Assembly (NCBI RefSeq): GCF_009557055.1
Contig: NZ_CP045649.1
Coordinates: forward strand, 3,323,501 to 3,387,500
Length of the DNA: 64,000 nucleotides
DNA from: Nocardioides sp. dk884
GTDB lineage: Bacteria; Actinomycetota; Actinomycetes; Propionibacteriales; Nocardioidaceae
Direction: 5' to 3'
The translations under genes and the position numbers were made by a program. The notes under the pieces were generated by a model. The model had not been told where the DNA came from. It made no database searches and worked only from the letters and a program-made list of their open reading frames with translations. Numbering within the stretch: the first letter of the stretch is position 1; each line of letters begins with the position of its first letter. Shown here one piece after another: positions 1 to 64,000 of the stretch.

Positions 1-59
1 AGGAACGGCCAGATCTGCGGCCAGTCCGTGTCGGTCGCGGTGCGGATCATCCGTCCCAT
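1..59 (-). CDS. GNAT family N-acetyltransferase, N-terminal fragment
   Basis: The first 59 bases read on the minus strand give an ATG-initiated fragment of 19 residues (MGRMIRTATDTDWPQIWPF) that runs off the window edge. The pattern I-R-x-A-T-x-x-D-W-x-x-I-W-P is the usual beginning of the GNAT/PhnO-like acetyltransferase fold, which moves an acetyl group from acetyl-CoA to an amine. A TAGCGT box eight bases upstream (positions 72 to 67) fits a leaderless transcript starting at the ATG. The acetyl-CoA loop lies outside the window, so the family call rests on a short stretch. Confidence 0.55.
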   Translation of the reverse strand, partial: MGRMIRTATDTDWPQIWPF

Positions 60-66
60 GGCGGCG

Positions 67-72
67 ACGCTA
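67..72 (-). promoter_or_regulatory. -10 element of the GNAT gene
   Basis: TAGCGT on the minus strand, last T eight bases before the ATG at 59. Same spacing as other leaderless starts in the window. No clear -35 element. Confidence 0.5.
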
Positions 73-212
73 GCGCCCCGGCTCCCGGGCGCTCGGCCCC
101 TTCCGCCGGCTGAGCGGACCCGCCGACGCCGCGAGAGGCAGGCCCGATCACCCGGAGCGCCCCCGGACGCGCCGCGGAGCCTCGGCGGCTGGCACACTGG
201 CTCTAAGAACAT

Positions 213-229
213 TAAAACAGTATGTTTTA
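213..229. promoter_or_regulatory. AT-rich palindromic operator candidate upstream of the sulfonate importer
   Basis: TAAAACA-GTA-TGTTTTA is a perfect 7-base inverted repeat around a 3-base centre. It lies in a 30-base AT-rich island inside otherwise very GC-rich DNA, 40 bases before the ATP-binding gene at 269 and within the 209-base divergent region shared with the GNAT gene. The position suits a repressor or activator of the transporter, as is usual for sulfur-starvation genes. The regulator is not in the window. The rest of 60-268 shows nothing else I can name. Confidence 0.5.
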
Positions 230-268
230 GTGACCTAGTTGCCAGCAAGCACGTTCCAGTGAGGTCCG

Positions 269-1114
269 ATGAGTCTGCTCAGCCCGGCGCTCCGCCGCTC
301 CCCCGCGGCGACGAGCACCTCCGTCACCGCCGCCGGCGGTGCCGACGCCCTGCCGCTGCGCTTCGCCCAGGTCGGGCGCAGCTTCGGCAGCGGCTCGCAG
401 GCTCGCGCGGTGCTGCGCGGCATCGATCTCGAGATCGCACCCGGCGAGGTCGTCGCCCTGCTCGGTCCCAGCGGCTGCGGCAAGTCCACCCTGCTGCGCG
501 GCGCCGCGGGCCTCGACACCCCCACCACCGGGCAGGTGCTGATCGCCGACACCCCCGTCCGGGCGTACGACGAGCGCTGCGCGGTCGCCTTCCAGGAGCC
601 GCGCCTGCTGCCCTGGCGCACGCTGCGCGCCAACGTCGCGCTGGGCCTGCCCGCCGGCACCGACCGCCGCGCCGGCGCGGCGCGGGTCCAGGAGCTGCTC
701 GAGCTCGTCGGCCTCGCCGACCAGGCCGACCTGCGTCCGCGCGAGGTGTCCGGCGGCATGGCCCAGCGCACCTCGCTGGCGCGCGCCCTGGCTCGCCGGC
801 CCGGCGTGCTGCTGCTCGACGAGCCGTTCGGCGCCCTCGACGCCCTCACCCGCCTGAAGATGCAGGACCTGCTGCTCGCGGTGCACGGGGGCAGCCCCAC
901 GACGGTGCTGCTGGTCACCCACGACGTCGACGAGGCGCTCCAGCTGGCCGACCGGGTGGTCGTCCTCGGCCGCACGGGCGACGACCCGGCCGCCTCGGTG
1001 AGCCAGCTGGTGCCGGTGCCCGGCGTCCGGCCCCGCGACCGCGGCTCCGTCGAGCTCGCCGCCCTGCGCAGCCGGCTGCTGGAGAGCCTCGGCGTCGACG
1101 CGCACCGCCACTGA
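269..1114 (+). CDS. ssuB: Sulfonate/nitrate-type ABC transporter, ATP-binding protein
   Basis: 281 residues, the nucleotide-binding subunit of an SsuABC/TauABC-type importer that powers uptake of aliphatic sulfonates or related anions. Visible motifs are Walker A GPSGCGKST (66-74), Q-loop Q109 in AFQEPRLLPW, signature VSGGMAQR (160-167), Walker B VLLLDEPF (180-187) and switch histidine H218. The FQEPRLLPW segment is typical of the nitrate/sulfonate/taurine branch. The N-terminal ~28 residues are a non-conserved extension. The ATG at 269 follows a weak GAGG. The genes for the binding protein (1202) and permease (2212) follow in the same direction. No SsuD-type monooxygenase is nearby, so the substrate is inferred from family only. 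Confidence 0.85.
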   Translation: MSLLSPALRRSPAATSTSVTAAGGADALPLRFAQVGRSFGSGSQARAVLRGIDLEIAPGEVVALLGPSGCGKSTLLRGAAGLDTPTTGQVLIADTPVRAYDERCAVAFQEPRLLPWRTLRANVALGLPAGTDRRAGAARVQELLELVGLADQADLRPREVSGGMAQRTSLARALARRPGVLLLDEPFGALDALTRLKMQDLLLAVHGGSPTTVLLVTHDVDEALQLADRVVVLGRTGDDPAASVSQLVPVPGVRPRDRGSVELAALRSRLLESLGVDAHRH

Positions 1115-1201
1115 CCCGCGCCCCGCCGCCAGCCCGGCCGGCACGCCCACGACTCGGAACCCACCCCCGGCACACCGTGCCCGCAACCGAAGGAACCACC
1201 G

Positions 1202-2212
1202 ATGACGACGCACCACCTGCGCCGCACCATCGCGGCGCTCGTCGCCGCCAGCACCGTGCTCGCCGGCGCCACCGCCTGCGCCGAGGGCGAGGCCTCCGAG
1301 GAGGACTCGCGCGCGCTGGAGATCGACTACGCGACGTACAACCCGCTCAGCCTGGTGATCAAGGACCAGGGCTGGCTCGAGGACGCGCTCGCCGACGAGG
1401 GCGTCGACGTGACCTGGGTGAAGTCCGACGGCTCGAACAAGGCCAACGAGTCGCTGCGCGCCGGCGCCATCGACATCGGCTCGACGGCCGGCTCGGCCGC
1501 GCTGCTGGCCCGGGCCAACGGCTCCCCGATCCGCACCATCGACATCTACTCCCAGCCCGAGTGGGCCGCGGTCGTGGTCGGCCCGGACTCCTCGATCACC
1601 GAGCTCTCCCAGCTGGAGGGCAAGAAGGTCGCGGCCACCCAGGGCACCGACCCGTACTTCTTCCTGGTCCAGGCCCTCGAGGCCGAGGGGGTGGACCGCT
1701 CGAAGGTCTCCATCGAGAACCTCCAGCACGCCGACGGCGCGACCGCGCTGCAGAACGGCGCGGTCGACGCCTGGGCGGGCCTGGACCCGATCATGGCGGA
1801 CGCCCAGACCGACGGCGCGGAGCTGATCTACCGCAACATCGACTTCAACACCTACGGCTTCCTCAACGCCACCGAGGACTTCCTCGAGGACGAGCCCGAG
1901 CTCGCCCAGCTGGTCGTCGACGCCTACGCCAAGGCCCGCGAGTGGGTGCAGGCCAATCCCGACGAGGCGGTCACGATCCTGGCCGAGGAGGCGGGCATCG
2001 AGGAGGACGTCGCCCGGACCGTGCTGACCGAGCGCACCAACCTCGACTTCGACCACGTCCCCGGCCAGGCGCAGCGCGAGGTGCTGGAGACCGTCGGGCC
2101 GCTGTTCGTCGAGACCGGCGACGTGGAGGAGCAGGGCCAGATCGACGACGCCCTCGAGGTCCTGCTGGACGACACCTGGGCGGCGAAGGCCGACGCCGCG
2201 AAGGTCGGCTGA
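1202..2212 (+). CDS. ssuA: Sulfonate-type ABC transporter, substrate-binding lipoprotein
   Basis: 336 residues. A hydrophobic N-terminal stretch ends in a lipobox-like ATAC with Cys26, so the mature protein is probably lipid-anchored outside the membrane. The body (IDYATYNPLSLVIKDQGWLE, then GAIDIGSTAGSAALL, then AVVVGPDSSI and GKKVAATQGTDPYFF) is the two-lobed NMT1/SsuA solute-binding fold that hands substrate to the permease. An AAGGA ribosome-binding site precedes the ATG by a few bases. The stop TGA shares bases with the start of the permease gene at 2212, indicating translational coupling. Sulfonate, taurine, nitrate or a thiamine precursor are possible ligands of this fold; sulfonate is the best guess. 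Confidence 0.85.
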   Translation: MTTHHLRRTIAALVAASTVLAGATACAEGEASEEDSRALEIDYATYNPLSLVIKDQGWLEDALADEGVDVTWVKSDGSNKANESLRAGAIDIGSTAGSAALLARANGSPIRTIDIYSQPEWAAVVVGPDSSITELSQLEGKKVAATQGTDPYFFLVQALEAEGVDRSKVSIENLQHADGATALQNGAVDAWAGLDPIMADAQTDGAELIYRNIDFNTYGFLNATEDFLEDEPELAQLVVDAYAKAREWVQANPDEAVTILAEEAGIEEDVARTVLTERTNLDFDHVPGQAQREVLETVGPLFVETGDVEEQGQIDDALEVLLDDTWAAKADAAKVG

Positions 2213-3063
2213 TGCCAGGGGCGAGCACGGGTACGGCGTCGACCGCCAGCCCCGCCAGCACCGCGACCGACGAGCCGCGCCTGGTCCCGCCGCCCGCGGG
2301 CGCCTGGCACGAGCGCACCCTCGTGCGGGTGGTCGGCGGGGCGCTGCTCCCGCTGGCGCTGCTGGGGCTGTGGCAGCTGCTCACCTCCTCGGGGGTGTTC
2401 AGCGCCGTCCAGCTCCCCGCGCCGGGCGCAGTGGTCGAAGCGGCACGTGGGCTGATCGAGCGCGACCTGCTGTGGCAGCACGTCCACATCTCCACCCAGC
2501 GGGTGCTGATCGGGTTCGCGATCGGCGCCGCGATCGGGACCGCGCTGGGCGCGCTCGTCGGGTTGTCCCGGGTCGCGGACCTGCTGCTCGCCCCGACCAT
2601 CGGCGCGCTGCGCGCCGTCCCCTCCTTGGCCTGGGTCCCGCTGCTGATCCTGTGGCTCAAGATCGGCGAGGACTCCAAGATCACCCTGATCGCGATCGGG
2701 GCCAGCTTCCCGGTCTTCACCACCGTCTCGCTGGCGCTGCGCCACGTGGACCGCAACCTCGTCGAGGCCGCCCGCGCATTCGGGCTGCGCCGGCTGCGCC
2801 TGCTCGCCACCGTCCAGCTGCCCGCGGTCGTCCCCGCGCTCTTCTCCGGCCTGCGCCTGGCGCTCGCTCAGTCGTGGCTCTTCCTCGTGGCCGCCGAGCT
2901 GATCGCGTCCTCGCAGGGTCTGGGCTACCTGCTCATCGAGTCGCAGAACAACGGCCGCACCGACCGGCTGCTGCTCGCGATCGTGCTGCTCGCGGTGATC
3001 GGCAAGCTCTCCGACGCGCTGCTCGGGCTCGTCGAGCGCTGGGCCGTACGCCGCTGGACCTGA
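2212..3063 (+). CDS. ssuC: Sulfonate-type ABC transporter, permease
   Basis: 283 residues with about six membrane helices, the first near residues 38-60. The cytoplasmic coupling loop EAARAFGLRRLRLLATVQLP is the EAA motif of BPD-type permeases and docks on the ATPase encoded at 269. The ATG at 2212 overlaps the preceding TGA (TGATG), and this start leaves a short polar Ser/Thr/Pro-rich cytoplasmic head. The reading frame stays open far upstream, but that part lies over the two preceding genes and has no family resemblance, so it is not coding. Last gene of the three-gene importer operon. Confidence 0.87.
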   Translation: MPGASTGTASTASPASTATDEPRLVPPPAGAWHERTLVRVVGGALLPLALLGLWQLLTSSGVFSAVQLPAPGAVVEAARGLIERDLLWQHVHISTQRVLIGFAIGAAIGTALGALVGLSRVADLLLAPTIGALRAVPSLAWVPLLILWLKIGEDSKITLIAIGASFPVFTTVSLALRHVDRNLVEAARAFGLRRLRLLATVQLPAVVPALFSGLRLALAQSWLFLVAAELIASSQGLGYLLIESQNNGRTDRLLLAIVLLAVIGKLSDALLGLVERWAVRRWT

Positions 3064-3088
3064 GCGTCACGGGACGGGCACGCAGACG

Positions 3089-3601
3089 TCAGTTCCCGGT
3101 CTGCCCGTCGATCGACTCACGGATCAGGTCGGCGTGCCCGTTGTGCTGGGCGTACTCCTCGATGAGGTGGACCAGGATCCAGCGCAGGTTGACGTGCTGT
3201 CCGTCGTGTCCGCGGGGACGTACGGCGCGGTCGTCGAGCGCCGCGGCCGCGATGATCGCGTCGGCCGCCGTCACCTCGGCCTCGTAGAGCTCGCGCAGCT
3301 GCTCGGGGGTGTCGTCGGCGGCGCTGTGCCAGTCCCAGTCCTCGTCGGCGTCCCAGTCCACCGAGAGCCACGGCTCCGGCTGCTCGCGACCGAGCAGGAC
3401 CGCGGTGGTCCACCAGCTCTCGACGTAGGCGAGGTGCTTCATCATCCCGCCCAGCGTCATGTCCGAGGGCGGCTGCGGGGTGTTCAGCTGCGCCGCGCTC
3501 AGCCCGGAGCACCGGCGCCGGAACCGGTCGCGGTGCCGGTCGAGGAAGCCGAGCAGCATCGTGCGCTCGTCGGCGGCCGGGTCCATCTCGGCGAGATCCA
3601 T
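3089..3601 (-). CDS. DinB/DUF664 family protein (mycothiol S-transferase-like)
   Basis: 170 residues of the DinB-like four-helix fold. The metal-ligand type histidines H56 (MKHLAYVE) and H145/H153/H156 (VHLIEEYAQHNGHAD) sit where the DUF664 and YfiT groups bind a divalent metal. In actinobacteria these proteins are mycothiol- or bacillithiol-dependent transferases or detoxifying enzymes; the substrate cannot be told from sequence. The ATG at 3601 was chosen over the in-frame GTG at 3610 because TAGTGT (3614-3609) ends eight bases before it, the leaderless spacing seen at many genes here. Convergent with the importer operon. Confidence 0.75.
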   Translation of the reverse strand: MDLAEMDPAADERTMLLGFLDRHRDRFRRRCSGLSAAQLNTPQPPSDMTLGGMMKHLAYVESWWTTAVLLGREQPEPWLSVDWDADEDWDWHSAADDTPEQLRELYEAEVTAADAIIAAAALDDRAVRPRGHDGQHVNLRWILVHLIEEYAQHNGHADLIRESIDGQTGN

Positions 3602-3608
3602 GGCGGGC

Positions 3609-3614
3609 ACACTA
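3609..3614 (-). promoter_or_regulatory. -10 element of the DinB-like gene
   Basis: TAGTGT on the minus strand, eight bases upstream of the ATG at 3601. It decides the start: the GTG at 3610 would overlap the box. Confidence 0.5.
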
Positions 3615-3637
3615 GCGCCCCCGGGCCCGGGAGCCGC

Positions 3638-4417
3638 TCAGGATCCGGGCCGCCGGTCGGTGACGCAGTACGCCGTCCCGACCGGGTCGGCGAGCACCGT
3701 CCACTGCGCGCAGGTGGCGAGCACCCGCGCGCCGAGGGTCTCGTGGCGCGCCACCTCCGCCGCCCGGTCGTCGGCGGCCAGGTCGAGGTGCGCGCTCACC
3801 GCGGGCGCCGGGTCGTCGAGGCGCTGGAGCAGCACCCGGACCGGGAACCCCTCGGGGCGCACCAGGTGGCGGAACTCCGGATCGCTCTCGCGCAGCTCCC
3901 ACCCGGTGAGCGCGGCCCAGAACGCGCACTCCGCCTCCCACAGCTCCGCCGGCACGTCCAGGCAGACCTGGTCGAGCACGGAGCGGTGCCCGCCGGGCCA
4001 GGTGGCCGGCGCGGCACGCCGGGCGCCGGGGTGGCTCACCAGGCAGAACACGAAGCCGCCGGGCGAGGACAGCACGGCGTACCCCTCGGGACCGGCCTGC
4101 ACCCGGGCGCCGAGCGCCACCGCGCGCACCGCGGCCGGCCCGACGTCCTCCCCCGGCGCGGCGACGGTGAGGTCGAGGTGGACCCGCCACGGGCCGGTGT
4201 CCAGGCGCCCGAGACGCTGCACGCAGAGGTGGTCGTCGGCGCCGTCCGGAGGCAGCAGGGTCGCGAACTCGTCGTGCTCCCCGCGCCACGGCGACAGCGC
4301 GTAGCCGGTCACCGCGCACCAGAACGGCACCACCCGCTCGGCGGCTCCGGGCGCGAGGTCGAGGAACGCGGTCGCCCAGGTCGGGCGCAGCGGCTCGATC
4401 CCCGCGCCGGCGCTCAT
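3638..4417 (-). CDS. VOC superfamily protein, two glyoxalase-like domains
   Basis: 259 residues built as two similar halves. Each begins with a segment on cofactor or substrate geometry (F-L-D-L-A-P...V-P-F-W-C-A-V-T-G-Y and V-C-L-D-V-P...F-W-A-A-L-T-G-W). Each ends with a strand such as FVFCLVSHP or GTAYCVTDR. This is the paired beta-alpha-beta-beta-beta layout of the vicinal oxygen chelate family, which includes glyoxalases, extradiol dioxygenases and resistance proteins. The substrate is unknown. The ATG at 4417 overlaps the stop of the PPOX gene (ATGA), so it is the last gene of the YigZ-PPOX-VOC run. The open frame upstream of the ATG is antisense noise from the neighbours. Confidence 0.75.
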   Translation of the reverse strand: MSAGAGIEPLRPTWATAFLDLAPGAAERVVPFWCAVTGYALSPWRGEHDEFATLLPPDGADDHLCVQRLGRLDTGPWRVHLDLTVAAPGEDVGPAAVRAVALGARVQAGPEGYAVLSSPGGFVFCLVSHPGARRAAPATWPGGHRSVLDQVCLDVPAELWEAECAFWAALTGWELRESDPEFRHLVRPEGFPVRVLLQRLDDPAPAVSAHLDLAADDRAAEVARHETLGARVLATCAQWTVLADPVGTAYCVTDRRPGS

Positions 4418-4803
4418 CCGACCGGCTTGCAGTCGGCCCCGCAGCCGTCGTGCGAGGCGACGTGCGGGGCGTCGGCCTCGCCGTCGGCGTGCCGGCGGGG
4501 CCGGTGCAGCACCGCCGAGCCCGGCGTGACCCGCGCGATCTCGCCGTCCACGGTCGCGGTGCCGTCGACGAGCAGCGAGTAGCCGCGCTCCTCGCGCGGC
4601 GGGAACAGCAGCGTGACCGTGGGGTTGGCGGCGATGTTGGCGCTGGTACGACGGCCAGCGTCGGGCACCACCAGGACCCCGTCGACCACCTGCGGCTCGG
4701 CGCTGACCGCACGCACCACCCCGTCGGTGGTGGTGAGCAGGTAGCCCGGCCCGAAGTCGGCGAGGGTGCGCGCGAGGTCGGCCAGGTCGACGGGGATGCT
4801 CAT
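4414..4803 (-). CDS. Pyridoxamine 5'-phosphate oxidase family (FMN split-barrel) protein
   Basis: 129 residues. The segment SANIAANPTVTLLFPPREER followed by YSLLVDGTATV matches the small split-barrel flavin-binding proteins (PPOX class) that bind FMN or F420 and reduce diverse substrates or act as haem-linked proteins. The C-terminus ends in H-D-G-C-G-A-D-C-K, a CxxxC pair unusual for the fold that might bind metal or form a disulfide. The ATG at 4803 overlaps the TGA of the yigZ-type gene, and the stop overlaps the VOC start, so the three are translationally coupled. Exact reaction unknown. Confidence 0.65.
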   Translation of the reverse strand: MSIPVDLADLARTLADFGPGYLLTTTDGVVRAVSAEPQVVDGVLVVPDAGRRTSANIAANPTVTLLFPPREERGYSLLVDGTATVDGEIARVTPGSAVLHRPRRHADGEADAPHVASHDGCGADCKPVG

Positions 4804-5447
4804 GAGCCCGAGGGTACGTCGACCCAGCGCTCCCCGGCAGGGACCGCGAGGGCCGTGCCGGCACTCAGCTCGGCCAGCAGCGCGTGCAGCGCGGGCTCCT
4901 CCTCGGGCTCGACCCCGAGGCGCAGCGTCACCGTCGCGGCGTACGTCGCGTCCAGCACCGCGACCCCGCGGTGGCGCAGCTCGGTCTCGACCCGGCCGGC
5001 GTCCGCGTGGCCGACCTCCACCAGCAGCTCGCGGACCAGCAGGCGCCGCACGGTGCCGCTCGCGGCCAGCCCGGCGCGCACCGCGTCGCCGTACGCGCGC
5101 ACCAGCCCGCCGGCGCCGAGCAGGGTGCCGCCGAACCAGCGGGTCACCACCGCCACCACGTCGCTGACCCCGGAGCCCTCCCAGCCGCGCAGCACCTCCA
5201 GCATCGGTGCGCCCGCGGTGCCGGCCGGCTCCCCGTCGTCGCTGGAGCGCTCGACCGGGACCGGCGGCGGGCCGAGGACGAACGCCGAGCAGTGGTGCCG
5301 CGCGTCCCAGTGCGCGCGGCGCAGCCGCTCCACCACCGCGCGCGCCGCGGCCTCGTCCTCGACGCGCTCCAGGGTGCACAGGAACCGGGACCGCTTGACC
5401 TCGATCTCGGCCTCCGCGTCCCGGGCGACGGTGAGGTAGCCGGTCAC
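4800..5447 (-). CDS. yigZ: YigZ/IMPACT family protein (UPF0029)
   Basis: 215 residues. The YigZ signature is clear: EIEVKRSRFLCTLERVE near the N-terminus, then H-H-C-S-A-F-V, S-D-D-G-E-P-A-G-T-A-G-A-P-M, and VVTRWFGGTLLGAGGLVRAY. Bacterial members resemble the N-terminal domain of eukaryotic IMPACT and are thought to touch ribosome or translation factors. No enzymatic function is established. GTG start at 5447, seven bases after the TSUP stop, with only a weak ribosome-binding site. The stop overlaps the next gene's ATG. Confidence 0.85.
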   Translation of the reverse strand: MTGYLTVARDAEAEIEVKRSRFLCTLERVEDEAAARAVVERLRRAHWDARHHCSAFVLGPPPVPVERSSDDGEPAGTAGAPMLEVLRGWEGSGVSDVVAVVTRWFGGTLLGAGGLVRAYGDAVRAGLAASGTVRRLLVRELLVEVGHADAGRVETELRHRGVAVLDATYAATVTLRLGVEPEEEPALHALLAELSAGTALAVPAGERWVDVPSGS

Positions 5448-5454
5448 CGCCCGC

Positions 5455-6234
5455 TCACCAGATCCCCACCAGGTCGCCGCCGATGCGGATCACGAAGGCC
5501 GCCACGACGATCACGAAGAACACCCGGATGAAGCCCGCACCGCGGGCCACGGCGGTGCGCGCGCCCAGGTAGCCGCCGACCAGGTTGGCCGCGCCGAGCA
5601 CCAGGCCGATCTTCCACATCACCGCGCCGTGCGGGATGAACACGCACAGCGCGGCCAGGTTGGTGGCCCAGTTGGCCAGCTTGGTCTTGGCCGAGGCCTC
5701 GAGGAAGCCGTACCCCATCAGCCCGACCAGCGCGATCGTGAAGAAGCTCCCCGTGCCCGGCCCCATCGCCCCGTCGTAGAACCCGACCGCCAGCCCGACC
5801 AGCATCGCCACCCGCAGGTGGCGGTGGCCGGTGAAGCGCAGCGAGGTCGCCTGCCCCAGCGACGGGCGCAGCAGCACCCAGGCGCCCACCACGACCAGCA
5901 CCACGAGCACGATCGGCTCGAAGGCGGACTTGGGGATCTGCGCGGCCACGAAGGCCCCGCCGACGGAGCCCACGAAGGCCAGCGCCATCAGCGGCCCGAA
6001 CGTGCGCGGGTCCGGTCTGACCCGGCGGTAGTACGTCGCCGCGCTCACCGAGGTGCCGCAGAACGACGCGAGCTTGTTGGTCGCCAGCACCTGCACCGGG
6101 CTGGCTCCGGGCAGGCCGAGCAGGATCGCCGGGAGCTGGATCAGCCCGCCGCCGCCCACGACCGCGTCGACGAAGCCGGCGCTCACCGCGGCCAGGGCCA
6201 GCAGGACGAGCACGGTCAGGCTGGGGTCGTCCAC
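5455..6234 (-). CDS. TauE/SafE (TSUP) family membrane carrier
   Basis: About 259 residues with eight or so hydrophobic segments. The start SAGFVDAVVGGGGLIQLPAI and the later FYDGAMGPGTGSFF are the duplicated half-motifs of the TSUP family, proposed exporters or importers of sulfite, sulfonates or organic acids. I place the start at the GTG at 6234, which gives the usual length and begins 23 bases after the VWA stop. An in-frame start at 6312 would overlap the VWA gene by 56 bases. A sulfur link to the importer at 269 is possible but not shown. Confidence 0.78.
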   Translation of the reverse strand: MDDPSLTVLVLLALAAVSAGFVDAVVGGGGLIQLPAILLGLPGASPVQVLATNKLASFCGTSVSAATYYRRVRPDPRTFGPLMALAFVGSVGGAFVAAQIPKSAFEPIVLVVLVVVGAWVLLRPSLGQATSLRFTGHRHLRVAMLVGLAVGFYDGAMGPGTGSFFTIALVGLMGYGFLEASAKTKLANWATNLAALCVFIPHGAVMWKIGLVLGAANLVGGYLGARTAVARGAGFIRVFFVIVVAAFVIRIGGDLVGIW

Positions 6235-6256
6235 CGGCGTGATCCTAGGCGCGCTG

Positions 6257-8278
6257 TCAGTCGACCCAGAAACCTCGCCCGAACCGGCCGTCGTACGACG
6301 GTGCGTCGGCACCCGAGCGGCCGCCGCGCGCTCGGCTCCCGAGGTAGGACCCCACGACCGCGGCGCCCAGGTCGTCGAGCTCCGGGGCGACCACCCGGCC
6401 CTCGGCCCGCTGCGCCATCGAGTCCACGAAGCGGGCCAGGCCCGGGTCGTCGCCGAGGCGGAAGAACGTCGTCTGCGCCCCCAGGCGCCGGGCGTTGTCG
6501 AGCTCGCGCACGGCGTAGGCGACGGTCAGCGGGTGCGGCGGGTAGCTGAAGAACACCTCGCCGTTCGGCTCGAGGTGGGAGGTCGGCTCGCCGTCGGTGA
6601 CGATCAGCAGCACCGGCTGGGCGTTCGGGTGCTTGCGGAAGTGGCGGTTGGCGAGCAGCAGGGCGTGGTGCAGGTTGGTGCCCTTGTCCCACATCGCGTC
6701 CAGGCCGGTGAGGTGCTCGATCTCCATCACCTCGGCGTGCCGCCCGAAGCCGATCAGCTGCAGGTCGTCGCCGCGGAAGCGGGAGCGGATCAGGGTGTGC
6801 AGCGCCAGGGCGGTGCGCTTCATCGGCACCCAGCGACCGTCCATGGCCATCGAGAACGAGGTGTCGACCAGCAGCGCGACGCACGCCTGGGTGCGGGCCT
6901 CGGTCTCCTGGACCTCCACGTCGCCGATCTCCAGCAGCCGCGAGGACCCGCCCTCCGCGGCCCGGCGCCGGACGCTGTTGAGGATGGTGCGCGGGATGTC
7001 CCACGGCTCGGTGTCGCCGAAGGCCCACTCGCGGGTGGCCCCGGAGCGCTCCCCCGCGGCGCCGGCCTGCTGCAGCTCGCGCTGGCCCTGGCGACCCGAG
7101 AGACGCTGGGCGACGTCGCGCAGCAGCGCCTTGCCGAGCTGGCGCATCGCCTTGGGGGTCAGCTGGAGCTGTCCGGTGGAGTCGCGGCGCATCGTGCCCT
7201 GCTCGCGCAGCGCCTTCTCCAGGCGCTGGAGCGTGCGCGCGTCGACCGCGGCCTGCTCGCCGAGCTGGCGGGCGAGCGCGTCGAGGTCGAGGTCGTCCAT
7301 CCGCGCGCCGCCGTAGGACTGCGAGAGCTGCTCGGAGAGCCCGTCGAGCTCCGCGAGGTCCTGGAAGACCCCGGTGCCGTCGCCGAGCCCGAGGCCCTCC
7401 CCGCCGCCCATCTGCTCCGAGCCGTCCCAGTCCTCACCGGGGCGCAGCGACTGCAGGTTGGCGTCGAGGCGGTTCAGCGACTCCATCAGCTGTGGGGACC
7501 CGAACGCCTGCGCGGAGAGCTCCATGAGCTCCTCGCGCTGCTCGGGGGTCATCGAGTTCAGCATCCGCTGGGCGGCTGCCGAGCGCTCGGCGAGGGTGTC
7601 GAGCAGCTCGTCGAGGTCGCGGGGGTTCTCGGGGAAGAAGTCGCCGTGCTTGTCCATGAACGACTCGAAGTCCTGCGGGGTGTCGATCCCCTGCCGGCGC
7701 TTCTCGAGCAGGTCGTTGAGGTCGCCGAGCATCTCCTCGACCGCGGCCCGGTCCTCGGCGGTGGCGCCCTCCAGGGCCTGCTTCATCCCGGCGAAGCGCT
7801 GGTCGAGCAGCTCGCGGCCGAGCAGGTCCTTGATCTTCTCGAAGTCCTCGCGGGCCTCGCGGCTCTGCCAGTCGTACGACGAGAGCTCGCTGACCGCGGC
7901 CGCCGGGCTCGGGGGCAGGTTGGCCAGCTGCATCTCGCGCACCGCGCGGTCCGCGTCGTCCATCATCGCGTCGCGGGCCAGCTGCTTGCGCTCCTCGAGC
8001 ACGGCCTTGTCCAGCAGCTCCTGCACCTCGCGCATGGTGCCGTCGAGGTTGTGGCGCGAGAGCAGCTCCTGGCGCTTGCGAGCCACCTGGCGGGCCAGGT
8101 CGTCGAGGCCGCGCTGGTCCTGCCCGCCGCGGCGCAGGAACTCGCTCATCGCCCGCTCGGGGCTGTAGCCGGCCATGACGTCCTCGCCGATGGCGTCGAG
8201 CGCCTCGCCGAGGTCGACCGGCGCGGCGAGCGGGTCGCCGCCGTCGTAGCGCTTGAAGCGGGTGCGGTCCCTGCTCAT
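6257..8278 (-). CDS. VWA domain protein, partner of the MoxR ATPase
   Basis: 673 residues. The last third is a von Willebrand A domain with a full MIDAS: D-T-S-F-S at 472-476, K-G-T-N around 532-535 and T-D-G-E-P near 561. The first two thirds are long charged helices with many Glu, Gln and Arg, likely a scaffold. MoxR AAA+ ATPases and VWA proteins travel as pairs (RavA/ViaA, CbbQ/CbbO types) and act as metal-dependent chaperones that remodel or activate other proteins. GGGAGG lies well placed before the ATG at 8278. The MoxR gene is immediately upstream (8309-9712). The client protein is unknown. Confidence 0.82.
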   Translation of the reverse strand: MSRDRTRFKRYDGGDPLAAPVDLGEALDAIGEDVMAGYSPERAMSEFLRRGGQDQRGLDDLARQVARKRQELLSRHNLDGTMREVQELLDKAVLEERKQLARDAMMDDADRAVREMQLANLPPSPAAAVSELSSYDWQSREAREDFEKIKDLLGRELLDQRFAGMKQALEGATAEDRAAVEEMLGDLNDLLEKRRQGIDTPQDFESFMDKHGDFFPENPRDLDELLDTLAERSAAAQRMLNSMTPEQREELMELSAQAFGSPQLMESLNRLDANLQSLRPGEDWDGSEQMGGGEGLGLGDGTGVFQDLAELDGLSEQLSQSYGGARMDDLDLDALARQLGEQAAVDARTLQRLEKALREQGTMRRDSTGQLQLTPKAMRQLGKALLRDVAQRLSGRQGQRELQQAGAAGERSGATREWAFGDTEPWDIPRTILNSVRRRAAEGGSSRLLEIGDVEVQETEARTQACVALLVDTSFSMAMDGRWVPMKRTALALHTLIRSRFRGDDLQLIGFGRHAEVMEIEHLTGLDAMWDKGTNLHHALLLANRHFRKHPNAQPVLLIVTDGEPTSHLEPNGEVFFSYPPHPLTVAYAVRELDNARRLGAQTTFFRLGDDPGLARFVDSMAQRAEGRVVAPELDDLGAAVVGSYLGSRARGGRSGADAPSYDGRFGRGFWVD

Positions 8279-8308
8279 CGTGCCTCCCGGTCCGGGTGCG
8301 CGCGGGTC

Positions 8309-9712
8309 TCAGCCATAGACGGTCTCCGCGCCGTCGGTGTCCTTGCCGACCTTGCGGGCCAGATAGAGCCCCTCCAGGGCCAGCTCGATCGCGCTCGCGC
8401 GCGCCCCGTCGCTGGTGGCGCCGAGGCGCTCGCAGATCTCGTCGTACAGCTCGGACTCGCCGAGCACCGGCAGGCCGGCGAGGAAGTCGAGGGCGGTCAC
8501 CTGCTCGCCGGTGGTCACCATCGCGCCGGCCTCGATCGCCTCGACGAGCAGCCCGAGGTCGAGCCCGCGCAGGTGCTGGCGCACGGTCTCGGCGGTCGCG
8601 GTGCGCATCAGGTGGGTGAGCACCTCGTCCTCGCGCCCCTCCTCGCCGCTCTCGAACTCGATCTTGCCGCCGAGGACGGCCACGGCCGTCTCGAGGTCGA
8701 CGACCCGGGCGACCGGGTCCTCCTCGCCCTGCGAGGCGGCACGGTGCAGGGCCGAGGCCGCGACGGTCTCCGCGCCGGCGATCGCGAACCGGGCGCTGAC
8801 CCCCGAGCGCTGGTCGACCGAGCTGGACTCGCGCAGGTTGCGGGTGAAGCGGGCCAGGATCTCCACGAGGTAGTCGGGGACCTCCGCGACCAGGTCGGCC
8901 TCCTGGCGCACCACGGCGACCTCGGCGGCCAGCTCGAGGGGGTAGTGGGTGCGGATCTCGGCGCCGAAGCGGTCCTTGAGCGGGGTGATGATGCGCCCGC
9001 GGTTGGTGTAGTCCTCGGGGTTGGCACTGGCCACCACGAGCACGTCCAGGGGCAGGCGCAGCACGTAGCCGCGGATCTGGATGTCGCGCTCCTCCATCAC
9101 GTTGAGCATCGCGACCTGGATCCGCTCGGCGAGGTCGGGCAGCTCGTTGATCGCGACGATGCCGCGGTGGCTGCGCGGGATCAGCCCGAAGTGGATCGTC
9201 TCGGGATCGCCCAGGGTGCGGCCCTCGGCGACCTTCATCGGGTCGACGTCGCCGATCAGGTCGGCCACCGAGGTGTCGGGGGTGGCGAGCTTCTCGGCGT
9301 AGCGCTCGTCGCGGTGGCGCCAGGTGATCGGCAGGTCGTCGCCGAGCTCGGCGGCGCGACGCCGGGAGACGTGGGTGATCGGGTCGAAGGGGTGCTCGGC
9401 GAGCTCGGAGCCGGCGATCACGGGGGTCCACTCGTCGAGGAGCCCGACCATGGTGCGCAGCAGGCGGGTCTTGCCCTGGCCGCGCTCGCCGAGCAGCACG
9501 ACGTCGTGGCCCGCGATCAGCGCGCGCTCGAGCTGAGGGATGACGGTGTCCTCGAAGCCGTGCAGGCCCGGCCACGGGTCCTCGCCGGAGCGCAGGCGGG
9601 CCAGCAGGTTGTCGCGGATCTCGGTGCGCAGCGGCTTGTGCACGTGGCCGGAGGCGCGCAGCTCACCCAGGGTGGCGGCGCCGGGGGCGGGGGCGGAAGT
9701 GGCAGCAGTCAC
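8309..9712 (-). CDS. MoxR-type AAA+ ATPase
   Basis: 467 residues. Walker A GERGQGKT (75-82) is followed by G-I-V-A-I-N-E-L-P-D, where a Walker B acidic pair is reduced to N-E. Further on are ANPEDYTNRGRIITPLKDRF (sensor 1 and arginine finger region) and a helical lid. It belongs with magnesium-chelatase-like and MoxR ATPases and very probably works with the VWA protein encoded next. GTG at 9712 is taken as start because TAGCGT (9725-9720) sits eight bases upstream. An in-frame GTG at 9739 would lie beyond that promoter. The N-E in place of D-E in Walker B is noteworthy, but it is common among this subgroup as far as I recall. Confidence 0.8.
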   Translation of the reverse strand: MTAATSAPAPGAATLGELRASGHVHKPLRTEIRDNLLARLRSGEDPWPGLHGFEDTVIPQLERALIAGHDVVLLGERGQGKTRLLRTMVGLLDEWTPVIAGSELAEHPFDPITHVSRRRAAELGDDLPITWRHRDERYAEKLATPDTSVADLIGDVDPMKVAEGRTLGDPETIHFGLIPRSHRGIVAINELPDLAERIQVAMLNVMEERDIQIRGYVLRLPLDVLVVASANPEDYTNRGRIITPLKDRFGAEIRTHYPLELAAEVAVVRQEADLVAEVPDYLVEILARFTRNLRESSSVDQRSGVSARFAIAGAETVAASALHRAASQGEEDPVARVVDLETAVAVLGGKIEFESGEEGREDEVLTHLMRTATAETVRQHLRGLDLGLLVEAIEAGAMVTTGEQVTALDFLAGLPVLGESELYDEICERLGATSDGARASAIELALEGLYLARKVGKDTDGAETVYG

Positions 9713-9719
9713 GTTCCTC

Positions 9720-9725
9720 ACGCTA
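9720..9725 (-). promoter_or_regulatory. -10 element of the MoxR gene
   Basis: TAGCGT on the minus strand ending eight bases before the GTG at 9712. It supports a leaderless start there rather than at 9739. Confidence 0.55.
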
Positions 9726-9759
9726 CTGCGGCGGACCACACCCCAGGGGTCGCGCCGGT

Positions 9760-9765
9760 TACGGT
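9760..9765 (+). promoter_or_regulatory. -10 element of the YchJ-like gene
   Basis: TACGGT with its last T seven bases before the GTG at 9772. No ribosome-binding site is seen, so a leaderless transcript is likely. Confidence 0.45.
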
Positions 9766-9771
9766 TCCCCG

Positions 9772-10137
9772 GTGCAGCTGCGACGCGAGTGCCCGTGCGG
9801 ATCCGGTGACCCCTACGACGCGTGCTGCGGACGCCTGCACCGCGGGGCCGCCCAGGCGGGCAGCGCCGAGGAGCTGATGCGCTCGCGCTACGCGGCGTAC
9901 GCCGTGGGCGACACGGCGTACGTCTGGCGCACCTGGCACCCCCGCACCCGCCCTACCGACGTGACGCACGACCCGAGCACCCGATGGACCGGGCTGACGG
10001 TCCTCGCCGCGGGTGAGGACTGGGTGGAGTTCGAGGCCCGGTGGGAGAGCCCGGCCGGTCCGGGGCGGATGCACGAGCGCTCCCGCTTCGAGCAGCGGGC
10101 CGGGCGGTGGCTCTACGTCGACGGCGACGTCGACTGA
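9772..10137 (+). CDS. ychJ: YchJ-like protein (UPF0225, SEC-C motif)
   Basis: 121 residues. The N-terminus ECPCGSGDPYDACCG is a SEC-C type zinc-binding motif (C7, C9, C18, C19). It is followed by the YchJ body (A-E-E-L-M-R-S-R-Y-A-A-Y, then the SnoaL-like half ending R-W-L-Y-V-D-G). Full-length E. coli YchJ carries a second SEC-C motif at its C-terminus, which is missing here, as in many actinobacterial homologues. Function unknown; SEC-C motifs usually bind zinc and may contact the protein-export or protein-quality machinery. GTG start next to a leaderless promoter, divergent from MoxR. Confidence 0.8.
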   Translation: MQLRRECPCGSGDPYDACCGRLHRGAAQAGSAEELMRSRYAAYAVGDTAYVWRTWHPRTRPTDVTHDPSTRWTGLTVLAAGEDWVEFEARWESPAGPGRMHERSRFEQRAGRWLYVDGDVD

Positions 10138-10195
10138 CCCGGGAGGGTGCCGCAGGACCCTTGCGGGGACCGCACCTCGCGCCCATGCTCCGAAG

Positions 10196-10759
10196 ATGGA
10201 CCTCGAGGACCTCGCCCACGCGCACCGCGCCGTGGCCGCGCTGGCCAGGGGGCTGGACGCCGCGGACTGGTCGCGGACGACGCCGTGCCCCGACTGGGAC
10301 GTGGCAGCGGTGGTGCGCCACCTCGTCGTCGGTGAGCAGGCGTTCACGACATCGCTGACCGGTGTGCCCTACGACCTGTCCGAGGTCTCCGCGGAGGTCG
10401 ACGACATGCCCGACGCGGTGCTGCCCGACGTGCTGGAGTCGGCCGGCGACACGCTGCGCGAGGCGCTGGCCGTCGCCGGCCCGGGTGAGTACCCCACCGG
10501 CATCGGACCGCTGCCCCTCGGCGCCATCGCCGAGCTGCGCACCATCGAGACGCTCACCCACGGCTGGGACGTCGCCCGCGCCACGGGGCGGTCGCTCGAC
10601 GTGCCCGAGCAGGTGTCCCAACGGGCCCTACAGGCCAGCCGGCGCCTGATGACGCGGCTGCCGGTGGACCGCACGCCGTTCGCGCCGCCCCAGCCGGTCG
10701 ACGACGCCGCACCCGCTGCCGACCGGCTCGCCGCCCTGCTCGGGCGGCGCCCCGGCTGA
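10196..10759 (+). CDS. Mycothiol-dependent maleylpyruvate isomerase-like protein (TIGR03086-type)
   Basis: 187 residues. The opening helix with H-R-A-V-A-A-L-A...W-S-R-T-T-P-C-P-D-W-D-V-A-A-V-V-R-H-L is the N-terminal DinB-like domain of actinobacterial maleylpyruvate isomerase homologues. The later H-G-W-D-V-A-R-A-T-G-R is the second conserved block, giving histidines for a metal site. Such proteins probably use mycothiol; the substrate is unknown. The ATG at 10196 is seven bases after a CATGCT -10-like box (10184-10189). The frame is open further upstream but only over the YchJ gene. Followed by a tandem-repeat intergenic region. Confidence 0.72.
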   Translation: MDLEDLAHAHRAVAALARGLDAADWSRTTPCPDWDVAAVVRHLVVGEQAFTTSLTGVPYDLSEVSAEVDDMPDAVLPDVLESAGDTLREALAVAGPGEYPTGIGPLPLGAIAELRTIETLTHGWDVARATGRSLDVPEQVSQRALQASRRLMTRLPVDRTPFAPPQPVDDAAPAADRLAALLGRRPG

Positions 10760-10786
10760 GAGCTGTGGACGAGCCCGCGATTCGCG

Positions 10787-10848
10787 CGCAGAAGTCTCGA
10801 CTCGACCGTGAAAAGTCTCGACTCGGCCGTCAGAAGTCTCGATTCAAC
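10787..10848. repeat. Three-copy 21-base tandem repeat
   Basis: Three imperfect units repeat with exact 21-base spacing (AGTCTCGA begins at 10793, 10814 and 10835). The shared core is AGAAGTCTCGACTCG; the third copy is degenerate (CGATTCA). The array fills most of the gap between the end of the isomerase-like gene and the convergent thiolase gene. It contains no ORF or strong hairpin. A second intergenic array at 48008 has a similar C-G-A-C-T-C-G core, suggesting a dispersed family. Confidence 0.7.
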
Positions 10849-10867
10849 CCGAACCGCGGGCGGAGCC

Positions 10868-12061
10868 TCAGCGGCTGAGGATCACCGAGGAGCCGTGGCC
10901 GAAGAGGCCCTGGTTGGCGGTGATGCCGACCCGGGCGCCCTCGACCTGGCGGCCCTCCGCCTGGCCGCGCAGCTGCCAGGTGAGCTCGCAGACCTGGGCC
11001 AGCGCCTGGGCGGGGACGGCCTCGCCGAAGCAGGCCAGGCCGCCGGAGGGGTTGACCGGGATCCGGCCGCCGATGGTGGTCTCGCCGGCGCGGAGCAGCT
11101 GCTCGGCCTCGCCGCGCTTGCACAGCCCGAGGTCCTCCATCCAGTCCAGCTCCAGGGCGGTGGACAGGTCGTAGACCTCCGCGAGGTCGACGTCGTCCGG
11201 CCCGAGTCCGGCCTCCTCGTACGCCGCGTGCGCGATCGACTCCTTGAAGGTCCGCTCCCCCGCGCCGGTCGCCGCGCTCGAGTCGGTGGCCAGGTTGGGC
11301 ATGTCCATCACGGTGTTGGGGAAGGTCGGCGTCACCGTCGACACCGCGCGCAGGCGCACCGGGTCGGTGAGCCCGTGGCGCCGCGCGTAGTCGGCGCTGA
11401 CCAGCACCACCGCGGCCGCGCCGTCGGAGGTCGCGCAGATGTCGAGCAGGTGCAGCGGGTCCGAGACCACCGCGCTGGCCAGCACGTCCTCGACGCTGAC
11501 CGCCTTGCGGTAGCGGGCGTTCGGGTTCTCCAGGCCGTGGCGGGCGTTCTTGACCTTCACCTGGGCGAAGTCCGCGGGCGTGGCGCCGTAGAGGTCGATG
11601 CGCCGGCGCGCGTAGAGCGCGAAGTAGGCGGGGTTGGTCATGCCCAGCAGCCGGAAGCGCAGCCAGTCGGGGTCGTCCCAGCGCTCGCCCGCGTTGGGGG
11701 CCAGGAAGCCCTTCGGCGTGGTGTCGGCGCCGACCACCAGCGCCACCTCGCACAGCCCGGCGAGGATGCGGGTGCGGGCGGTGTCGAGGGCCTGGGCGCC
11801 CGTCGCGCACGCGGCGTACGACGTGGCGACGCGGGCGCCGTTCCAGCCGAGCGCCTGGGCGAAGGTCGCGCCGGCGACGTAGCCGGCGTAGCCGTTGCGG
11901 ACGGTCTCGCCGCCCACCACCAGGTCGACGTCGGTCCACGGGACGCCGGCGTCGGCGAGCGCCGCGCGGGCGGCGTGCACTCCGTAGGTCACGAAGTTGC
12001 GGCCCCACTTGCCCCAGGGGTGCATGCCCACCCCGGCGACGACCGCGTTGTCGGTGCTCAC
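10868..12061 (-). CDS. Thiolase-like protein (SCPx/lipid-transfer type acetyl-CoA acetyltransferase)
   Basis: 397 residues of the thiolase fold. AACATGAQALDTARTRI carries the nucleophile-region cysteine. NPSGGLACFGEAVPAQ and HGSSVILSR give the C-terminal catalytic region, in which the usual Cys of classical thiolases is replaced as in the SCPx/Ltp group. In actinobacteria these pair with DUF35 OB-fold proteins and act in side-chain degradation of steroids or other acyl-CoAs, sometimes as retro-aldolases. The partner DUF35 gene is directly upstream with a GTGA overlap at 12058-12061, which fixes the start. The true substrate cannot be read from sequence. Confidence 0.82.
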   Translation of the reverse strand: MSTDNAVVAGVGMHPWGKWGRNFVTYGVHAARAALADAGVPWTDVDLVVGGETVRNGYAGYVAGATFAQALGWNGARVATSYAACATGAQALDTARTRILAGLCEVALVVGADTTPKGFLAPNAGERWDDPDWLRFRLLGMTNPAYFALYARRRIDLYGATPADFAQVKVKNARHGLENPNARYRKAVSVEDVLASAVVSDPLHLLDICATSDGAAAVVLVSADYARRHGLTDPVRLRAVSTVTPTFPNTVMDMPNLATDSSAATGAGERTFKESIAHAAYEEAGLGPDDVDLAEVYDLSTALELDWMEDLGLCKRGEAEQLLRAGETTIGGRIPVNPSGGLACFGEAVPAQALAQVCELTWQLRGQAEGRQVEGARVGITANQGLFGHGSSVILSR

Positions 12062-12522
12062 TGGTCGGCCTCCTCGCCCAGCTCGGTGACCGGCTTCCAG
12101 CGCCACACGGTGCGCTCCCCGGTCTCGTCGGTGTGCAGCGTCTCCACCACCAGCTCGGCCTCGGCGCCCACGCTGAGGTCGTCGACGCCGTAGCCCTCGG
12201 CCACCTGGCCGAGCACGGTGAGCCCCTCCGGGAGCTCCACGGCCGCCAGCGCGAACGGGACGAACGGGTCGCTCGGCGCGATGTACGGCGCCGGCGGCTG
12301 GTACTGGGCGTCGGTGTAGGACCAGATCCGGCCCCGGCGCGACAGCTCGGCGGTCTCGAAGACCTCACCGTCGCAGGCGGGGTTGCGGCAGTAGCCCTCG
12401 TTGCCCGGCACCGGCGGGAAGTAGACGGTGGTGCAGGCGGTGCACCGCGACCCGATGAGCCGCGGCTCGGGGCCGGTGGTGAACCACCCCTCGATGACCG
12501 GCGTGGACGATGACGACGTCAT
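12058..12522 (-). CDS. DUF35 OB-fold protein with zinc ribbon
   Basis: 154 residues. The N-terminal rubredoxin-like zinc ribbon shows CTAC and, 15 residues on, C-R-N-P-A-C. It is followed by the OB fold (RRGRIWSYTDAQYQPP, P-F-V-P-F-A-L-A-A-V-E-L-P-E-G, VLGQVAEG). DUF35 proteins bind acyl-CoA and form obligate complexes with SCPx-type thiolases such as the one encoded next. ATG at 12522 with a GGGG-rich ribosome-binding site; a CATAGT box about 40 bases upstream could be its -10. The open frame beyond the ATG is antisense to cbs and not coding. Confidence 0.85.
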   Translation of the reverse strand: MTSSSSTPVIEGWFTTGPEPRLIGSRCTACTTVYFPPVPGNEGYCRNPACDGEVFETAELSRRGRIWSYTDAQYQPPAPYIAPSDPFVPFALAAVELPEGLTVLGQVAEGYGVDDLSVGAEAELVVETLHTDETGERTVWRWKPVTELGEEADQ

Positions 12523-12638
12523 GGGACCCCTCAGCCTCGACAACTGCAACGGGTGCCGACTATGGCACGCGTCACCGACCGCGCGCGGGCTTCGTCCCAC
12601 CGAGCCGGAGTGGTCCGGGGCGAGGCCCGGCCCGCCGC

Positions 12639-14030
12639 TCAGCCGCGGGCGAGGAAGGTGAGCAGGTCGTGACGGGTGACCACGCCGATCGGCTTGCCGT
12701 CCTCGTGCACCAGCACCGCGTCCGCCTTCTCCAGCAGTCGTACGGCGGCCTCCGCGGGCTCGGTGGAGCCGATGGTCGGCAGCGGGTCGGACATGTGCTC
12801 GTCGACCCGGTCGGTGAGGCGGGCGTGCCCGGCGTACAGCGCGTCGAGCAGGTCGCGCTCGGAGACCGAGCCCGCGACCTCGGCGGCCACGATCGGCGGC
12901 TCGGCGCGCACGACCGGCATCTGCGAGACGCCGTACTCCTGGAGGATCTGCACGGCCTCGGCGATGGTCTCGCCGGGGTGGGTGTGCACGAGGTCGGGCA
13001 GCCGCCCGTCCTTGCCGCGCAGCACCTCGCCGACCGACTGGGCGGCGGCCTTCTGCGAGGTCGGGAAGCCGTACTGCCCGAGCCACTCGTCGTTGAAGAT
13101 CTTGGTGAGGTAGCCGCGCCCGGAGTCGGGCAGCAGCACCACGATCACGGCGTCCTCGCGGCCCTGCTCGGCCAGCTCGTGGGCGAGCTGCGCCGCGGCG
13201 TACGCCGCCATGCCGGAGGAGCCGCCGACCAGCAGCGCCTCCTCGCGGGCCAGCCGGCGGGTGAAGGCGAAGGAGTCGGCGTCGGAGACCTCGATGACCC
13301 GGTCGGCGACCCCGCGGTCGTAGGTGTCGGGCCAGAAGTCCTCGCCCACGCCCTCGACGAGGTAGGGGCGACCCGAGCCGCCGGAGTAGACCGAGCCCTC
13401 CGGGTCGGCGCCGACGACCTGGATGTCGGGGTTCTGCTCCTTGAGGTAGCGCCCGACGCCGCTGATCGTGCCGCCGGTGCCCATGCCGGTCACGAAGTGC
13501 GTGATGCGTCCGTCGGTCTGCTTCCAGATCTCCGGGCCGGTGGTCTCATAGTGCGAGCGCGGGTTGTGCGGGTTGGAGTACTGGTCCGGCTTCCACGCGC
13601 CGGGCTGGGAGGCCAGCCGGTCGGAGACGCTGTAGTAGGAGTCCGGGTGCTCGGGGTCGACGGCCGTCGGGCACACCACGACCTCGGCGCCGTAGGCCTT
13701 GAGCACGTTGCGCTTGTCCTCGCTGACCTTGTCCGGGCACACGAAGATGCAGTGGTAGCCCTTCTCCTGGGCCGCCATCGCCAGCCCGACGCCGGTGTTG
13801 CCCGACGTCGGCTCGACGATGGTGCCGCCGGGCTGCAGCGCCCCGGAGGCCTCCGCCGCCTCGATCATCCGGGTGGCGATGCGGTCCTTCACCGACCCGC
13901 CCGGGTTGAGGTACTCCACCTTGGCCAGCACGATCGGCCCCGGGCGGTCGGCGAGACCGTCCAGCGTCCGGCGCAGGCGCAGCAGCGGAGTGTTGCCAAT
14001 CAGGTCCAGGAGCGAGTCGACGTACTGCAT
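12639..14030 (-). CDS. cbs: Cystathionine beta-synthase
   Basis: 463 residues. A PLP-dependent fold-type II catalytic domain has the Schiff-base lysine K48 in NPGGSVKDR, S-G-N-T-G in the substrate loop and the phosphate-binding GTGGTISG. It is followed by a pair of C-terminal CBS domains (Bateman module; L-P-D-L-V-H-T-H-P-G-E-T-I onward). It condenses serine (or O-acetylserine) with homocysteine in reverse trans-sulfuration; the Bateman module may bind S-adenosylmethionine or nucleotides. Length is normal for actinobacterial Cbs. TAGATT (14042-14037) ends seven bases before the ATG, so the mRNA is probably leaderless. No SAM riboswitch is seen upstream. Confidence 0.92.
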   Translation of the reverse strand: MQYVDSLLDLIGNTPLLRLRRTLDGLADRPGPIVLAKVEYLNPGGSVKDRIATRMIEAAEASGALQPGGTIVEPTSGNTGVGLAMAAQEKGYHCIFVCPDKVSEDKRNVLKAYGAEVVVCPTAVDPEHPDSYYSVSDRLASQPGAWKPDQYSNPHNPRSHYETTGPEIWKQTDGRITHFVTGMGTGGTISGVGRYLKEQNPDIQVVGADPEGSVYSGGSGRPYLVEGVGEDFWPDTYDRGVADRVIEVSDADSFAFTRRLAREEALLVGGSSGMAAYAAAQLAHELAEQGREDAVIVVLLPDSGRGYLTKIFNDEWLGQYGFPTSQKAAAQSVGEVLRGKDGRLPDLVHTHPGETIAEAVQILQEYGVSQMPVVRAEPPIVAAEVAGSVSERDLLDALYAGHARLTDRVDEHMSDPLPTIGSTEPAEAAVRLLEKADAVLVHEDGKPIGVVTRHDLLTFLARG

Positions 14031-14036
14031 TCGGCC

Positions 14037-14042
14037 AATCTA
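14037..14042 (-). promoter_or_regulatory. -10 element of cbs
   Basis: TAGATT on the minus strand ending seven bases before the ATG at 14030; predicts a leaderless cbs transcript. Confidence 0.55.
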
Positions 14043-14098
14043 GGGCGGGGCACCGTCAGATGGGCAAACCCTGCCCGCGACCGGCCGGTAACGCTCCG

Positions 14099-14104
14099 TA
14101 GACT
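14099..14104 (+). promoter_or_regulatory. -10 element of the SGNH esterase gene
   Basis: TAGACT, last T seven bases before the GTG at 14111; supports that GTG as a leaderless start. Confidence 0.5.
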
Positions 14105-14110
14105 CGGCCT

Positions 14111-15175
14111 GTGGGAAAGGCAGCAGCAGCACGCAAGCTGGCTTCCGCTGCGGCCTACGGCGGCGGCGGTCTGACCATGCTCGGGGGCACCCTGTACGGC
14201 GTCCTCACCGCCGAGGCCAAGCTGGCCCGCAAGGCGATCGGCCCGCTCCTCGACGACCCGCCCCCGGACCCCACCGGCTGGTACGGCCGCGACCGGCCCG
14301 GCCCCGCGGTCAAGCTGGTCGTCCTCGGTGACTCCAGCGCCGCCGGGTACGGCGTGGCGCGCGTCGAGGAGACTCCCGGCGCGCTGATGGCCAGCGGCGT
14401 GGCCGAGCACGCGGAGCGACGCGTCTATCTGCGCGACCTCGCGGTCGTCGGCGCCAAGTCCTCCGACCTCGCCGAGCAGGTCGACAAGGCCCTGCCGATC
14501 CAGCCCGACGTCGCAGTGATCCTCATCGGCGGCAACGACGTCACCCACACCGTGATGCCGTCGGCCTCGGTGCGCCACCTCCAGGAGGCGGTACGTCGGC
14601 TGCGCGCAGCCGACGTGGAGGTCGTCGTCGGCACCTGCCCGGACCTGGGCACGATCAAGCCCATCGCTCCCCCGCTCAAGCAGATCGCCCGCGCGTGGTC
14701 GCGGCGCCTGGCCGCCGGCCAGACGATCGCGGCGATCGAGGAGGGCGGGCGCACCGTCTCCATCGGCTCGATCCTCGGCCCGGAGTTCGCGGCCGCGCCG
14801 GCGCTGCTGTTCGGCCCGGACCGCTTCCACCCCTCCGCCCAGGGCTACCGCGCCGCGGCCGGCATCCTGCTGCCCTCGATCCTCGCCGCGGTCGGCGTGA
14901 TCCCCGACGACGAGGAGCGCATCGAGTCGATGCGCGGCGAGGCGATCCTGCCGATCAGCAAGGCGGCGGTCCAGGCGGTCAACAACCCCGGCACCGAGCT
15001 CGACGGCACCGAGGTCGGCGGCCACCGCCTCGGCGTGCGCGGGCTGTGGGTGGAGATGCGCCACCGCGGCCGCCGCCCCCAGACCCGCAGCGAGGGCCCC
15101 GAGCCCACCGGCCCCGAGCAGATCGAGCCCGAGAACGCCCCCGCGGGCGGCGAGCCCACCCCCGCCGGTTCCTAG
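14111..15175 (+). CDS. SGNH/GDSL family hydrolase, membrane-anchored
   Basis: 354 residues. Block I is VVLGDSSAAGYG with nucleophile S75, block III is LIGGNDVTH (140-143), and block V is DRFHPSAQGY with D237 and H240. This completes the catalytic set of an SGNH esterase or lipase. An N-terminal hydrophobic stretch (about 12-32) may be a signal anchor, placing the enzyme outside the membrane. The C-terminal 50 residues are Pro/Glu-rich and disordered. GTG start at 14111 with an upstream leaderless promoter. A strong terminator follows. The ester substrate is unknown. Confidence 0.83.
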   Translation: MGKAAAARKLASAAAYGGGGLTMLGGTLYGVLTAEAKLARKAIGPLLDDPPPDPTGWYGRDRPGPAVKLVVLGDSSAAGYGVARVEETPGALMASGVAEHAERRVYLRDLAVVGAKSSDLAEQVDKALPIQPDVAVILIGGNDVTHTVMPSASVRHLQEAVRRLRAADVEVVVGTCPDLGTIKPIAPPLKQIARAWSRRLAAGQTIAAIEEGGRTVSIGSILGPEFAAAPALLFGPDRFHPSAQGYRAAAGILLPSILAAVGVIPDDEERIESMRGEAILPISKAAVQAVNNPGTELDGTEVGGHRLGVRGLWVEMRHRGRRPQTRSEGPEPTGPEQIEPENAPAGGEPTPAGS

Positions 15176-15188
15176 CCGATCCGCACGC

Positions 15189-15225
15189 ACGAGGGCCCCG
15201 GGAGCGATGCTCCCGGGGCCCTCGT
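15189..15225. terminator. Bidirectional terminator hairpin
   Basis: Perfect 17-base stem with a 3-base loop (GAT), ACGAGGGCC at the outer end, very GC-rich. It lies between the stop of the SGNH gene (15175) and the stop of the convergent BI-1 gene (15249). There is no T-tract, as is common for actinobacterial terminators. Confidence 0.8.
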
Positions 15226-15248
15226 CGTTCGCGCCGAGGCGCGGAGGC

Positions 15249-16094
15249 TCAGTCCTGGTTGAAGATCGCCAGGATGCGCAGCAGGTTGGTGTAGATCCAG
15301 ACCAGGCTCACGGTCATCGCGAACGCCGCGCGCCACGACTCACGCTCGGGCAGGCCGTTGGCGATGCCCTGCTCGACGAAGTCGAAGTCCATGATCAGCA
15401 TGAAGACACCGAGCACCAGGCCGGCGACGGCGAACAGCAGGCCGATGCCACCGAAGCCGTAGATGCCGAAGCTGTTGCCGAACATGCCGAGCACCAGCTC
15501 GAGGACGCTCAGGCCGATCATGCCGAAGACGGCGGCGGTCACGAAGGTGCGGAACTTGTTGCCGACCTTGATGTTGAGGACCTTGTACGCCGCGAGGGTG
15601 CCGGCGAACGCGGCGAAGGTGCCGAGCACGGCCTGGGTGACGATGCCGTCGCCGAACCGGGCGTCGAAGAGCTTGCTGAGGCCGCCGAGGGCGACACCCT
15701 CGAGGGCACAGAACGCCAGCACCAGGGCGGGGCTGATGACGCGCTTGAAGGAGTTGACCATCGACAGCGCGAAGGCGCCGAGGCTGCCGATCGTGACGGC
15801 CGCGACCAGCGGGCCGAGGTCAGCGGTCGAGTCCTCGAGGTCCGGGGTGAGGAACCAGGTGAGCGCGGCGAAGACGATCACCATGCCCAGCGACATGCCG
15901 GTCTTCTGCACCACCGTGTCGATGGTCATCCGGCTCTCGGACGTCGGGGCCGGCGCGTAGCCGAGGCCCTGGGCCTGACCCGGGGTTCCGGTCCCCCACG
16001 TCGAGGGGTCTGCGTAGGTCTGGGTGCCGTAAGCGTTCGCGCCGGGGCGGTTGAACTCCTCCGACCGACGGAACACCGGGTTGTTGCTCTGCAT
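15249..16094 (-). CDS. Bax inhibitor-1/YccA family membrane protein
   Basis: 281 residues from the ATG at 16094. An N-terminal SNPVF-type head (QSNNPVFRR) and a Gly/Thr/Tyr-rich linker precede seven hydrophobic helices typical of the BI-1/TMBIM family, proposed pH-sensitive cation (calcium) leak channels. The ATG at 16094 has an AAGGAG site at good distance and matches the conserved family head. However, an in-frame ATG at 16145 lies seven bases after a TAGGCT box, so a 298-residue leaderless form may also be made. Family members keep paired aspartates in the last helices (here IMDFDF and nearby), consistent with a channel. Confidence 0.82.
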   Translation of the reverse strand: MQSNNPVFRRSEEFNRPGANAYGTQTYADPSTWGTGTPGQAQGLGYAPAPTSESRMTIDTVVQKTGMSLGMVIVFAALTWFLTPDLEDSTADLGPLVAAVTIGSLGAFALSMVNSFKRVISPALVLAFCALEGVALGGLSKLFDARFGDGIVTQAVLGTFAAFAGTLAAYKVLNIKVGNKFRTFVTAAVFGMIGLSVLELVLGMFGNSFGIYGFGGIGLLFAVAGLVLGVFMLIMDFDFVEQGIANGLPERESWRAAFAMTVSLVWIYTNLLRILAIFNQD

Positions 16095-16151
16095 TCGGGG
16101 TCTCTCCTTGGAGGCCTGCGTGATGACCGCCGCCCTGACGGTCATGGGGTC

Positions 16152-16157
16152 AGCCTA
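16152..16157 (-). promoter_or_regulatory. -10 element of the BI-1 gene
   Basis: TAGGCT on the minus strand ending seven bases before an in-frame ATG at 16145 and 58 bases before the ATG at 16094 that has the ribosome-binding site. It leaves two possible translation starts. Confidence 0.5.
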
Positions 16158-16316
16158 GTGACCTCACCGTGTGCAACGCCCGACACGCGCCGCTCGTTCC
16201 CGTTCCCGGCGTCGTTCCGGTGCTCCGCCGCACGCCGATGGCGGCCGGGACGTGCGGATCGCGGGCCCGGGGGTGCGCGTTGGTAATGTCGCGGCGCCCC
16301 CAGACCCAGGAGACCG

Positions 16317-18455
16317 ATGACCCAGCCACGCCCGGAGGCCGGCGCGCGCTCGCCCTTCCGTGCGGACGTGCAGGGCCTGCGCGCGATCGCCGTGCTCACG
16401 GTCATCGCCGGCCACGCGGGGCTCGCCCAGCTGCCCGGGGGCTTCGTCGGGGTCGACGTCTTCTTCGTGATCTCCGGGTTCTTGATCACCCAGCTGCTCC
16501 TGCGCGAGGTCGCCCGCACCGGCCGGGTCTCGCTGCGCGGCTTCTACGCCCGCCGCGCGCGGCGCATCCTCCCCGCCGCGACCCTCGTCACCCTGGTGAC
16601 CCTCGGCGCCTCGGTGTGGTTGCTCAGCGCCCTCGACGCGCTCGAGGTGGTCAAGGACGCCGCCTGGGCGACGATCTTCGCCGCCAACATCCGCTTCGCG
16701 GCGGTCGGCACCGACTACTTCGCCCGCGACCAGCTGCCCTCCCCGCTGCAGCACTACTGGTCGCTGGCCGTCGAGGAGCAGTTCTACCTCGTCTGGCCAC
16801 TGGTGCTGGTGGCCTGCGTGCTGCTGGCACGCCGCCTCACGCGCGGCGCCGCGGACCCCTCGCCGGCCCGCACCGCCCGGGTGGTCATGGTGACGCTCGG
16901 CGTGCTCACCGCCGCCTCGTTCGCGTACGGCGTGTGGCGCACCGAGGTCGACCCCGCCGCGGCGTACTTCTCCACCCCGGCGCGGGCCTGGGAGCTCGGC
17001 CTCGGCGCCCTCGCGGTCCCCCTCGCCCCGGTCATCGCCGCGCGCATGCCCTCGACCGCGCGGGGACTGCTGAGCGTCACCGGGCTGGGCTTCATCGCCG
17101 CGGCCTGCCTGCGCTACGACGAGACCTCGCCGTTCCCCGGCACCGCCGCGCTGCTGCCGGTCGTGGGCGCGCTGCTGGTGCTGGTCGCGGGCGCGGGCGG
17201 CCACCCGCGCGAGCCGTTCCCGATCCGGGCGCTGGGCGTCCGGCCGATGCGGGTGGTCGGCGACTGGTCCTACTCCCTCTACCTGTGGCACTGGCCGCTG
17301 CTCGTGCTGCCGGTCGGCTACCTCGGCCGCGACCTCACCCCGCTGGAGGTGGGGGCGGCGGTCGCCGCGACGTTCCTGCTCTCCGGGCTCACCTACCGCC
17401 TCGTCGAGACGCCGTTCCGCCGCACCCGCGTCCTGCGCGTGCACCGCGGCCTCGTGCTCTACCCCGTCTCCCTGGGCCTGGTCGCGGCCGGTGCCTTCGC
17501 CGCGCAGGACTACGCCGAGTGGCGCACCGGGGAGCACGGCGACGACCCGGCGGTGACGGTGAGCGACCTGGGCCAGGAGGCCGCCGAGCTCGACCCGACG
17601 GTCGCGCTGGTGAAGGCCTCGGTGCTGGCCGCCCGGGAGGGCCAGGCCGTGCCCAGCGACCTGACCCCCGACCTGCTCGACATCCGCGAGGACCGAGCCG
17701 GGCTGGGCCGGTGCAGCTATGAGACCGACTCGCTCCCGCTGTGCCCGCGCGGCACCACCGGCACCCCGGAGCAGACAGTCGTCGTGCTCGGCAACTCCCA
17801 CGGCCGCATGTGGGTGCCCGCCTTCGAGCGGATCGCCCGCGAGCACGACCTGCGCACCTACTACCTGGTCAAGGTCGGCTGCCCCGCGGCGCTGGTGACC
17901 GTCGGCTCGCAGGCCGAGTACGCCGGGTGCACGACCTTCCGCGAGTGGGCGCTCGAGCAGATCGCCGAGCTCGATCCCGACCTCGTGGTGGTCGCCACCA
18001 ACGTCTCGGAGACCCTGCTCCACGAGGGCCGCCCGGTCGAGGACCCCGCCGAGCGCGACGTGCTGGTGCGCGCGGGCTTCGACACCCTCTTCGACCGGCT
18101 CGCGCCGATCGCGGGGCGCACCGTGCTGCTGCGCGACGTCCCCGAGCTCGACGAGTCGCCCGAGGTCTGCCTGAGCACCGGACGCCCCGACCTCGGCGAC
18201 TGCCTGCTCGCCCCCACCCCGGACGCCACCCGGATGGCCGACCTCTCGGTCGCCTCCGCCCAGGAGCGCCGGATCCCGGTCATCGACCCGACCCCGTGGG
18301 TGTGCTGGGACGGCTCGTGCCCGGCGGTGATCGGCTCGACGATCCCCTACCGCGACGTCGGCCACCTCACCACCGAGTACGCCGCGGCCCTCACCGAGGA
18401 CCTCGAGCGGGCGCTGGCCCCCCTGCTCGGGGCCGGCCGGACCTCAGCCGGCTGA
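16317..18455 (+). CDS. OafA-like acyltransferase with C-terminal SGNH domain
   Basis: 712 residues. Residues 1-400 are an acyltransferase-3 membrane domain with about ten helices (R-A-D-V-Q-G-L-R-A-I-A-V, GGFVGVDVFFVISGFLIT, YARRARRILPAA, W-S-L-A-V-E-E-Q-F-Y). The external C-terminal part is an SGNH domain with VVLGNSHGRM and a D/H-containing block (CWDGSCPAV...YRDVGHLTTEYA). Such fusions O-acetylate cell-surface glycans, lipids or peptidoglycan: the membrane half brings acetyl across and the SGNH half transfers it. AGGAG precedes the ATG at 16317; a TAATGT box at 16284-16289 could be the -10. Its 3' end overlaps the convergent methyltransferase gene by 12 bases. Confidence 0.87.
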   Translation: MTQPRPEAGARSPFRADVQGLRAIAVLTVIAGHAGLAQLPGGFVGVDVFFVISGFLITQLLLREVARTGRVSLRGFYARRARRILPAATLVTLVTLGASVWLLSALDALEVVKDAAWATIFAANIRFAAVGTDYFARDQLPSPLQHYWSLAVEEQFYLVWPLVLVACVLLARRLTRGAADPSPARTARVVMVTLGVLTAASFAYGVWRTEVDPAAAYFSTPARAWELGLGALAVPLAPVIAARMPSTARGLLSVTGLGFIAAACLRYDETSPFPGTAALLPVVGALLVLVAGAGGHPREPFPIRALGVRPMRVVGDWSYSLYLWHWPLLVLPVGYLGRDLTPLEVGAAVAATFLLSGLTYRLVETPFRRTRVLRVHRGLVLYPVSLGLVAAGAFAAQDYAEWRTGEHGDDPAVTVSDLGQEAAELDPTVALVKASVLAAREGQAVPSDLTPDLLDIREDRAGLGRCSYETDSLPLCPRGTTGTPEQTVVVLGNSHGRMWVPAFERIAREHDLRTYYLVKVGCPAALVTVGSQAEYAGCTTFREWALEQIAELDPDLVVVATNVSETLLHEGRPVEDPAERDVLVRAGFDTLFDRLAPIAGRTVLLRDVPELDESPEVCLSTGRPDLGDCLLAPTPDATRMADLSVASAQERRIPVIDPTPWVCWDGSCPAVIGSTIPYRDVGHLTTEYAAALTEDLERALAPLLGAGRTSAG

Positions 18456-19097
18456 CGGCTCGCGTCGCCGCACGGCCACCACGACCGTGTCGGTGGCGAC
18501 CGCCTCGCGCCCCGCGGCGTCGCGCACCCGGCGGGTGGGGGCGTCCGCGACCCGCACGTCCCAGTCCGCCGGGTCCAGCAGCGCGGTCACCTGCTCGGGG
18601 GCGAACAGCAGCCGGCCGAGCTCGGGGTTGCGCAGCCCGGCGGCGGCGTCCGCGGGGTGGTGCGCCCCGACCAGCAGCGTGCCGCCGGGGCGGACCGCCG
18701 CGGCGAGCACGGCGTACACCTGCGCGAAGTGCTGCTCGGGCAGGTGCAGGAAGTGCACGCTGACCAGGTCGGCCGCCGGCACCTCGTCGGCGGCGAGCAG
18801 GTCCACCTGACGCCACGTGCAGCGCTCGGTGACGCCCTCCGCCTCCGCGGCGTGCTGCGCGGCCCGCTCCAGGGCCACCGCTGACACGTCCACGCCGGTG
18901 ACCTGCCAGCCCCGCCGGGCCAGCCAGACCGCGTCGGCGCCCTCGCCGCACCCCACGTCCAGCGCGGTGCCGGGGGCCAGGCCCGCGGCGTGCTCGACCA
19001 GGCGGGCGTTCGGCTGGCCCGACCAGATCCGGTGCGACGCGGCGTACCGCTCGTCCCAGAACTCAGCGCTCCAGCGGTCCGGTGCTGTCTCACTCAT
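18444..19097 (-). CDS. Class I SAM-dependent methyltransferase, start abuts a tRNA
   Basis: 217 residues. The Rossmann motif ALDVGCGEGADAVWLARRGW, G-V-D-V-S and VRPGGTLLVGAH identify a class I methyltransferase of the Methyltransf_25 group; W-D-E-R-Y...S-H-R-I-W-S-G-Q-P-N is the usual head of this subgroup (tellurite-resistance/TehB-like). The acceptor molecule is unknown. The ATG at 19097 is only two bases beyond the 3' end of the tRNA at 19099-19172. There is no room for a normal ribosome-binding site except the GGGGG of the tRNA acceptor strand. The frame stays open through the tRNA, but the conserved region begins at this ATG. Confidence 0.82.
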   Translation of the reverse strand: MSETAPDRWSAEFWDERYAASHRIWSGQPNARLVEHAAGLAPGTALDVGCGEGADAVWLARRGWQVTGVDVSAVALERAAQHAAEAEGVTERCTWRQVDLLAADEVPAADLVSVHFLHLPEQHFAQVYAVLAAAVRPGGTLLVGAHHPADAAAGLRNPELGRLLFAPEQVTALLDPADWDVRVADAPTRRVRDAAGREAVATDTVVVAVRRREPSAG

Positions 19098-19098
19098 G

Positions 19099-19172
19099 TG
19101 CCCCCGGTGGGACTCGAACCCACACTGCGCCGCTTTTAAGGCGGCTTCCTCTGCCGATTGGGATACGGGGGC
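19099..19172 (-). tRNA. tRNA with UAA anticodon (nominal Leu), class I shape
   Basis: 74 bases fold as a cloverleaf: acceptor GCCCCCG/CGGGGGC with discriminator A, anticodon stem GCCGC/GCGGC around the loop CTTAAAA (anticodon TAA), T stem GTGGG/CCCAC with loop TTCGAGT, CCA not encoded. The variable loop is only 5 bases (GCAGT), whereas normal tRNA-Leu is class II with a long variable arm. The D stem is weak (T-A, C-G, C-G and a C/A mismatch). The anticodon would read the very rare UUA codon. Whether leucyl-tRNA synthetase charges it is uncertain. A TACCGT box at 19213-19208 could be its promoter. Confidence 0.75.
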
Positions 19173-19220
19173 GACGCCCGCGAGCGGACGTCGCAGTCTG
19201 CTCGCAGACGGTACGACGTG

Positions 19221-19236
19221 GGCCCGCTCCCGGGCC
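19221..19236 (-). terminator. Possible terminator after def
   Basis: GGCCCG-CTCC-CGGGCC hairpin about 20 bases beyond the def stop and upstream of the tRNA. Short stem, no T-tract; weak evidence. Confidence 0.3.
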
Positions 19237-19255
19237 AGCACTGGGACTACCGGAC

Positions 19256-19834
19256 CTACAAGTAGGTCTTGCGCGGGTGGATGGCGTGCGCGCCCGCGAC
19301 CCGGTCGAGGAAGACGAAGCCCGCGCAGTGGTCCAGCTCATGCTGCAGGCAGCGGGCCTCGAAGGCGTTCGCCGAGAACGTGACCTCCTCGCCGGTGCCG
19401 GGCAGCTGGCCGCGCACGACCAGCCGCGAGGCGCGCTTCACGTCGCCGGTGAAGTCCGGGACGCTCATGCAACCCTCGCGGGCCTTCTCGTTGCGGCTGG
19501 ACTCGATGACCTCGGCGTTGCACAGCACGAAGGTGCCGTGGTGCTCGCGGGTCTTGGGGTGGGCGGAGACGTCGACGCAGAAGACCCGGGCCGCGACTCC
19601 GACCTGCTGGGCGGCGAGGCCGACGCAGCCGGGGCTGACCCGCATGGTGGCGACCAGGTCCGCGGCGAGCTGCACCGTCTCGGGCGCGGTGGGGTCGACA
19701 TCGGCGCCGGGAGTGGAGAGCACCGGGTCGGGCACGCGCACGACCTCCAGGACCCGTCCCTCGACACCCAGCTCGTCCTCGGTCCAGGCCGCCAGCCGCT
19801 CGCTCGGCGCGGCCGGGGTGGGGGTGACGCTCAC
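19256..19834 (-). CDS. def: Peptide deformylase
   Basis: 192 residues. The three deformylase motifs are present: GCVGLAAQQ (69-77, with Gln where most enzymes have Pro), EGCMSVP (120-126, metal-ligand Cys) and HELDH (165-169). It removes the formyl group from nascent N-terminal methionine in the cytoplasm, using Fe2+ or Zn2+. The first ~30 residues are an extra head. The GTG at 19834 overlaps the stop of the ACT protein gene (GTGA), giving tight coupling. The altered GxGLAAxQ box and H-C-A-G after the metal site suggest the secondary actinobacterial deformylase group. Confidence 0.9.
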   Translation of the reverse strand: MSVTPTPAAPSERLAAWTEDELGVEGRVLEVVRVPDPVLSTPGADVDPTAPETVQLAADLVATMRVSPGCVGLAAQQVGVAARVFCVDVSAHPKTREHHGTFVLCNAEVIESSRNEKAREGCMSVPDFTGDVKRASRLVVRGQLPGTGEEVTFSANAFEARCLQHELDHCAGFVFLDRVAGAHAIHPRKTYL

Positions 19835-20358
19835 AGCTCGTCGGCCTCCGCGGGACGCAGGGTGGCGCCGACTCCGAGGGCGGTGGCCGCCGTGCGGATC
19901 GAGGTCTCGAGGGCGTCGAGGTCGGTGCCGGCGGGCACGTCGAACTCCGCGACCAGGAGGTAGAGGCTGCCCGAGAGCCGGGTGCTGAGGTCGGTGATGT
20001 TGCCACCGAGCGCGGCCACCTCGGACACGACGCCGGAGACGATGCCGGGGCGGTCGCCGCCGTGGACGGTCAGGACCCAGGAGGTGCCGGCGGCGGCGGG
20101 CACGCTCTCCTCGGGGACCTCGCGGACGGTCACGGTCAGGGTGCCGTCCGCGGTGAGCGGCGCGAGCGCGGACTCGATCGCGGCAGCCTCGACGTCGCCG
20201 GAGCAGACCAGCATCATCGCGAAGTGCCCGCGCAGCAGCGTCATCGTGGAGTCCTCGAGGTTGAGGCCCAGCCCGGCCAGCTGGCCGGTGGTCTCCGCGA
20301 TGATGCCGGGGCGGTCGTGGCCCAGGACGGTGACGGCGTACAGGGTGGGAGTGCTCAC
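19831..20358 (-). CDS. Two-ACT-domain protein (GcvR-like)
   Basis: 175 residues made of two ACT domains, starting LYAVTVLGHDRPGIIAETTG and SWVLTVHGGDRPGIVSGVVS. The paired D-R-P-G-I motifs form amino-acid-binding turns. GcvR-like proteins bind glycine or other amino acids and regulate partner proteins; there is no DNA-binding domain. GTG start at 20358 overlapping the UDG stop, and its own stop overlaps the def start, so UDG-ACT-def forms one coupled unit. The partner regulated here is unknown. Confidence 0.8.
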   Translation of the reverse strand: MSTPTLYAVTVLGHDRPGIIAETTGQLAGLGLNLEDSTMTLLRGHFAMMLVCSGDVEAAAIESALAPLTADGTLTVTVREVPEESVPAAAGTSWVLTVHGGDRPGIVSGVVSEVAALGGNITDLSTRLSGSLYLLVAEFDVPAGTDLDALETSIRTAATALGVGATLRPAEADEL

Positions 20359-21251
20359 CGCGGCATTGTCGCAGCCACCTCCGCCGCACGACCCAGGACC
20401 TCATCGAGCATCGCCTCGGTGAGCCTCCCGGTGAAGGTGTTCTGCTGGCTGGGGTGGTAGCTGCCGATCAGCAGCACGTCGTGGCGCCCGGCCTCCGCGC
20501 GCCCCCGCAGCAGCGCCTCCGCGCCGTGCCCGAAGCGCGGCCGCGGCCGCGGCACCTGCCACCCCGCGCCGCCGAACGCGGCCAGCGCCGCTCCCCAACC
20601 GATCGCGCCGAGCGCCACTGCGACTCGCACCGTGCCGGCCAGCAGCGCGAGCTCGGCATCGAGCCACGGCGCGCAGGTGTGGCGCTCCTCGGTCGTGGGC
20701 TTGTTCTGCGGCGGGGCGCAGCGCACCGCCGCGACCATCCGGGTGTCGACCAGCGCCTGGCCGTCCGCGGCGTGCACGCTGGTCGGCCGGGTCGCCAGGC
20801 CGACGCGGTGCAGGCTGGCGAACAGCCAGTCCCCCGACCGGTCGCCGGTGAAGATCCGCCCCGTGCGGTTGCCGCCCTGGGCCGCGGGCGCGAGCCCCAC
20901 GACCAGGATCCGCGCGTCCGCCGGACCCCAGCCGGGGATCGGGCGTCCCCAGTACGGCTGGTCGGCGTACGACGCCCGCTTGTGCACGGCGACGTCCTCG
21001 CGCCAGCGCACCAGCCGCGGGCAGGCGCGGCACACGCTCACCCGCGCGTCGAGCTCGCCCAGCCCGGCTTCCCTGGCCTGCGTGCCCGCGGCGAGACGAC
21101 GGACCCCGGCCGCGGTGGTCGCGACCGGGGTCTCGGGTCGGGCGGGGTCCCCCGGCCAACCGGTGCCGGCAGGCACGGGCGAGGGGTGCAGCTCGCCGGT
21201 GGCCGGGTGCGGCAGGGGCACGCCTATCGGCGTGCTCCCGGCCGGGTTCAC
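20355..21251 (-). CDS. udgB: Uracil-DNA glycosylase family 5 (UDGb), iron-sulfur type
   Basis: 298 residues. Motif A G-L-A-P-A-A-Q-G-G-N-R-T-G-R (119-132) and the late SYHPSQQNTFTGRLT are diagnostic for UDGb. These enzymes remove uracil and other deaminated bases such as hypoxanthine from DNA and lack the polar catalytic residue of family 1. Four cysteines C74, C77, C178 and C193 are placed to hold a 4Fe-4S cluster. The first ~65 residues are a variable head. The ATG at 21251 overlaps the stop of the YtxH-like gene. In Mycobacterium the homologue is Rv1259. Confidence 0.88.
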   Translation of the reverse strand: MNPAGSTPIGVPLPHPATGELHPSPVPAGTGWPGDPARPETPVATTAAGVRRLAAGTQAREAGLGELDARVSVCRACPRLVRWREDVAVHKRASYADQPYWGRPIPGWGPADARILVVGLAPAAQGGNRTGRIFTGDRSGDWLFASLHRVGLATRPTSVHAADGQALVDTRMVAAVRCAPPQNKPTTEERHTCAPWLDAELALLAGTVRVAVALGAIGWGAALAAFGGAGWQVPRPRPRFGHGAEALLRGRAEAGRHDVLLIGSYHPSQQNTFTGRLTEAMLDEVLGRAAEVAATMPR

Positions 21252-21541
21252 GGGGCCGGCGGCACCGAGGTCTGGGCCTGCCCGGGGCTCTGGTCGTGGC
21301 TGCGCACCTTGTCGGCCGCGGCGTGCGCCGCGCTCTCCGCCTTCTCCTTGGCCACGTCGGCCGCGGCCGCCGCCTGGGTGCTGACGACGTCCTGGGCCTG
21401 CTGCGCGGCCTGCTGGACACGCGGGTTTCCGCTGACCTTCTGAGCCTGGGCCTTGATCTGCTCGTAGCGCTCACGCCCGGCGCGCGCGCCCAGGACGTAA
21501 CCGGCACCAGCGGCCAGCAGCAGCGGAAGCTTCTTCAGCAT
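21248..21541 (-). CDS. Small YtxH-like membrane protein
   Basis: 97 residues: a hydrophobic N-terminal helix (LPLLLAAGAGYVLGARAGRER), then an Ala/Gln-rich amphipathic helix and a Pro-rich tail, as in YtxH-like general-stress proteins. The ATG at 21541 was chosen because AAGGAG lies at good distance; the GTG at 21583 has no such site. The stop overlaps the UDG start. The function is unknown; the composition suggests a membrane-bound coiled helix. Confidence 0.7.
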   Translation of the reverse strand: MLKKLPLLLAAGAGYVLGARAGRERYEQIKAQAQKVSGNPRVQQAAQQAQDVVSTQAAAAADVAKEKAESAAHAAADKVRSHDQSPGQAQTSVPPAP

Positions 21542-21614
21542 GGAGGATCTCCTTCGAGGGTTGAGAACAGGTGGAACGAACACTCAGGGGGCGGCGGCGT
21601 ACGCCGCGCCGGGC

Positions 21615-21995
21615 TCAGTGCGAGCGGCGCCAGCGCAGCACGAGCAGACCGGCCACCGCCGCGACGCCGGCGGCGAGGGCCGCGATCAACTCCGGACGCA
21701 ACGAGCCGTCGGCGGTGGTCATGGCGTCGCTCATCCGGGAGCGGACGTCGAGACGGGCCTGGAGCTCCTCGACGGTCTCGGCCAGCTCCGCGCGCTGGCG
21801 CGCCACGTCGGCGGCCAGGGCGTCCGGGGTCTGCGGGGTGTCGGGCGTGCCGGGGCTGTCCGGCGTGCCGGCGGTGGCGGGCTGGGGCGGGTTGGCAGGG
21901 GTGCCGGCGTCGACGGGGTGGGCGCCCGACGTCTCCGGGACAGCCCGGGCCGGGACCGGCTGGTCGGGGCCGGGAAGGGGACGGTCGCCACTCAC
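21615..21995 (-). CDS. DUF3618 family membrane protein
   Basis: 126 residues. A Pro/Thr-rich disordered head is followed by R-Q-R-A-E-L-A-E-T-V-E-E-L-Q-A-R-L-D-V, the conserved helix of DUF3618. A short linker and one transmembrane helix (ELIAALAAGVAAVAGLLVLR) follow, ending in R-W-R-R-S-H. The family is common in actinobacteria next to phage-holin-like and YtxH-like genes, as here, but has no known role. GTG start at 21995 overlaps the stop of the preceding holin-like gene. Confidence 0.78.
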   Translation of the reverse strand: MSGDRPLPGPDQPVPARAVPETSGAHPVDAGTPANPPQPATAGTPDSPGTPDTPQTPDALAADVARQRAELAETVEELQARLDVRSRMSDAMTTADGSLRPELIAALAAGVAAVAGLLVLRWRRSH

Positions 21996-22396
21996 GAGTG
22001 GCCTCCCTTGATCGTGGCCACGTCCTCCTTGACCCCGGCGACGGCGCGCTCGGGGGCCACGGGGGTGGCCTGCTGGACCTCGCGCCGGCCGACGACCGCG
22101 GCGATCGCGGCGATGACGAACAGCACGCCGGCCACGATCAGGGCAGAGGCCCAGGCCGGGAGCACCAGGGCGAGGAGGAGGATGAGCCCGGCGATCAGCG
22201 CGCCGAGCCCGTAGAGCGCGATCAGGCCGGCCGCGCCGAAGGCACCGAGACCGAGCCCGGCCTTCTTGCCCTTCTCGGTCAGCTCGGCCTGCGCCAGCCG
22301 CAGCTCGCTGCGGATGAGTTGCGGAACCTGCTCGGTGAGACGGTGCACCAGGGCACCCAGAGGTTCCTCGGAACTGCTCGGGGTCCGGTCGGTCAT
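21992..22396 (-). CDS. Phage-holin superfamily III / DUF1469 membrane protein
   Basis: 134 residues. The N-terminal amphipathic part (LVHRLTEQVPQLIRSELRLA) and two close hydrophobic helices (LGLGAFGAAGLIALYGLG... and LVLPAWASALIVAGVLFVIA) match the Actino/phage holin-3 family, small envelope proteins of unknown role. First gene of a coupled run holin-like, DUF3618. The ATG at 22396 is preceded by a 44-base gap after the ppx stop. No ribosome-binding site of note. Confidence 0.75.
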   Translation of the reverse strand: MTDRTPSSSEEPLGALVHRLTEQVPQLIRSELRLAQAELTEKGKKAGLGLGAFGAAGLIALYGLGALIAGLILLLALVLPAWASALIVAGVLFVIAAIAAVVGRREVQQATPVAPERAVAGVKEDVATIKGGHS

Positions 22397-22440
22397 GGCC
22401 GACCAGTGCCCGAGCCTCCGCCGCGCAAACTCCTGGCGGC

Positions 22441-23379
22441 CTAGCCGGCCAGGATCGACCTGGCGATGCCGTCGAGGATGTCGGCCTCGGAGACCACCAG
22501 CTCGGTCACCGACGTACGCCGCAGCACGCACGACAGCACCAGCGCGCCCGCGTCGATCACGTCGGCGCGGCCCGGGTGCATCCACGGCAGCGCCAGCCGC
22601 TCGGCGACGCTCATCGCCACCAGCCGGTCGACCATCGCGTGCACCTCGGCGACCGGCAGGCGGGCCTGGTCGATCGCGTCGCGGTCGTAGCGCTCCAGCC
22701 CCAGCACCCCGGCCGCGATGGTGATGATCGTCCCCGCGACGCCGACGACGGTGGCCGCCTCGCCCGCCGGGACCGGGCACTCGTCGAGGTGGGCCTCGAT
22801 GTCGGCCACGCAGGCCGCCACCTCCGCCGCGGTGGGCGGGTCGGAGTGCAGGTGCCGCTCATGCTGGCGCACCGACCCGATGTCCATCGAGTGGCCGTAG
22901 CGCGGGTGGTCCTCGCCGAGGATCAGCTCGGTGGAGCCGCCGCCGATGTCGACGACCAGCACCGGGGGCACCGGACCCGTCCGCAGACCGCCGACCGCCC
23001 CGGCGAAGGACAGGGCGGCCTCCTCGTGGCCGGTCAGCACCTCCGGGTCGACCCCGAGCCGCGCACGCACACCGGCCGCGAACACGTCGGCGTTGGCGGC
23101 GTCGCGGGTCGCCGAGGTGGCACAGAAGCGGATGTTCTGGGTGGGTACGCCGTGCGACGCCACCAGCGCGGCGTACTCGTCGATGGCGACCCAGGCCCGC
23201 TCGAGCGCCTCGTCGGCGAGCCGGCCGGTGGCGTCCACGCCCTGGCCCAGCCGCACCATCCGCACCTCGCGCACCAGCGGACCCGTCGGGTCGCTGATCA
23301 GCAGCTTGATGGTGTTGGTGCCGCAGTCGACCGCCGCGGTCGGCCGCCCGGGAAGTCGGGTGCCCACCGGGTCAGTCAT
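22441..23379 (-). CDS. ppx: Exopolyphosphatase / guanosine pentaphosphate phosphohydrolase
   Basis: 312 residues of the Ppx/GppA branch of the ASKHA fold. AAVDCGTNTIKLLISD is phosphate loop 1 and LVVDIGGGSTELILG is phosphate loop 2, followed by SVRQHERHL. It splits inorganic polyphosphate or converts pppGpp to ppGpp. It lacks the C-terminal HD-like domain of the long enzymes, as in the two-domain actinobacterial form. The ATG at 23379 overlaps the DUF501 stop by eight bases. The gene order eno, ftsB-like, DUF501, ppx is that of Rv1023-Rv1026 in M. tuberculosis. Confidence 0.9.
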   Translation of the reverse strand: MTDPVGTRLPGRPTAAVDCGTNTIKLLISDPTGPLVREVRMVRLGQGVDATGRLADEALERAWVAIDEYAALVASHGVPTQNIRFCATSATRDAANADVFAAGVRARLGVDPEVLTGHEEAALSFAGAVGGLRTGPVPPVLVVDIGGGSTELILGEDHPRYGHSMDIGSVRQHERHLHSDPPTAAEVAACVADIEAHLDECPVPAGEAATVVGVAGTIITIAAGVLGLERYDRDAIDQARLPVAEVHAMVDRLVAMSVAERLALPWMHPGRADVIDAGALVLSCVLRRTSVTELVVSEADILDGIARSILAG

Positions 23380-23899
23380 CGGCACTGGCGTCGGCAGGGG
23401 CCTGGTCGGCGCAGCCGCCGCCGACGCACGGACCCGCGGCCCACCACTCGCCGAGCCGCTCGAGCACCTCGTCGCCGAGCGGGTTGACGCCCGGCCCCAT
23501 CGCGAGCGACTGCCCGGCGAGCACGTGGAGGCACTTGACCCGGTCGGGCATCCCGCCGGCGGAGATGCCCTCGATCTCCGGCACCGTGCCGAGCGTGGCG
23601 CGGAACTCCAGGTAGCGCTCGTGCGCCGCGCGATAGGCGGCCGCGAGCTCGGGGTCGGTCGTGAGACGGTCCTGCATCTCCTTCATCACCCCGCCGCCCT
23701 CGAGGGTGCCGATCTTGGAGGCCGCCCGCGGGCAGGTGAGGTAGAAGGTCGTCGGGAACGGCGTGCCGTTGGGCAGGCGCGGCTCGGTGGTCACCACGTC
23801 AGGGTTGCCGCACGGGCACCGGTGACCGATCGCGTGGATCCCGCGCGGCTCCCGGCCGAGCTGCTCGGCGATGGCGTCGCGATCTGCGGGGTCGATCAC
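23372..23899 (-). CDS. DUF501 family protein
   Basis: 175 residues. H-R-C-P-C-G-N-P-D-V near the start, FYLTCPRA, and the later D-R-V-K-C-L-H-V-L mark DUF501. The conserved cysteines could form a metal site. The function is unknown. It sits between the divisome protein and ppx in most actinobacteria. GTG at 23899 overlaps the stop of the FtsB-like gene, which decides the start. An extra CVGGGC pair occurs in the C-terminal tail. Confidence 0.85.
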   Translation of the reverse strand: MIDPADRDAIAEQLGREPRGIHAIGHRCPCGNPDVVTTEPRLPNGTPFPTTFYLTCPRAASKIGTLEGGGVMKEMQDRLTTDPELAAAYRAAHERYLEFRATLGTVPEIEGISAGGMPDRVKCLHVLAGQSLAMGPGVNPLGDEVLERLGEWWAAGPCVGGGCADQAPADASADD

Positions 23900-24498
23900 T
23901 GCTGGGGGTTCTCCTTCTGAGGCTGCTCGCCGTCGGGCGAGCCGTCGATCTCCGCCGAGGGCGGGGCGCCGTTGCGCGGGGGGTGTCCGGCGGCCTCGAC
24001 CGAGCCCCAGGCGCCGGTCCACCAGGCCTCCGGGGTCTGGGGGGCGCTGCGGTCGGGGTCGCCCAGGGTCGACTGGGGCTCCACGGGCTCGCCGTTCTCG
24101 TCCAGGACGATGTAGGGGATCACGCCGGGCTTGACGTAGCCGAGCCGCTCGCGCGCCTCGCGCTCGACGTACGCCGGGTCCTCCCAGCGCCGCCGCTCGC
24201 GCTCCAGGTCGTCGATGGCGGCCTGGCGCTCGGCGATCTTGGCCTGGAGGTCCTGCAGGTGGCTGCGCTGGTCGAGGTAGGCGCGCAGCGAGGAGGCGTA
24301 GGAGACCGCGAGCACGGCCAGCACCAGGACCAGCACCGCGGTGCGGCCGGTGAGCCGCGACCGGGGACCGGAGGAGCCGCCCGTGGCCGGCGGCGTCGAC
24401 GTCCGGGCACGCCCGGAGCCGGACGCGGGGCGTCCGGGTCCGGTGCGTGCGCGAGGGCTGCTGGTCCCCCGTCGGGTGCGTCGGCGATCGTCGGCCAC
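23896..24498 (-). CDS. ftsB: FtsB/DivIC-like septum formation initiator
   Basis: 200 residues. A 50-residue basic cytoplasmic head precedes one transmembrane helix (about 53-70). Then comes a coiled coil (DQRSHLQDLQAKIAERQAAI, about 73-105), followed by D-P-A-Y-V-E-R-E-A-R-E-R-L-G-Y-V-K-P-G, the FtsB/DivIC hallmark. It would join FtsL and FtsQ in activating septal peptidoglycan synthesis. The acidic, Pro-rich external tail is typical of actinobacteria. Starts 29 bases after the eno stop, hence probably one transcript with eno. Confidence 0.88.
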   Translation of the reverse strand: MADDRRRTRRGTSSPRARTGPGRPASGSGRARTSTPPATGGSSGPRSRLTGRTAVLVLVLAVLAVSYASSLRAYLDQRSHLQDLQAKIAERQAAIDDLERERRRWEDPAYVEREARERLGYVKPGVIPYIVLDENGEPVEPQSTLGDPDRSAPQTPEAWWTGAWGSVEAAGHPPRNGAPPSAEIDGSPDGEQPQKENPQQ

Positions 24499-24526
24499 GG
24501 GTGGCTTCCTGTCGGTTCGGGTGGGC

Positions 24527-25873
<1,347 letters not shown>

Positions 25874-25986
25874 TCAGGATCGGTTCGGATGCGGTGCCCA
25901 GCCTAATCGTCGGGGTGCGCCGATCCGTGCAGGCCGCGCCCCGACGGGACTGACGCGCTCCGGGGGCCGTCGGGGGTGCTCGCCGC

Positions 25987-25992
25987 TATCGT
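25987..25992 (+). promoter_or_regulatory. -10 element of the CoA-binding protein gene
   Basis: TATCGT, last T eight bases before the ATG at 26000; favours that ATG over the GTG at 25976. Confidence 0.55.
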
Positions 25993-25999
25993 CGTGACC

Positions 26000-26437
26000 A
26001 TGACGTCCCCGACCCCTCGCAGCGACAGCGCCCCGGCCTGGCAGGACCGCGAGACGATCCGGTTCCTGCTCGAGGACTGCCAGACCTGGGCAGTGGTGGG
26101 CCTCTCCGGCGACCAGACCCGCACGGCGTACCAGATCGCGGCGCAGCTGCAGGCTCGCGGCAAGCGGATCGTGCCGATCCACCCCAGCGCCCCCACCGTG
26201 CTGGGCGAGCAGGGGTACGCCGCCCTGGCCGACGTCCCGTTCCCGATCGACGTGGTCGACGTCTTCCGCCGCTCCGAGGCGGCCGGGCAGTTCGCCGACG
26301 AGGCGGTGAAGATCGGCGCCCGGGGCGTGTGGTTCCAGCTGGGCGTGATCGACCTCGCCGCCTTTGAGCGGGTCACCGAGGCGGGGGTCGCGATGGTGAT
26401 GGACACCTGCCCCGCGATCGAGTGGCGCCGCCCCTGA
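26000..26437 (+). CDS. CoA-binding domain protein (YccU-like)
   Basis: 145 residues. WAVVGLSGDQTRTAYQIAAQ, K-R-I-V-P-I-H-P and V-D-V-F-R-R-S-E-A form the Rossmann-type CoA_binding_2 domain, alone and of normal length. Family members bind CoA or acyl-CoA and may take part in metabolic sensing. No catalytic activity is established. ATG at 26000 with a leaderless-type promoter. Divergent from eno; the oxidoreductase genes follow after 42 bases. Confidence 0.83.
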   Translation: MTSPTPRSDSAPAWQDRETIRFLLEDCQTWAVVGLSGDQTRTAYQIAAQLQARGKRIVPIHPSAPTVLGEQGYAALADVPFPIDVVDVFRRSEAAGQFADEAVKIGARGVWFQLGVIDLAAFERVTEAGVAMVMDTCPAIEWRRP

Positions 26438-26479
26438 TCTGAGACCAGCGCGGAGCCCGACGCGGAGGTTGACGACGGG

Positions 26480-27028
26480 GTGCCTGCGGGTACCGGCGCC
26501 GCCATGGATGCCGAGCTCACGCTGACCGTCGACGGACGACGGCGCACCGTCACCGTGGACACCCGCACCACCCTGCTGGACGCGCTGCGCGAACGGCTCG
26601 GCGTGATCTCGCCGAAGAAGGGGTGCGACCACGGCCAGTGCGGCACGTGCACGGTGCTGCTCGACGGTCGTCGTCATCTGACCTGTCTCACGCTCGCGGT
26701 CGCCCACGACGGCGCCGAGGTCGTCACCGCGGCCGGGCTGGGCGGCGAGGACGGCTCCCTGCACCCGGTGCAGCAGGCGTTCCTCGACCACGACGGCCTG
26801 CAGTGCGGCTACTGCACCCCCGGGCAGGTCTGCTCGGCCATCGGGGCCCTCGACGAGGCCGCTCGCGGCTGCCCGAGCCACGTGAGCGACGACCTCACCG
26901 CCGACGTCGACGTCGCCGACCTCTCCGATGAGGAGATCCGGGAGCGGATGAGCGGCAACCTGTGCCGCTGCGGCGCGTACGCCGGGATCCTCGCCGCGGT
27001 CCGCGAGAGCGCGGAGGCCCAGGCATGA
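26480..27028 (+). CDS. Aldehyde/xanthine oxidoreductase, [2Fe-2S] subunit
   Basis: 182 residues. A plant-type ferredoxin domain shows [10 protein letters not shown] plus a later Cys. A helical domain with QCGYCTPGQ and L-C-R-C-G-A-Y holds the second [2Fe-2S] cluster. It passes electrons from the molybdenum site to FAD. The spacing and order (small, FAD, large subunit) match E. coli PaoABC (YagTSR). No Tat signal is visible, unlike PaoA, so a cytoplasmic enzyme is likely. GTG at 26480 has a GGAGG 11 bases upstream; ATG at 26504 is an alternative. Its stop overlaps the FAD-subunit start. Confidence 0.88.
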
Positions 27029-28047
27029 GGGAGCTGACCTACCTGCGCCCCGACGACGCGGCCGCGGCCGTGGCGGCGGTGAGCGCCGACCCGGAGGCCC
27101 GGTTCCTCGCCGGCGGGACCAACCTCGTCGACCACCTCAAGCTCGGGGTGGCCCGCCCCGCCACGCTCGTCGACGTCAGCCGGCTGCCGATGGAGGAGCT
27201 CACCGAGATCACCGGCGCCCCCGGCTCCCCCGGGCCCTCGGGCACCGGGCTGCGGATCGGCGCCAACGTCCGCAACAGCGACCTCGCCGCCGACCGGCGG
27301 GTGCGCGAGCGGTTCCCGGTCGTGGCCCGCGCGCTGCTCGCCGGGGCATCGGGGCAGCTGCGCAACCAGGCCACGACCGGTGGCAACCTCCTGCAGCGCA
27401 CCCGCTGCGTCTACTTCCACGACGTCACCACCCCGTGCAACAAGCGCGAGCCCGGCACCGGCTGCTCCGCGATCGGGGGCTACGCCCGCTACAACGCCGT
27501 GCTCGGCGCGAGCGAGGCGTGCGTCGCTGTCCACCCCTCCGACCTCGCGGTGGCGCTGGCCGCGGTCGACGCGACGGTCGTGGTGCTGGGGCCCGACGGG
27601 GAGCGCCGGGTCCCGTTCGCCGACCTGCACCGCCTGCCCGGGGACCATCCTGAGGAGGACACCACGCTGCGCCACGGCGAGCTGATCACCGCCGTGGAGC
27701 TGCCGGACTCCCCCGGCGCGCGCCGCTCGGACTACTACAAGGCGCGCGACCGCGCGTCGTTCGCCTTCGCCCTGGTCTCGGTCGCCGCCGCCCTCGACCT
27801 CGCCGAGGACGGCACTGTGCGGGAGGCCCGGATCGCCTGGGGCGGGATGGCCCACAAGCCGTGGCGCGCCACCCGCGCCGAGGAGGCGCTGCGCGGGCGG
27901 GTCCCCGACGAGGACACCGTGCGCGACGCGGTCCGCGCCGAGCTCGCCGACGCGGTGACCGGTGACCAGACCGCCTACAAGACCGCCATGGTCGAGGGCG
28001 CCACGGTGCTCGTGCTCGACCGGCTGCGCCAGGGAGGACAGCGATGA
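27025..28047 (+). CDS. Aldehyde oxidoreductase, FAD-binding subunit with extra Cys cluster (PaoB-like)
   Basis: 340 residues. [13 protein letters not shown] and [15 protein letters not shown] are the FAD-binding motifs. Unlike plain CoxM-type subunits, it carries [10 protein letters not shown]...[10 protein letters not shown]...SEAC, the four-cysteine insertion that in PaoB binds a [4Fe-4S] cluster near the flavin. ATG at 27025 overlaps the previous TGA; the frame is open upstream without family resemblance. It gives the complex an electron path from the molybdenum centre to oxygen or another acceptor. Confidence 0.88.
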
Positions 28048-30173
28048 CTCCGCCGATCGAGGTCAGCCCCACCCCCGTCACGCCCACCGAGATCGGCCGC
28101 TCCCTCGAGCGCGCCGACGGCGTCGAGAAGGTCACCGGCCGCGCGGCGTACGCCATCGAGCAGGCGCCGCGCGACGCGCTGCACGCCTGGCTGGTGACCA
28201 GCACCATCGCGCGCGGGCGCATCACCGCCATCGACCACGGGCGCGCGCTGGCCCACCCGGGCGTGGTCGCGGTGCTCGACCACACCAACGCACCCCGGCT
28301 GCAGGACGCCGACAACGCCGAGCTGGTGATCCTCCAGGACGCCGCGATCGGCTATCGCGGCCAGATCGTCGCCCTCGTGCTCGCCGAGACCTCCGAGGCC
28401 GCACGCGAGGGCGCCGCGCTGGTCGACCTCACCTACGCCGCCGAGCCCCACGAGGCCGAGCTGCGCGAGGACACCGCCGTGCACCGCCCCGAGTCGGTCA
28501 ACCCCGAGCTGCCGACCGACACCGAGCAGGGCGACGTCGACGCGGCCCTCGTCGCCGCCGAGGTGGTGGTCGAGGAGACCTACCGCACCGCTTATGAGTC
28601 CAACAACCCGCTCGAGCCGCACGCCGTCGTCGCGACCTGGCAGGACGACGGCGAGGGCCCGGTGCTCACGCTGCACGACTCCACGCAGGGCGTGCACGGC
28701 GTCGCGACCGCCCTCGCGCCGATGTTCGGCCTCGAGCCGGAGCAGGTCCGCGTCACCGCGGCGTACGTCGGCGGCGGGTTCGGCAGCAAGGGCGAGACGC
28801 ACAGCCACGAGGTGGCCGCGGCGCTCGCCGCGCGGGCGGTGCCCGGGCGCGCGGTGCGCCTGGCGGTGACCCGGCAGCAGATGTTCGGCATGACCGGCTA
28901 CCGCACCGCGACCATCTCCCGCATGCGCCTCGGCGCGCACGCCGACGGCACCCTCACCGCGATCGAGCACCGCGCCTTCGAGCAGACCTCCCGGATCCGC
29001 GAGTACGCCGAGCAGACCGCCTCGCCCACCCGGATGATGTACGCCGCGGCGCACCGCCGCACCCAGCACCGCCTGGCCCGCCTCGACGTCACGGTGCCCT
29101 CCTGGATGCGCGCACCCGGGGAGATGCCGGGCATGTTCGCCCACGAGGTGGCGATGGACGACCTCGCGATCGCCACCGGGGTGGACCCCGTGGAGCTGCG
29201 GGTGCGCAACGAGCCGGAGGTCGACCCCGAGACCGGCCTGCCGTGGAACGACCGGCGCCTGGTGGAGTGCCTGGAGCGCGGCGCCGAGGCCTTCGGCTGG
29301 CGCGAGCGCCCCGCCGAGCCCCGCGCCACCCTGGACGGCGAGTGGTGGGTCGGCACCGGCGTCGCCTCCGCGACGTACCCGATGATGCGCCAGCCGGGCA
29401 ACGAGGCGCGCGTGTGCTCCCTGCCCGACGGGCGCTACGCCGTCGCGATCGCCGCCGTCGACATCGGCACCGGCGCCCGCACCGTGCTGGCCCAGATCGC
29501 CGCCGACGCGCTGGGCTGCCCGCTGGATGCGGTGGAGCTCGAGATCGCCGACACCCTGCTGCCCAGCGCGAGCGTCGCGGGCGGATCGGCGGGCACCAGC
29601 TCGTGGGGGAGCGCGATCGTCGCCGCGGCGCAGCAGTTCCGCGCCGACCACGGCGACTCCCCCGACCCCGGCGTGGTCACCACCGCCGCCGCGTCGGACG
29701 ACACCACCAGCAGCGCGCATGCGATGCACTCCTTCGGCGCGGTCTTCGCCGAGGCTCGCGTGCACCGGCTGACCGGGGAGATCCGGGTGCCGCGGCTGCA
29801 CGGCACCTACTCGGTGGGCCGCGTGATCAACCCGCGCACCGCGCGCTCCCAGCTGCTCGGTGGCCTGGTGATGGGCCTCTCCGCCGCACTGTTCGAGGAG
29901 TCGTGGCGCGACCCGCGGTTCGGGCACTTCGTCACCCAGGACCTCGCGACCTACCACGTGGCCACCCACGCCGACGTCCGCGACCTGCGCGCGGAGTGGC
30001 TGGAGGAGGACGACCAGCTGGCCACACCGATGGGCTCGCGCGGCATCGGCGAGATCGGGATCGTCGGCTCCTCCGCGGCGGTCGTCAACGCCGTGCGGCA
30101 CGCCACCGGGCTGGCGCTGCGTCAGATCCCCGTCACTCCGGACCTCGCGCTGACACCGCCGCCGGGCGCCTGA
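28044..30173 (+). CDS. Aldehyde oxidoreductase, molybdenum cofactor-binding subunit
   Basis: 709 residues. The xanthine-oxidase-type large subunit motifs are present: [18 protein letters not shown] in place of the usual acid-loop, [20 protein letters not shown] and [20 protein letters not shown] near the end holds the catalytic glutamate. It would oxidise aldehydes to acids, as PaoC does; the substrate is not known. ATGA overlap with the FAD subunit. No XdhC/PaoD-type cofactor-insertion gene is adjacent. The 3' end overlaps the convergent membrane gene by 41 bases. Confidence 0.9.
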
Positions 30174-31326
30174 CCCGGTCGGCCACCGCTCCGGAGAGGT
30201 GGCCGACCGCCCGCTCCAGCGGGCCGCGTCGCCCGGCGGCGACGTACCCCGCCCCGATCGCGAGCAGCACCAGCGCGTGCCAGTGGAACGACCCCTCGTC
30301 GGGGGGCCACAGCGCCTCGGTGCGCAACAGGATGTGCAGCGCGTAGAGCGAGAGCGTCATCGTCCCGGCGCCCGCCACGACCCGCAGCGCGACCACGGCG
30401 GTCTCCGGGAGCGCCCGGACCACCAGCAGGCACAGGCCGATCACGGCAGCCGCGCTGCCACCGGTCTGGGCTAGATCGAACGGCGTGCCGCTGTGCGGCG
30501 CGACCACGAGCAGCCACTGCCACGCCCCGCCGGTGGGCGTGGTGCCGCTCATGCCCGTCGCGACCGCATCGAGGACCTCGGGGCCGGTGGTCTCCCAGCG
30601 GCCCCGCAGGAGCGCCTCGACCACGTCGGGACGTGCGGTCAGTGCCTGCGAGACCAGGGTCGCGGCCACCGCGAGCGCCAGTCCGCCTCCGGTCAGGGCC
30701 AGGGCGACCCCGCGGCGGGTCAGGTCGGTGCGCCCGATCGCCATGCCGAGCAGCAGCAGCGCCAGCCACGCGATGCCCGGGTAGTAGCCGGTGAACAACA
30801 GCTCGGCGAGCAGCCGCCCGGGCTCGGCGAGGTCGGTGGGCTGCGGACTGTCGAAGCCCCGCTCGGGCAGGTGCGGACGCAGCAGGTGCGAGAGCACCGG
30901 GGCGGTGACCGCCCAGACCGCGGCGAGGCCGAGCAGGGCGGGCGTGCGCAGCGCGACGAACGGCAGCCCGAGCACGAACAGCACGCCGTAGTAGGTAAGG
31001 ATCACCGCCAGCCCGGAGTCCGGCACCCCCAGTGCCAGTCCGAGCACGGCGACCAGCAGCGCCCGCGCGGCCAGCCCGGCGCAGCGCGCCCACCGCTCGC
31101 GCCCGGCGTACGGCGTGGGCCCGCCGGTGGCGAGGGCGATCGTGACGCCGGCCAGCACCGCGAACAGCGCGGAGGCGCGCCCGCCGGCGAGCCACTGCGC
31201 CGCGCTCAGCGAGCCGTCGGCGTCGCGTGCGGCGACCACGTGGGTGGCCACCATGCCGAGCAGCGCCAGGCAGCGGGCGACGTCGAGCGCGACGAACCGG
31301 CCCGCTGGCGGTGCCGGCCCGTTCAT
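30133..31326 (-). CDS. Multi-pass membrane protein, DUF418/HGSNAT-like acyltransferase group
   Basis: 397 residues with about ten hydrophobic helices. The start RFVALDVARCLALLGMVATHV resembles the first helix of heparan-alpha-glucosaminide acetyltransferase and DUF1624/DUF418 proteins, with the His predicted to accept an acyl group. The latter half (GAGTMTLSLYALHILLRTE, H-W-H-A-L-V) has a second conserved His, and the end is basic. Probably transfers acyl groups across the membrane, unproven. ATG at 31326, ten bases after the purE stop, so it may be cotranscribed with purK-purE. Confidence 0.72.
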   Translation of the reverse strand: MNGPAPPAGRFVALDVARCLALLGMVATHVVAARDADGSLSAAQWLAGGRASALFAVLAGVTIALATGGPTPYAGRERWARCAGLAARALLVAVLGLALGVPDSGLAVILTYYGVLFVLGLPFVALRTPALLGLAAVWAVTAPVLSHLLRPHLPERGFDSPQPTDLAEPGRLLAELLFTGYYPGIAWLALLLLGMAIGRTDLTRRGVALALTGGGLALAVAATLVSQALTARPDVVEALLRGRWETTGPEVLDAVATGMSGTTPTGGAWQWLLVVAPHSGTPFDLAQTGGSAAAVIGLCLLVVRALPETAVVALRVVAGAGTMTLSLYALHILLRTEALWPPDEGSFHWHALVLLAIGAGYVAAGRRGPLERAVGHLSGAVADRVRRPAAVSARGPE

Positions 31327-31336
31327 CGCGGTGGTC

Positions 31337-31882
31337 TCAGAAGCCGGCGCGTCGCGGGGTGGCGGCGGCCCGCACGACCTCGCCCTTGCGGTGGGCGGCG
31401 GCCTTGAGGTCGGCCTGGAAGTCCAGCATCCGCTGCTGCAGCGCGGGGTCGGTCGCCGCCAGGATCCGCACCGCGAGCAGCCCCGCGTTGCGGGCGTTGC
31501 CGACCGCCACGGTCGCGACCGGGACACCGGCCGGCATCTGCACGATCGAGAGCAGCGAGTCCATCCCGTCGAGGTGCGCCAGCGGCACCGGCACGCCGAT
31601 GACCGGCAGCGGGGTCACCGCGGCCAGCATGCCCGGCAGGTGGGCCGCTCCGCCGGCGCCCGCGATGATCACCGACAGGCCGCGCCCGGCGGCCTGCTTG
31701 CCGTAGTCGATCATCTCCTCGGGCATCCGGTGCGCCGAGACCACGTCGGCCTCGAAGGCGATGTCGAACTCCGCCAGCGCCTCCCCGGCGGCCTGCATGA
31801 CCGGCCAGTCGGAGTCGGAGCCCATCACGATGCCGACACGCGGCTGCTGCTCACGCTGTTGCTCACTCATGGGGTCACTCAC
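31337..31882 (-). CDS. purE: N5-carboxyaminoimidazole ribonucleotide mutase
   Basis: 181 residues. [36 protein letters not shown] and P-V-I-G-V-P are the PurE class I motifs; the histidine of SAHR is catalytic. It converts N5-CAIR to CAIR in purine synthesis, using the product of the purK gene just upstream. The GTG at 31882 overlaps the purK stop; an ATG at 31870 is also possible. The order purK-purE is as in M. tuberculosis Rv3276c-Rv3275c. Confidence 0.94.
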
Positions 31883-33039
31883 TCGCTCTCGTTGCCGAGG
31901 TCGCCGCGGAACCAGGCGGCGGCGTGCCGCGCCCGCTCCAGGCAGTCCTCGAGATCGTCGCCGTAGGCGTTGACGTGGCCAACCTTGCGCCCGGGGCGCA
32001 GGTCCTTGCCGTACAGGTGCACCCGCAGGTGCGGGTCACGGGCGAGCGCGTGCGGGTACCCGTCGTACAACCGCCCGACCTCGGGGTCCGGACCGCCGAG
32101 GATGTTGACCATCACCGTCCAGCGGGCGCGGGGCGCGGGCGAGCCGAGCGGCAGGTCCAGGACCGCGCGCAGGTGGTTCTCGAACTGCGAGGTCACCGCG
32201 CCGTCCTGGGTCCAGTGCCCGGTGTTGTGCGGGCGCATCGCGAGCTCGTTGACGAGCACCCGGCCGTCGGTGGTCTCGAAGAGCTCCACGGCCAGCACGC
32301 CGGTCACGTCGAGCTCGCCGGCGATGCGCAGCGCGATCTCCTGGGCGTGCCCGGCCAGCTCGGGGTCCAGGTCCGGCGCCGGCGCGATGACCTCGTGGCA
32401 GATGCCGTCCTTCTGGGTGCTGGCCACGACGGGGTACGCCGCGGCCTGGCCGCTGGGCGAGCGGGCCACCAGCGCGGAGAGCTCGCGGCGGAAGTCGACG
32501 AGCTCCTCGGCGAGCAGGCGTACGCCGGCGGCCGCGGCCGCCGCGAACGGCTCGGCGCAGTCCTCGACCGAGCGCACGAACCACACGCCCTTGCCGTCGT
32601 ACCCGCCGCGGGTGGTCTTGAGGACGCACGGCAGGCCGAACGCCTCGACGTCGGCGACGTCGGCGACGATCGCGTTGCGGGGGCACGGCACGCCGAGCTC
32701 GGCGAGCCGCTCACGCATCACGCCCTTGTCCTGGGCGTGGACGAGCGCCTCGGGCCCGGGGCGCACGGCGATGCCGTCGGCCTCCAGGGCGTGCAGGTGG
32801 TCGGTCGGGACGTGCTCGTGGTCGAAGGTGACGACCGCGCAGCCCTCGCTCACCCGGCGCAGGGTGGCCAGGTCGCGGTAGTCGCCGACCAGCTGGTCGG
32901 GGATCACCTGGGCGGCGGAGACGCCGGGCGCCTCGGCGAGCAGGCGCAGCGGCAGACCGAGCGCGATGGCGGGCTGCGCCATCATCCGCGCGAGCTGGCC
33001 GCCGCCGATCACGGCAAGGGTGGGAGCGGGCTCGGACAC
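31879..33039 (-). CDS. purK: 5-(carboxyamino)imidazole ribonucleotide synthase
   Basis: 386 residues of the ATP-grasp fold. [13 protein letters not shown] opens the protein, [12 protein letters not shown] marks the ATP loop, and [12 protein letters not shown] and the C-terminal N-A-Y-G-D follow. It makes N5-CAIR from AIR, bicarbonate and ATP. GTG start at 33039, ten bases after the stop of the small winged-helix protein. The frame upstream lies over that gene and is not coding. Confidence 0.94.
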
Positions 33040-33049
33040 GGCCTGAACT

Positions 33050-33376
33050 CTAGGAGACGACTCCCGAGCTGCTCGGCTCGCCCTTCTCGAAGCGCAGGCC
33101 GTGACCCCGGACCGTGGTGATGAGGTGAGGCTCGCGGCTGCTGTCGCCGAGCTTGCGGCGCACCCATCCCAGGTGGACGTCGATGGTCTTGGAGGAGGTC
33201 CAGAACGTCGTGTCCCAGACGTCGTGCATGAGCTCCTCGCGGGTGACGACCTCACCGGCGCGCGCGATCAGGGCGTGCAGGAGCTCGAACTCCTTGCGCG
33301 ACAGCGCGATCTCGGTCTCCCCGCGCCAGACCCGACGGCTCTCCGGATCGAGCCGGACGTCCTGGACCTGGTACAC
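33050..33376 (-). CDS. Stand-alone OmpR/PhoB-type winged-helix DNA-binding protein
   Basis: 108 residues, only the C-terminal effector domain of a response regulator. L-S-R-K-E-F-E-L-L-H-A-L-I, VVTREELMHDVWDT and TIDVHLGWVRRKLG give the recognition helix, and V-R-G-H-G-L-R-F the wing. There is no receiver domain or phosphorylation site. Start set at the GTG at 33376, eight bases after a TACCGT box (33389-33384). The GTG at 33385 would lie inside the box. It heads the purK-purE unit and may regulate it or work by dimerising with another regulator; targets unknown. Confidence 0.8.
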   Translation of the reverse strand: MYQVQDVRLDPESRRVWRGETEIALSRKEFELLHALIARAGEVVTREELMHDVWDTTFWTSSKTIDVHLGWVRRKLGDSSREPHLITTVRGHGLRFEKGEPSSSGVVS

Positions 33377-33383
33377 GCGCCCC

Positions 33384-33389
33384 ACGGTA
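33384..33389 (-). promoter_or_regulatory. -10 element of the winged-helix gene
   Basis: TACCGT on the minus strand ending eight bases before the GTG at 33376; sets the likely leaderless start. Confidence 0.45.
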
Positions 33390-33462
33390 GGAGTACGTGA
33401 CAGTCCTCACTCGGCATTTCACCAGAATGTGCAGGTGCGACCGAGTGGCGGCGGGCCGAGCC

Positions 33463-34452
33463 TCAGCTGCGGCGTACCGACACCGGCTCCACGAGCCCGA
33501 AGCCTCGCACCGGACGCGCCGGGAGCCGGCGGGTCTCGAACTGCTCCTCGGGCAGGAGCTCGGCGGTGCGGGCGTCGATGATGATGCGATTGCGACGCGC
33601 CACCGCGGTGAGCCGGGCGGCCATGTTGACCGGCGGGCCGAAGACGTCGCCGAGCCGCATGACGACCAGACCACTGGCCAGGCCCAACCGCACATCGGGC
33701 ATGCGGGGATCGCGCCCGATGACGTTGATGATCCCGGCGGCGGTGTCGTAGGCGGCGATCGGGTCGTCGTTCACGAAGAGCACCGAGTCGCCGATGCTCT
33801 TGATGACCCGTCCGCGCTGGTTGGCGACCACGTCGGCGCACCGGGACTCGAAGAGCTCCACGAGATCGCCGATGCGGTCCTCGCTGAGCTGGTTGGACAG
33901 CGCCGTGAAGCTGACGATGTCGGCGAACCCGACCGTCAGCTGGGTGGTGTGCAGGTCCTCCTCGCGGGCGCTGAGCGCCTCGACCCGCGCGACCGACGCG
34001 GCGAGGTGGCGGCGCCAGACATAGATGAGCAGGTCCTCGAAGGGCCCGGAGAACTCCTCGAACATCCGCATCGCCGCGGAGAGCCGCCCCTGCGGGGTGT
34101 CCTCATCGCCCTCGGCCATCTCCTCGACGCGGTGCAGCAGCGCCGTGGTCTCCCAGTCGGCGAGCCGGGCCATCGTCTGGCCGACCGCCCGCGTGATCGT
34201 CACGGCCAGGTCGAAGTCGATCAGCCCGGACTCCACCATGCCGGTGATCCGGGAGACCGCCTCGGTGTCGGCGGAGGTGAACGCGGTGTCGCCGCCGGTC
34301 TCGGGGAACCCGAGCGCGCGCCACAGCCGGCGCGCCTGGTCGACGGTGACCCCACTCTCGGCCGCAACGTCGGCAGCCGTGTAGGTCGGGACCGCACCCA
34401 GGATCGCGCGCTCGAGGCCCGTCCCCTGGGTGAGGGACTCAGATTCCTTCAT
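33463..34452 (-). CDS. Class III adenylate/guanylate cyclase with N-terminal regulatory domain
   Basis: 329 residues. The cyclase homology domain shows VGFADIVSFTALS with metal aspartate D178, KSIGDSVLFV with K218 and D222, and FGPPVNMAARL, the transition-state N/R loop. The N-terminal ~160 residues (T-A-A-D-V-A-A-E-S-G-V-T...R-R-L-W-R-A-L-G-F-P) look like the all-helical regulatory domain of mycobacterial Rv1264/Rv2212, which responds to pH or fatty acid. There are no membrane helices, so it is cytoplasmic. All catalytic residues are present, so cAMP production is likely. The start overlaps the PH-protein gene by 14 bases. Confidence 0.88.
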   Translation of the reverse strand: MKESESLTQGTGLERAILGAVPTYTAADVAAESGVTVDQARRLWRALGFPETGGDTAFTSADTEAVSRITGMVESGLIDFDLAVTITRAVGQTMARLADWETTALLHRVEEMAEGDEDTPQGRLSAAMRMFEEFSGPFEDLLIYVWRRHLAASVARVEALSAREEDLHTTQLTVGFADIVSFTALSNQLSEDRIGDLVELFESRCADVVANQRGRVIKSIGDSVLFVNDDPIAAYDTAAGIINVIGRDPRMPDVRLGLASGLVVMRLGDVFGPPVNMAARLTAVARRNRIIIDARTAELLPEEQFETRRLPARPVRGFGLVEPVSVRRS

Positions 34453-34945
34453 GTCGGGCGGTGGCCTCCGTGGCCTGGTCGTGGAGGAGCTGGTGGACGC
34501 GGCGCTTGATCTCCTCGACGCGCGGGATGTCGGGCAGCACCACGCGGCCGTGGGTGCTGGCGTCGCTGATCACCAGCGTGCCGCACCCCAGCAGTCGGTC
34601 GGTGAGGTGGAGCTCGATCTCGATGTCGCTGATCCGCGACAGCGGGATGTCGTGCCCACGACGCACGAGCACGCCGGTGCGGGTGATCAGCCGACGGTCG
34701 GTGAAGGCGTACGCGCCGGTCAGCCACTCCAGGAACGGCCACAGCGACCAGCGCGCCACCAGCACCGCGACCAGGACCCACCCGACGAGCGTCACGACCT
34801 CGTGACCGACGAGCAGCTGGAGCGCGAGGCCGACGGCCAGCAGCACGACCAGCGTGAGCACCGGCACGAGCAGCGCCTTGGCGTGCGTGCGCGTCGACAC
34901 GACGATGATCTCACCGTCGTTGAGGAGCTTGGGATTCAGTGCCAC
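34439..34945 (-). CDS. PH-domain (bPH2, DUF304-like) membrane protein
   Basis: 168 residues. Two close transmembrane helices (about 25-45 and 50-70) are followed by YAFTDRRLITRTGVLVRRG and IPLSRISDIEIELHLTDRLL, the bacterial pleckstrin-homology pattern on the cytoplasmic side. The homologous gene (Rv3278c) sits beside birA in M. tuberculosis, supporting a conserved neighbourhood. Role unknown, probably envelope homeostasis. GTG start at 34945, seven bases after GATGAT (34957-34952). The long open frame further upstream runs antisense to the HNH gene. Confidence 0.8.
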   Translation of the reverse strand: MALNPKLLNDGEIIVVSTRTHAKALLVPVLTLVVLLAVGLALQLLVGHEVVTLVGWVLVAVLVARWSLWPFLEWLTGAYAFTDRRLITRTGVLVRRGHDIPLSRISDIEIELHLTDRLLGCGTLVISDASTHGRVVLPDIPRVEEIKRRVHQLLHDQATEATARHEGI

Positions 34946-35095
34946 GGCGAGATCATCCCATCCCCCACCCCCGGCGTGTGACCCGAGACTCACCTCGCGG
35001 AAAGCAGGGCCCGCTCGGGCGGTGGGTAGCGAGCGAGCGAGCTCGTCGAGACCACGGTGGTAAGCAGCAGCATTCCGTTGGAAAAAGCCTTGTCC

Positions 35096-35111
35096 TCGAA
35101 CGTGCGTTCGA
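35096..35111. promoter_or_regulatory. LexA (SOS) box
   Basis: TCGAACGTGCGTTCGA matches the actinobacterial/Bacillus-type LexA operator TCGAAC-N4-GTTCGA perfectly. It ends two bases before the TAGGAT -10 element of the HNH gene, so LexA binding would block RNA polymerase. Confidence 0.85.
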
Positions 35112-35112
35112 G

Positions 35113-35118
35113 TAGGAT
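35113..35118 (+). promoter_or_regulatory. -10 element of the SOS-linked HNH gene
   Basis: TAGGAT, last T six bases before the ATG at 35124; directly follows the LexA box. Confidence 0.55.
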
Positions 35119-35123
35119 GAGGC

Positions 35124-36443
35124 ATGGCCGACCACGAGCTCCCCGACTGCGACACCCCAGCTGCCGTGCTGGCGTTCGCACAGTCGCAGCGGGCTGCGGT
35201 GCAGCGGGCGGAGTTCCTGGTCCTGGAAGCCGCTCTGGCGTGGGCGGCGATGCACCCGGCCGAGTCGGTCTCGACGCAGACGCCGACCGTCGGGTGGATC
35301 TTCGCCGAGGTGGCGGTCCCCCTGGGGGGTGAGGGGACGCCGCTGGTCGCGGAGTTCGCGCCGATGGAGCTGGGCGCCGCGCTGGGCATGTCGACCGACG
35401 CGGCCCGTGCGTTGGTCGGGTCCGCGCTCGAGCTCGCGCACCGGTTGCCGCGGACCTGGAAGCAGATGAAGGCAGGCATGGTCCCGGTCTGGAAGGGCCG
35501 CCGCCTCGCGCAGCTGACGTTGAGTCTTCCGCCGGACGGTGCCGAATTCGTGGACCGCCAGCTCGCCGGGACCGTCGGAAAGGTCGGCTGGGCCACCATC
35601 GAGCGGCTCGTCGACCAGGCCCGCGTCACCTTCGACCCCGAGGGTGCCGAGAAGCAGCGCCGCGAGGCCGCCGACGGACGCCGCTTCGACGTGCACACCG
35701 GCGAGGCCACCCACGACGGCACCGTCCGGGTCGAGGGCGAGCTCGACCTCGCCGACGCGCTCGACCTCGACACCGCGATCCGCCAAGGCGCCGGGGAGCT
35801 CGCCGCCCTCGGCTCCACCGAGTCGTTGGACGTCCGCCGCTCGATGGCAGCCGGGGAGCTCGCCCGGCGCCAGCTGGCCTTCGACCTGCGCACCGAGGCG
35901 GGTGCAGGCGGTGACGGCGCCGCGTCAGTGGTGAAGCCCCGGCAGGTCGTCATCCACGTGCACCTGTCGCACGCGGCGATCAGCCGCGACGAGGCCTGCA
36001 TCGCGCACGTCGAGGAGACCCGGTCGATCGTGTCGACCGAGCAGGTCCGCGACTGGTGCGGTGGTGACGCGCAGGTGGTGATCAAGCCGGTCATCGACCT
36101 CGACGCACATCACCACACGGACGCCTACGCGATCCCCGACCGCCTCACCGAGCAGACCCGTGTCACCCAACCGGTGTGCGCCTTCCCATGGTGCGAACGC
36201 CCCGCGCGCCGCTGCGACACCGACCACGTCGTCGCCCACGGCACCGATCCGAGCGGCGGTCCAACCTGCAGCTGCAACCTCGCCCCGCTCTGTCGACAAC
36301 ATCACCGGGCCAAGACCCACACCGCGTGGACCTACGACAAGACCGACGCGGCGACATACCTCTGGCGCTCACCCCACGGGCTCCACCTGGTCAAGCACCT
36401 CGGCACCACCCGCCTCGTCACCGCCCATCCCCCGGACGAGTAG
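35124..36443 (+). CDS. DUF222 / HNH endonuclease (13E12 family)
   Basis: 439 residues. The N-terminal ~300 residues are DUF222, helical and acidic. The C-terminal HNH domain has C-A-F-P-W-C-E-R, the catalytic C-D-T-D-H-V-V-A-H, and N-L-A-P-L-C-R-Q-H-H-R-A-K-T, so both zinc cysteine pairs and the HNH residues are intact. Proteins of this family are multicopy in mycobacteria and Nocardioides and some are induced by DNA damage there. The LexA box upstream supports the same control. The DNA target is unknown. No terminal repeats or transposase flank it. Confidence 0.9.
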   Translation: MADHELPDCDTPAAVLAFAQSQRAAVQRAEFLVLEAALAWAAMHPAESVSTQTPTVGWIFAEVAVPLGGEGTPLVAEFAPMELGAALGMSTDAARALVGSALELAHRLPRTWKQMKAGMVPVWKGRRLAQLTLSLPPDGAEFVDRQLAGTVGKVGWATIERLVDQARVTFDPEGAEKQRREAADGRRFDVHTGEATHDGTVRVEGELDLADALDLDTAIRQGAGELAALGSTESLDVRRSMAAGELARRQLAFDLRTEAGAGGDGAASVVKPRQVVIHVHLSHAAISRDEACIAHVEETRSIVSTEQVRDWCGGDAQVVIKPVIDLDAHHHTDAYAIPDRLTEQTRVTQPVCAFPWCERPARRCDTDHVVAHGTDPSGGPTCSCNLAPLCRQHHRAKTHTAWTYDKTDAATYLWRSPHGLHLVKHLGTTRLVTAHPPDE

Positions 36444-36458
36444 GTCGACCGCCCCGGA

Positions 36459-36482
36459 CCCCGCCAGCACCTGCCGGCGGGG
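36459..36482. terminator. Terminator hairpin between the HNH gene and birA
   Basis: CCCCGCC and GGCGGGG pair across a 10-base loop just after the HNH stop (36443), between two convergent genes. No T-tract. Confidence 0.55.
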
Positions 36483-36515
36483 CCACACCCCTGCGCGGGC
36501 ACAGGACCTGCGCGG

Positions 36516-37334
36516 TCAGGCGGGGCGTACGTGGACGACGTCGCCGGCGCCGACGGCGACCGGGCCGTCGGGGCCCTCGACGAGCAGGCGGCCGGTGTCG
36601 TCGATGTCGGTGGCCCGGCCCAAGAGGGCGGCACCGGAGGGCAGCTCGACGCGGACGTCGCGGCCGAGCGTCACGCACGCCTCGCGGTACGCCGCGCGCA
36701 GGCGCCGCGCTCCCTCCTCGCCGTCGCGCTGCCAGGCCCGGTAGGTCTCCAGCAGGGTGGCGAGCAGGTCGGCGAGCAGGTCGGCGCGGTCGGGCGTCCC
36801 GTGCTCGCCCGCCTCGAGGGCCAACGACGTGGCGGTCGGGACCGGCAGCTCCTCGGCGGCGAGGTCGACGTTGAGCCCGATCCCCACGACGGCGGCCAGT
36901 CCGGTGGGGGTGTCGACGACCTCGACGAGGATGCCGGCGACCTTACGGTCGTCGATCAGCGCGTCGTTGGGCCACTTCACGCCGGCGGCGAACCCGGCTT
37001 CGCGCAGCGTGCGCCCCACGGCGTACCCGGTCAGCAGCGGCAGCCACGGCCAGTCCCGCGGGGGCACCGTCGGGCGCAGCAGCACCGAGACGATCAGCCC
37101 GGAGCGGGCCGGCATCTCCCAGCTGCGGTCGAGACGGCCGCGCCCGGCGCTCTGGTGCTCGGCCACGACGACGAGTCCCTCGCCGGCACCGGCACGCGCC
37201 CGCTCGGCGACGACGGCGTTGGTGGAGGTGGTCTCGTCGAGCACCTCCACGACCAGGTCGAGGCCCCTCGTGCGGGGTCCCACAGCGACCCGGGTCCTGT
37301 CCAGTGGTGGGCGCGCCGACCGAGAAGGAATCAC
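36516..37334 (-). CDS. birA: Biotin-[acetyl-CoA-carboxylase] ligase
   Basis: 272 residues. [29 protein letters not shown] (biotinyl-AMP loop), G-V-K-W-P-N-D-A-L and G-I-G-L-N-V-D are the ligase motifs, with a C-terminal SH3-like domain ([12 protein letters not shown]). No N-terminal DNA-binding domain, so it is a pure ligase. It biotinylates the carrier domains of the alpha subunit (48209) and pyruvate carboxylase (58604). Start uncertain: GTG at 37334 fits a CAATGT box eight bases upstream, while an in-frame GTG at 37355 is also open. Divergent from the carboxylase beta subunit. Confidence 0.9.
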
Positions 37335-37340
37335 GGGCAC

Positions 37341-37347
37341 TACATTG
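37341..37347. promoter_or_regulatory. Overlapping divergent -10 elements of birA and the carboxylase beta subunit
   Basis: TACATT (37341-37346) read forward can serve the beta-subunit gene (start 37389, 43 bases on). The overlapping CAATGT on the other strand (37347-37342) is eight bases before the birA GTG at 37334. Only one polymerase could occupy the site at a time. Confidence 0.4.
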
Positions 37348-37388
37348 GCCCACACCCTGCACGGACGCCAGCGAGGAGATCAGGACCA

Positions 37389-39008
37389 GTGAGCGCACAA
37401 CCCGGCGAAGGCACCGACGTCCCCACGGATATCGATATCCACACGACGAGCGGCAAGCTGGCGGACCTCGAGCGCCGCATCGACGAGGCGGTCCACGCCG
37501 GATCGGCCGCGGCCGTCGAGAAGCAGCACGCCAAGGGACGCCTGACCGCCCGCGAGCGCGTCGCGCTGCTCTTCGACGAGGGCTCCTTCGTCGAGATCGA
37601 CGAGCTGGCCCGGCACCGCTCCACCGCCTTCGGCCTGGAGAAGACCCGCCCCTACGGCGACGGCGTCGTCATCGGCTACGGCACGGTCAACGGCCGCCAG
37701 GTCTGCGCGTTCTCCCAGGACTTCACCGTCTTCGGCGGCTCGCTGGGCGAGGTCTACGGCGAGAAGATCACCAAGATCATGGACCTGGCGATCAAGACCG
37801 GCTCGCCGCTGGTCGGCATCAACGAGGGCGCCGGCGCCCGCATCCAGGAGGGCGTCGTCTCCCTGGGCCTGTACGGCGAGATCTTCAAGCGCAACGTGCA
37901 CGCCTCGGGCGTCATCCCGCAGATCAGCCTGATCATGGGCAACTGCGCCGGCGGGCACGTCTACTCCCCCGCGGTCACCGACTTCACCGTGATGGTCGAC
38001 CAGACCTCCGGCATGTTCATCACCGGTCCCGACGTCATCAAGACCGTCACCGGCGAGGACGTCACGATGGAGGACCTCGGCGGCGCCCGGACCCACAACA
38101 CCAAGTCCGGCAACGCGCACTACATGGCCTCCGACGAGGAGGACGCCATCGAGTACGTCAAGGCGCTGCTGTCCTACCTGCCGCAGAACAACCTCGATGA
38201 GCTCCCGTCGTACGACGAGGTGGCCGACCTCGAGGTCAGCGACCTGGACCGCTCCCTCGACACGATCATCCCGGACTCCCCGAACCAGCCCTACGACATG
38301 CACGAGGTCGTGCGGGCGATCGTCGACGACGAGGACTTCCTCGAGGTCCAGGAGCTGTTCGCGCCCAACATCATCGTCGGCTTCGGCCGCGTGGAGGGCC
38401 GCCCGGTCGGCGTCGTCGCCAACCAGCCGATGCAGTTCGCCGGCTGCCTCGACATCGACGCCTCCGAGAAGGCCGCGCGCTTCGTGCGCTTCTGCGACGC
38501 CTTCAACATCCCGGTGCTCACCTTCGTCGACGTCCCGGGCTTCCTGCCGGGCACCGACCAGGAGTGGAACGGCATCATCCGCCGCGGCGCCAAGCTGATC
38601 TACGCCTACGCCGAGGCAACCGTCCCGCTGGTCACGATCATCACCCGCAAGGCCTACGGCGGCGCGTACGACGTGATGGCGTCCAAGCACCTCGGCGCGG
38701 ACATGAACATCGCCTGGCCGACCGCCCAGATCGCGGTCATGGGCGCCCAGGGCGCGGCCAACATCATCCACCGCAAGACCCTCAAGGCCGTCGAGGCCGC
38801 AGGCGGCGACGTGGAGGCCAAGCGCGCCCAGCTGATCGAGGAGTACGAGACCACGCTGGCCAACCCCTACATCGCGGCCGAGCGCGGCTACGTCGACGCG
38901 GTCATCGCGCCCCACGAGACCCGCTCCGAGGTGGTCCGCTCGCTGCGGCTGCTGCGCTCCAAGCGCGAGACGCTGCCGGCCAAGAAGCACGGGAACATCC
39001 CGCTGTGA
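37389..39008 (+). CDS. accD5: Acyl-CoA carboxylase beta subunit (propionyl-/acetyl-CoA carboxyltransferase)
   Basis: 539 residues. Two crotonase-like carboxyltransferase halves are present: [10 protein letters not shown] and [13 protein letters not shown] (N half, CoA side), [21 protein letters not shown] and [10 protein letters not shown] (C half, biotin side). It moves CO2 from biotin to propionyl- or acetyl-CoA. Asp within TFVDVPG at the selectivity position fits propionyl preference, as in AccD5/PccB, but is not proof. GTG start with AGGAG. Coupled to the epsilon subunit by a GTGA overlap. The biotinylated alpha subunit is encoded at 48209. Confidence 0.94.
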
Positions 39009-39238
39009 GCGGCGCCGACGCCGGCACCCCGGAGCCGGCCCGCCCGGCCCTGCGGGTGGTCAACCCCGACGCCACCCCGGAGGAGATCGCGGCGCTGGTC
39101 GCCGTCTTCTCCTCCCTCGGCACCAGCGCGCCGGCCCCCCGACGCGCGGTCTCGGCCTGGGCCGCCCCGGAGCGGGCGACCCGTCGTCCACTGTCGTCCG
39201 GCCTCGGCGGCTGGCGCGCCAGCGGGCTGCCCCGCTAG
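39005..39238 (+). CDS. accE: Acyl-CoA carboxylase epsilon subunit
   Basis: 77 residues. [20 protein letters not shown] is the conserved core of the small epsilon subunits of actinobacterial acyl-CoA carboxylases, which raise the activity of the alpha-beta complex. The C-terminus W-A-A-P-E-R...W-R-A-S-G-L-P-R is also typical (binding tail). GTG at 39005 overlaps the stop of the beta subunit gene. Small, but position and pattern make the call firm. Confidence 0.88.
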
Positions 39239-39402
39239 ACCAGCGCGCCCCACGCGACGCTCGGCTCGAGGCGCCGGAGCGGAGAACCACTGTCTCTTGA
39301 GGAGATCTTGGGCATTCCGACCCGGCGCCTTGAGCCACCGCCGCCACACTCGAAGCCGAGCAGCACGCGGCGCACCGCGAGCACGACCGACGGGAGCACC
39401 GC

Positions 39403-40893
39403 GTGGAACCTCGCCACGGGACCGACCACACCTCGCCTACCGCCCTCATCCGGGACGCCGAGAACCCCTACGTCCGCACCCTCGACCCGCACCTCGCGGC
39501 GTACGCCGATGAGTTCCTCGAGCGCGTCGACGAGCTGCCGACGTACCGCCCCACCATCGGGTGCGTCATCCCGGCCTACAACGAGGGCGAGACCATCGCC
39601 GGCGTCCTGGACTCGCTGCTGATGCAGACCCGGATCCCGGACGCGATCCACGTCATCGTCAACAACACCACTGACGACTCCGTCGAGATCGCCGGGCACT
39701 ACGCCGGACCGCACACCCGCACCACTGCGGACGGTGAGCAGTCGACGGTCATCTACGTCCACGACATCGGCAAGAACCCCGACAAGAAGGTCGGGGCGCT
39801 GAACTACGGCTACTCCCTCGTCGAGCACATGGACTACCTGCTCGGCGTCGACGGCGACACCACCCCGGAGCCCGACGCCGTGGAGCACCTGATCAACGAG
39901 ATCGCCAGCGACGACCGCATCGGCGGCATCTCGGCGATCTACTCCATCGACGACTCCGCGCTCACGGGCCCGATGTCGAAGTTCCTCATCGCCGGCCAGC
40001 GCGCCCAGTTCGCGGCGTTCAACATGCAGAACCTGCTCAAGGGCCGCAACATGGCGGTGCTGGGCGGGCAGTTCTCGATCTTCTCCACCCAGGCGCTGCG
40101 CGACGTGCTCAAGGACAGCCACCAGCGCACGCCGTGGGTCAACGACTCCGAGGTCGAGGACTCGCTGCTCTCCCTGCAGATCAAGTCGGCCGGCTACCTG
40201 ACCAAGATCTCCGCGCACGCGCGCGCCCACGTCGGCGGCATGAGCACGCTGCGCTCGCTCGACGCGCAGCAGGTGAAGTGGAACTTCGGCGCCATCGACC
40301 TGATGTGGCCCGGCCAGCGCGGCGACACCCGGGGCCAGCCGTTCCACCCGAACCTGCGGCTGCGCTGGTTCGAGCACATGTCGATGGTGCTCAACATGGT
40401 CACCCGGCTGATGTTCTTCCTGCTCGTGATCGCCGCTGTCTCCATCGACGCGTTCGTCTTCCGGGCCTGGTGGCTGATCCCGCCGCTCGCCGCGGTCCTG
40501 CTCAACCTGCGCGTCGCGCACTCGATGAAGTTCAGGAACAAGCGCGACTACCTGTTCGCCCTGCTCATCGCTCCCGCCGAGTTCTACATGCTGATCCGGA
40601 TGGGTCACTTCGTGCGGGCCTGGCTGAAGTTCTTCAGCCGCCAGCAGACCGACAACTGGGCGGCCCAGGCCAAGGCGGAGCGCGGCAAGGGCGCCGCCTG
40701 GATGTACCCGTTCCTCGCCCTCGCCGTGATGTTCGTCGGGTTCGGCGCGGTGTGGAACTACGCCCCGATCCCGATGGAGACCAAGTCCGAGATCCTCGCG
40801 GTCGGCTGGCCCATCCTCGGCATCATCACGATCGTGCAGACCGTCTGGATGGCACTCAAGGCCATGCGTCCCTACCGCGGCTTCCAGGCCTGA
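39403..40893 (+). CDS. Membrane-bound processive family 2 glycosyltransferase
   Basis: 496 residues. GT-A fold with CVIPAYNEGETI, DGD at 150-152, E-D at 252-253 (catalytic base) and QQVKW at 289-293, the Q-x-x-R/K-W of cellulose, hyaluronan and poly-GlcNAc synthases. About four membrane helices lie in the C-terminal part, one pair following M-V-L-N-M-V-T-R-L. It would polymerise and export a beta-linked glycan. The long upstream gap (39239-39402) shows no clear promoter; GGGAG precedes the GTG start. A lipoprotein gene follows at once, a GH6 enzyme lies nearby. Donor sugar unknown. Confidence 0.83.
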   Translation: MEPRHGTDHTSPTALIRDAENPYVRTLDPHLAAYADEFLERVDELPTYRPTIGCVIPAYNEGETIAGVLDSLLMQTRIPDAIHVIVNNTTDDSVEIAGHYAGPHTRTTADGEQSTVIYVHDIGKNPDKKVGALNYGYSLVEHMDYLLGVDGDTTPEPDAVEHLINEIASDDRIGGISAIYSIDDSALTGPMSKFLIAGQRAQFAAFNMQNLLKGRNMAVLGGQFSIFSTQALRDVLKDSHQRTPWVNDSEVEDSLLSLQIKSAGYLTKISAHARAHVGGMSTLRSLDAQQVKWNFGAIDLMWPGQRGDTRGQPFHPNLRLRWFEHMSMVLNMVTRLMFFLLVIAAVSIDAFVFRAWWLIPPLAAVLLNLRVAHSMKFRNKRDYLFALLIAPAEFYMLIRMGHFVRAWLKFFSRQQTDNWAAQAKAERGKGAAWMYPFLALAVMFVGFGAVWNYAPIPMETKSEILAVGWPILGIITIVQTVWMALKAMRPYRGFQA

Positions 40894-40922
40894 CCGCGCG
40901 TCTCTCCCACCGAAGGATCTCT

Positions 40923-41645
40923 GTGCAGACCCGTTCTCGCCGCATGCGCGCCACGTCGTACTCCGTCTTGATGGGCGTGCTCGTCCTCCTGCTCTCCTCG
41001 TGCGCGGTCTGGGACGCGCTCGCGCCGGACGACGAGCCGGTGCCCACCGCCGCACCATCCGCTGTCGAGAAGATGTTCGACTCCCAGTTCACCCGGGACG
41101 GGACCTTCCAGTCCCACATCGACGTCAACGGGGTGGACTTCGTCTACACGTTGTGGCCCACCAAGTCGACGCCGCGCACCAACGAGTGGTTCCCGCGCGG
41201 GGACAAGTTCTTCTCCTTCACCTTCCAGGCCTACGACCTCGACCGCCGTCTGCGCGACCCGTTCGCCACCAAGCGCAAGGTCTACCTCGACCGGATCAAG
41301 GTGACCTCGCGGACCACGACCGTCGGCAACGGGCGCGCGCAGCGGCCCTACCGCCTCGATGCCTCGGCCCGCGCGATCACCTTCGACCCCGAGCCGGTGG
41401 CGACCGAGCGGGGCATGCTGATCACCTCGCCGAAGGGCGCCTTCGAGCTGCGTAACCAGCGGATCGGCCCGATGTCGCTCGACACCCGCGGCCTCACGCT
41501 CAGCTTCACCGCGACGGTGTGGATCCAGGAGGAGGCCGGCAGCGAGTCCTTCTACAAGAAGGAGATCAAGCAGAACGTCCCGATCGCGATCTTCGAGTCC
41601 ACGCAGCGCACCCAGGTCACCCGGATCCCGACCAACGCCAACTGA
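40923..41645 (+). CDS. Uncharacterised secreted lipoprotein next to the GT2 gene
   Basis: 240 residues. An N-terminal helix ends in the lipobox L-S-S-C. The body is beta-rich (DVNGVDFVYTLWPTKSTPRT, GDKFFSFTFQAYDLDRRLRD, L-T-L-S-F-T-A-T-V-W-I-Q-E-E) with no recognised domain. AAGGA precedes the GTG at 40923. Thirty bases after the glycosyltransferase stop, hence probably one operon and a role with the exported glycan, inferred from position only. A strong hairpin follows. Confidence 0.68.
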   Translation: MQTRSRRMRATSYSVLMGVLVLLLSSCAVWDALAPDDEPVPTAAPSAVEKMFDSQFTRDGTFQSHIDVNGVDFVYTLWPTKSTPRTNEWFPRGDKFFSFTFQAYDLDRRLRDPFATKRKVYLDRIKVTSRTTTVGNGRAQRPYRLDASARAITFDPEPVATERGMLITSPKGAFELRNQRIGPMSLDTRGLTLSFTATVWIQEEAGSESFYKKEIKQNVPIAIFESTQRTQVTRIPTNAN

Positions 41646-41652
41646 CCCGGTC

Positions 41653-41694
41653 CCGCAGCGCTCCGCCCCACGGGCTCGGGGCGAAGCGCTGCGG
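41653..41694. terminator. Bidirectional terminator hairpin
   Basis: CCGCAGCGCT pairs with AGCGCTGCGG, with an inner GCCCC/GGGGC stem; it stands between the lipoprotein stop (41645) and the convergent response regulator stop (41702). Confidence 0.7.
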
Positions 41695-41701
41695 TGACGC
41701 C

Positions 41702-42676
41702 TCAGACCGGCTCGGCCATCCGGTAGCCGACGCCGCGCACCGTCTCGATGTAACGGGGCGTGGCACCGTCGTCACCGAGCTTGCGACGCAGGCTCGCGAT
41801 GTGGATCTCGACCGCTCGCTTGTCCGCCTCGTTGACGAAGTACGTCGTGACGTACTGCTCGCCGCGCATCGCCAGGACCAGGTCGGCCTTGCTGCGGACC
41901 CGTCGACCGGTCCGCAGCAGCGAGACCAGCAGGTCGAGCTCGGCGGAGGTCACCTCGACGGTGACGCCCTTGACGGTCACGGCCCCGGTCTCGAGGTTGA
42001 GCGCGAGGTCTGCGAAGCGGACCCAGCCATCCTGGGCCGGCGGCGCAGGCGGCGCGACAGTGGTGCTGGGGGCCGGGGCCGCCACCGGGGCGACGCTCGC
42101 CACGGGGACGGGGACGGGGACGGGGGCGGCAGGGACGGGGGCGACGGTGGCGGTGGCCTGGGCGCCGGCGAGCGGCGCGAGCGGGCTGCCCCGGCCGAGG
42201 TCGAGCGCGGCCTGGGCGGCCCACGTGAGCTCCACGACCGGCTCCGGCTCGACCGCGGGCGGGCTCGGCGCCCAGCTGGTCGGGACCTCCTGGCGAGTTC
42301 GCGGCCGGCGGAGCATCGAGTCGGCGCGGGCCCGCAGCTCACGCGGGCGGAACGGCTTGACCAGGTAGTCGTCGGCGCCGACCTCGAAGCCCTGCACGAC
42401 GTCGATCTCGTCGGCGAGGGCGGTGATCATGATCAGGTAGGTGTTGCTGAACTCGCGCAGCCGCTTGGCGACCGCGAAACCGTCCATGCCGGGCATGTTG
42501 ACGTCGAGGGTCGTCAGCAGCGGATTGTGCCGACGCACCGCCTCGACGCCGTCGGGCCCGTCCTGGGCCACGATGGTGCGAAACCCCGACTGGGTCAGCA
42601 CGATGTCGATCAGGTCTCGCACGTCCGGATCATCCTCGATGATCACGGCCGTCCAGTCGGCGTCTCCCCCAGTCAT
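41702..42676 (-). CDS. OmpR-family response regulator with long Pro/Ala linker
   Basis: 324 residues. A receiver domain (E14, D15, phosphoacceptor D58 in TTLDVNMPGMDG, Y-L-V-K-P-F) is followed by a ~95-residue linker rich in Pro, Ala and Val. The winged-helix domain then ends V-R-G-V-G-Y-R-M-A-E-P. The linker is much longer than the usual 10-15 residues. No sensor kinase is adjacent. It lies between the GT2-lipoprotein pair and the GH6 gene and may control them. ATG at 42676, TAGGCT (42688-42683) seven bases upstream. Confidence 0.85.
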   Translation of the reverse strand: MTGGDADWTAVIIEDDPDVRDLIDIVLTQSGFRTIVAQDGPDGVEAVRRHNPLLTTLDVNMPGMDGFAVAKRLREFSNTYLIMITALADEIDVVQGFEVGADDYLVKPFRPRELRARADSMLRRPRTRQEVPTSWAPSPPAVEPEPVVELTWAAQAALDLGRGSPLAPLAGAQATATVAPVPAAPVPVPVPVASVAPVAAPAPSTTVAPPAPPAQDGWVRFADLALNLETGAVTVKGVTVEVTSAELDLLVSLLRTGRRVRSKADLVLAMRGEQYVTTYFVNEADKRAVEIHIASLRRKLGDDGATPRYIETVRGVGYRMAEPV

Positions 42677-42682
42677 GGCTGG

Positions 42683-42688
42683 AGCCTA
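42683..42688 (-). promoter_or_regulatory. -10 element of the response regulator gene
   Basis: TAGGCT on the minus strand ending seven bases before the ATG at 42676; leaderless spacing. Confidence 0.5.
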
Positions 42689-42730
42689 GCAACGCAAACG
42701 GCCACCGCCGTTTCCAACCGACAGGCGCGG

Positions 42731-43723
42731 TCACCACCCGGTGCGCGCCGCCATCTCGAGCGTCTGCTCCGCCCAGAAGTCACCTGCCGGTGGGCCGTCG
42801 TTGCAGGTGCCGTCGCTCTCGCCTGGAGGCTTCACCCACAGGTAGGCATCGAGCCCGCCTTCGCCGCTCACCAGCCCGGGCTCGAGGCCGAACGCTCGCC
42901 CGCCCGGGTTGCACCACTCCTCACTGGCGCCGAGGCCGTTGCGCCCCCGATCGAGGACATAGTGCGCGCCGTCGAGCAGCGTGCTCAGCCGCTCGGCGTA
43001 CGCGATCTCGTCCTCGTCGCGCTGGTAGTTCGACACGTTGGTCGCGAAGCCGCGCACCTGGTCGATCCCTGCGTCGGTGAGCAGAGCCGCCATGTCGTGG
43101 GGCGCCAGCCAGTGCGAGTGGCCGCCGTCCAGGTACGTCGCGACTCCTGCCTCGGCGAGCACGTCCACCGCCCCGCCCACCAGCTCGACGCGCCGGTCGG
43201 GGTCCTGGCACTCGCTTGCGGAGGCGAGGGCATCGGGCTCCAGGACCACGACGGCGAGCTCCCCGGAGGCCGCGGCGTCGGCGATCTCCTGCACCCAGTC
43301 CAGATACCCGGACGCGTCCAGACCGCCGGCCGAGTACCCCCCGGAGCAGTCGCGGTCCGGGATCCCGTACACCACCAGGACGGGCAGCCGATCCGCGTCG
43401 TCGCCCGCGCGGACGATCCCCTCGACGTACTCCCCCACCTGGTCGGGAGGGGTGCGCTCGGGGGTCAGCCAGATGGCCTGCGGCACCTCCGCCAGGCGAC
43501 CGAAGACCTCTGCGCCCCGGGTGTCGCCGGCCTGCTCGGCCGCCGCGGCTGCCTGGGCGGTGCGCGAGCCGGTGTCGACCAACAGGGCACGGGCGGCGAA
43601 CGCGTTGTCGGTCCTGGGATCCAGACCCTCGTCCCCACACCCGGAGACCAGCAACGACCCAGCCAGGACGCCTGCCAGAACCAACGAGCGCACGGGTCCG
43701 GCGGGGCGCCCACTGAGCTTCAC
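42731..43723 (-). CDS. Glycoside hydrolase family 6 lipoprotein (cellulase-like)
   Basis: 330 residues. Lipobox L-L-V-S-G-C with Cys29, then the GH6 barrel: VVYGIPDRDCSGGYSAGG (D125), VVVLEPDAL (acid D164), Y-L-D-G-G-H-S, G-F-A-T-N-V-S-N-Y, D-R-G-R-N-G, W-C-N-P-G-G-R-A-F-G and YLWVKPPGESDG. These are the motifs of endoglucanases and cellobiohydrolases that cut beta-1,4-glucan with inversion. The catalytic domain is short and has no cellulose-binding module. Near the GT2 gene, its likely job is trimming or editing a self-made beta-glucan, as CslZ does in Streptomyces. Leaderless-type promoter. Confidence 0.86.
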   Translation of the reverse strand: MKLSGRPAGPVRSLVLAGVLAGSLLVSGCGDEGLDPRTDNAFAARALLVDTGSRTAQAAAAAEQAGDTRGAEVFGRLAEVPQAIWLTPERTPPDQVGEYVEGIVRAGDDADRLPVLVVYGIPDRDCSGGYSAGGLDASGYLDWVQEIADAAASGELAVVVLEPDALASASECQDPDRRVELVGGAVDVLAEAGVATYLDGGHSHWLAPHDMAALLTDAGIDQVRGFATNVSNYQRDEDEIAYAERLSTLLDGAHYVLDRGRNGLGASEEWCNPGGRAFGLEPGLVSGEGGLDAYLWVKPPGESDGTCNDGPPAGDFWAEQTLEMAARTGW

Positions 43724-43729
43724 GGCGCC

Positions 43730-43735
43730 ATCATG
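43730..43735 (-). promoter_or_regulatory. -10 element of the GH6 gene
   Basis: CATGAT on the minus strand ending seven bases before the GTG at 43723. Confidence 0.4.
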
Positions 43736-43797
43736 CCCGGTCTCGGGGGCGGGTGGAGCACTGCGACAACATCACCGGACGACGGCGAGCGCGCTGC

Positions 43798-43803
43798 TAG
43801 CGT
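43798..43803 (+). promoter_or_regulatory. -10 element of the TetR gene
   Basis: TAGCGT, last T eight bases before the GTG at 43811, which it selects over the ATG at 43823. Confidence 0.5.
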
Positions 43804-43810
43804 GCCGAGC

Positions 43811-44368
43811 GTGACCGCACGGATGAGTGCCGACCACCGGCGTGAGGTGGTGCTGCAGGCCGCCACGCGTGCGTTCGCCCGGCGCGGCTACAACGCCACC
43901 AGCACCGATGAGGTGGCACGTGAGGCGGGGGTCTCCCAGCCGTACGTCGTGCGGATCTTCGGGACCAAGCTCGAGCTGTTCCTCCAGGTGTTCGAGCGCG
44001 CGCTGGAGCAGGTGCGCCGTGCCTTCGTGCAGGCGCTGGACGACGAGGGCCCCGCCGCCGGCACCGGCCCCGCGCGACTCAGCGCGGCGTACACCGCCCT
44101 GGTCCGCGACCGCGACCTGCTGCAGGTGACGATGCACGGCTTCTCCGCGGGGCACGTGCCCCGCATCGCGACCGCGGCCCGCGCCGGGCTCGGCCGCATC
44201 CACGAGACCCTGCGCGGTGCTGGGTGGAGCGAGCAGGAGGCGCGGGACTTCGTGGCGCGCGGGATGCTGATCAACGTGCTGCTCTCGATCGGCGCCCCCG
44301 AGCACGGCGACAGCGAGCCCGCGCTCGCCGAGCTCACCCGTGCCGCGCTCGGCGAGGCCGCCCAGTAG
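43811..44368 (+). CDS. TetR family transcriptional regulator
   Basis: 185 residues. The N-terminal HTH R-R-E-V-V-L-Q-A-A-T-R-A-F-A-R-R-G-Y-N-A and the recognition helix G-V-S-Q-P-Y-V-V-R-I-F are typical; the rest is the helical ligand domain. Start at GTG 43811 by the leaderless spacing; ATG 43823 is the alternative. It lies at the end of the glycan module and just before maf. No operator can be assigned, but it could control the divergent GH6 gene. Confidence 0.85.
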   Translation: MTARMSADHRREVVLQAATRAFARRGYNATSTDEVAREAGVSQPYVVRIFGTKLELFLQVFERALEQVRRAFVQALDDEGPAAGTGPARLSAAYTALVRDRDLLQVTMHGFSAGHVPRIATAARAGLGRIHETLRGAGWSEQEARDFVARGMLINVLLSIGAPEHGDSEPALAELTRAALGEAAQ

Positions 44369-44371
44369 CCT
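44366..44371 (+). promoter_or_regulatory. -10 element of maf, overlapping the TetR stop codon
   Basis: TAGCCT begins with the TAG stop of the TetR gene and ends eight bases before the maf GTG at 44379. Confidence 0.4.
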
Positions 44372-44378
44372 CCGGCGG

Positions 44379-44987
44379 GTGAGCACCCTCGTCCTGGCCT
44401 CCGCCTCCCCCGCCCGTCTCGCGACCCTGCGCAGCGCCGGCGTCGACCCCCTCGTGATCGTCTCCGGCGTCGATGAGTCCCAGCTCGACGGCCTCGCGCC
44501 CGCCGATCTCGCGCTGGGCCTGGCCGAGCTGAAGTGCGCGGCCGTCGCCGCGCGCGAGGAGGTGCCGGCGGGCGCGGTGGTGCTGGGCTGCGACTCGGTG
44601 CTCGAGCTCGACGGCGAGGCGCTCGGCAAGCCCGCCGACCCCACGGAGGCGACCCGCCGCTGGCAGGCGATGCGCGGTCGCAGCGGCGTGCTGCGCACCG
44701 GTCACTGCCTGCGCGACACCGCCAGCGGACGCACCGTCGCAGCGACCGCCTCGACGACCGTGCACTTCGCCGATGTGAGCGATGAGGAGATCGCGGCGTA
44801 CGTCGCGACCGGCGAGCCGCTGCACGTCGCCGGCGCCTTCACCGTCGATGGCCTCGGCGGCGCGTTCATCACCGGCATCGAGGGCGACCACCACAACGTG
44901 GTGGGGGTCAGCCTGCCGTTGCTCAGGGAGCTGCTCGCCCAGCTGGGACACTCCTGGACGCACCTGTGGACGGCCCCGCGGCACTGA
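44379..44987 (+). CDS. maf: Maf-like nucleotide pyrophosphatase
   Basis: 202 residues. LVLASASPARLATLRSAGV, V-L-G-C-D-S-V-L-E-L (catalytic Asp), G-K-P-A-D-P-T-E-A and H-V-A-G-A-F-T-V-D-G-L-G are Maf motifs. Maf proteins hydrolyse non-canonical or canonical nucleoside triphosphates (dTTP, UTP, modified pyrimidines). In mycobacteria it follows accE, which supports the view that the genes between were inserted here. GTG start. Its end overlaps the convergent GtrA-like gene by 65 bases. Confidence 0.9.
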   Translation: MSTLVLASASPARLATLRSAGVDPLVIVSGVDESQLDGLAPADLALGLAELKCAAVAAREEVPAGAVVLGCDSVLELDGEALGKPADPTEATRRWQAMRGRSGVLRTGHCLRDTASGRTVAATASTTVHFADVSDEEIAAYVATGEPLHVAGAFTVDGLGGAFITGIEGDHHNVVGVSLPLLRELLAQLGHSWTHLWTAPRH

Positions 44988-45456
44988 CGCCCGAGCGGTC
45001 CTCGGCCAGGAGCGGCAGCGGGCGGCGGAAGACGAAGGTGCGGAACAAGAAGAACCGCGCCGTCATCCCGAGGACGAGGCCGATCACGTTGGCGGCGATG
45101 TTGTCGGAGACCGGGTCGGCGAGACCCAGCACCTCCCGGCTGATCGTCAGGCACCCGATCGGGAGCAGCATCGTGACCGCGTTGATGACGATGAACGCCG
45201 AGATGCCGCCGTCCGCGGGGCGCACCGACCGGTCCTTGAAGGCGTAGTTGCGGCTGCCGTGGAAGCTCACCGCCATGCCGACGGTGTTGGCCAGCACGTA
45301 GGCCAGGATCGGCTCGCTCTCCAGCAGCGCGAGCCGCTCGGCACCGAAGCCGTGGACCAGCAGGTTGAACAGCACCAGCGCGACCAGCGTGGCCAAGCCC
45401 CCGACGGCGAGGAAGCGAACCGCCTCGGTCAGGTAGCGGCGCCAGCGGCTCGACAT
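44923..45456 (-). CDS. GtrA-like membrane protein
   Basis: 177 residues with four transmembrane helices (FLAVGGLATLVALVLFNLL, L-A-N-T-V-G-M-A-V-S-F...N-Y-A-F-K-D, and two more) and a basic tail. GtrA proteins are thought to flip lipid-linked sugars or anchor a partner transferase. The homologue Rv3277 lies in the corresponding neighbourhood of M. tuberculosis. TAGCCT (45469-45464) ends eight bases before the ATG at 45456. The first ATG-like codon upstream (45480) is rejected on this ground. Confidence 0.82.
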   Translation of the reverse strand: MSSRWRRYLTEAVRFLAVGGLATLVALVLFNLLVHGFGAERLALLESEPILAYVLANTVGMAVSFHGSRNYAFKDRSVRPADGGISAFIVINAVTMLLPIGCLTISREVLGLADPVSDNIAANVIGLVLGMTARFFLFRTFVFRRPLPLLAEDRSGVSAAGPSTGASRSVPAGRAAP

Positions 45457-45463
45457 GGGCCAC

Positions 45464-45469
45464 AGGCTA
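45464..45469 (-). promoter_or_regulatory. -10 element of the GtrA-like gene
   Basis: TAGCCT on the minus strand ending eight bases before the ATG at 45456. Confidence 0.5.
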
Positions 45470-45482
45470 CTGAAGGGCACAC

Positions 45483-46715
45483 TCAGGCGGTCGAGCCGGG
45501 CTCCAGCCGACTTCCGGGCTCCAGCCGGACACCGCGGCCCACGACCGAGCCGCGGCCCACGAGCGTCACCAGGTCGGGGTCGTCGAGGGCGGCCTCGCCG
45601 GCGCCCTCGATCACGGCGCCGGCCGCCACCTCGCAGTCACTGTCGAGCACCGCCCAAGCCACCCGGGCGCCGGCGCGCACGACCGTGTCGGCACCCACGA
45701 CGCTGTCCTCCACCTCGGCGCCGGCCTCCACGACCGCCCCGGGCCCGAGCACGCTGCGGCGCACGGTCCCCGCGACGCGGGCGCCCGGGCTCAGCATCGA
45801 GTCGGTCACGACCCCGCCGTCGAGCACCCGCGCCGGGCTGCGCTGCGGCTGCCGGGTCAGGATCGGCCAGCCCGGGTAGTCCAGCACCTCGTGGTCGTCG
45901 GTGAGGAAGTCGCGGTGCGCGCGCAGGTAGAGGTGCGGCTGCCCGAGGTCGCGCCAGTAGCCGCCGTACGCGTGGACGACGGTGCGCCCGCGCTCGACCA
46001 GCCGCGGCACCAGGTGCTCGCCGAAGTCGCCGAGGCCGGTGTCGCCCTCGTCGGCCTGGTGGGTGAGCTCGCGGTGCAGCTCCTCGAGCACCTCGATGAG
46101 CACCTCACGGTCGTAGACGAAGGCCTCGGTCGCGATCGTGTCGCTCGACGCCTGCTCGGGCTTGTAGGCGAAGCGGGTCACCCGCCCGTCGGCGTCGTGC
46201 TCGACCACCGCGTGGTCCTCGGCCCGGTCACCGGGCGGGACGGTCGTGGTGACCACCGTGCACTCGGCGCCCGCGCGGCGATGGGTGTCCAGCACGTCGT
46301 TGAAGTCGAGGCGGTAGATGTGGTCGGCGCTGAGGACCACGACCTCGTCCGGCGCGGCCGCGCGGACCTGGTCGCGGATGCGGTAGAGCGCGTCCGCGTT
46401 GCCCTGGGCGAACCCGTCCTCGTCGGCGGTGCCGGTCCCCTGCTCGGGCATCAGCAGCCGCAACCCGCCGTGGTTGCGGTCGAGGTCCCACGGGCGGCCG
46501 TTGGCGACCTGCTCCTCGAGGGTGGATCCCTGGAACTGCACCGCCAGCCACACGTCGGTGATCCCGCTGTGCGCGAGGTTGGACAGCGGCAGGTCGACCA
46601 GCTGCCAGGCGCCGGCGAAGGGCAGCGCCGGCTTGGCGCGCTCCCGGGTCAAGACGTCGAGACGACCGCCGGCACCTCCGGCCTGGACGATGGCGAGCAC
46701 ACGAGAACGGGGCAT
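45483..46715 (-). CDS. glgC: Glucose-1-phosphate adenylyltransferase
   Basis: 410 residues. A nucleotidyltransferase domain (QAGGAGGRLDVLTRERAKPA, LSADHIYRLDF, W-R-D-L-G) is followed by a left-handed beta-helix of hexapeptide type (V-T-D-S-M-L-S-P-G-A-R-V-A-G-T-V onward). It makes ADP-glucose from glucose-1-phosphate and ATP, feeding glycogen or alpha-glucan; ADP-glucose could also feed other surface glycans here. Slightly variant nucleotide loop, so a closely related nucleotidyltransferase is possible. ATG start; next to GtrA. Confidence 0.84.
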   Translation of the reverse strand: MPRSRVLAIVQAGGAGGRLDVLTRERAKPALPFAGAWQLVDLPLSNLAHSGITDVWLAVQFQGSTLEEQVANGRPWDLDRNHGGLRLLMPEQGTGTADEDGFAQGNADALYRIRDQVRAAAPDEVVVLSADHIYRLDFNDVLDTHRRAGAECTVVTTTVPPGDRAEDHAVVEHDADGRVTRFAYKPEQASSDTIATEAFVYDREVLIEVLEELHRELTHQADEGDTGLGDFGEHLVPRLVERGRTVVHAYGGYWRDLGQPHLYLRAHRDFLTDDHEVLDYPGWPILTRQPQRSPARVLDGGVVTDSMLSPGARVAGTVRRSVLGPGAVVEAGAEVEDSVVGADTVVRAGARVAWAVLDSDCEVAAGAVIEGAGEAALDDPDLVTLVGRGSVVGRGVRLEPGSRLEPGSTA

Positions 46716-46753
46716 ACCCGATGTTCACACAGCACCGGTGAGGTCGCGTGCAC

Positions 46754-46792
46754 GGCTCACTCCACCGGCTCACTCCACCGGCTCACTCCACC
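46754..46792. repeat. Three-copy 13-base tandem repeat over the stop of the acyl-CoA dehydrogenase gene
   Basis: GGCTCACTCCACC occurs three times head to tail, at 46754, 46767 and 46780. On the minus strand the first unit carries the last codons and the stop TGA (46783-46785), and the other two lie in the 3' flank. It looks like slippage duplication of a gene end. All three units would encode the same stop region. Confidence 0.85.
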
Positions 46793-47964
46793 GGCAGGCC
46801 GAGCCCCCGGGCGATGAGCATCCGCTGCACCTCGGAGGTGCCCTCGCCGATCTCGAGCACCTTGGCGTCGCGGTAGAAGCGGGCGACGGGGTACTCCTCC
46901 ATGAAGCCGTAGCCACCGAAGACCTGCGTCGCGATCCGGGTGGCGGTGACCGCCGACTCGGTGGCGTGCAGCTTGGCGATCGCCGCGGCCCGCTTGAACT
47001 CCGCGACCGGGGCGCCGGCGTCCTTCATCGCGGCCGCCTTGTAGGTCAGCAGCCGGCTGGACTCGAGCATCACCTCGAGGTCGGCGATCTGGAAGGCCAC
47101 GCCCTGCTTGCGCCCGATCGGTCCCCCGAACGTCTCCCGGCCCAGGGCGTAGGTGACGCTCATGTCCAGGCACGCCTGCAGGCACCCGACGGCGAGCGCG
47201 GCGATCGCGACCCGGCCGTCGTCGAGGGTGGCCAGGAACTGCGCGTAGCCGCGTCCCCGCTCCCCGAGCAGGTTGGCCTCCGGGACCCGGACCGCGTCGA
47301 AGGACAGCGGGTGGGTGTCGGAGGCGTGCCAGCCGAGCTTGTCGTAGGCCTTCTCGGCGGTGAAGCCGGGCGTGCCGGCGGGCACCATGATCGTGCTGAT
47401 CTCGGGCCGCTCCCCGGGCTCGGTCACCGCGGTGCGGGCGGTCACGGTCACCAGGCTGGTGATCGAGGAGCCGGAGTTGGTGATGAACTGCTTCGCGCCG
47501 TCGATCACCCACTCGCCGTCCTCGAGCACGGCGCGGGTGCGGGTGGCCCCGGCGTCGGAGCCTCCGCCGTGCTCGGTGAGCCCGAACCCGGCCAGCCGGC
47601 GCCCCGCGACGAGGTCGGGCAGCCAGGTCTGCTTCTGCTCGGGGGTGCCGAAGGCCAGGATCGGGCTGATCCCCAGCCCCACCCCCGCCTCGAGCGTGAT
47701 GCCCATCGACTGGTCCACGCGCCCGATCTCCTCGATCGCCACGCAGAGGCTGGTGAAGTCGCCGTCCTCCCCCGCCCCGCCGTACTCCTCGGGAGCGGTG
47801 AGCCCGAACAGCCCGAGCTCGCCCATGCGCTGCACGACCTCGACGGGGAAGTGGTGCTCGCGATCCCACGTCCCCGCGTGCGGAGCGATCTCCGCCTCCG
47901 CGAACTCGCGCACGCTGCGGCGGAACTCCTCGTGCTCGCGGGACAGCTCGAATCCGGTGCTCAT
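46783..47964 (-). CDS. fadE25: Acyl-CoA dehydrogenase (FadE25-type)
   Basis: 393 residues. FGLTEHGGGSDAGATRTRA (FAD/acyl-CoA loop), F-I-T-N-S-G-S, R-E-T-F-G-G-P-I-G-R-K-Q, QVFGGYGFMEEYPVARFYRD and K-V-L-E-I-G-E-G-T-S-E-V-Q, with the catalytic Glu in the last. It removes two hydrogens from the alpha-beta bond of an acyl-CoA and passes electrons to ETF. Rv3274c sits in the equivalent place in mycobacteria. Promoter TAGCAT (47976-47971) is seven bases before the ATG, with a palindrome further upstream. Confidence 0.92.
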   Translation of the reverse strand: MSTGFELSREHEEFRRSVREFAEAEIAPHAGTWDREHHFPVEVVQRMGELGLFGLTAPEEYGGAGEDGDFTSLCVAIEEIGRVDQSMGITLEAGVGLGISPILAFGTPEQKQTWLPDLVAGRRLAGFGLTEHGGGSDAGATRTRAVLEDGEWVIDGAKQFITNSGSSITSLVTVTARTAVTEPGERPEISTIMVPAGTPGFTAEKAYDKLGWHASDTHPLSFDAVRVPEANLLGERGRGYAQFLATLDDGRVAIAALAVGCLQACLDMSVTYALGRETFGGPIGRKQGVAFQIADLEVMLESSRLLTYKAAAMKDAGAPVAEFKRAAAIAKLHATESAVTATRIATQVFGGYGFMEEYPVARFYRDAKVLEIGEGTSEVQRMLIARGLGLPVE

Positions 47965-47970
47965 CTCGGC

Positions 47971-47976
47971 ATGCTA
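47971..47976 (-). promoter_or_regulatory. -10 element of the acyl-CoA dehydrogenase gene
   Basis: TAGCAT on the minus strand ending seven bases before the ATG at 47964. Confidence 0.5.
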
Positions 47977-47983
47977 GCCCGCT

Positions 47984-48001
47984 GGTTAGCGTTTGTTAAC
48001 C
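47984..48001. promoter_or_regulatory. Operator-like palindrome upstream of the acyl-CoA dehydrogenase
   Basis: GGTTAGCGTTTGTTAACC: arms GGTTA and TAACC around eight bases, just upstream of the -10 element, in the usual place for a TetR-type repressor of fatty-acid genes. Its AT-richness stands out. The binding protein is unknown; the TetR protein encoded at 43811 is one candidate. Confidence 0.45.
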
Positions 48002-48007
48002 ACCCCG

Positions 48008-48073
48008 CCATGGGCGCCGACTCGGCGCGCCATGGACGCCGACTCGCGCAACCATTGGCGCCGACTCGGCGTA
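48008..48073. repeat. Three-copy 22-base tandem repeat
   Basis: CCAT begins at 48008, 48030 and 48052, exactly 22 apart, with the core GCGCCGACTCGGCG in copies 1 and 3 and a variant in copy 2. The GCCGA-C-TCGGC core is nearly palindromic. The array lies between the dehydrogenase and alpha-subunit promoters and has no ORF. Compare 10787-10848. Confidence 0.75.
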
Positions 48074-48160
48074 CGTGCCCTTCGTTCCGCTGACCGGGCA
48101 GCGCGGGCGCGGGGGATGGCTCAGGATGCGACCATCCCGAAGCCGCGGATCGGCAGGAGG

Positions 48161-48166
48161 TAGCCT
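48161..48166 (+). promoter_or_regulatory. Possible -10 element of the carboxylase alpha subunit gene
   Basis: TAGCCT about 43 bases before the GTG at 48209. It lies in the loop of a CGGCAGG/CCTGCCG hairpin (48151-48170). Confidence 0.35.
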
Positions 48167-48208
48167 GCCGCGCGGAGACATCAAGCGTCACGACGACCAG
48201 GAGTACAG

Positions 48209-49981
48209 GTGCCGGAGAGCAAGCCGTTGCAGAAGGTTCTCATCGCCAACCGCGGTGAGATCGCAGTCCGGGTCATCCGCGCGTGCAAGGACGCCGGGAT
48301 CGGGAGCGTGGCGGTCTACGCCGAGCCCGACCGCGACGCAGTGTTCGTCCGCATGGCCGACGAGGCCCACTCGCTGCAGGGAGCGACCCCCGCGGAGTCC
48401 TACCTCGACATCGAGAAGATCATCGCGGTCGCGAAGAAGTCCGGCGCCGACTCGGTGCACCCGGGCTACGGCTTCCTCGCCGAGAACGCCCAGTTCGCCC
48501 AGGCCGTCCTCGACGCCGGGCTGATCTGGATCGGCCCGTCCCCCGAGGCGATCGACGCCCTGGGCGACAAGGCCAAGGCCAAGCACATCGCGCAGAAGGC
48601 CAACGCGCCCCTCGCGCCCGGCACCAAGGACCCGGTCAAGGACGCCGACGAGGTCGTCGAGTTCGCCAAGGCGAACGGCCTGCCGGTCGCGATCAAGGCC
48701 GTCTTCGGCGGCGGTGGCCGCGGCCTCAAGGTCGCCCGCACGCTCGAGGAGATCCCCGACGCCTACGAGTCCGCCGTCCGCGAGGCCGTCACCGCGTTCG
48801 GTCGCGGCGAGTGCCTGGTCGAGAAGTTCCTCGACCGCCCGCGCCACGTCGAGACCCAGTGCCTGGCCGACTCCCACGGCAACGTGGTCGTCATCTCGAC
48901 CCGCGACTGCTCGCTGCAGCGTCGCCACCAGAAGCTGGTCGAGGAGGCGCCCGCGCCGTTCCTGACCGACGAGCAGGTCGAGAAGCTCTACACCTCCTCC
49001 AAGGCGATCCTGCGCGAGGCCGGCTACGTCGGCGCCGGCACCTGCGAGTTCCTCGTGGCCGCCGACGGCACCATCTCCTTCCTCGAGGTCAACACCCGCC
49101 TCCAGGTCGAGCACTGCGTCTCCGAGGAGGTCACCGGGATCGACCTGGTCCGCGAGATGTTCCGCATCGCCGCGGGCGAGGAGCTCGGGTACGACGACCC
49201 GGAGATCCACGGCCACTCCATCGAGTTCCGCATCAACGCCGAGGACGGCGGCCGCAACTTCATGCCGGCCCCCGGCACCCTCACCGAGTGGGCGCCGCCG
49301 CAGGGCCCCGGCATCCGCGTCGACGGTGGCTACGAGAAGGGCGAGACCATCCCGGGCTCGTTCGACTCCCTCATCGCCAAGCTCGTCGTCACCGGCCGCG
49401 ACCGCACCCAGGCGCTGGAGCGCTCGCGCCGCGCCCTGGCCGAGTTCAAGGTCGACGGCATGCCCACGGTCATCCCGTTCCACGCCACCGTGGTGGAGGA
49501 CCCGGCGTTCATCGGTGACGGCGAGAAGTTCGACGTCTACACGACCTGGATCGAGACCGACTTCGACAACCAGATCCAGCCGTACGCCGGCGACACCCCC
49601 GACGCCCCCGAGGCCGAGGACCGCCACACCGTCGTCGTCGAGGTCGGCGGGCGCCGCCTCGAGGTCGTCGTGCCCGGCGGGCTCGGCTCCATCGGCGGCG
49701 GCGCGACCAACGGCGCCAAGAAGCCGAAGCGCGCGGCGGGCAAGAAGGCCGGCGCCGCGGTCAGCGGCGACGCCGTGGCCAGCCCGATGCAGGGCACGAT
49801 CGTCAAGATCGCCGTCGAGGAGGGCCAGGAGGTCGCCGAGGGCGACGTCGTGGTCGTCATGGAGGCGATGAAGATGGAGCAGCCGCTCAAGGCCCACAAG
49901 GCCGGCACCGTGACCGGGCTCAAGGCCGAGGTCGGCGCCACCGTCAGCAACGGCGAGGTCATCTGCGAGATCAAGGACTGA
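48209..49981 (+). CDS. accA3: Biotinylated acyl-CoA carboxylase alpha subunit
   Basis: 590 residues. Biotin carboxylase with [30 protein letters not shown], the ATP-grasp G-G-G-G-R-G-L and [12 protein letters not shown]. After a Lys/Ala-rich linker comes a biotinyl domain with E-A-M-K-M, whose Lys is the biotin site. It carboxylates biotin with ATP and bicarbonate for the beta subunit (37389) and probably other AccD proteins. GTG at 48209 with AGGAG at good distance. The duplicated membrane cassette follows after 29 bases in the same direction. Confidence 0.94.
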
Positions 49982-50010
49982 GCGATCCGCCTCTCGGGTA
50001 GTGACCGGCG

Positions 50011-51258
50011 GTGAACTCCGGCCCGCCGGCACCCCAGCCGCGTGACGACGAGCCCCTCGACGCCCCCACCTGGAGCGTCGAGGGGCTCGCCGCCGCCTTG
50101 CGCGAGGACCCCGTGATCGTCCAGGAGATCATGGGCAACGGGCAGCGCGACGCCGTCGACGACGCCCTCACCGAGCTCATCGACGGGGCCGACTTCCCGG
50201 TGTACGTCGCCCTGGTGCAGTCCCCCGGCGGGTTCGCCGACGACCGGCCCGAGGACGAGCTGGCCTCCCTGCTGCACGCCGAGATCGGCGAGGACGGGCT
50301 CTACGTCGTCTCGCTGAACCCCGACTTCGGCCACCTCGGCTGGCAGACGTACGGCGCCGAGGCCCCCGGAAAGTGGGACATCTACGACGTCAACGCGCCG
50401 TACGCCGACGACGCCTCGCCCAGCGCGGCCGGCGCGGCCGCCGAGCTGGTCGCGACCGCCCTCAACGACGCCGAGCCGCTGCCCGATGACCAGCTCGCGG
50501 AGTACCGCACCGGCGATCTCTGGGTGAACCGCGGCAGCACCCTCAGCGAGGACATCAGCGCACCGACCGAGGGCACCTACGCGGTGGTCGCCACCGGGCT
50601 GGGCGTCGGGGTGGCGATCGTCGCGTGGTTCGTGCTGCGCACCATCGCCCGCTGGCGTGAGCTCGCGCCCGGCACCGCCGTCGCCCGAGGCATCCCCACC
50701 GGCACCCGTCCCGACACCGTCGCGGACACCCCCGCCGCGCCGACGGCACAGGACGCGCGCCGCCGCGCCGAGAAGGAGCTGTCGGTCCTCGACCGCGCGC
50801 TGCTGCGACGCTCCGCCACCGGTCTGGACCCGACCGACGAGCAGCGCCTCGACGGCTCCCGCACCGCCGCCCGCACCCTGCTCGACACGGGTGAGGAGCG
50901 CGATGCCGACCTGCTCGAGTCCCTCGGCGCCCTGGTGCTGGTCCGCACCGCTCAACGACTGCTCGACCAGCCGAGCGCGGCGTACCGGCCCTGCTTCTTC
51001 AACCCCTGGCACGGGGAGGGCACCGCCCGGGTGGCCGCCCCCGTCGGCACCGGCGACGAGGTCGACCTGCCCGCGTGCGGGCGGTGCCGGCGCGCCCAGT
51101 CCCGGCCCGAGCTGGCCGACCCGCTGGTCGTGCGCGGCCGGCTGCGACGTCTGCGCCCCTACTGGGAGGGCGACGACGTGTGGGCGCGCACCGGCTTCGG
51201 CGCGATCAGCGACGACCTGTGGCGCACCGTGCTCGAGGACCGGCGGGCCACCCGATGA
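50011..51258 (+). CDS. Cassette protein A, copy 1: membrane protein with cytoplasmic Cx5H/CxxC module
   Basis: 415 residues, not recognised as a named family. Residues 22-110 form an alpha/beta-looking domain (LREDPVIVQEIMGNG, FPVYVALVQS, E-I-G-E-D-G-L-Y-V-V-S). One helix follows at about 189-209, and R-T-I-A-R-W after it puts the C-terminus inside. The inner half is helical (255-320), then C328-x5-H334, C356-x-x-C359 and W-A-R-T-G-F-G (391-397), a probable zinc site. No signal peptide; N-out orientation is inferred from charges. GTG 50011, with TAGTGA seven bases upstream. The stop overlaps protein B. Confidence 0.75.
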   Translation: MNSGPPAPQPRDDEPLDAPTWSVEGLAAALREDPVIVQEIMGNGQRDAVDDALTELIDGADFPVYVALVQSPGGFADDRPEDELASLLHAEIGEDGLYVVSLNPDFGHLGWQTYGAEAPGKWDIYDVNAPYADDASPSAAGAAAELVATALNDAEPLPDDQLAEYRTGDLWVNRGSTLSEDISAPTEGTYAVVATGLGVGVAIVAWFVLRTIARWRELAPGTAVARGIPTGTRPDTVADTPAAPTAQDARRRAEKELSVLDRALLRRSATGLDPTDEQRLDGSRTAARTLLDTGEERDADLLESLGALVLVRTAQRLLDQPSAAYRPCFFNPWHGEGTARVAAPVGTGDEVDLPACGRCRRAQSRPELADPLVVRGRLRRLRPYWEGDDVWARTGFGAISDDLWRTVLEDRRATR

Positions 51259-52037
51259 GCGCCCGCAAGCGCCCCCGCTCGGGCCATCCCGGGCGGACGC
51301 ACGCCAACGCCAAGAAGGCGTCCACCGACAACCTCCTCGACCTCGCCCGGGGCGGGGTCGATCTGACCGGACGCCACGTCGTCGACCTCGGGCTCGCCTG
51401 CCTGCTCGGCCTCGGCGGCGCCGCGCTCGGCGTCCACCTGGTCGACCAGCGCGGCGAGCAGACCGCGCGCGAGCCCGGTGACCGGGTGCAGGGGGCGATC
51501 GCCGCGCTGCGCGAGGACCCCGTGTACGTCGCGCCCGACGGTCGCGACATGGTCTCGGTCGAGGGCGAACAGCGCCTCGAGCGGCTCATCGCCGACGCAC
51601 CCGTGCCGGTGCACGTGCTGGTCTGGGAGTCCAGCAAGCAGGCCGGTCCCGAGCCGTACTCGTTCACCCTGCCCGACCAGCTGGCGACCGAGCTCGGCGA
51701 GCCGGGCATCTACATCGTCTGGCAGGGCCCCGAGGACGTCGGCGTCGACGTGCCCGAGGGCAAGCGGCTCGGGTGGGAGGTGCCCGACCTCGAGAACGTC
51801 GGCGACGCCGAGACCCAGCTGAGCGACTTCATCACCGGGCTGCCCGCCAGCGGCGCCCTCGAGGACGCCGAGTCCAACGACTACTGGGGCGGGGTCGGCG
51901 GCGGCATTGCCGCCGCCCTGCTGATGGTCGCGGCCCCCACCGCGGCCGGCGCCTACCTGCTCACCGGGCTGGCCCGCCTCGCCACCGGCCGCCCGTTCCG
52001 CAACCGCCCCCGCCCGGCCTCGAAGGGAACCCGATGA
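51255..52037 (+). CDS. Cassette protein B, copy 1: two-helix membrane protein
   Basis: 260 residues of unknown function. A basic cytoplasmic head (1-40) and helix 1 (about 42-61) lead to the shared external domain: G-D-R-V-Q-G-A-I, LREDPVYVAPDG, IADAPVPVHVLVWESS, E-P-G-I-Y-I-V. A glycine-rich second helix (211-238; W-G-G-V-G-G-G-I-A-A) returns to the inside. It lacks the Cys/His module of A and C. ATG 51255 overlaps the stop of A; its stop overlaps the C start. The Gly-rich helix would suit packing against partner helices. Confidence 0.72.
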   Translation: MSARKRPRSGHPGRTHANAKKASTDNLLDLARGGVDLTGRHVVDLGLACLLGLGGAALGVHLVDQRGEQTAREPGDRVQGAIAALREDPVYVAPDGRDMVSVEGEQRLERLIADAPVPVHVLVWESSKQAGPEPYSFTLPDQLATELGEPGIYIVWQGPEDVGVDVPEGKRLGWEVPDLENVGDAETQLSDFITGLPASGALEDAESNDYWGGVGGGIAAALLMVAAPTAAGAYLLTGLARLATGRPFRNRPRPASKGTR

Positions 52038-53269
52038 CCGAGCCCAACCCCGTCGCCGAGATCGTGGCGGACCTGCGCGAGGACGGCGTCCACATCGGCC
52101 CAGGCATGGCGCGGCACGTGGACCCCGCCGAGGAGGCGGCCATCGAGGCGGCCGTCGCCCGCATCGACATACCCGTCCACGTGGTGGTCCGGGGGCTCGA
52201 GGAGGACGACATGTTCGCCGGTAGCGCCGGGGACATGCTCGTCCGGGCCCGCACCGAACTGGGGACCGACGGCTGGTTCGTCGCCCCCAAGTACATCTTC
52301 TCGACCGGGGACTACTCGCTCGAGATCGAAGAGTGGACCGGGGACGCGGGCCGCCTCGACCTGCCGTACGACGCCACGGGCATCGCGGAGTGGCTGCACC
52401 CCGACGACCTCGGCGCCGGCCTGGTCGCGCTGACCACGGCGATCGCCGACGGCACCGTCACGGCGAAGGCTGCCGAGGCCCGTGAGGCCTTCGACGCCCG
52501 ACCCGACGCCACCACGACGACGACGGACACGGCCTCCGATCCCGATTCGGGCTGGGACGGTGCGGCCGGCCCGGTGGTCGGCGGTTTCGCGGTGACCGCG
52601 CTCGCGGTGACCGCCGTCCTCCTCATCCGTCTGTTCCGCCGCCGCGCAGGGGGCGGCGCCCTCGGGCGCGGCTCCGGGCGCGCCGCTCAGCGCTTCACGC
52701 TCCCGCCGTCGGTGCTGGAGCGGGTGCGCAGCGCCGACGACGCGCGGCTGCGCTCCCGGGCCGAGCAGGACGTCCTCGCGCTCGGCGAGCGCATCGACGG
52801 CACCCAGCTGACCAGGACGGCGAACGCCGACGCCTGGCAGGCGGCGCTGGACCACTACGACGCCGCCCGCCGGGTCCTGGGCCGCGACCCCGCCGCGTCG
52901 CCGGACCTGCTCGACGTGATCGGGGCGATCGTCCTGGCCGCCCGGGGCGGGGCAGCCCTCGACGCCGCCGGACGGGGCCGGGCCTTCTCCCCCGACGCCC
53001 CCTGCTTCCTCAACCCGCTGCACGGCAAGGCGGGGGCCCGGCGCAAGCTCGACGACGCCGGCCGCGCCCTCGACGTACCGGTGTGCGCGGCGTGCGGCAA
53101 GGACCTCGCCGCCGGGCGCCGCCCCGACATCCTCGACGTGGTGCGCGACGACGTGCCGGTGCACTACTTCGCCACCGACGCCGAGCCGTGGGCCTCGACC
53201 GGGTACGGCGCGCTGGAGCCGGACCTGCTGAGCGCCCTGCACGCCCGCCGGCCTCGCGGGCGCCGCTGA
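52034..53269 (+). CDS. Cassette protein C, copy 1: membrane protein with cytoplasmic Cx5H/CxxC module
   Basis: 411 residues, unnamed. Outer domain 8-105 (LREDGVHIGPGMARHVDP, I-P-V-H-V-V-V-R, L-G-T-D-G-W-F-V-A-P), a Thr/Asp-rich stalk (155-173), a helix at about 179-200, then R-L-F-R-R-R. The inner part has a helical block (F-T-L-P-P-S-V-L, A-L-D-H-Y-D-A-A-R-R-V-L), C324-x5-H330, C351-A-A-C354 and WASTGYG (386-392). The same order occurs in the copy-2 protein at 55326. ATG 52034 overlaps the stop of B. Confidence 0.75.
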   Translation: MTEPNPVAEIVADLREDGVHIGPGMARHVDPAEEAAIEAAVARIDIPVHVVVRGLEEDDMFAGSAGDMLVRARTELGTDGWFVAPKYIFSTGDYSLEIEEWTGDAGRLDLPYDATGIAEWLHPDDLGAGLVALTTAIADGTVTAKAAEAREAFDARPDATTTTTDTASDPDSGWDGAAGPVVGGFAVTALAVTAVLLIRLFRRRAGGGALGRGSGRAAQRFTLPPSVLERVRSADDARLRSRAEQDVLALGERIDGTQLTRTANADAWQAALDHYDAARRVLGRDPAASPDLLDVIGAIVLAARGGAALDAAGRGRAFSPDAPCFLNPLHGKAGARRKLDDAGRALDVPVCAACGKDLAAGRRPDILDVVRDDVPVHYFATDAEPWASTGYGALEPDLLSALHARRPRGRR

Positions 53270-53326
53270 GCGGACCGCCCGCTGCAGGCACCTCGACCTC
53301 GTGCGGAAGCCGTCCGAGCGCCCGGC

Positions 53327-53332
53327 TAGCGT
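53327..53332 (+). promoter_or_regulatory. -10 element before cassette copy 2
   Basis: TAGCGT with its last T eight bases before the ATG of the small upstream ORF at 53340; predicts a transcript that begins at that ATG. Confidence 0.55.
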
Positions 53333-53339
53333 GTGCGCC

Positions 53340-53408
53340 ATGTCCTCCCAGGCGCCGGTGACGAGCCGTGACGCGGTGCTCGGGCTGAGCGGTCCAGCAC
53401 ACCGATGA
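53340..53408 (+). CDS. 22-codon leaderless upstream ORF coupled to cassette protein A'
   Basis: A small ORF starts at the ATG at 53340, eight bases after a TAGCGT box, and runs 22 codons (MSSQAPVTSRDAV at its head) to the TGA at 53406-53408. That stop overlaps the ATG of the next gene at 53405 (ATGA). There is no other ribosome-binding site for the following gene. A leaderless ribosome could translate this peptide and re-initiate. The peptide is not recognised. It may simply deliver ribosomes, or it may sense translation state. Confidence 0.5.
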   Translation: MSSQAPVTSRDAVLGLSGPAHR

Positions 53409-54628
53409 TCCCAGCCGATGTCGCGTACCCGGACACCGTGGAGGCGCTCGCCGAGGCGCTGCGCACCGAGCCGGTCATCGTCCACGAGACGCTCGGCGGT
53501 GGCGACACCGCCGGGGCCCTCGAGCGGATCAGCCGGCTCGTGGAGCGGATGCCGTTCCGCACCTTCGTCGCCGTCATCGAGGCGCCGCCGGAGGTGGACG
53601 CGGGCATCGAGTCCGGCCACTACCTCGCCACCGCGCTGAGCCGGCGCATCGGCGAGCCAGGGCTCTACGTGGTCGCCACCGAGGACGCGGTCACCGGCGT
53701 CCAGGTGGTGGGCACCGACTGGGACCAGACGCACTTCTCCCTGCAGGCCGACATCGACCGGCAGCTGGTGACCGACGAGGCTGGGGTCACGATCCTCGCC
53801 CCCACGGTCGAGGCCGAGACGATCCTGCGCACCGCCTTGGCCGAGCCGGCGGGGCCGGACGACGAGCGGCCCTGGAGGGACCCGACGCTCGACGAGGAGA
53901 CCGTCGAGGACCTCGTCGCCCGGGAGCAGGCGCTGGCGGCGTACGAGACCCCCGCCTGGTCCGAGGAGTACGCCGCGCCGGCGCCGCCCGTGGACTGGAG
54001 CGCCGACAAGCGCTGGATGGTCGGGTCCATGGTCGCCGGTCTGCTGCTCGCGGTGCTGCTGCAGTCCCTGCGCGGCTGGCCGGGCTGGCGCCGCCGCCCG
54101 GCCCCGGTCCCGGAGGTCCCCGCACCCGTCGTCCTGCCCCCGGACCTCGCCGAGGTCCGCGCGGAGGCGGACACCGGCCTCACCGAGCTGGCGGAGGCCC
54201 TCGTGAACGCTCCCGCGGGGCCGAGCCAGGTCCAGGCCGCGCTCGCCCGGGAGACGGCCGAGCCGCTGCTGCGCTCCGAGGACGTGCGCGACGTGGTCGG
54301 TGCCCTGGTGCTGGTCCGAGCCGGGCGGCACGCCCTGGTCAGCTCGGACCCCTACCGGCCGTGCTTCGTCAACGCCATACACGGCGCCGCGGAGCAGGTC
54401 GCCCAGTGGCAGTTCGGCGACGCCGAGATCGAGGTGCCGGTCTGCGCCGCGTGCCACCGCGCGTTCGTCAGCGAGCAGCCGCCGAGCGCCCTGGTGGTCC
54501 GGCGCGGCGGCCGGCTCCGGCCGTACTACGAGGAGGACAGCGTGTGGGCCCGCACCGGGTACGGCAGCCTCACCACGGACCTGGCCGACCTGGCCCGCCA
54601 GGTCGCCGGCGAGCGGCGGCTCCGGTGA
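53405..54628 (+). CDS. Cassette protein A', copy 2: membrane protein with cytoplasmic Cx5H/CxxC module
   Basis: 407 residues, equivalent to the protein at 50011. The outer domain aligns by eye (LAEALRTEPVIVHETLGGGD, F-R-T-F-V-A-V-I-E-A, E-P-G-L-Y-V-V-A). A longer acidic stalk follows, then a helix at about 203-223 and R-G-W-P-G-W-R-R-R. The inner module has C320-x5-H326, C347-A-A-C350 and WARTGYG (381-387), with the same spacing as in copy 1. Start fixed by the overlap with the upstream ORF. The stop overlaps protein B'. Confidence 0.75.
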   Translation: MIPADVAYPDTVEALAEALRTEPVIVHETLGGGDTAGALERISRLVERMPFRTFVAVIEAPPEVDAGIESGHYLATALSRRIGEPGLYVVATEDAVTGVQVVGTDWDQTHFSLQADIDRQLVTDEAGVTILAPTVEAETILRTALAEPAGPDDERPWRDPTLDEETVEDLVAREQALAAYETPAWSEEYAAPAPPVDWSADKRWMVGSMVAGLLLAVLLQSLRGWPGWRRRPAPVPEVPAPVVLPPDLAEVRAEADTGLTELAEALVNAPAGPSQVQAALARETAEPLLRSEDVRDVVGALVLVRAGRHALVSSDPYRPCFVNAIHGAAEQVAQWQFGDAEIEVPVCAACHRAFVSEQPPSALVVRRGGRLRPYYEEDSVWARTGYGSLTTDLADLARQVAGERRLR

Positions 54629-55329
54629 GCGGGCGCCGCCGGCTGCGACCGGCCACCGCGGGACTCGCGCTCGTCGTCTCCCTGGGCGCCGGCCTGCTCG
54701 CCGGCGCCGTGCCCGGCCACCACCCGACGCCGGAGCCGGACCCCTACGACCAGGCAGTCCTGGCCGCGGCCGCTGCCTCCACTCCGGGCGACCGGGTGCA
54801 GGCCGCGATCGACGCCGTGCAGGAGACCGGTCTGCACATCGGCCCCGAGCTGCGCGGCGAGCTCGGCGCGGACGAGGTGGACCGGATCGAGGAGATCATC
54901 GCCGACGCACCGGTGCCGCTGTTCGTGGTCTGGTGGGAGGAGAGCTGGCAGGCGGGGTATTACCCGCCCGAGAGTGCGATGGACCAGCTGCGCGCCGGCG
55001 TCTTCCGCGAGGGGTTCTACGCGGTCGTGTCGCCGGGACGCCCGCCGTACCTCGCGGCGCTCGGCTACCAGGAGCCGCGGATCGAGGCCGACGGCACCGG
55101 CCGACCCGCTGCCGCCCTGACCCGGGTGGTCACCGAGCTGGCGGACACCGAGGCCGCCCGGCCCGGGGAGCCCCGACCCGGCTCGGACGACTGGGGCGGC
55201 GCCGGCGGCGGCCTCGCGGCCGGGTTGCTCTTCGCGCTCCTCGGCTACCTGGGGCTGCTGCTCGTGTTCGGCGTCCTGGGCGCCATGGCGTCCTCCCGCT
55301 CGCCCCGCACCCTGGAGGCCCGGCCATGA
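54625..55329 (+). CDS. Cassette protein B', copy 2: two-helix membrane protein
   Basis: 234 residues. Helix 1 at about 9-29 has a short basic head; the outer domain repeats G-D-R-V-Q-A-A-I, G-L-H-I-G-P-E-L-R and IIADAPVPLFVVWWEESWQ. The second helix (190-220) is glycine-rich like that of copy 1 (W-G-G-A-G-G-G-L-A-A-G). Trp-rich patch WWEESWQ is notable in the outer domain. GTG 54625 overlaps the stop of A'. Function unknown; by position part of a complex with A' and C'. Confidence 0.72.
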   Translation: MSGRRRLRPATAGLALVVSLGAGLLAGAVPGHHPTPEPDPYDQAVLAAAAASTPGDRVQAAIDAVQETGLHIGPELRGELGADEVDRIEEIIADAPVPLFVVWWEESWQAGYYPPESAMDQLRAGVFREGFYAVVSPGRPPYLAALGYQEPRIEADGTGRPAAALTRVVTELADTEAARPGEPRPGSDDWGGAGGGLAAGLLFALLGYLGLLLVFGVLGAMASSRSPRTLEARP

Positions 55330-56513
55330 CCTGGATCGACGAGCCGCTGCTGAAGGAGATCGAGGCCGAGCTCGGCGAGGACGGGGTCTGGGTCGCGCCC
55401 GACCTGCGCGCGGAGATCTCCCCCGCGCAGGAGGCGCGGCTCGAGGCCGCCGTCGCCGAGGCCGCCACCCCCACCTACGTCACGCTCGTCGAGCTCGACC
55501 ACGACGATCTGACCGGCGGCAGCCCGGAGCAGCTGGCCGCCATGATCCGGGACGACACCGGCCGCTCGGGGTTCTACGTCGTGCCGGAGACACGCATCGA
55601 CGACGAGCCGTACCGCCTCGAGATCGTGTCCTACCCCGACGACGCCGGGCTCTTCACCGCCTCCGCGGTCGCGCAGGCCGAGCACCCGAAGGACCTCGGC
55701 GCCCAGACGCTGCGGGCCCTGGAGCTGCTGGAGTCCGGCGACGCCGACCGGCTCTACGACGAGCTGAACGGCACCGGGACCGGCACCGGGTCGGGGACGG
55801 GGACCGTCCCGACCCCGGCTGCTCCGGCCGACGACAGCGGCGGCCCCGGCGTCACCGGCGTCCTGACCGCGGTGCTGGTCGTGGCCGTCGCGGTGGTCAT
55901 CGGCGTACGCCGCCGGCGGCCACGCGCCGTGCCTCCGTCCGCCGCCGGGTCGCCCTTCACCCTGCCGCCGGCGGTGCTGAGCACCGTCCGCGCCGCCGAG
56001 GACCGACGCAACGAGGACAGTGCGCACGCCGATGTGCTCGCCCTCGGCGAGGCCATCGACGCCGCGCACCTCGACCCGCGCCACGCCGCCTCGCTGCCGG
56101 CCTGGCAGGCCGCGCTGGACCACTACGACGTCGCCCGCCGGATCCTCGACCGCGAGCACTCCCCCGCCGACGCGGTCGGCGCGATCGTGCTGGCCGGCCG
56201 CGGCAGGTCGGCGCTCGAGGCGGCCGTGCGCGGCCGCGGCTGGACCCCGGAGCCCGGGTGCTACTTCCACCCGCTGCACAACGGCCCCGTCGCCCCGGCG
56301 CGCTGGCACGACGGCGACGCCACGACCCGGGTGCCGGCCTGCACGGGGTGCACGCGCGCCCTCGAGGCCGGAGACGAACCGGCCGACGTCTTGGACTTCG
56401 TGGCCGACGGCCGGCCCGCCCACTACTTCCGCCTCGACCTCGGCCCGTGGAGCAGCACCGGCTACGGGTCCCTGGATCCCGACCTCCTCGGCCGGCTGAC
56501 CGCCCGCGGCTGA
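55326..56513 (+). CDS. Cassette protein C', copy 2: membrane protein with cytoplasmic Cx5H/CxxC module
   Basis: 395 residues, equivalent to the protein at 52034. Outer domain 8-103 (GEDGVWVAPDLRAEISP, T-P-T-Y-V-T-L-V-E, R-S-G-F-Y-V-V-P), a Gly/Thr stalk (149-160), a helix at about 176-194 and R-R-R-R. The inner half repeats F-T-L-P-P-A-V-L, A-L-D-H-Y-D-V-A-R-R-I-L, C312-x5-H318, C339-T-G-C342 and WSSTGYG (375-381). ATG 55326 overlaps the stop of B'. Last gene of the array; a PH-domain pair follows with its own promoter. Confidence 0.75.
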   Translation: MTWIDEPLLKEIEAELGEDGVWVAPDLRAEISPAQEARLEAAVAEAATPTYVTLVELDHDDLTGGSPEQLAAMIRDDTGRSGFYVVPETRIDDEPYRLEIVSYPDDAGLFTASAVAQAEHPKDLGAQTLRALELLESGDADRLYDELNGTGTGTGSGTGTVPTPAAPADDSGGPGVTGVLTAVLVVAVAVVIGVRRRRPRAVPPSAAGSPFTLPPAVLSTVRAAEDRRNEDSAHADVLALGEAIDAAHLDPRHAASLPAWQAALDHYDVARRILDREHSPADAVGAIVLAGRGRSALEAAVRGRGWTPEPGCYFHPLHNGPVAPARWHDGDATTRVPACTGCTRALEAGDEPADVLDFVADGRPAHYFRLDLGPWSSTGYGSLDPDLLGRLTARG

Positions 56514-56531
56514 GCACCGGTGCCCGCCCCC

Positions 56532-56537
56532 TAGGCT
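56532..56537 (+). promoter_or_regulatory. -10 element of the PH-domain pair
   Basis: TAGGCT, last T seven bases before the GTG at 56544. Confidence 0.5.
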
Positions 56538-56543
56538 CGGGGC

Positions 56544-57053
56544 GTGCCCGACCTGCGCGATCCCCGTGAACGGGTCTGCCCCCGCGCACGCCTGATGTGG
56601 TGGTGCACCCACGCCATCGGCGCCGCGGTGCTGCTCGCCGCCCTGGTCGCGGGCGTCCTCCTCACCGACACCCTGCGCTGGTGGCTGGTCCCGCCGGTCG
56701 CCGTCGTCCTCACGGCGTACGCCGTGGCCGTGCCGCAGTGGCGCTACGTCGTGCACCGCTGGGAGGTCACCGACACGGCCGTCTACACCCAGACCGGGTG
56801 GTGGGCGCGCGAGCGCCGGATCGCGCCGATCTCGCGGGTGCAGACCGTCGACCTGGAGCAGGGCGCGATCGCGCGTCTCTTCGGGCTGGCCACGGTCACC
56901 GTGACCACCGCCTCCGCCGCCGGCGCGCTGGCGATCCCGGGTCTCGACGCCGAGGCTGCCCGCGCCCTCGTCGACGAGCTGACCTTGCGCGCCGACGCCA
57001 CCCAGGCCGGGAGCCGGCCCTCGCCCCATCGCGCGGGGGACGACGCGACGTGA
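56544..57053 (+). CDS. YdbS-like PH-domain membrane protein
   Basis: 169 residues: two close helices (about 25-65), then the bacterial PH (bPH2) domain Y-V-V-H-R-W-E-V-T-D-T-A-V-Y-T-Q-T-G-W, I-S-R-V-Q-T-V-D-L-E-Q-G and a hydrophobic end. In Bacillus the YdbS/YdbT pair affects the envelope; that pair is encoded here in the same order. Likely forms a membrane complex with the next protein. GTG start, leaderless promoter. Confidence 0.82.
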   Translation: MPDLRDPRERVCPRARLMWWCTHAIGAAVLLAALVAGVLLTDTLRWWLVPPVAVVLTAYAVAVPQWRYVVHRWEVTDTAVYTQTGWWARERRIAPISRVQTVDLEQGAIARLFGLATVTVTTASAAGALAIPGLDAEAARALVDELTLRADATQAGSRPSPHRAGDDAT

Positions 57054-58525
57054 ACGGCGAGACCGACGGCTGGCAGCGCCTCGACCGCCGGATGCTGCTG
57101 GTCAACCCGCTGCAGGAGCTGGTGAAGTTCCTGCCCGCGCTGCTCGGGCTGCTGGTCGCGGGCACCGCGATCGGCGGGCGCGGCTGGCAGCTGCTCGCCG
57201 TGGCGGTGCCGGTACTGCTCGGCGTCGTCCGCTATCTCACCACCCGGTTCCGCGTCGCCGAGGGGCGTGTCGAGCTGCGCCGCGGCCTGCTCAACCGGCG
57301 CACCCTGGCCGTGCCGGTCGACCGGGTCCGCACCGTCGACCTCACCGCCGGCCCGGTGCACCGGCTGCTCGGCCTGGTCACCGTGCGCATCGGCACCGGC
57401 ACCGCCTCCTCGCGCGAGGAGGACGCCCTCGACCTCGACGGGCTGCCGGGCGCCACCGCGCGCACCCTGCGCGCCGCGCTGCTGCGCGCCCGCGACCCGC
57501 TGCCGGGCGGGACCGACGGCGTACCCGGCCCCGCCCCGACCGCGCACACGGTGCTGCGCCTGGACCCCGCCTGGGCTCGCTACGCCCCGCTCACCGGCAC
57601 CGGGCTGGTGCTGCTCGCCGGTGTGGTCGGCGGCGCGTTCCAGCTGGCCACGACCCTCGGGCTGGAGCTGAGCCTGCGTGCCGAGGACCTGCCCGGCACC
57701 GACCTGCCCGTCGCCGGGTGGCTGGCCGTGGTCGCGGGGCTCGTCGTCGTGCTCCTGGTCGTCTCGGCGCTCGCGGTGGCGGCGTACCTGCTCACCAGCT
57801 GGGGGCTGGTCCTCACCCACCGGCCCGGGGCCTGGCACCTGGTCCGTGGCCTGCTCACCACCCGCGAGACCACGCTGGACGACGACCGGGTGGCCGGGGT
57901 GGTCCTGCACGAGCCGGCCGGTCTGCGGCTGGCCGGGGCCGCGCACCTGTCCGCGATCGTGACCGGCCTGGACCGCAGCCGCCCCGGCAGCGCCACCCTG
58001 GTCCCCCCGGCGCCCACGGCGGTCGCCGCCGGGGTGGGCGGCGAGGTCGTCGGCACGTCCGCCCCGCTGAGCGCCCCGCTCGTCGCGCACGGCCCGGCGG
58101 CGACGCGGCGGCGCTGGTCCCGCGCGCTCGGCCCGGCGGCGCTGGTCGCCGGGCTCGGGGTCGTGGCGTGGCTGGCCCTGCCGGTCGGACGCTGGGGTCT
58201 GACCCTGGCCGTGCTCGCCCTCCCGGTCGCCGCGGTGCTGGCCCACGACCGGTCCCGCGCGCTCGGTCACGCCCTCGTCGAGGGTCACCTGGTCGCCCGC
58301 TCCGGGAGCCTGACCCGCGCCCGCGAGGTGCTCGCCACCCGCCACGTCATCGGCTGGACCTTCCGCGACACCGTGATCCAGCGCCGGGCCGGCCTGCTCA
58401 CGCTCACCGCGACCACCGCCGGAGGAGACCAGCAGGTCACCGTCCCCGACGTCCCACGCGGGCGCGCCGTGCACCTGGCCGACGACGCGGTGCCCGGCCT
58501 GCTGCACCAGTTCCTCGCCCCCTGA
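57050..58525 (+). CDS. YdbT-like protein with tandem PH domains
   Basis: 491 residues. At least three bPH2 repeats, each with a helix pair followed by an F-R-V-A-E-G-R-V-E-L-R-R-G-type strand or a weaker version (V-P-V-D-R-V-R-T-V-D-L; then L-D-D-D-R-V-A-G-V-V-L; then A-T-R-H-V-I-G-W-T). Six to eight membrane helices in total. GTG at 57050 overlaps the YdbS-like stop. Its function in the envelope is unknown. Confidence 0.8.
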   Translation: MNGETDGWQRLDRRMLLVNPLQELVKFLPALLGLLVAGTAIGGRGWQLLAVAVPVLLGVVRYLTTRFRVAEGRVELRRGLLNRRTLAVPVDRVRTVDLTAGPVHRLLGLVTVRIGTGTASSREEDALDLDGLPGATARTLRAALLRARDPLPGGTDGVPGPAPTAHTVLRLDPAWARYAPLTGTGLVLLAGVVGGAFQLATTLGLELSLRAEDLPGTDLPVAGWLAVVAGLVVVLLVVSALAVAAYLLTSWGLVLTHRPGAWHLVRGLLTTRETTLDDDRVAGVVLHEPAGLRLAGAAHLSAIVTGLDRSRPGSATLVPPAPTAVAAGVGGEVVGTSAPLSAPLVAHGPAATRRRWSRALGPAALVAGLGVVAWLALPVGRWGLTLAVLALPVAAVLAHDRSRALGHALVEGHLVARSGSLTRAREVLATRHVIGWTFRDTVIQRRAGLLTLTATTAGGDQQVTVPDVPRGRAVHLADDAVPGLLHQFLAP

Positions 58526-58590
58526 GCCGGGGCCCCGTCCACCGGCTGAGCAGCATCCGGGCGGTGCCGGGGACGGCCGCTCGAGCCCGA

Positions 58591-58596
58591 TAGCGT
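58591..58596 (+). promoter_or_regulatory. -10 element of pyc
   Basis: TAGCGT, last T eight bases before the ATG at 58604; the in-frame GTG at 58595 lies inside the box and is rejected as start. Confidence 0.6.
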
Positions 58597-58603
58597 GGGC
58601 CAC

Positions 58604-61600
58604 ATGTTCTCCAAGGTGCTGGTGGCAAACCGCGGCGAGATCGCGGTCCGAGCGTTCCGCGCGGCGTACGAGCTGAACGCCCGGACGGTGGCGGTCTTCC
58701 CCTACGAGGACCGCGGGTCCGAGCACCGACTGAAGGCCGACGAGGCCTACGAGATCGGCGAGCGCGGCCACCCGGTGCGCGCCTACCTCGACCCCGAGGG
58801 CATCGTCGCGACGGCCGTGCGCGCCGGCGCCGACGCGATCTACCCCGGCTACGGGTTCCTCTCCGAGAACCCCGCGCTCGCCGAGGCCTGCGCCAACGCC
58901 GGCATCACCTTCGTCGGCCCGAGCGCCGAGGTGCTGGAGCTGACCGGCAACAAGGCCCGCGCGATCGCGGCCGCCAAGGCGGCCGGTGTCCCGACGCTGG
59001 CCAGCGTCGAGCCCTCGACCGACGTGGACTCCCTCGTCGAGGCCGCCTCCGCGCTGCCCTACCCCCTCTTCGTCAAGGCGGTCGCCGGCGGCGGCGGCCG
59101 CGGCATGCGCCGCGTCGACGACCCGGCCAAGCTGCGCGAGGCCGTGGAGACCTGCATGCGCGAGGGCGAGGCCGCCTTCGGCGACCCGACCGTCTTCATC
59201 GAGCAGGCGGTGGTCGACCCGCGCCACATCGAGGTGCAGATCCTCGCCGACGGCGCCGGCAACGTCATCCACCTCTTCGAGCGCGACTGCTCGGTGCAGC
59301 GTCGCCACCAGAAGGTCGTCGAGATCGCCCCGGCCCCCAACCTCGACCCCGACCTGCGCGCGCGCATGTGCGCCGACGCGGTGCGCTTCGCCCGCGAGAT
59401 CGGCTACCGCAACGCCGGCACCGTCGAGTTCCTCCTCGACCCCGCCGGCAACTACGTCTTCATCGAGATGAACCCCCGCATCCAGGTCGAGCACACCGTG
59501 ACCGAGGAGGTCACCGACGTCGACCTCGTGCAGGCCCAGCTGCGCATCGCCGCCGGCGAGACCCTGGCCGACCTCGGTCTGAGCCAGGACACGATCGTGC
59601 TGCGCGGAGCCGCGCTGCAGTGCCGGATCACCACCGAGGACCCGGCCAACAACTTCCGCCCGGACACCGGGATGATCACCACCTACCGCTCCCCCGGCGG
59701 CGCTGGCGTGCGCATCGACGGCGGTACGACCTACACCGGCGCCGAGGTGTCCGCGCACTTCGACTCGATGCTGGCCAAGCTCACCTGCCGCGGGCGCACC
59801 TTCGAGAAGGCCGTCGAGCGGGCCCGCCGCGCGATCGCGGAGTTCCGCATCCGCGGCGTCTCCACCAACATCGCGTTCCTCCAGGCCGTGCTCGCCGACC
59901 CCGACTTCATCGCCGGCAACGTCACGACCTCCTTCATCGAGACCCACCCCCAGCTGCTCCAGGCGCGCCGCTCCGGCGACCGCGGCACCAAGCTGCTGAC
60001 CTACCTCGCCGAGGTCACGGTCAACCAGCCGCACGGCCCGGCGCCGGTCAAGGTGGACCCGGCCAGCAAGCTGCCGGCCACCAACCTCGAGGTCCCCGCG
60101 CCCGACGGCACCCGCCAGCTGCTGCTCGAGGTCGGCCCCGCGGAGTTCGCGCGCCGCCTGCGCGCCCAGGACCGGGTCGCCGTCACCGACACCACCTTCC
60201 GCGACGCCCACCAGTCGCTGCTCGCCACCCGGGTGCGCACCCGCGACCTGCTGACGGTCGCGCCGCACGTCGCGCGCACCACCCCCGAGCTGTGGTCGCT
60301 GGAGGCGTGGGGCGGCGCGACGTACGACGTGGCGCTGCGCTTCCTCGGCGAGGACCCGTGGGAGCGGCTCTCGGCGCTGCGCCAGGCGGTGCCCAACATC
60401 TGCCTGCAGATGCTGCTGCGCGGGCGCAACACCGTCGGCTACACGCCGTACCCGACCAAGGTCACCGACGCCTTCGTGCAGGAGGCGGCGGCCAGCGGCC
60501 TGGACGTGTTCCGCATCTTCGACGCGCTCAACGACGTCGAGCAGATGCGTCCCGCGATCGACGCGGTGCTGGCCACCGGCACGAGCGTCGCGGAGGTCGC
60601 GCTGTGCTACACCGGCGACCTGTCGGACCCGGACGAGCAGATCTACACCCTCGACTACTACCTGCGCCTGGCCGAGAAGATCGTCGACGCGGGCGCCCAC
60701 GTGCTGGCGATCAAGGACATGGCCGGCCTGCTGCGCGCCCCGGCCGCGCGTCGCCTGGTCACCGCGCTGCGGGCCAACTTCGACCTGCCGGTCCACCTGC
60801 ACACCCACGACACCCCCGGCGGCCAGCTCGCGACGCTGACCGCCGCGATCGACGCCGGCGTCGACGCGGTCGACGCCGCCTGCGCGGCCGTGGCCGGCAC
60901 CACCTCCCAGCCGGCGCTGTCCGCGCTGGTCTCGGCGACCGACCACTCCGAGCGCGAGACCGGCCTGTCGCTGGCCGCGGTCAACGCGCTGGAGCCGTAC
61001 TGGGAGGCGACCCGCCGCGTCTACGCGCCGTTCGAGTCGGGCCTGCCCGCCCCCACCGGCCGGGTCTACCGCCACGAGATCCCCGGCGGCCAGCTCTCCA
61101 ACCTGCGCCAGCAGGCGATCGCGCTGGGCCTGGGCGAGAAGTTCGAGCAGATCGAGGACATGTACGCCGCGGCGAACGACATCCTCGGCAACGTCCCGAA
61201 GGTGACGCCGTCCTCGAAGGTGATCGGCGACCTCGCGCTCTCCCTCGTCGCGGCCGACGCCGACCCCGCCGAGTTCGCGGAGAACCCGCAGAGGTTCGAC
61301 ATCCCCGACTCGGTCATCGGTTTCCTCAGCGGCGAGCTGGGCGACCCGCCCGGCGGCTGGCCCGAGCCGTTCCGCACCAAGGCGCTCGAGGGGCGCAGCT
61401 GGAAGATGCAGGACAAGGAGCTCACCGCCGAGCAGGAGGAGGCGCTCGACGGTACCCCCGGGGAGAGCCGTCCGCTGCGCCGGCGCACTCTCAACGAGCT
61501 GCTGTTCCCCGCGCCGACCCGCTCGTTCAACGAGTCGCGGGCGACGTACGGCGACATCTCGGTGCTGCCGACCCTGGACTACCTCTACGGCCTGCGCTTC

Positions 61601-62002
61601 GGCGAGGAGCACCGCGTGGACCTCGAGCCGGGCGTCACCCTGCTGCTCGGCGTGCAGGCGATCAGCGAGCCCGACGAGCGCGGCTTCCGCACCGTCCTGG
61701 CGCTGATCAACGGTCAGCTGCGCCCGGTGAGCGTGCGCGACACCAGCGTCGCCTCCGAGGCGGCCACCGCCGAGAAGGCCGACTCCTCCCAGCCCGGCCA
61801 CGTCGCGGCGCCGTTCCAGGGCGTGGTGAGCGTCGTCGTCGTGGCCGGCGACAAGGTCTCCGCCGGTGACACGGTCGCCACCATCGAGGCGATGAAGATG
61901 GAGGCGGCGATCACCGCGCCGATCAGCGGCACCGTCGAGCGGCTGGCGATCACCGGCACCCAGTCCGTCGAGGGCGGCGACCTGGTGCTGGTCGTCTCCT
62001 GA
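58604..62002 (+). CDS. pyc: Pyruvate carboxylase
   Basis: 1132 residues, full length. Order: biotin carboxylase ([45 protein letters not shown]), then carboxyltransferase (DTTFRDAHQSLLATRVRT, D-V-F-R-I-F-D-A-L-N-D). A tetramerisation region follows, then the biotin domain with E-A-M-K-M-E-A-A near the C-terminus. It makes oxaloacetate from pyruvate, refilling the TCA cycle. ATG at 58604 by the leaderless rule. The ligase for its biotin is encoded at 36516. Confidence 0.97.
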   Translation: MFSKVLVANRGEIAVRAFRAAYELNARTVAVFPYEDRGSEHRLKADEAYEIGERGHPVRAYLDPEGIVATAVRAGADAIYPGYGFLSENPALAEACANAGITFVGPSAEVLELTGNKARAIAAAKAAGVPTLASVEPSTDVDSLVEAASALPYPLFVKAVAGGGGRGMRRVDDPAKLREAVETCMREGEAAFGDPTVFIEQAVVDPRHIEVQILADGAGNVIHLFERDCSVQRRHQKVVEIAPAPNLDPDLRARMCADAVRFAREIGYRNAGTVEFLLDPAGNYVFIEMNPRIQVEHTVTEEVTDVDLVQAQLRIAAGETLADLGLSQDTIVLRGAALQCRITTEDPANNFRPDTGMITTYRSPGGAGVRIDGGTTYTGAEVSAHFDSMLAKLTCRGRTFEKAVERARRAIAEFRIRGVSTNIAFLQAVLADPDFIAGNVTTSFIETHPQLLQARRSGDRGTKLLTYLAEVTVNQPHGPAPVKVDPASKLPATNLEVPAPDGTRQLLLEVGPAEFARRLRAQDRVAVTDTTFRDAHQSLLATRVRTRDLLTVAPHVARTTPELWSLEAWGGATYDVALRFLGEDPWERLSALRQAVPNICLQMLLRGRNTVGYTPYPTKVTDAFVQEAAASGLDVFRIFDALNDVEQMRPAIDAVLATGTSVAEVALCYTGDLSDPDEQIYTLDYYLRLAEKIVDAGAHVLAIKDMAGLLRAPAARRLVTALRANFDLPVHLHTHDTPGGQLATLTAAIDAGVDAVDAACAAVAGTTSQPALSALVSATDHSERETGLSLAAVNALEPYWEATRRVYAPFESGLPAPTGRVYRHEIPGGQLSNLRQQAIALGLGEKFEQIEDMYAAANDILGNVPKVTPSSKVIGDLALSLVAADADPAEFAENPQRFDIPDSVIGFLSGELGDPPGGWPEPFRTKALEGRSWKMQDKELTAEQEEALDGTPGESRPLRRRTLNELLFPAPTRSFNESRATYGDISVLPTLDYLYGLRFGEEHRVDLEPGVTLLLGVQAISEPDERGFRTVLALINGQLRPVSVRDTSVASEAATAEKADSSQPGHVAAPFQGVVSVVVVAGDKVSAGDTVATIEAMKMEAAITAPISGTVERLAITGTQSVEGGDLVLVVS

Positions 62003-62033
62003 TCCGGTCGGTCCCCCTCCGGGGGGTAGGCCG

Positions 62034-62095
62034 GGTAGTCCGACACACCAGGGTCGTGAATCGCGCGATCCACGACCCTGGTGTGTCGGACTACC
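62034..62095. repeat. 62-base near-perfect palindrome
   Basis: Two 25-base arms (62034-62058 and 62071-62095), perfectly complementary, around a 12-base centre that is itself palindromic (ATCGCGCGAT) with one A/C mismatch. The outer end begins GGTAGTCCGACACACC. It lies in the 106-base gap between convergent pyc (stop 62002) and the peroxidase gene (stop 62109), so it may end both transcripts, though it has no T-tract and is far longer than normal. The rest of the gap is a short G-rich run. Confidence 0.85.
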
Positions 62096-62108
62096 GCACG
62101 GGACGGCG

Positions 62109-63896
62109 CTACGCGGCCGCCGGGAGCACGCCGGCGAAGCGGAGCAGGTCGCTGATCGTCGCGATCACGCCGCCGTCCTCGAAGCGGACCCCGGCCGCCG
62201 GCGACCAGCCCCCGGGAGACGCCAGGAAGCCGTACGGGTCGGCGATCACCTGGCCGATGATCGTCTCGCAGACGATCCGGCTGCCGACCTCGCCCAGGGT
62301 GTTGCCGTTCCCCTGGACCTCGGCCTCCTTGAGCACGTAGAACCACAGCGGCGTACGCGTCAGCAGGTCCGCGCCCTCGGCGCGCAGCGCGTCGTTGACC
62401 GTCACCGGGTTGTCCTGGAGCAGCTGCTGCGGGGCCAACGGGGCCGCGCCCATCGCCTCGGCCACCGCCTGCCCGGTGGGGAGGTTCAGCAGGTAGCCGC
62501 GCAGCAGGTTGCGCACCGCCAGCCGCTTCTGGATCTGCCGCATCGACGGGGACAGCTCCGGGCTGTTGCCCTCGTTGCCCAGGTCGCGCAGGGTCGGCGC
62601 GAGCCGCGTGTCGATGCGTCGGGCGAACTGGTCGGGCACCGTGCTGCCCTTGTCGACCATCCGGTCCCACTCGATGATCCAGTTGAACGGCAGCACCGCC
62701 GTGTCACCGCGGAACGGCGGGACGGCGCCGCCGGTGAAGGCGAAGAGCAGCGAGAACGGCGCCGCGGGCAGCACCCCCGCGCCCCTCCCGAAGTTGCGGT
62801 TGAAGTCGTACACGTCGCGCACCATGCTGTGCCCGAAGCGGTATGCCGCGCCGGAGAACTCCAGCGGCTGCACCGGCGTCGAGCTCGAGGCGTGGAAGTG
62901 GTGCGGGCCGGCCAGCAGCACCTGGTCGGCCATGCCGGCCAGGCACACGGTCTTCAAGAAGTCGTGGACCACCAGCCACTGGTAGTGCCAGGTGACCAGC
63001 TGCCGCGCCCGGGCGAAGGTCTGCGCCGGGCTCTGGCCGTACGCCGGCTCGTGGGCCTCCACCCAGTCCACCACCGCGTTGTGGAAGCGGAGCAGGGCCA
63101 CGTGCAGCTGGGCGACGATGAGGTTCTCGTCGTTGCGGCCGTCGCCGATCCGCGCCACCGAGCCGTCCCGCGGCAGGTCCCGCGCCAGGTCGTCGACCGG
63201 TGGGATCCGCTGCCCGGGGATCGAGCCCGCCGGATCGGTCGTGGTCACGGCCGCCTCGCCGAGCGCGAACCGGATCCCGTCGTAGAAGCCGGCCGCCTGG
63301 GTCGTCGCGCCGTCCAGCGCCGGGCCGTCGCCGTAGAGCGAGTCCAGGTCGAGGGCGGGGTGGCGCAGGTTGCGCATCGCGGTCCGGACGACGTCCGGGT
63401 CCAGGGGTGCGAGGTCGTCGCGGGTGAGGTCGAAGGCGACCGGGTCGCTCTCCGTGGCGGCGGTCATGTCGTGGTCGATGAACTGACCCCAGTAGGTGTA
63501 GACGGGCGGGTTCACCGAGTTGTGCTGGCCCTGGAGCGGGTCGAGCGAGGAGGGCGGGTCCTCGACCATCCCGGCGCCGAGGTCGCGCAGCGCGCGTACG
63601 ACGGTGGCCCGGACCTCGGTGGTGCCGGCCGGGAGGTGGGAGTCGGCACTCCCCACGAGCGCGGGGAACAGGTAGTCGAACGCGGTCGTCCGGGGCTCGG
63701 ACTCCGCGGGGAGCGCAGCGCTGAGCAGGGACACCCCGGCGTCGCGTCGGTCGGCGTCCTGCGCCTGCGGCGCGGTGTCGGGGACGGCGTGACCACCGTG
63801 ATGGAGGTGGCCGAGCACGTAGCGCGGGTGGGCGCGGGCGTCGAAGTCGGGGGCCGGTGCCCCCGGGGTGGAGGCGGGCGTGGTGGATGTGGTCAT
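62109..63896 (-). CDS. Animal-type haem peroxidase (bacterial peroxicin-like)
   Basis: 595 residues of the peroxidase-cyclooxygenase superfamily. The distal site is GQFIDHDMT (H142, D143), the catalytic Arg is likely R254 in G-D-G-R-N-D-E-N, and the proximal haem ligand is H356 in YRFGHSMVRD. Bacterial members oxidise halides or organic substrates with hydrogen peroxide. No signal peptide or haem-covalent motif is evident. ATG with GAGGG ribosome-binding site. The last 104 bases of the window (63897-64000) hold its upstream region, with a GGTCGCCGC/GCGGCGACC hairpin at 63934-63952 and nothing else I can name. Confidence 0.88.
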   Translation of the reverse strand: MTTSTTPASTPGAPAPDFDARAHPRYVLGHLHHGGHAVPDTAPQAQDADRRDAGVSLLSAALPAESEPRTTAFDYLFPALVGSADSHLPAGTTEVRATVVRALRDLGAGMVEDPPSSLDPLQGQHNSVNPPVYTYWGQFIDHDMTAATESDPVAFDLTRDDLAPLDPDVVRTAMRNLRHPALDLDSLYGDGPALDGATTQAAGFYDGIRFALGEAAVTTTDPAGSIPGQRIPPVDDLARDLPRDGSVARIGDGRNDENLIVAQLHVALLRFHNAVVDWVEAHEPAYGQSPAQTFARARQLVTWHYQWLVVHDFLKTVCLAGMADQVLLAGPHHFHASSSTPVQPLEFSGAAYRFGHSMVRDVYDFNRNFGRGAGVLPAAPFSLLFAFTGGAVPPFRGDTAVLPFNWIIEWDRMVDKGSTVPDQFARRIDTRLAPTLRDLGNEGNSPELSPSMRQIQKRLAVRNLLRGYLLNLPTGQAVAEAMGAAPLAPQQLLQDNPVTVNDALRAEGADLLTRTPLWFYVLKEAEVQGNGNTLGEVGSRIVCETIIGQVIADPYGFLASPGGWSPAAGVRFEDGGVIATISDLLRFAGVLPAAA

Positions 63897-64000
63897 GACG
63901 GGACCCTCGGGGTCGGGTGGGGGCTCTCCAGGAGGTCGCCGCAGCGGCGACCGCGGGGCCGCAGGGCCGGGCGCACACAGAGGTGAGCCGAGGCCGGCCA

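Follow-up and report, generated by a model that had tools for sequence, protein, structure and literature searches.

A leaderless-type 22-codon reading frame before the second A-B-C cassette of a Nocardioides genome, and its probable origin as a recombination scar between pyc and accA3

The closest described systems are those of the mycobacteria, where short ORFs with leaderless starts were reported in the hundreds (Shell et al. 2015, PMC4633059); for the leaderless "coupled" small ORFs among them, some of the peptides are not conserved, and the delivery of ribosomes to the next gene was proposed. The delivery of ribosomes by short ORFs is also discussed in a review (PMC12548453). In M. tuberculosis, the dependence of PPE2 on the translation of an upstream ORF, uPPE2, was shown, with termination–reinitiation at an AUGA overlap carrying ribosomes onto a gene that lacks an SD (PMC11260477). 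Two further comparisons are with an engineered design in Corynebacterium glutamicum, in which a leaderless promoter is followed by a fore-cistron taken from the 5' end of a gene and overlapping the next one (PMC10367133), and with the amino-acid attenuators of the Actinobacteria, in which a short ORF precedes an operon (PMC1262725).

The locus considered here was found in a Nocardioides genome (Nocardioides sp. dk884), in a stretch of 64,000 nt (hereafter, the window) that lies inside a single 4.28-Mb contig. A mini-ORF stands between two cassettes of three genes each, in the order accA3, cassette 1, cassette 2, two PH-domain genes and pyc, with the following features:

48209–49981, plus strand: accA3, a biotin carboxylase gene from which the tail of the mini-ORF is presumed to derive; gene call and gene-end comparison
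50011–53269, plus strand: first cassette, A1 (50011–51258), B1 (51255–52037) and C1 (52034–53269); gene calls
53296–53378, plus strand: part homologous to pyc, comprising the promoter and the first 13 pyc codons; genus search and start comparisons
53318–53358, plus strand: 41-bp block identical in the relative G181, with the −10 box, the spacer, the start codon and the codons up to 6
53327–53332, plus strand: leaderless-type −10 box, TAGCGT, 7 nt before ATG 53340
53340–53408, plus strand: mini-ORF of 22 codons, MSSQAPVTSRDAVLGLSGPAHR, whose TGA (53406–53408) overlaps ATG 53405 (ATGA)
53385–53404, plus strand: stretch presumed to remain from the end of accA3, on the basis of a test with the corresponding G181 sequence
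53405–54628, plus strand: A2, 407 aa, with a TPM-like domain, a predicted membrane helix and a conserved C-H-C-C; no SD
54625–55329, plus strand: B2, 4-nt overlap with A2; gene call
55326–56513, plus strand: C2, 4-nt overlap with B2; gene call
58591–62002, plus strand: pyc, with a similar leaderless start (TAGCGT at 58591–58596, 7 nt, ATG 58604); the mini-ORF head is presumed to stem from a gene of this kind

The box, the ATG, the 22 codons and the TGA over the ATG of A2 had all been given in a preliminary description, and all are borne out by the sequence; the box was there placed eight bases before the ATG, which agrees with the 7 nt that lie between them, since the ATG begins at the eighth. 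The absence of any other ribosome-binding site before A2 was likewise correctly noted: SD-like matches upstream of 53405 reach 3 nt at most. This lack of an SD is ordinary among the starts of this genome, where 192 of the 396 classified genes of the sample described below have a match shorter than 4 nt (sum over classes). Overlaps of 4 nt, such as those between neighbouring genes within each cassette, are common too (81 of 282 same-strand gene gaps).

The locus thus resembles the mycobacterial class (PMC4633059) in having an ORF of 5–50 codons (22 here) with an RTG at a leaderless distance from a −10 box (TAGCGT-7-ATG) and a TGA over the next RTG (ATGA, 53405–53408), while the counterpart in G181, with its stop 16 nt upstream of the gene, would fall into the "uORF" class of the same paper. 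It differs from the mycobacterial ORFs in that it belongs to Nocardioides and is known from sequence alone, in that the overlap is present in one genome, and in that its origin can be traced to pyc and accA3. With uPPE2-PPE2, it shares an out-of-frame short ORF, an AUGA overlap and a gene without an SD; however, uPPE2 carries both an SD and a B12 riboswitch (PMC11260477), whereas here the start is of the leaderless type and there is no riboswitch match. The Corynebacterium glutamicum design is engineered, with an SD and a TAATG overlap (PMC10367133), whereas this arrangement is natural, without an SD and with ATGA; and, unlike the Actinobacteria attenuators (PMC1262725), it has neither a codon run nor a terminator that could be found. 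The kind of element is already known, and the new part is its traced origin; among open papers, searched by title and the start of the abstract, none dealt with an origin of such leaders from gene remnants.

The motifs TANNNT and AAGGAGGTGA are general background. The frequency of leaderless starts was estimated in a sample of this genome made up of the window and 20 stretches of 20 kb (464 kb), in which 424 genes were called and 16 near the ends of stretches were dropped, leaving 408 predicted starts. TANNNT lies 6–8 nt before 61 of these 408 starts, while none of the remaining spacings from 0 to 24, taken singly, is seen more than twice; this excess indicates that leaderless genes are common in this genome. 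When alternative starts are allowed, there are 88 gene-start hits at 6–8 nt versus 0–8 at six control spacings. No such excess was found in the sample for short ORFs that are not genes: 10 intergenic ones have the signal spacing versus 7–11 at the six controls, and 3 of those ending between −60 and +40 of a gene start have it versus 0–3. The layout of the mini-ORF alone is not above chance, and it is conservation and homology, as judged from the sequences, that make it a credible element. A generic sigma-70 scan for −35 and −10 boxes found no promoter from 49900 to 58700. An 8-bp inverted repeat with one mismatch (53318–53325 and 53348–53355) was rejected as an operator palindrome, since a repeat of at least this quality is found at 9 of 61 leaderless starts.

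Conservation was followed in 215 genomes of the genus. Relatives of A2 (E ≤ 1e-60) are present in 7 of them, that of dk884 included, with identities of 85% in G181 (Nocardioides sp. zg-DK7169), 74% in G108, 56% in G289 and 44–47% in three others. G181 keeps the promoter and the start of the mini-ORF and is the only one of the three relatives with a close A2 to keep the element; the mini-ORF was found in these 2 genomes only, and its absence from G108, despite a close A2 there, counts against the origin proposed below. The 41-bp block is the longest identical run in the 6 gaps compared between the two genomes, the next being 30 and 27 nt, against a background of 73.6% average identity in gaps and 81.8% at third codon positions. 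The identity takes in a further 16 nt after the ATG, up to and including codon 6. The 22-nt core of the −10 box and start is exact in 2 of the 215 genomes (dk884 and G181). With up to 3 mismatches, it is found in 47 of 215, compared with 13 for a backwards control (counted from the table), and this recurrence marks it as a general leaderless start motif; since other genes in the genus have this motif too, likeness within it proves nothing by itself, which also counts against the proposed origin.

Beyond the block, the two frames diverge after about codon 13, where G181 has 20 nt more. Its mini-ORF also has 22 codons (MSSQAPAAHRDAVSATDRETTD) and ends 16 nt before A2; the rest of the peptide, the frame and the exact overlap are not conserved there. 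The preliminary description took a lack of codon-level conservation in relatives as refuting its reading, and such conservation stops at about codon 13, the two frames being set apart by the 20-nt indel. It also proposed to compare length and overlap: the length of 22 codons is indeed common to both, but the ends differ and the exact overlap is not kept. The comparison of dk884 with G181 does not support a function for the peptide or for the exact overlap. What G181 retains is the start, and the nearness of the stop to A2. All four genomes compared (dk884, G181, G108 and G289) have a TGA 16 nt upstream of A2; it is the stop of C1 in G108 and of accA3 in G289, and in dk884 it is a TGA (53386–53388) out of frame with the mini-ORF. 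None of these four 16-nt spacers contains an SD core. At more distant loci, where the start codons are only guessed, the spacing is not kept and gaps vary widely.

The first half of the mini-ORF resembles the beginning of pyc. In a search of the genus with the 135-bp gap between C1 and A2, one match stands out after the gap itself and G181: 73 bp in G108 (53296–53368, 79%, E 1.2e-11), which fall on the promoter and first codons of pyc. The next match has an E value of 2.8e-6 over 33 bp, and 44 of the 215 genomes have some match at E ≤ 0.001. When the first 36 nt of the mini-ORF were compared with 1237 candidate starts of its own genome, pyc ranked first, with 24 of 36 identical (next, 21; mean 11.7, sd 2.7). 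Local alignment against 88 leaderless starts again gave pyc as the best, both for the mini-ORF of dk884 (score 26; next, 16) and for that of G181 (27; next, 19). Over the 50 nt upstream, agreement with the G108 pyc is 36, compared with 11–23 for 14 other pyc heads and with 28 for the best of the 1237 own starts. However, the strong upstream match is to the pyc of G108 and not to the resident one, for which the likeness is weak (22 of 50, or 21 of 45 where other starts reach 24); these weak values count against an origin from pyc. Promoter and head are nevertheless homologous, and in frame from the ATG. Between the mini-ORF and the G108 pyc head (39 nt), there are 3, 6 and 2 differences at codon positions 1, 2 and 3; the two pyc genes, compared over 1122 nt, have 16, 15 and 81. 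Such a pattern fits a stretch that is no longer maintained as pyc, but sequence unrelated to pyc would likewise differ mostly at positions 1 and 2. The tests of origin were set up after the match had been noticed. A shuffle null was discarded as too lenient because it broke the −10 motif, and the real-gene controls given above were used in its place.

The homology of the other end to accA3 is less strong. It was tested on the 3' end of the G181 mini-ORF because that of dk884 is out of frame: over 28 nt around the stop, the accA3 tail is the best of 423 gene ends, with 22 of 28 identical (next, 19), of which 3 letters are the TGA common to many genes. The 3' end is thus homologous to accA3 in G181, and the frame has been lost in dk884. 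The spacer of 16 nt from TGA to ATG is the same as between accA3 and A2 in G289.

Gene order and phylogeny bear on how such a junction could have arisen. In G289, A2 directly follows accA3, and the order accA3-A2-B2-C2 is also that of G269 and G304. The order in G182 is accA3-A1-B1-C1-PH-PH-pyc, with a gap between C1 and PH close to that between C2 and PH in dk884, and this suggests, from the sequences compared, that G182 has lost cassette 2. The first cassette of G182 is closer to that of dk884 than is G181's (A1 91% versus 79%), yet G182 lacks cassette 2, which was counted against the proposed route. A tree of 25 A proteins places A2 together with its G181 and G108 counterparts (100/100), joined next by that of G289 (94/93), and puts A1 in another clade, with the proteins of G182 and G181 (100/100); the order of the deepest splits is weak (66/75). 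The first cassette of G108, at 36–39% identity to that of dk884, is a third type. Cassette 1 was therefore not recently copied from cassette 2, and a simple recent tandem duplication was rejected; the two cassettes, spoken of as copies in the preliminary description, are not recent ones. A1 and A2 are old paralogs, which counts against regarding the recombination route as settled. The 135-bp gap has a single match in its own genome, itself, so that a mobile or repeated element was rejected too.

Nocardioides genomes differ in the type of A-B-C cassette that lies between accA3 and either cassette 2 or pyc, some having two in a row, and the types look as if they had been exchanged between species. 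Cassettes upstream of pyc with no PH match in between are present in G044, G160, G031 and G198, which makes a donor with that layout plausible. A longer pyc–accA3 hybrid between cassettes was not seen in 22 gene orders (dk884 and 21 others) from a collection described as covering about half of the species. Another observation is that in two loci (L025 and L027, of G246 and G209) an A-type gene without a nearby accA3 has a leaderless-type start of its own (TAGCCT, 6 nt, GTG).

We consider it rather probable that the mini-ORF is a recombination scar, made of a pyc head and an accA3 tail, that has turned into a leader for cassette 2. The entry of cassette 1 between accA3 and a resident cassette 2 would have joined the head to the tail; G181 would still read the fusion frame of 22 codons with its stop 16 nt before A2, and in dk884 the 20-nt indel would have altered the frame so that the stop now lies over the ATG of A2. 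RNA polymerase would start at or adjoining ATG 53340, ribosomes would load on the leaderless start, translate the 22 codons and stop at A2, and, because A2 has no SD, they would reinitiate there, the peptide being a by-product. The leaderless promoter probably drives cassette 2, and termination–reinitiation probably carries ribosomes into A2. The promoter that the preliminary description ascribed to the second cassette is favoured by its leaderless type, by the 41 bp kept in G181 and by the genome-wide spacing signal; the translational coupling that it raised, into a start without an SD, is supported as a possibility.

According to another explanation, which we regard as possible but rather unlikely, the block is a leaderless-type promoter and nothing else, the mini-ORF is of no consequence and translation of A2 starts independently, behind a 65-nt leader without an SD. 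This would fit the lack of conservation of peptide, frame and stop beyond about codon 13, the ordinariness of SD-less starts and the fact that non-gene short ORFs at the leaderless spacing are no commoner than at the controls; it would leave aside that the identical block continues past the ATG into the codons and that the stop stays near A2 in both genomes (16 nt or ATGA) despite the indel. That the box and frame are no more than the product of chance in GC-rich DNA, both cassettes being expressed by read-through that begins at accA3, is improbable in view of the 41-bp identity in G181 and of the homology to the leaderless-type promoter and head of pyc, even if short ORFs near gene starts show no clear excess at the signal spacing and no terminator-like site was found between C1 and A2.

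The same scan from C1 to A2, which requires a T run, bears on the attenuation by a short peptide that the preliminary description had put forward, and according to which translation of the mini-ORF would sense a metabolite or stall and so control the cassette. The position is like that of leader peptides, and this genome does have a leaderless leader peptide before leuS; however, besides the lack of a terminator-like site, the folding z-scores (0.24 and 0.61) are not unusual, the peptide MSSQAPVTSRDAVLGLSGPAHR has no run of codons for a single amino acid, its C-terminal half is not conserved and Rfam at gathering thresholds has no match there (it matched only two tRNAs, of which one lies in the window and the other in L078). 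Moreover, since the mini-ORF overlaps A2, there is no room for a terminator or antiterminator between leader and gene. Attenuation is therefore disfavoured, and we regard it as very improbable.

If the mini-ORF is indeed a recombination scar turned leader, it gives short leaderless ORFs a specific source, the stump of a gene at a point of recombination, and it predicts that the peptide is dispensable, unlike the start and the nearness of the stop. A tentative and rather doubtful extension is that leaderless promoters with their first codons are portable units, so that stumps left by recombination of the pyc/accA3 kind become coupling leaders through which a displaced cassette stays expressed; pyc and accA3 are both biotin carboxylases, and recombination between similar flanking genes would leave chimeric stumps. 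If true, this would be a general route of birth for many leaderless coupled small ORFs of the Actinobacteria.

Other leaderless-type mini-ORFs were observed in this genome. In L072 (minus strand, ATG 16696, near 1716696 of contig C1 of the dk884 genome, G000), one of 15 codons ends with GTGA over a protein-kinase gene; G181 has the same promoter and first codons, letter for letter, and although the length there differs by a net 9 nt (18 codons), frame and overlap are preserved. The mini-ORF was not seen at the G108 match. As far as sequence comparison can tell, this is better evidence for conserved coupling than the mini-ORF at 53340; with this as a second example, the mini-ORF at 53340 suggests that the leaderless coupled class extends to Nocardioides. 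In L078 (minus strand, ATG 8693, near 2908693), the leaderless-type peptide MCRTLLLS is followed by a hairpin and a T run and then by leuS; leuS attenuators have been predicted in Streptomyces (PMC1262725). This leader is present in 3 of the 4 genomes searched (G181, MCRTLLLS; G289, MWRTLLLT; G108, MRRPLLLT), with no match in G217. In L081 (minus strand, ATG 4019, near 3704019), a start–stop pair, ATG TGA, lies at a leaderless distance and 40 nt before the gene of an ABC-transporter ATPase; the matches in G108, G217 and G289 did not show it in this form.

As to the product of the first gene of cassette 2, the A, B and C proteins all stay below the cut-off for any Pfam or NCBIfam family, and Foldseek alone found no match for A2 in the PDB at E ≤ 0.001. 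The model of A2 has a mean pLDDT of 87.7 and a pTM of 0.51. On structural re-alignment, residues 9–170 align with AtTLP18.3, which we take to be a TPM-domain protein (135 residues aligned, 3.5 Å, Z 10.2), a Z score tied by unrelated helical bundles that match another part of A2. From sequence and model, we infer a membrane helix after the TPM-like part. C320, H326, C347 and C350 are invariant in 29 aligned A proteins, and this C-H-C-C set suggests a putative metal site.
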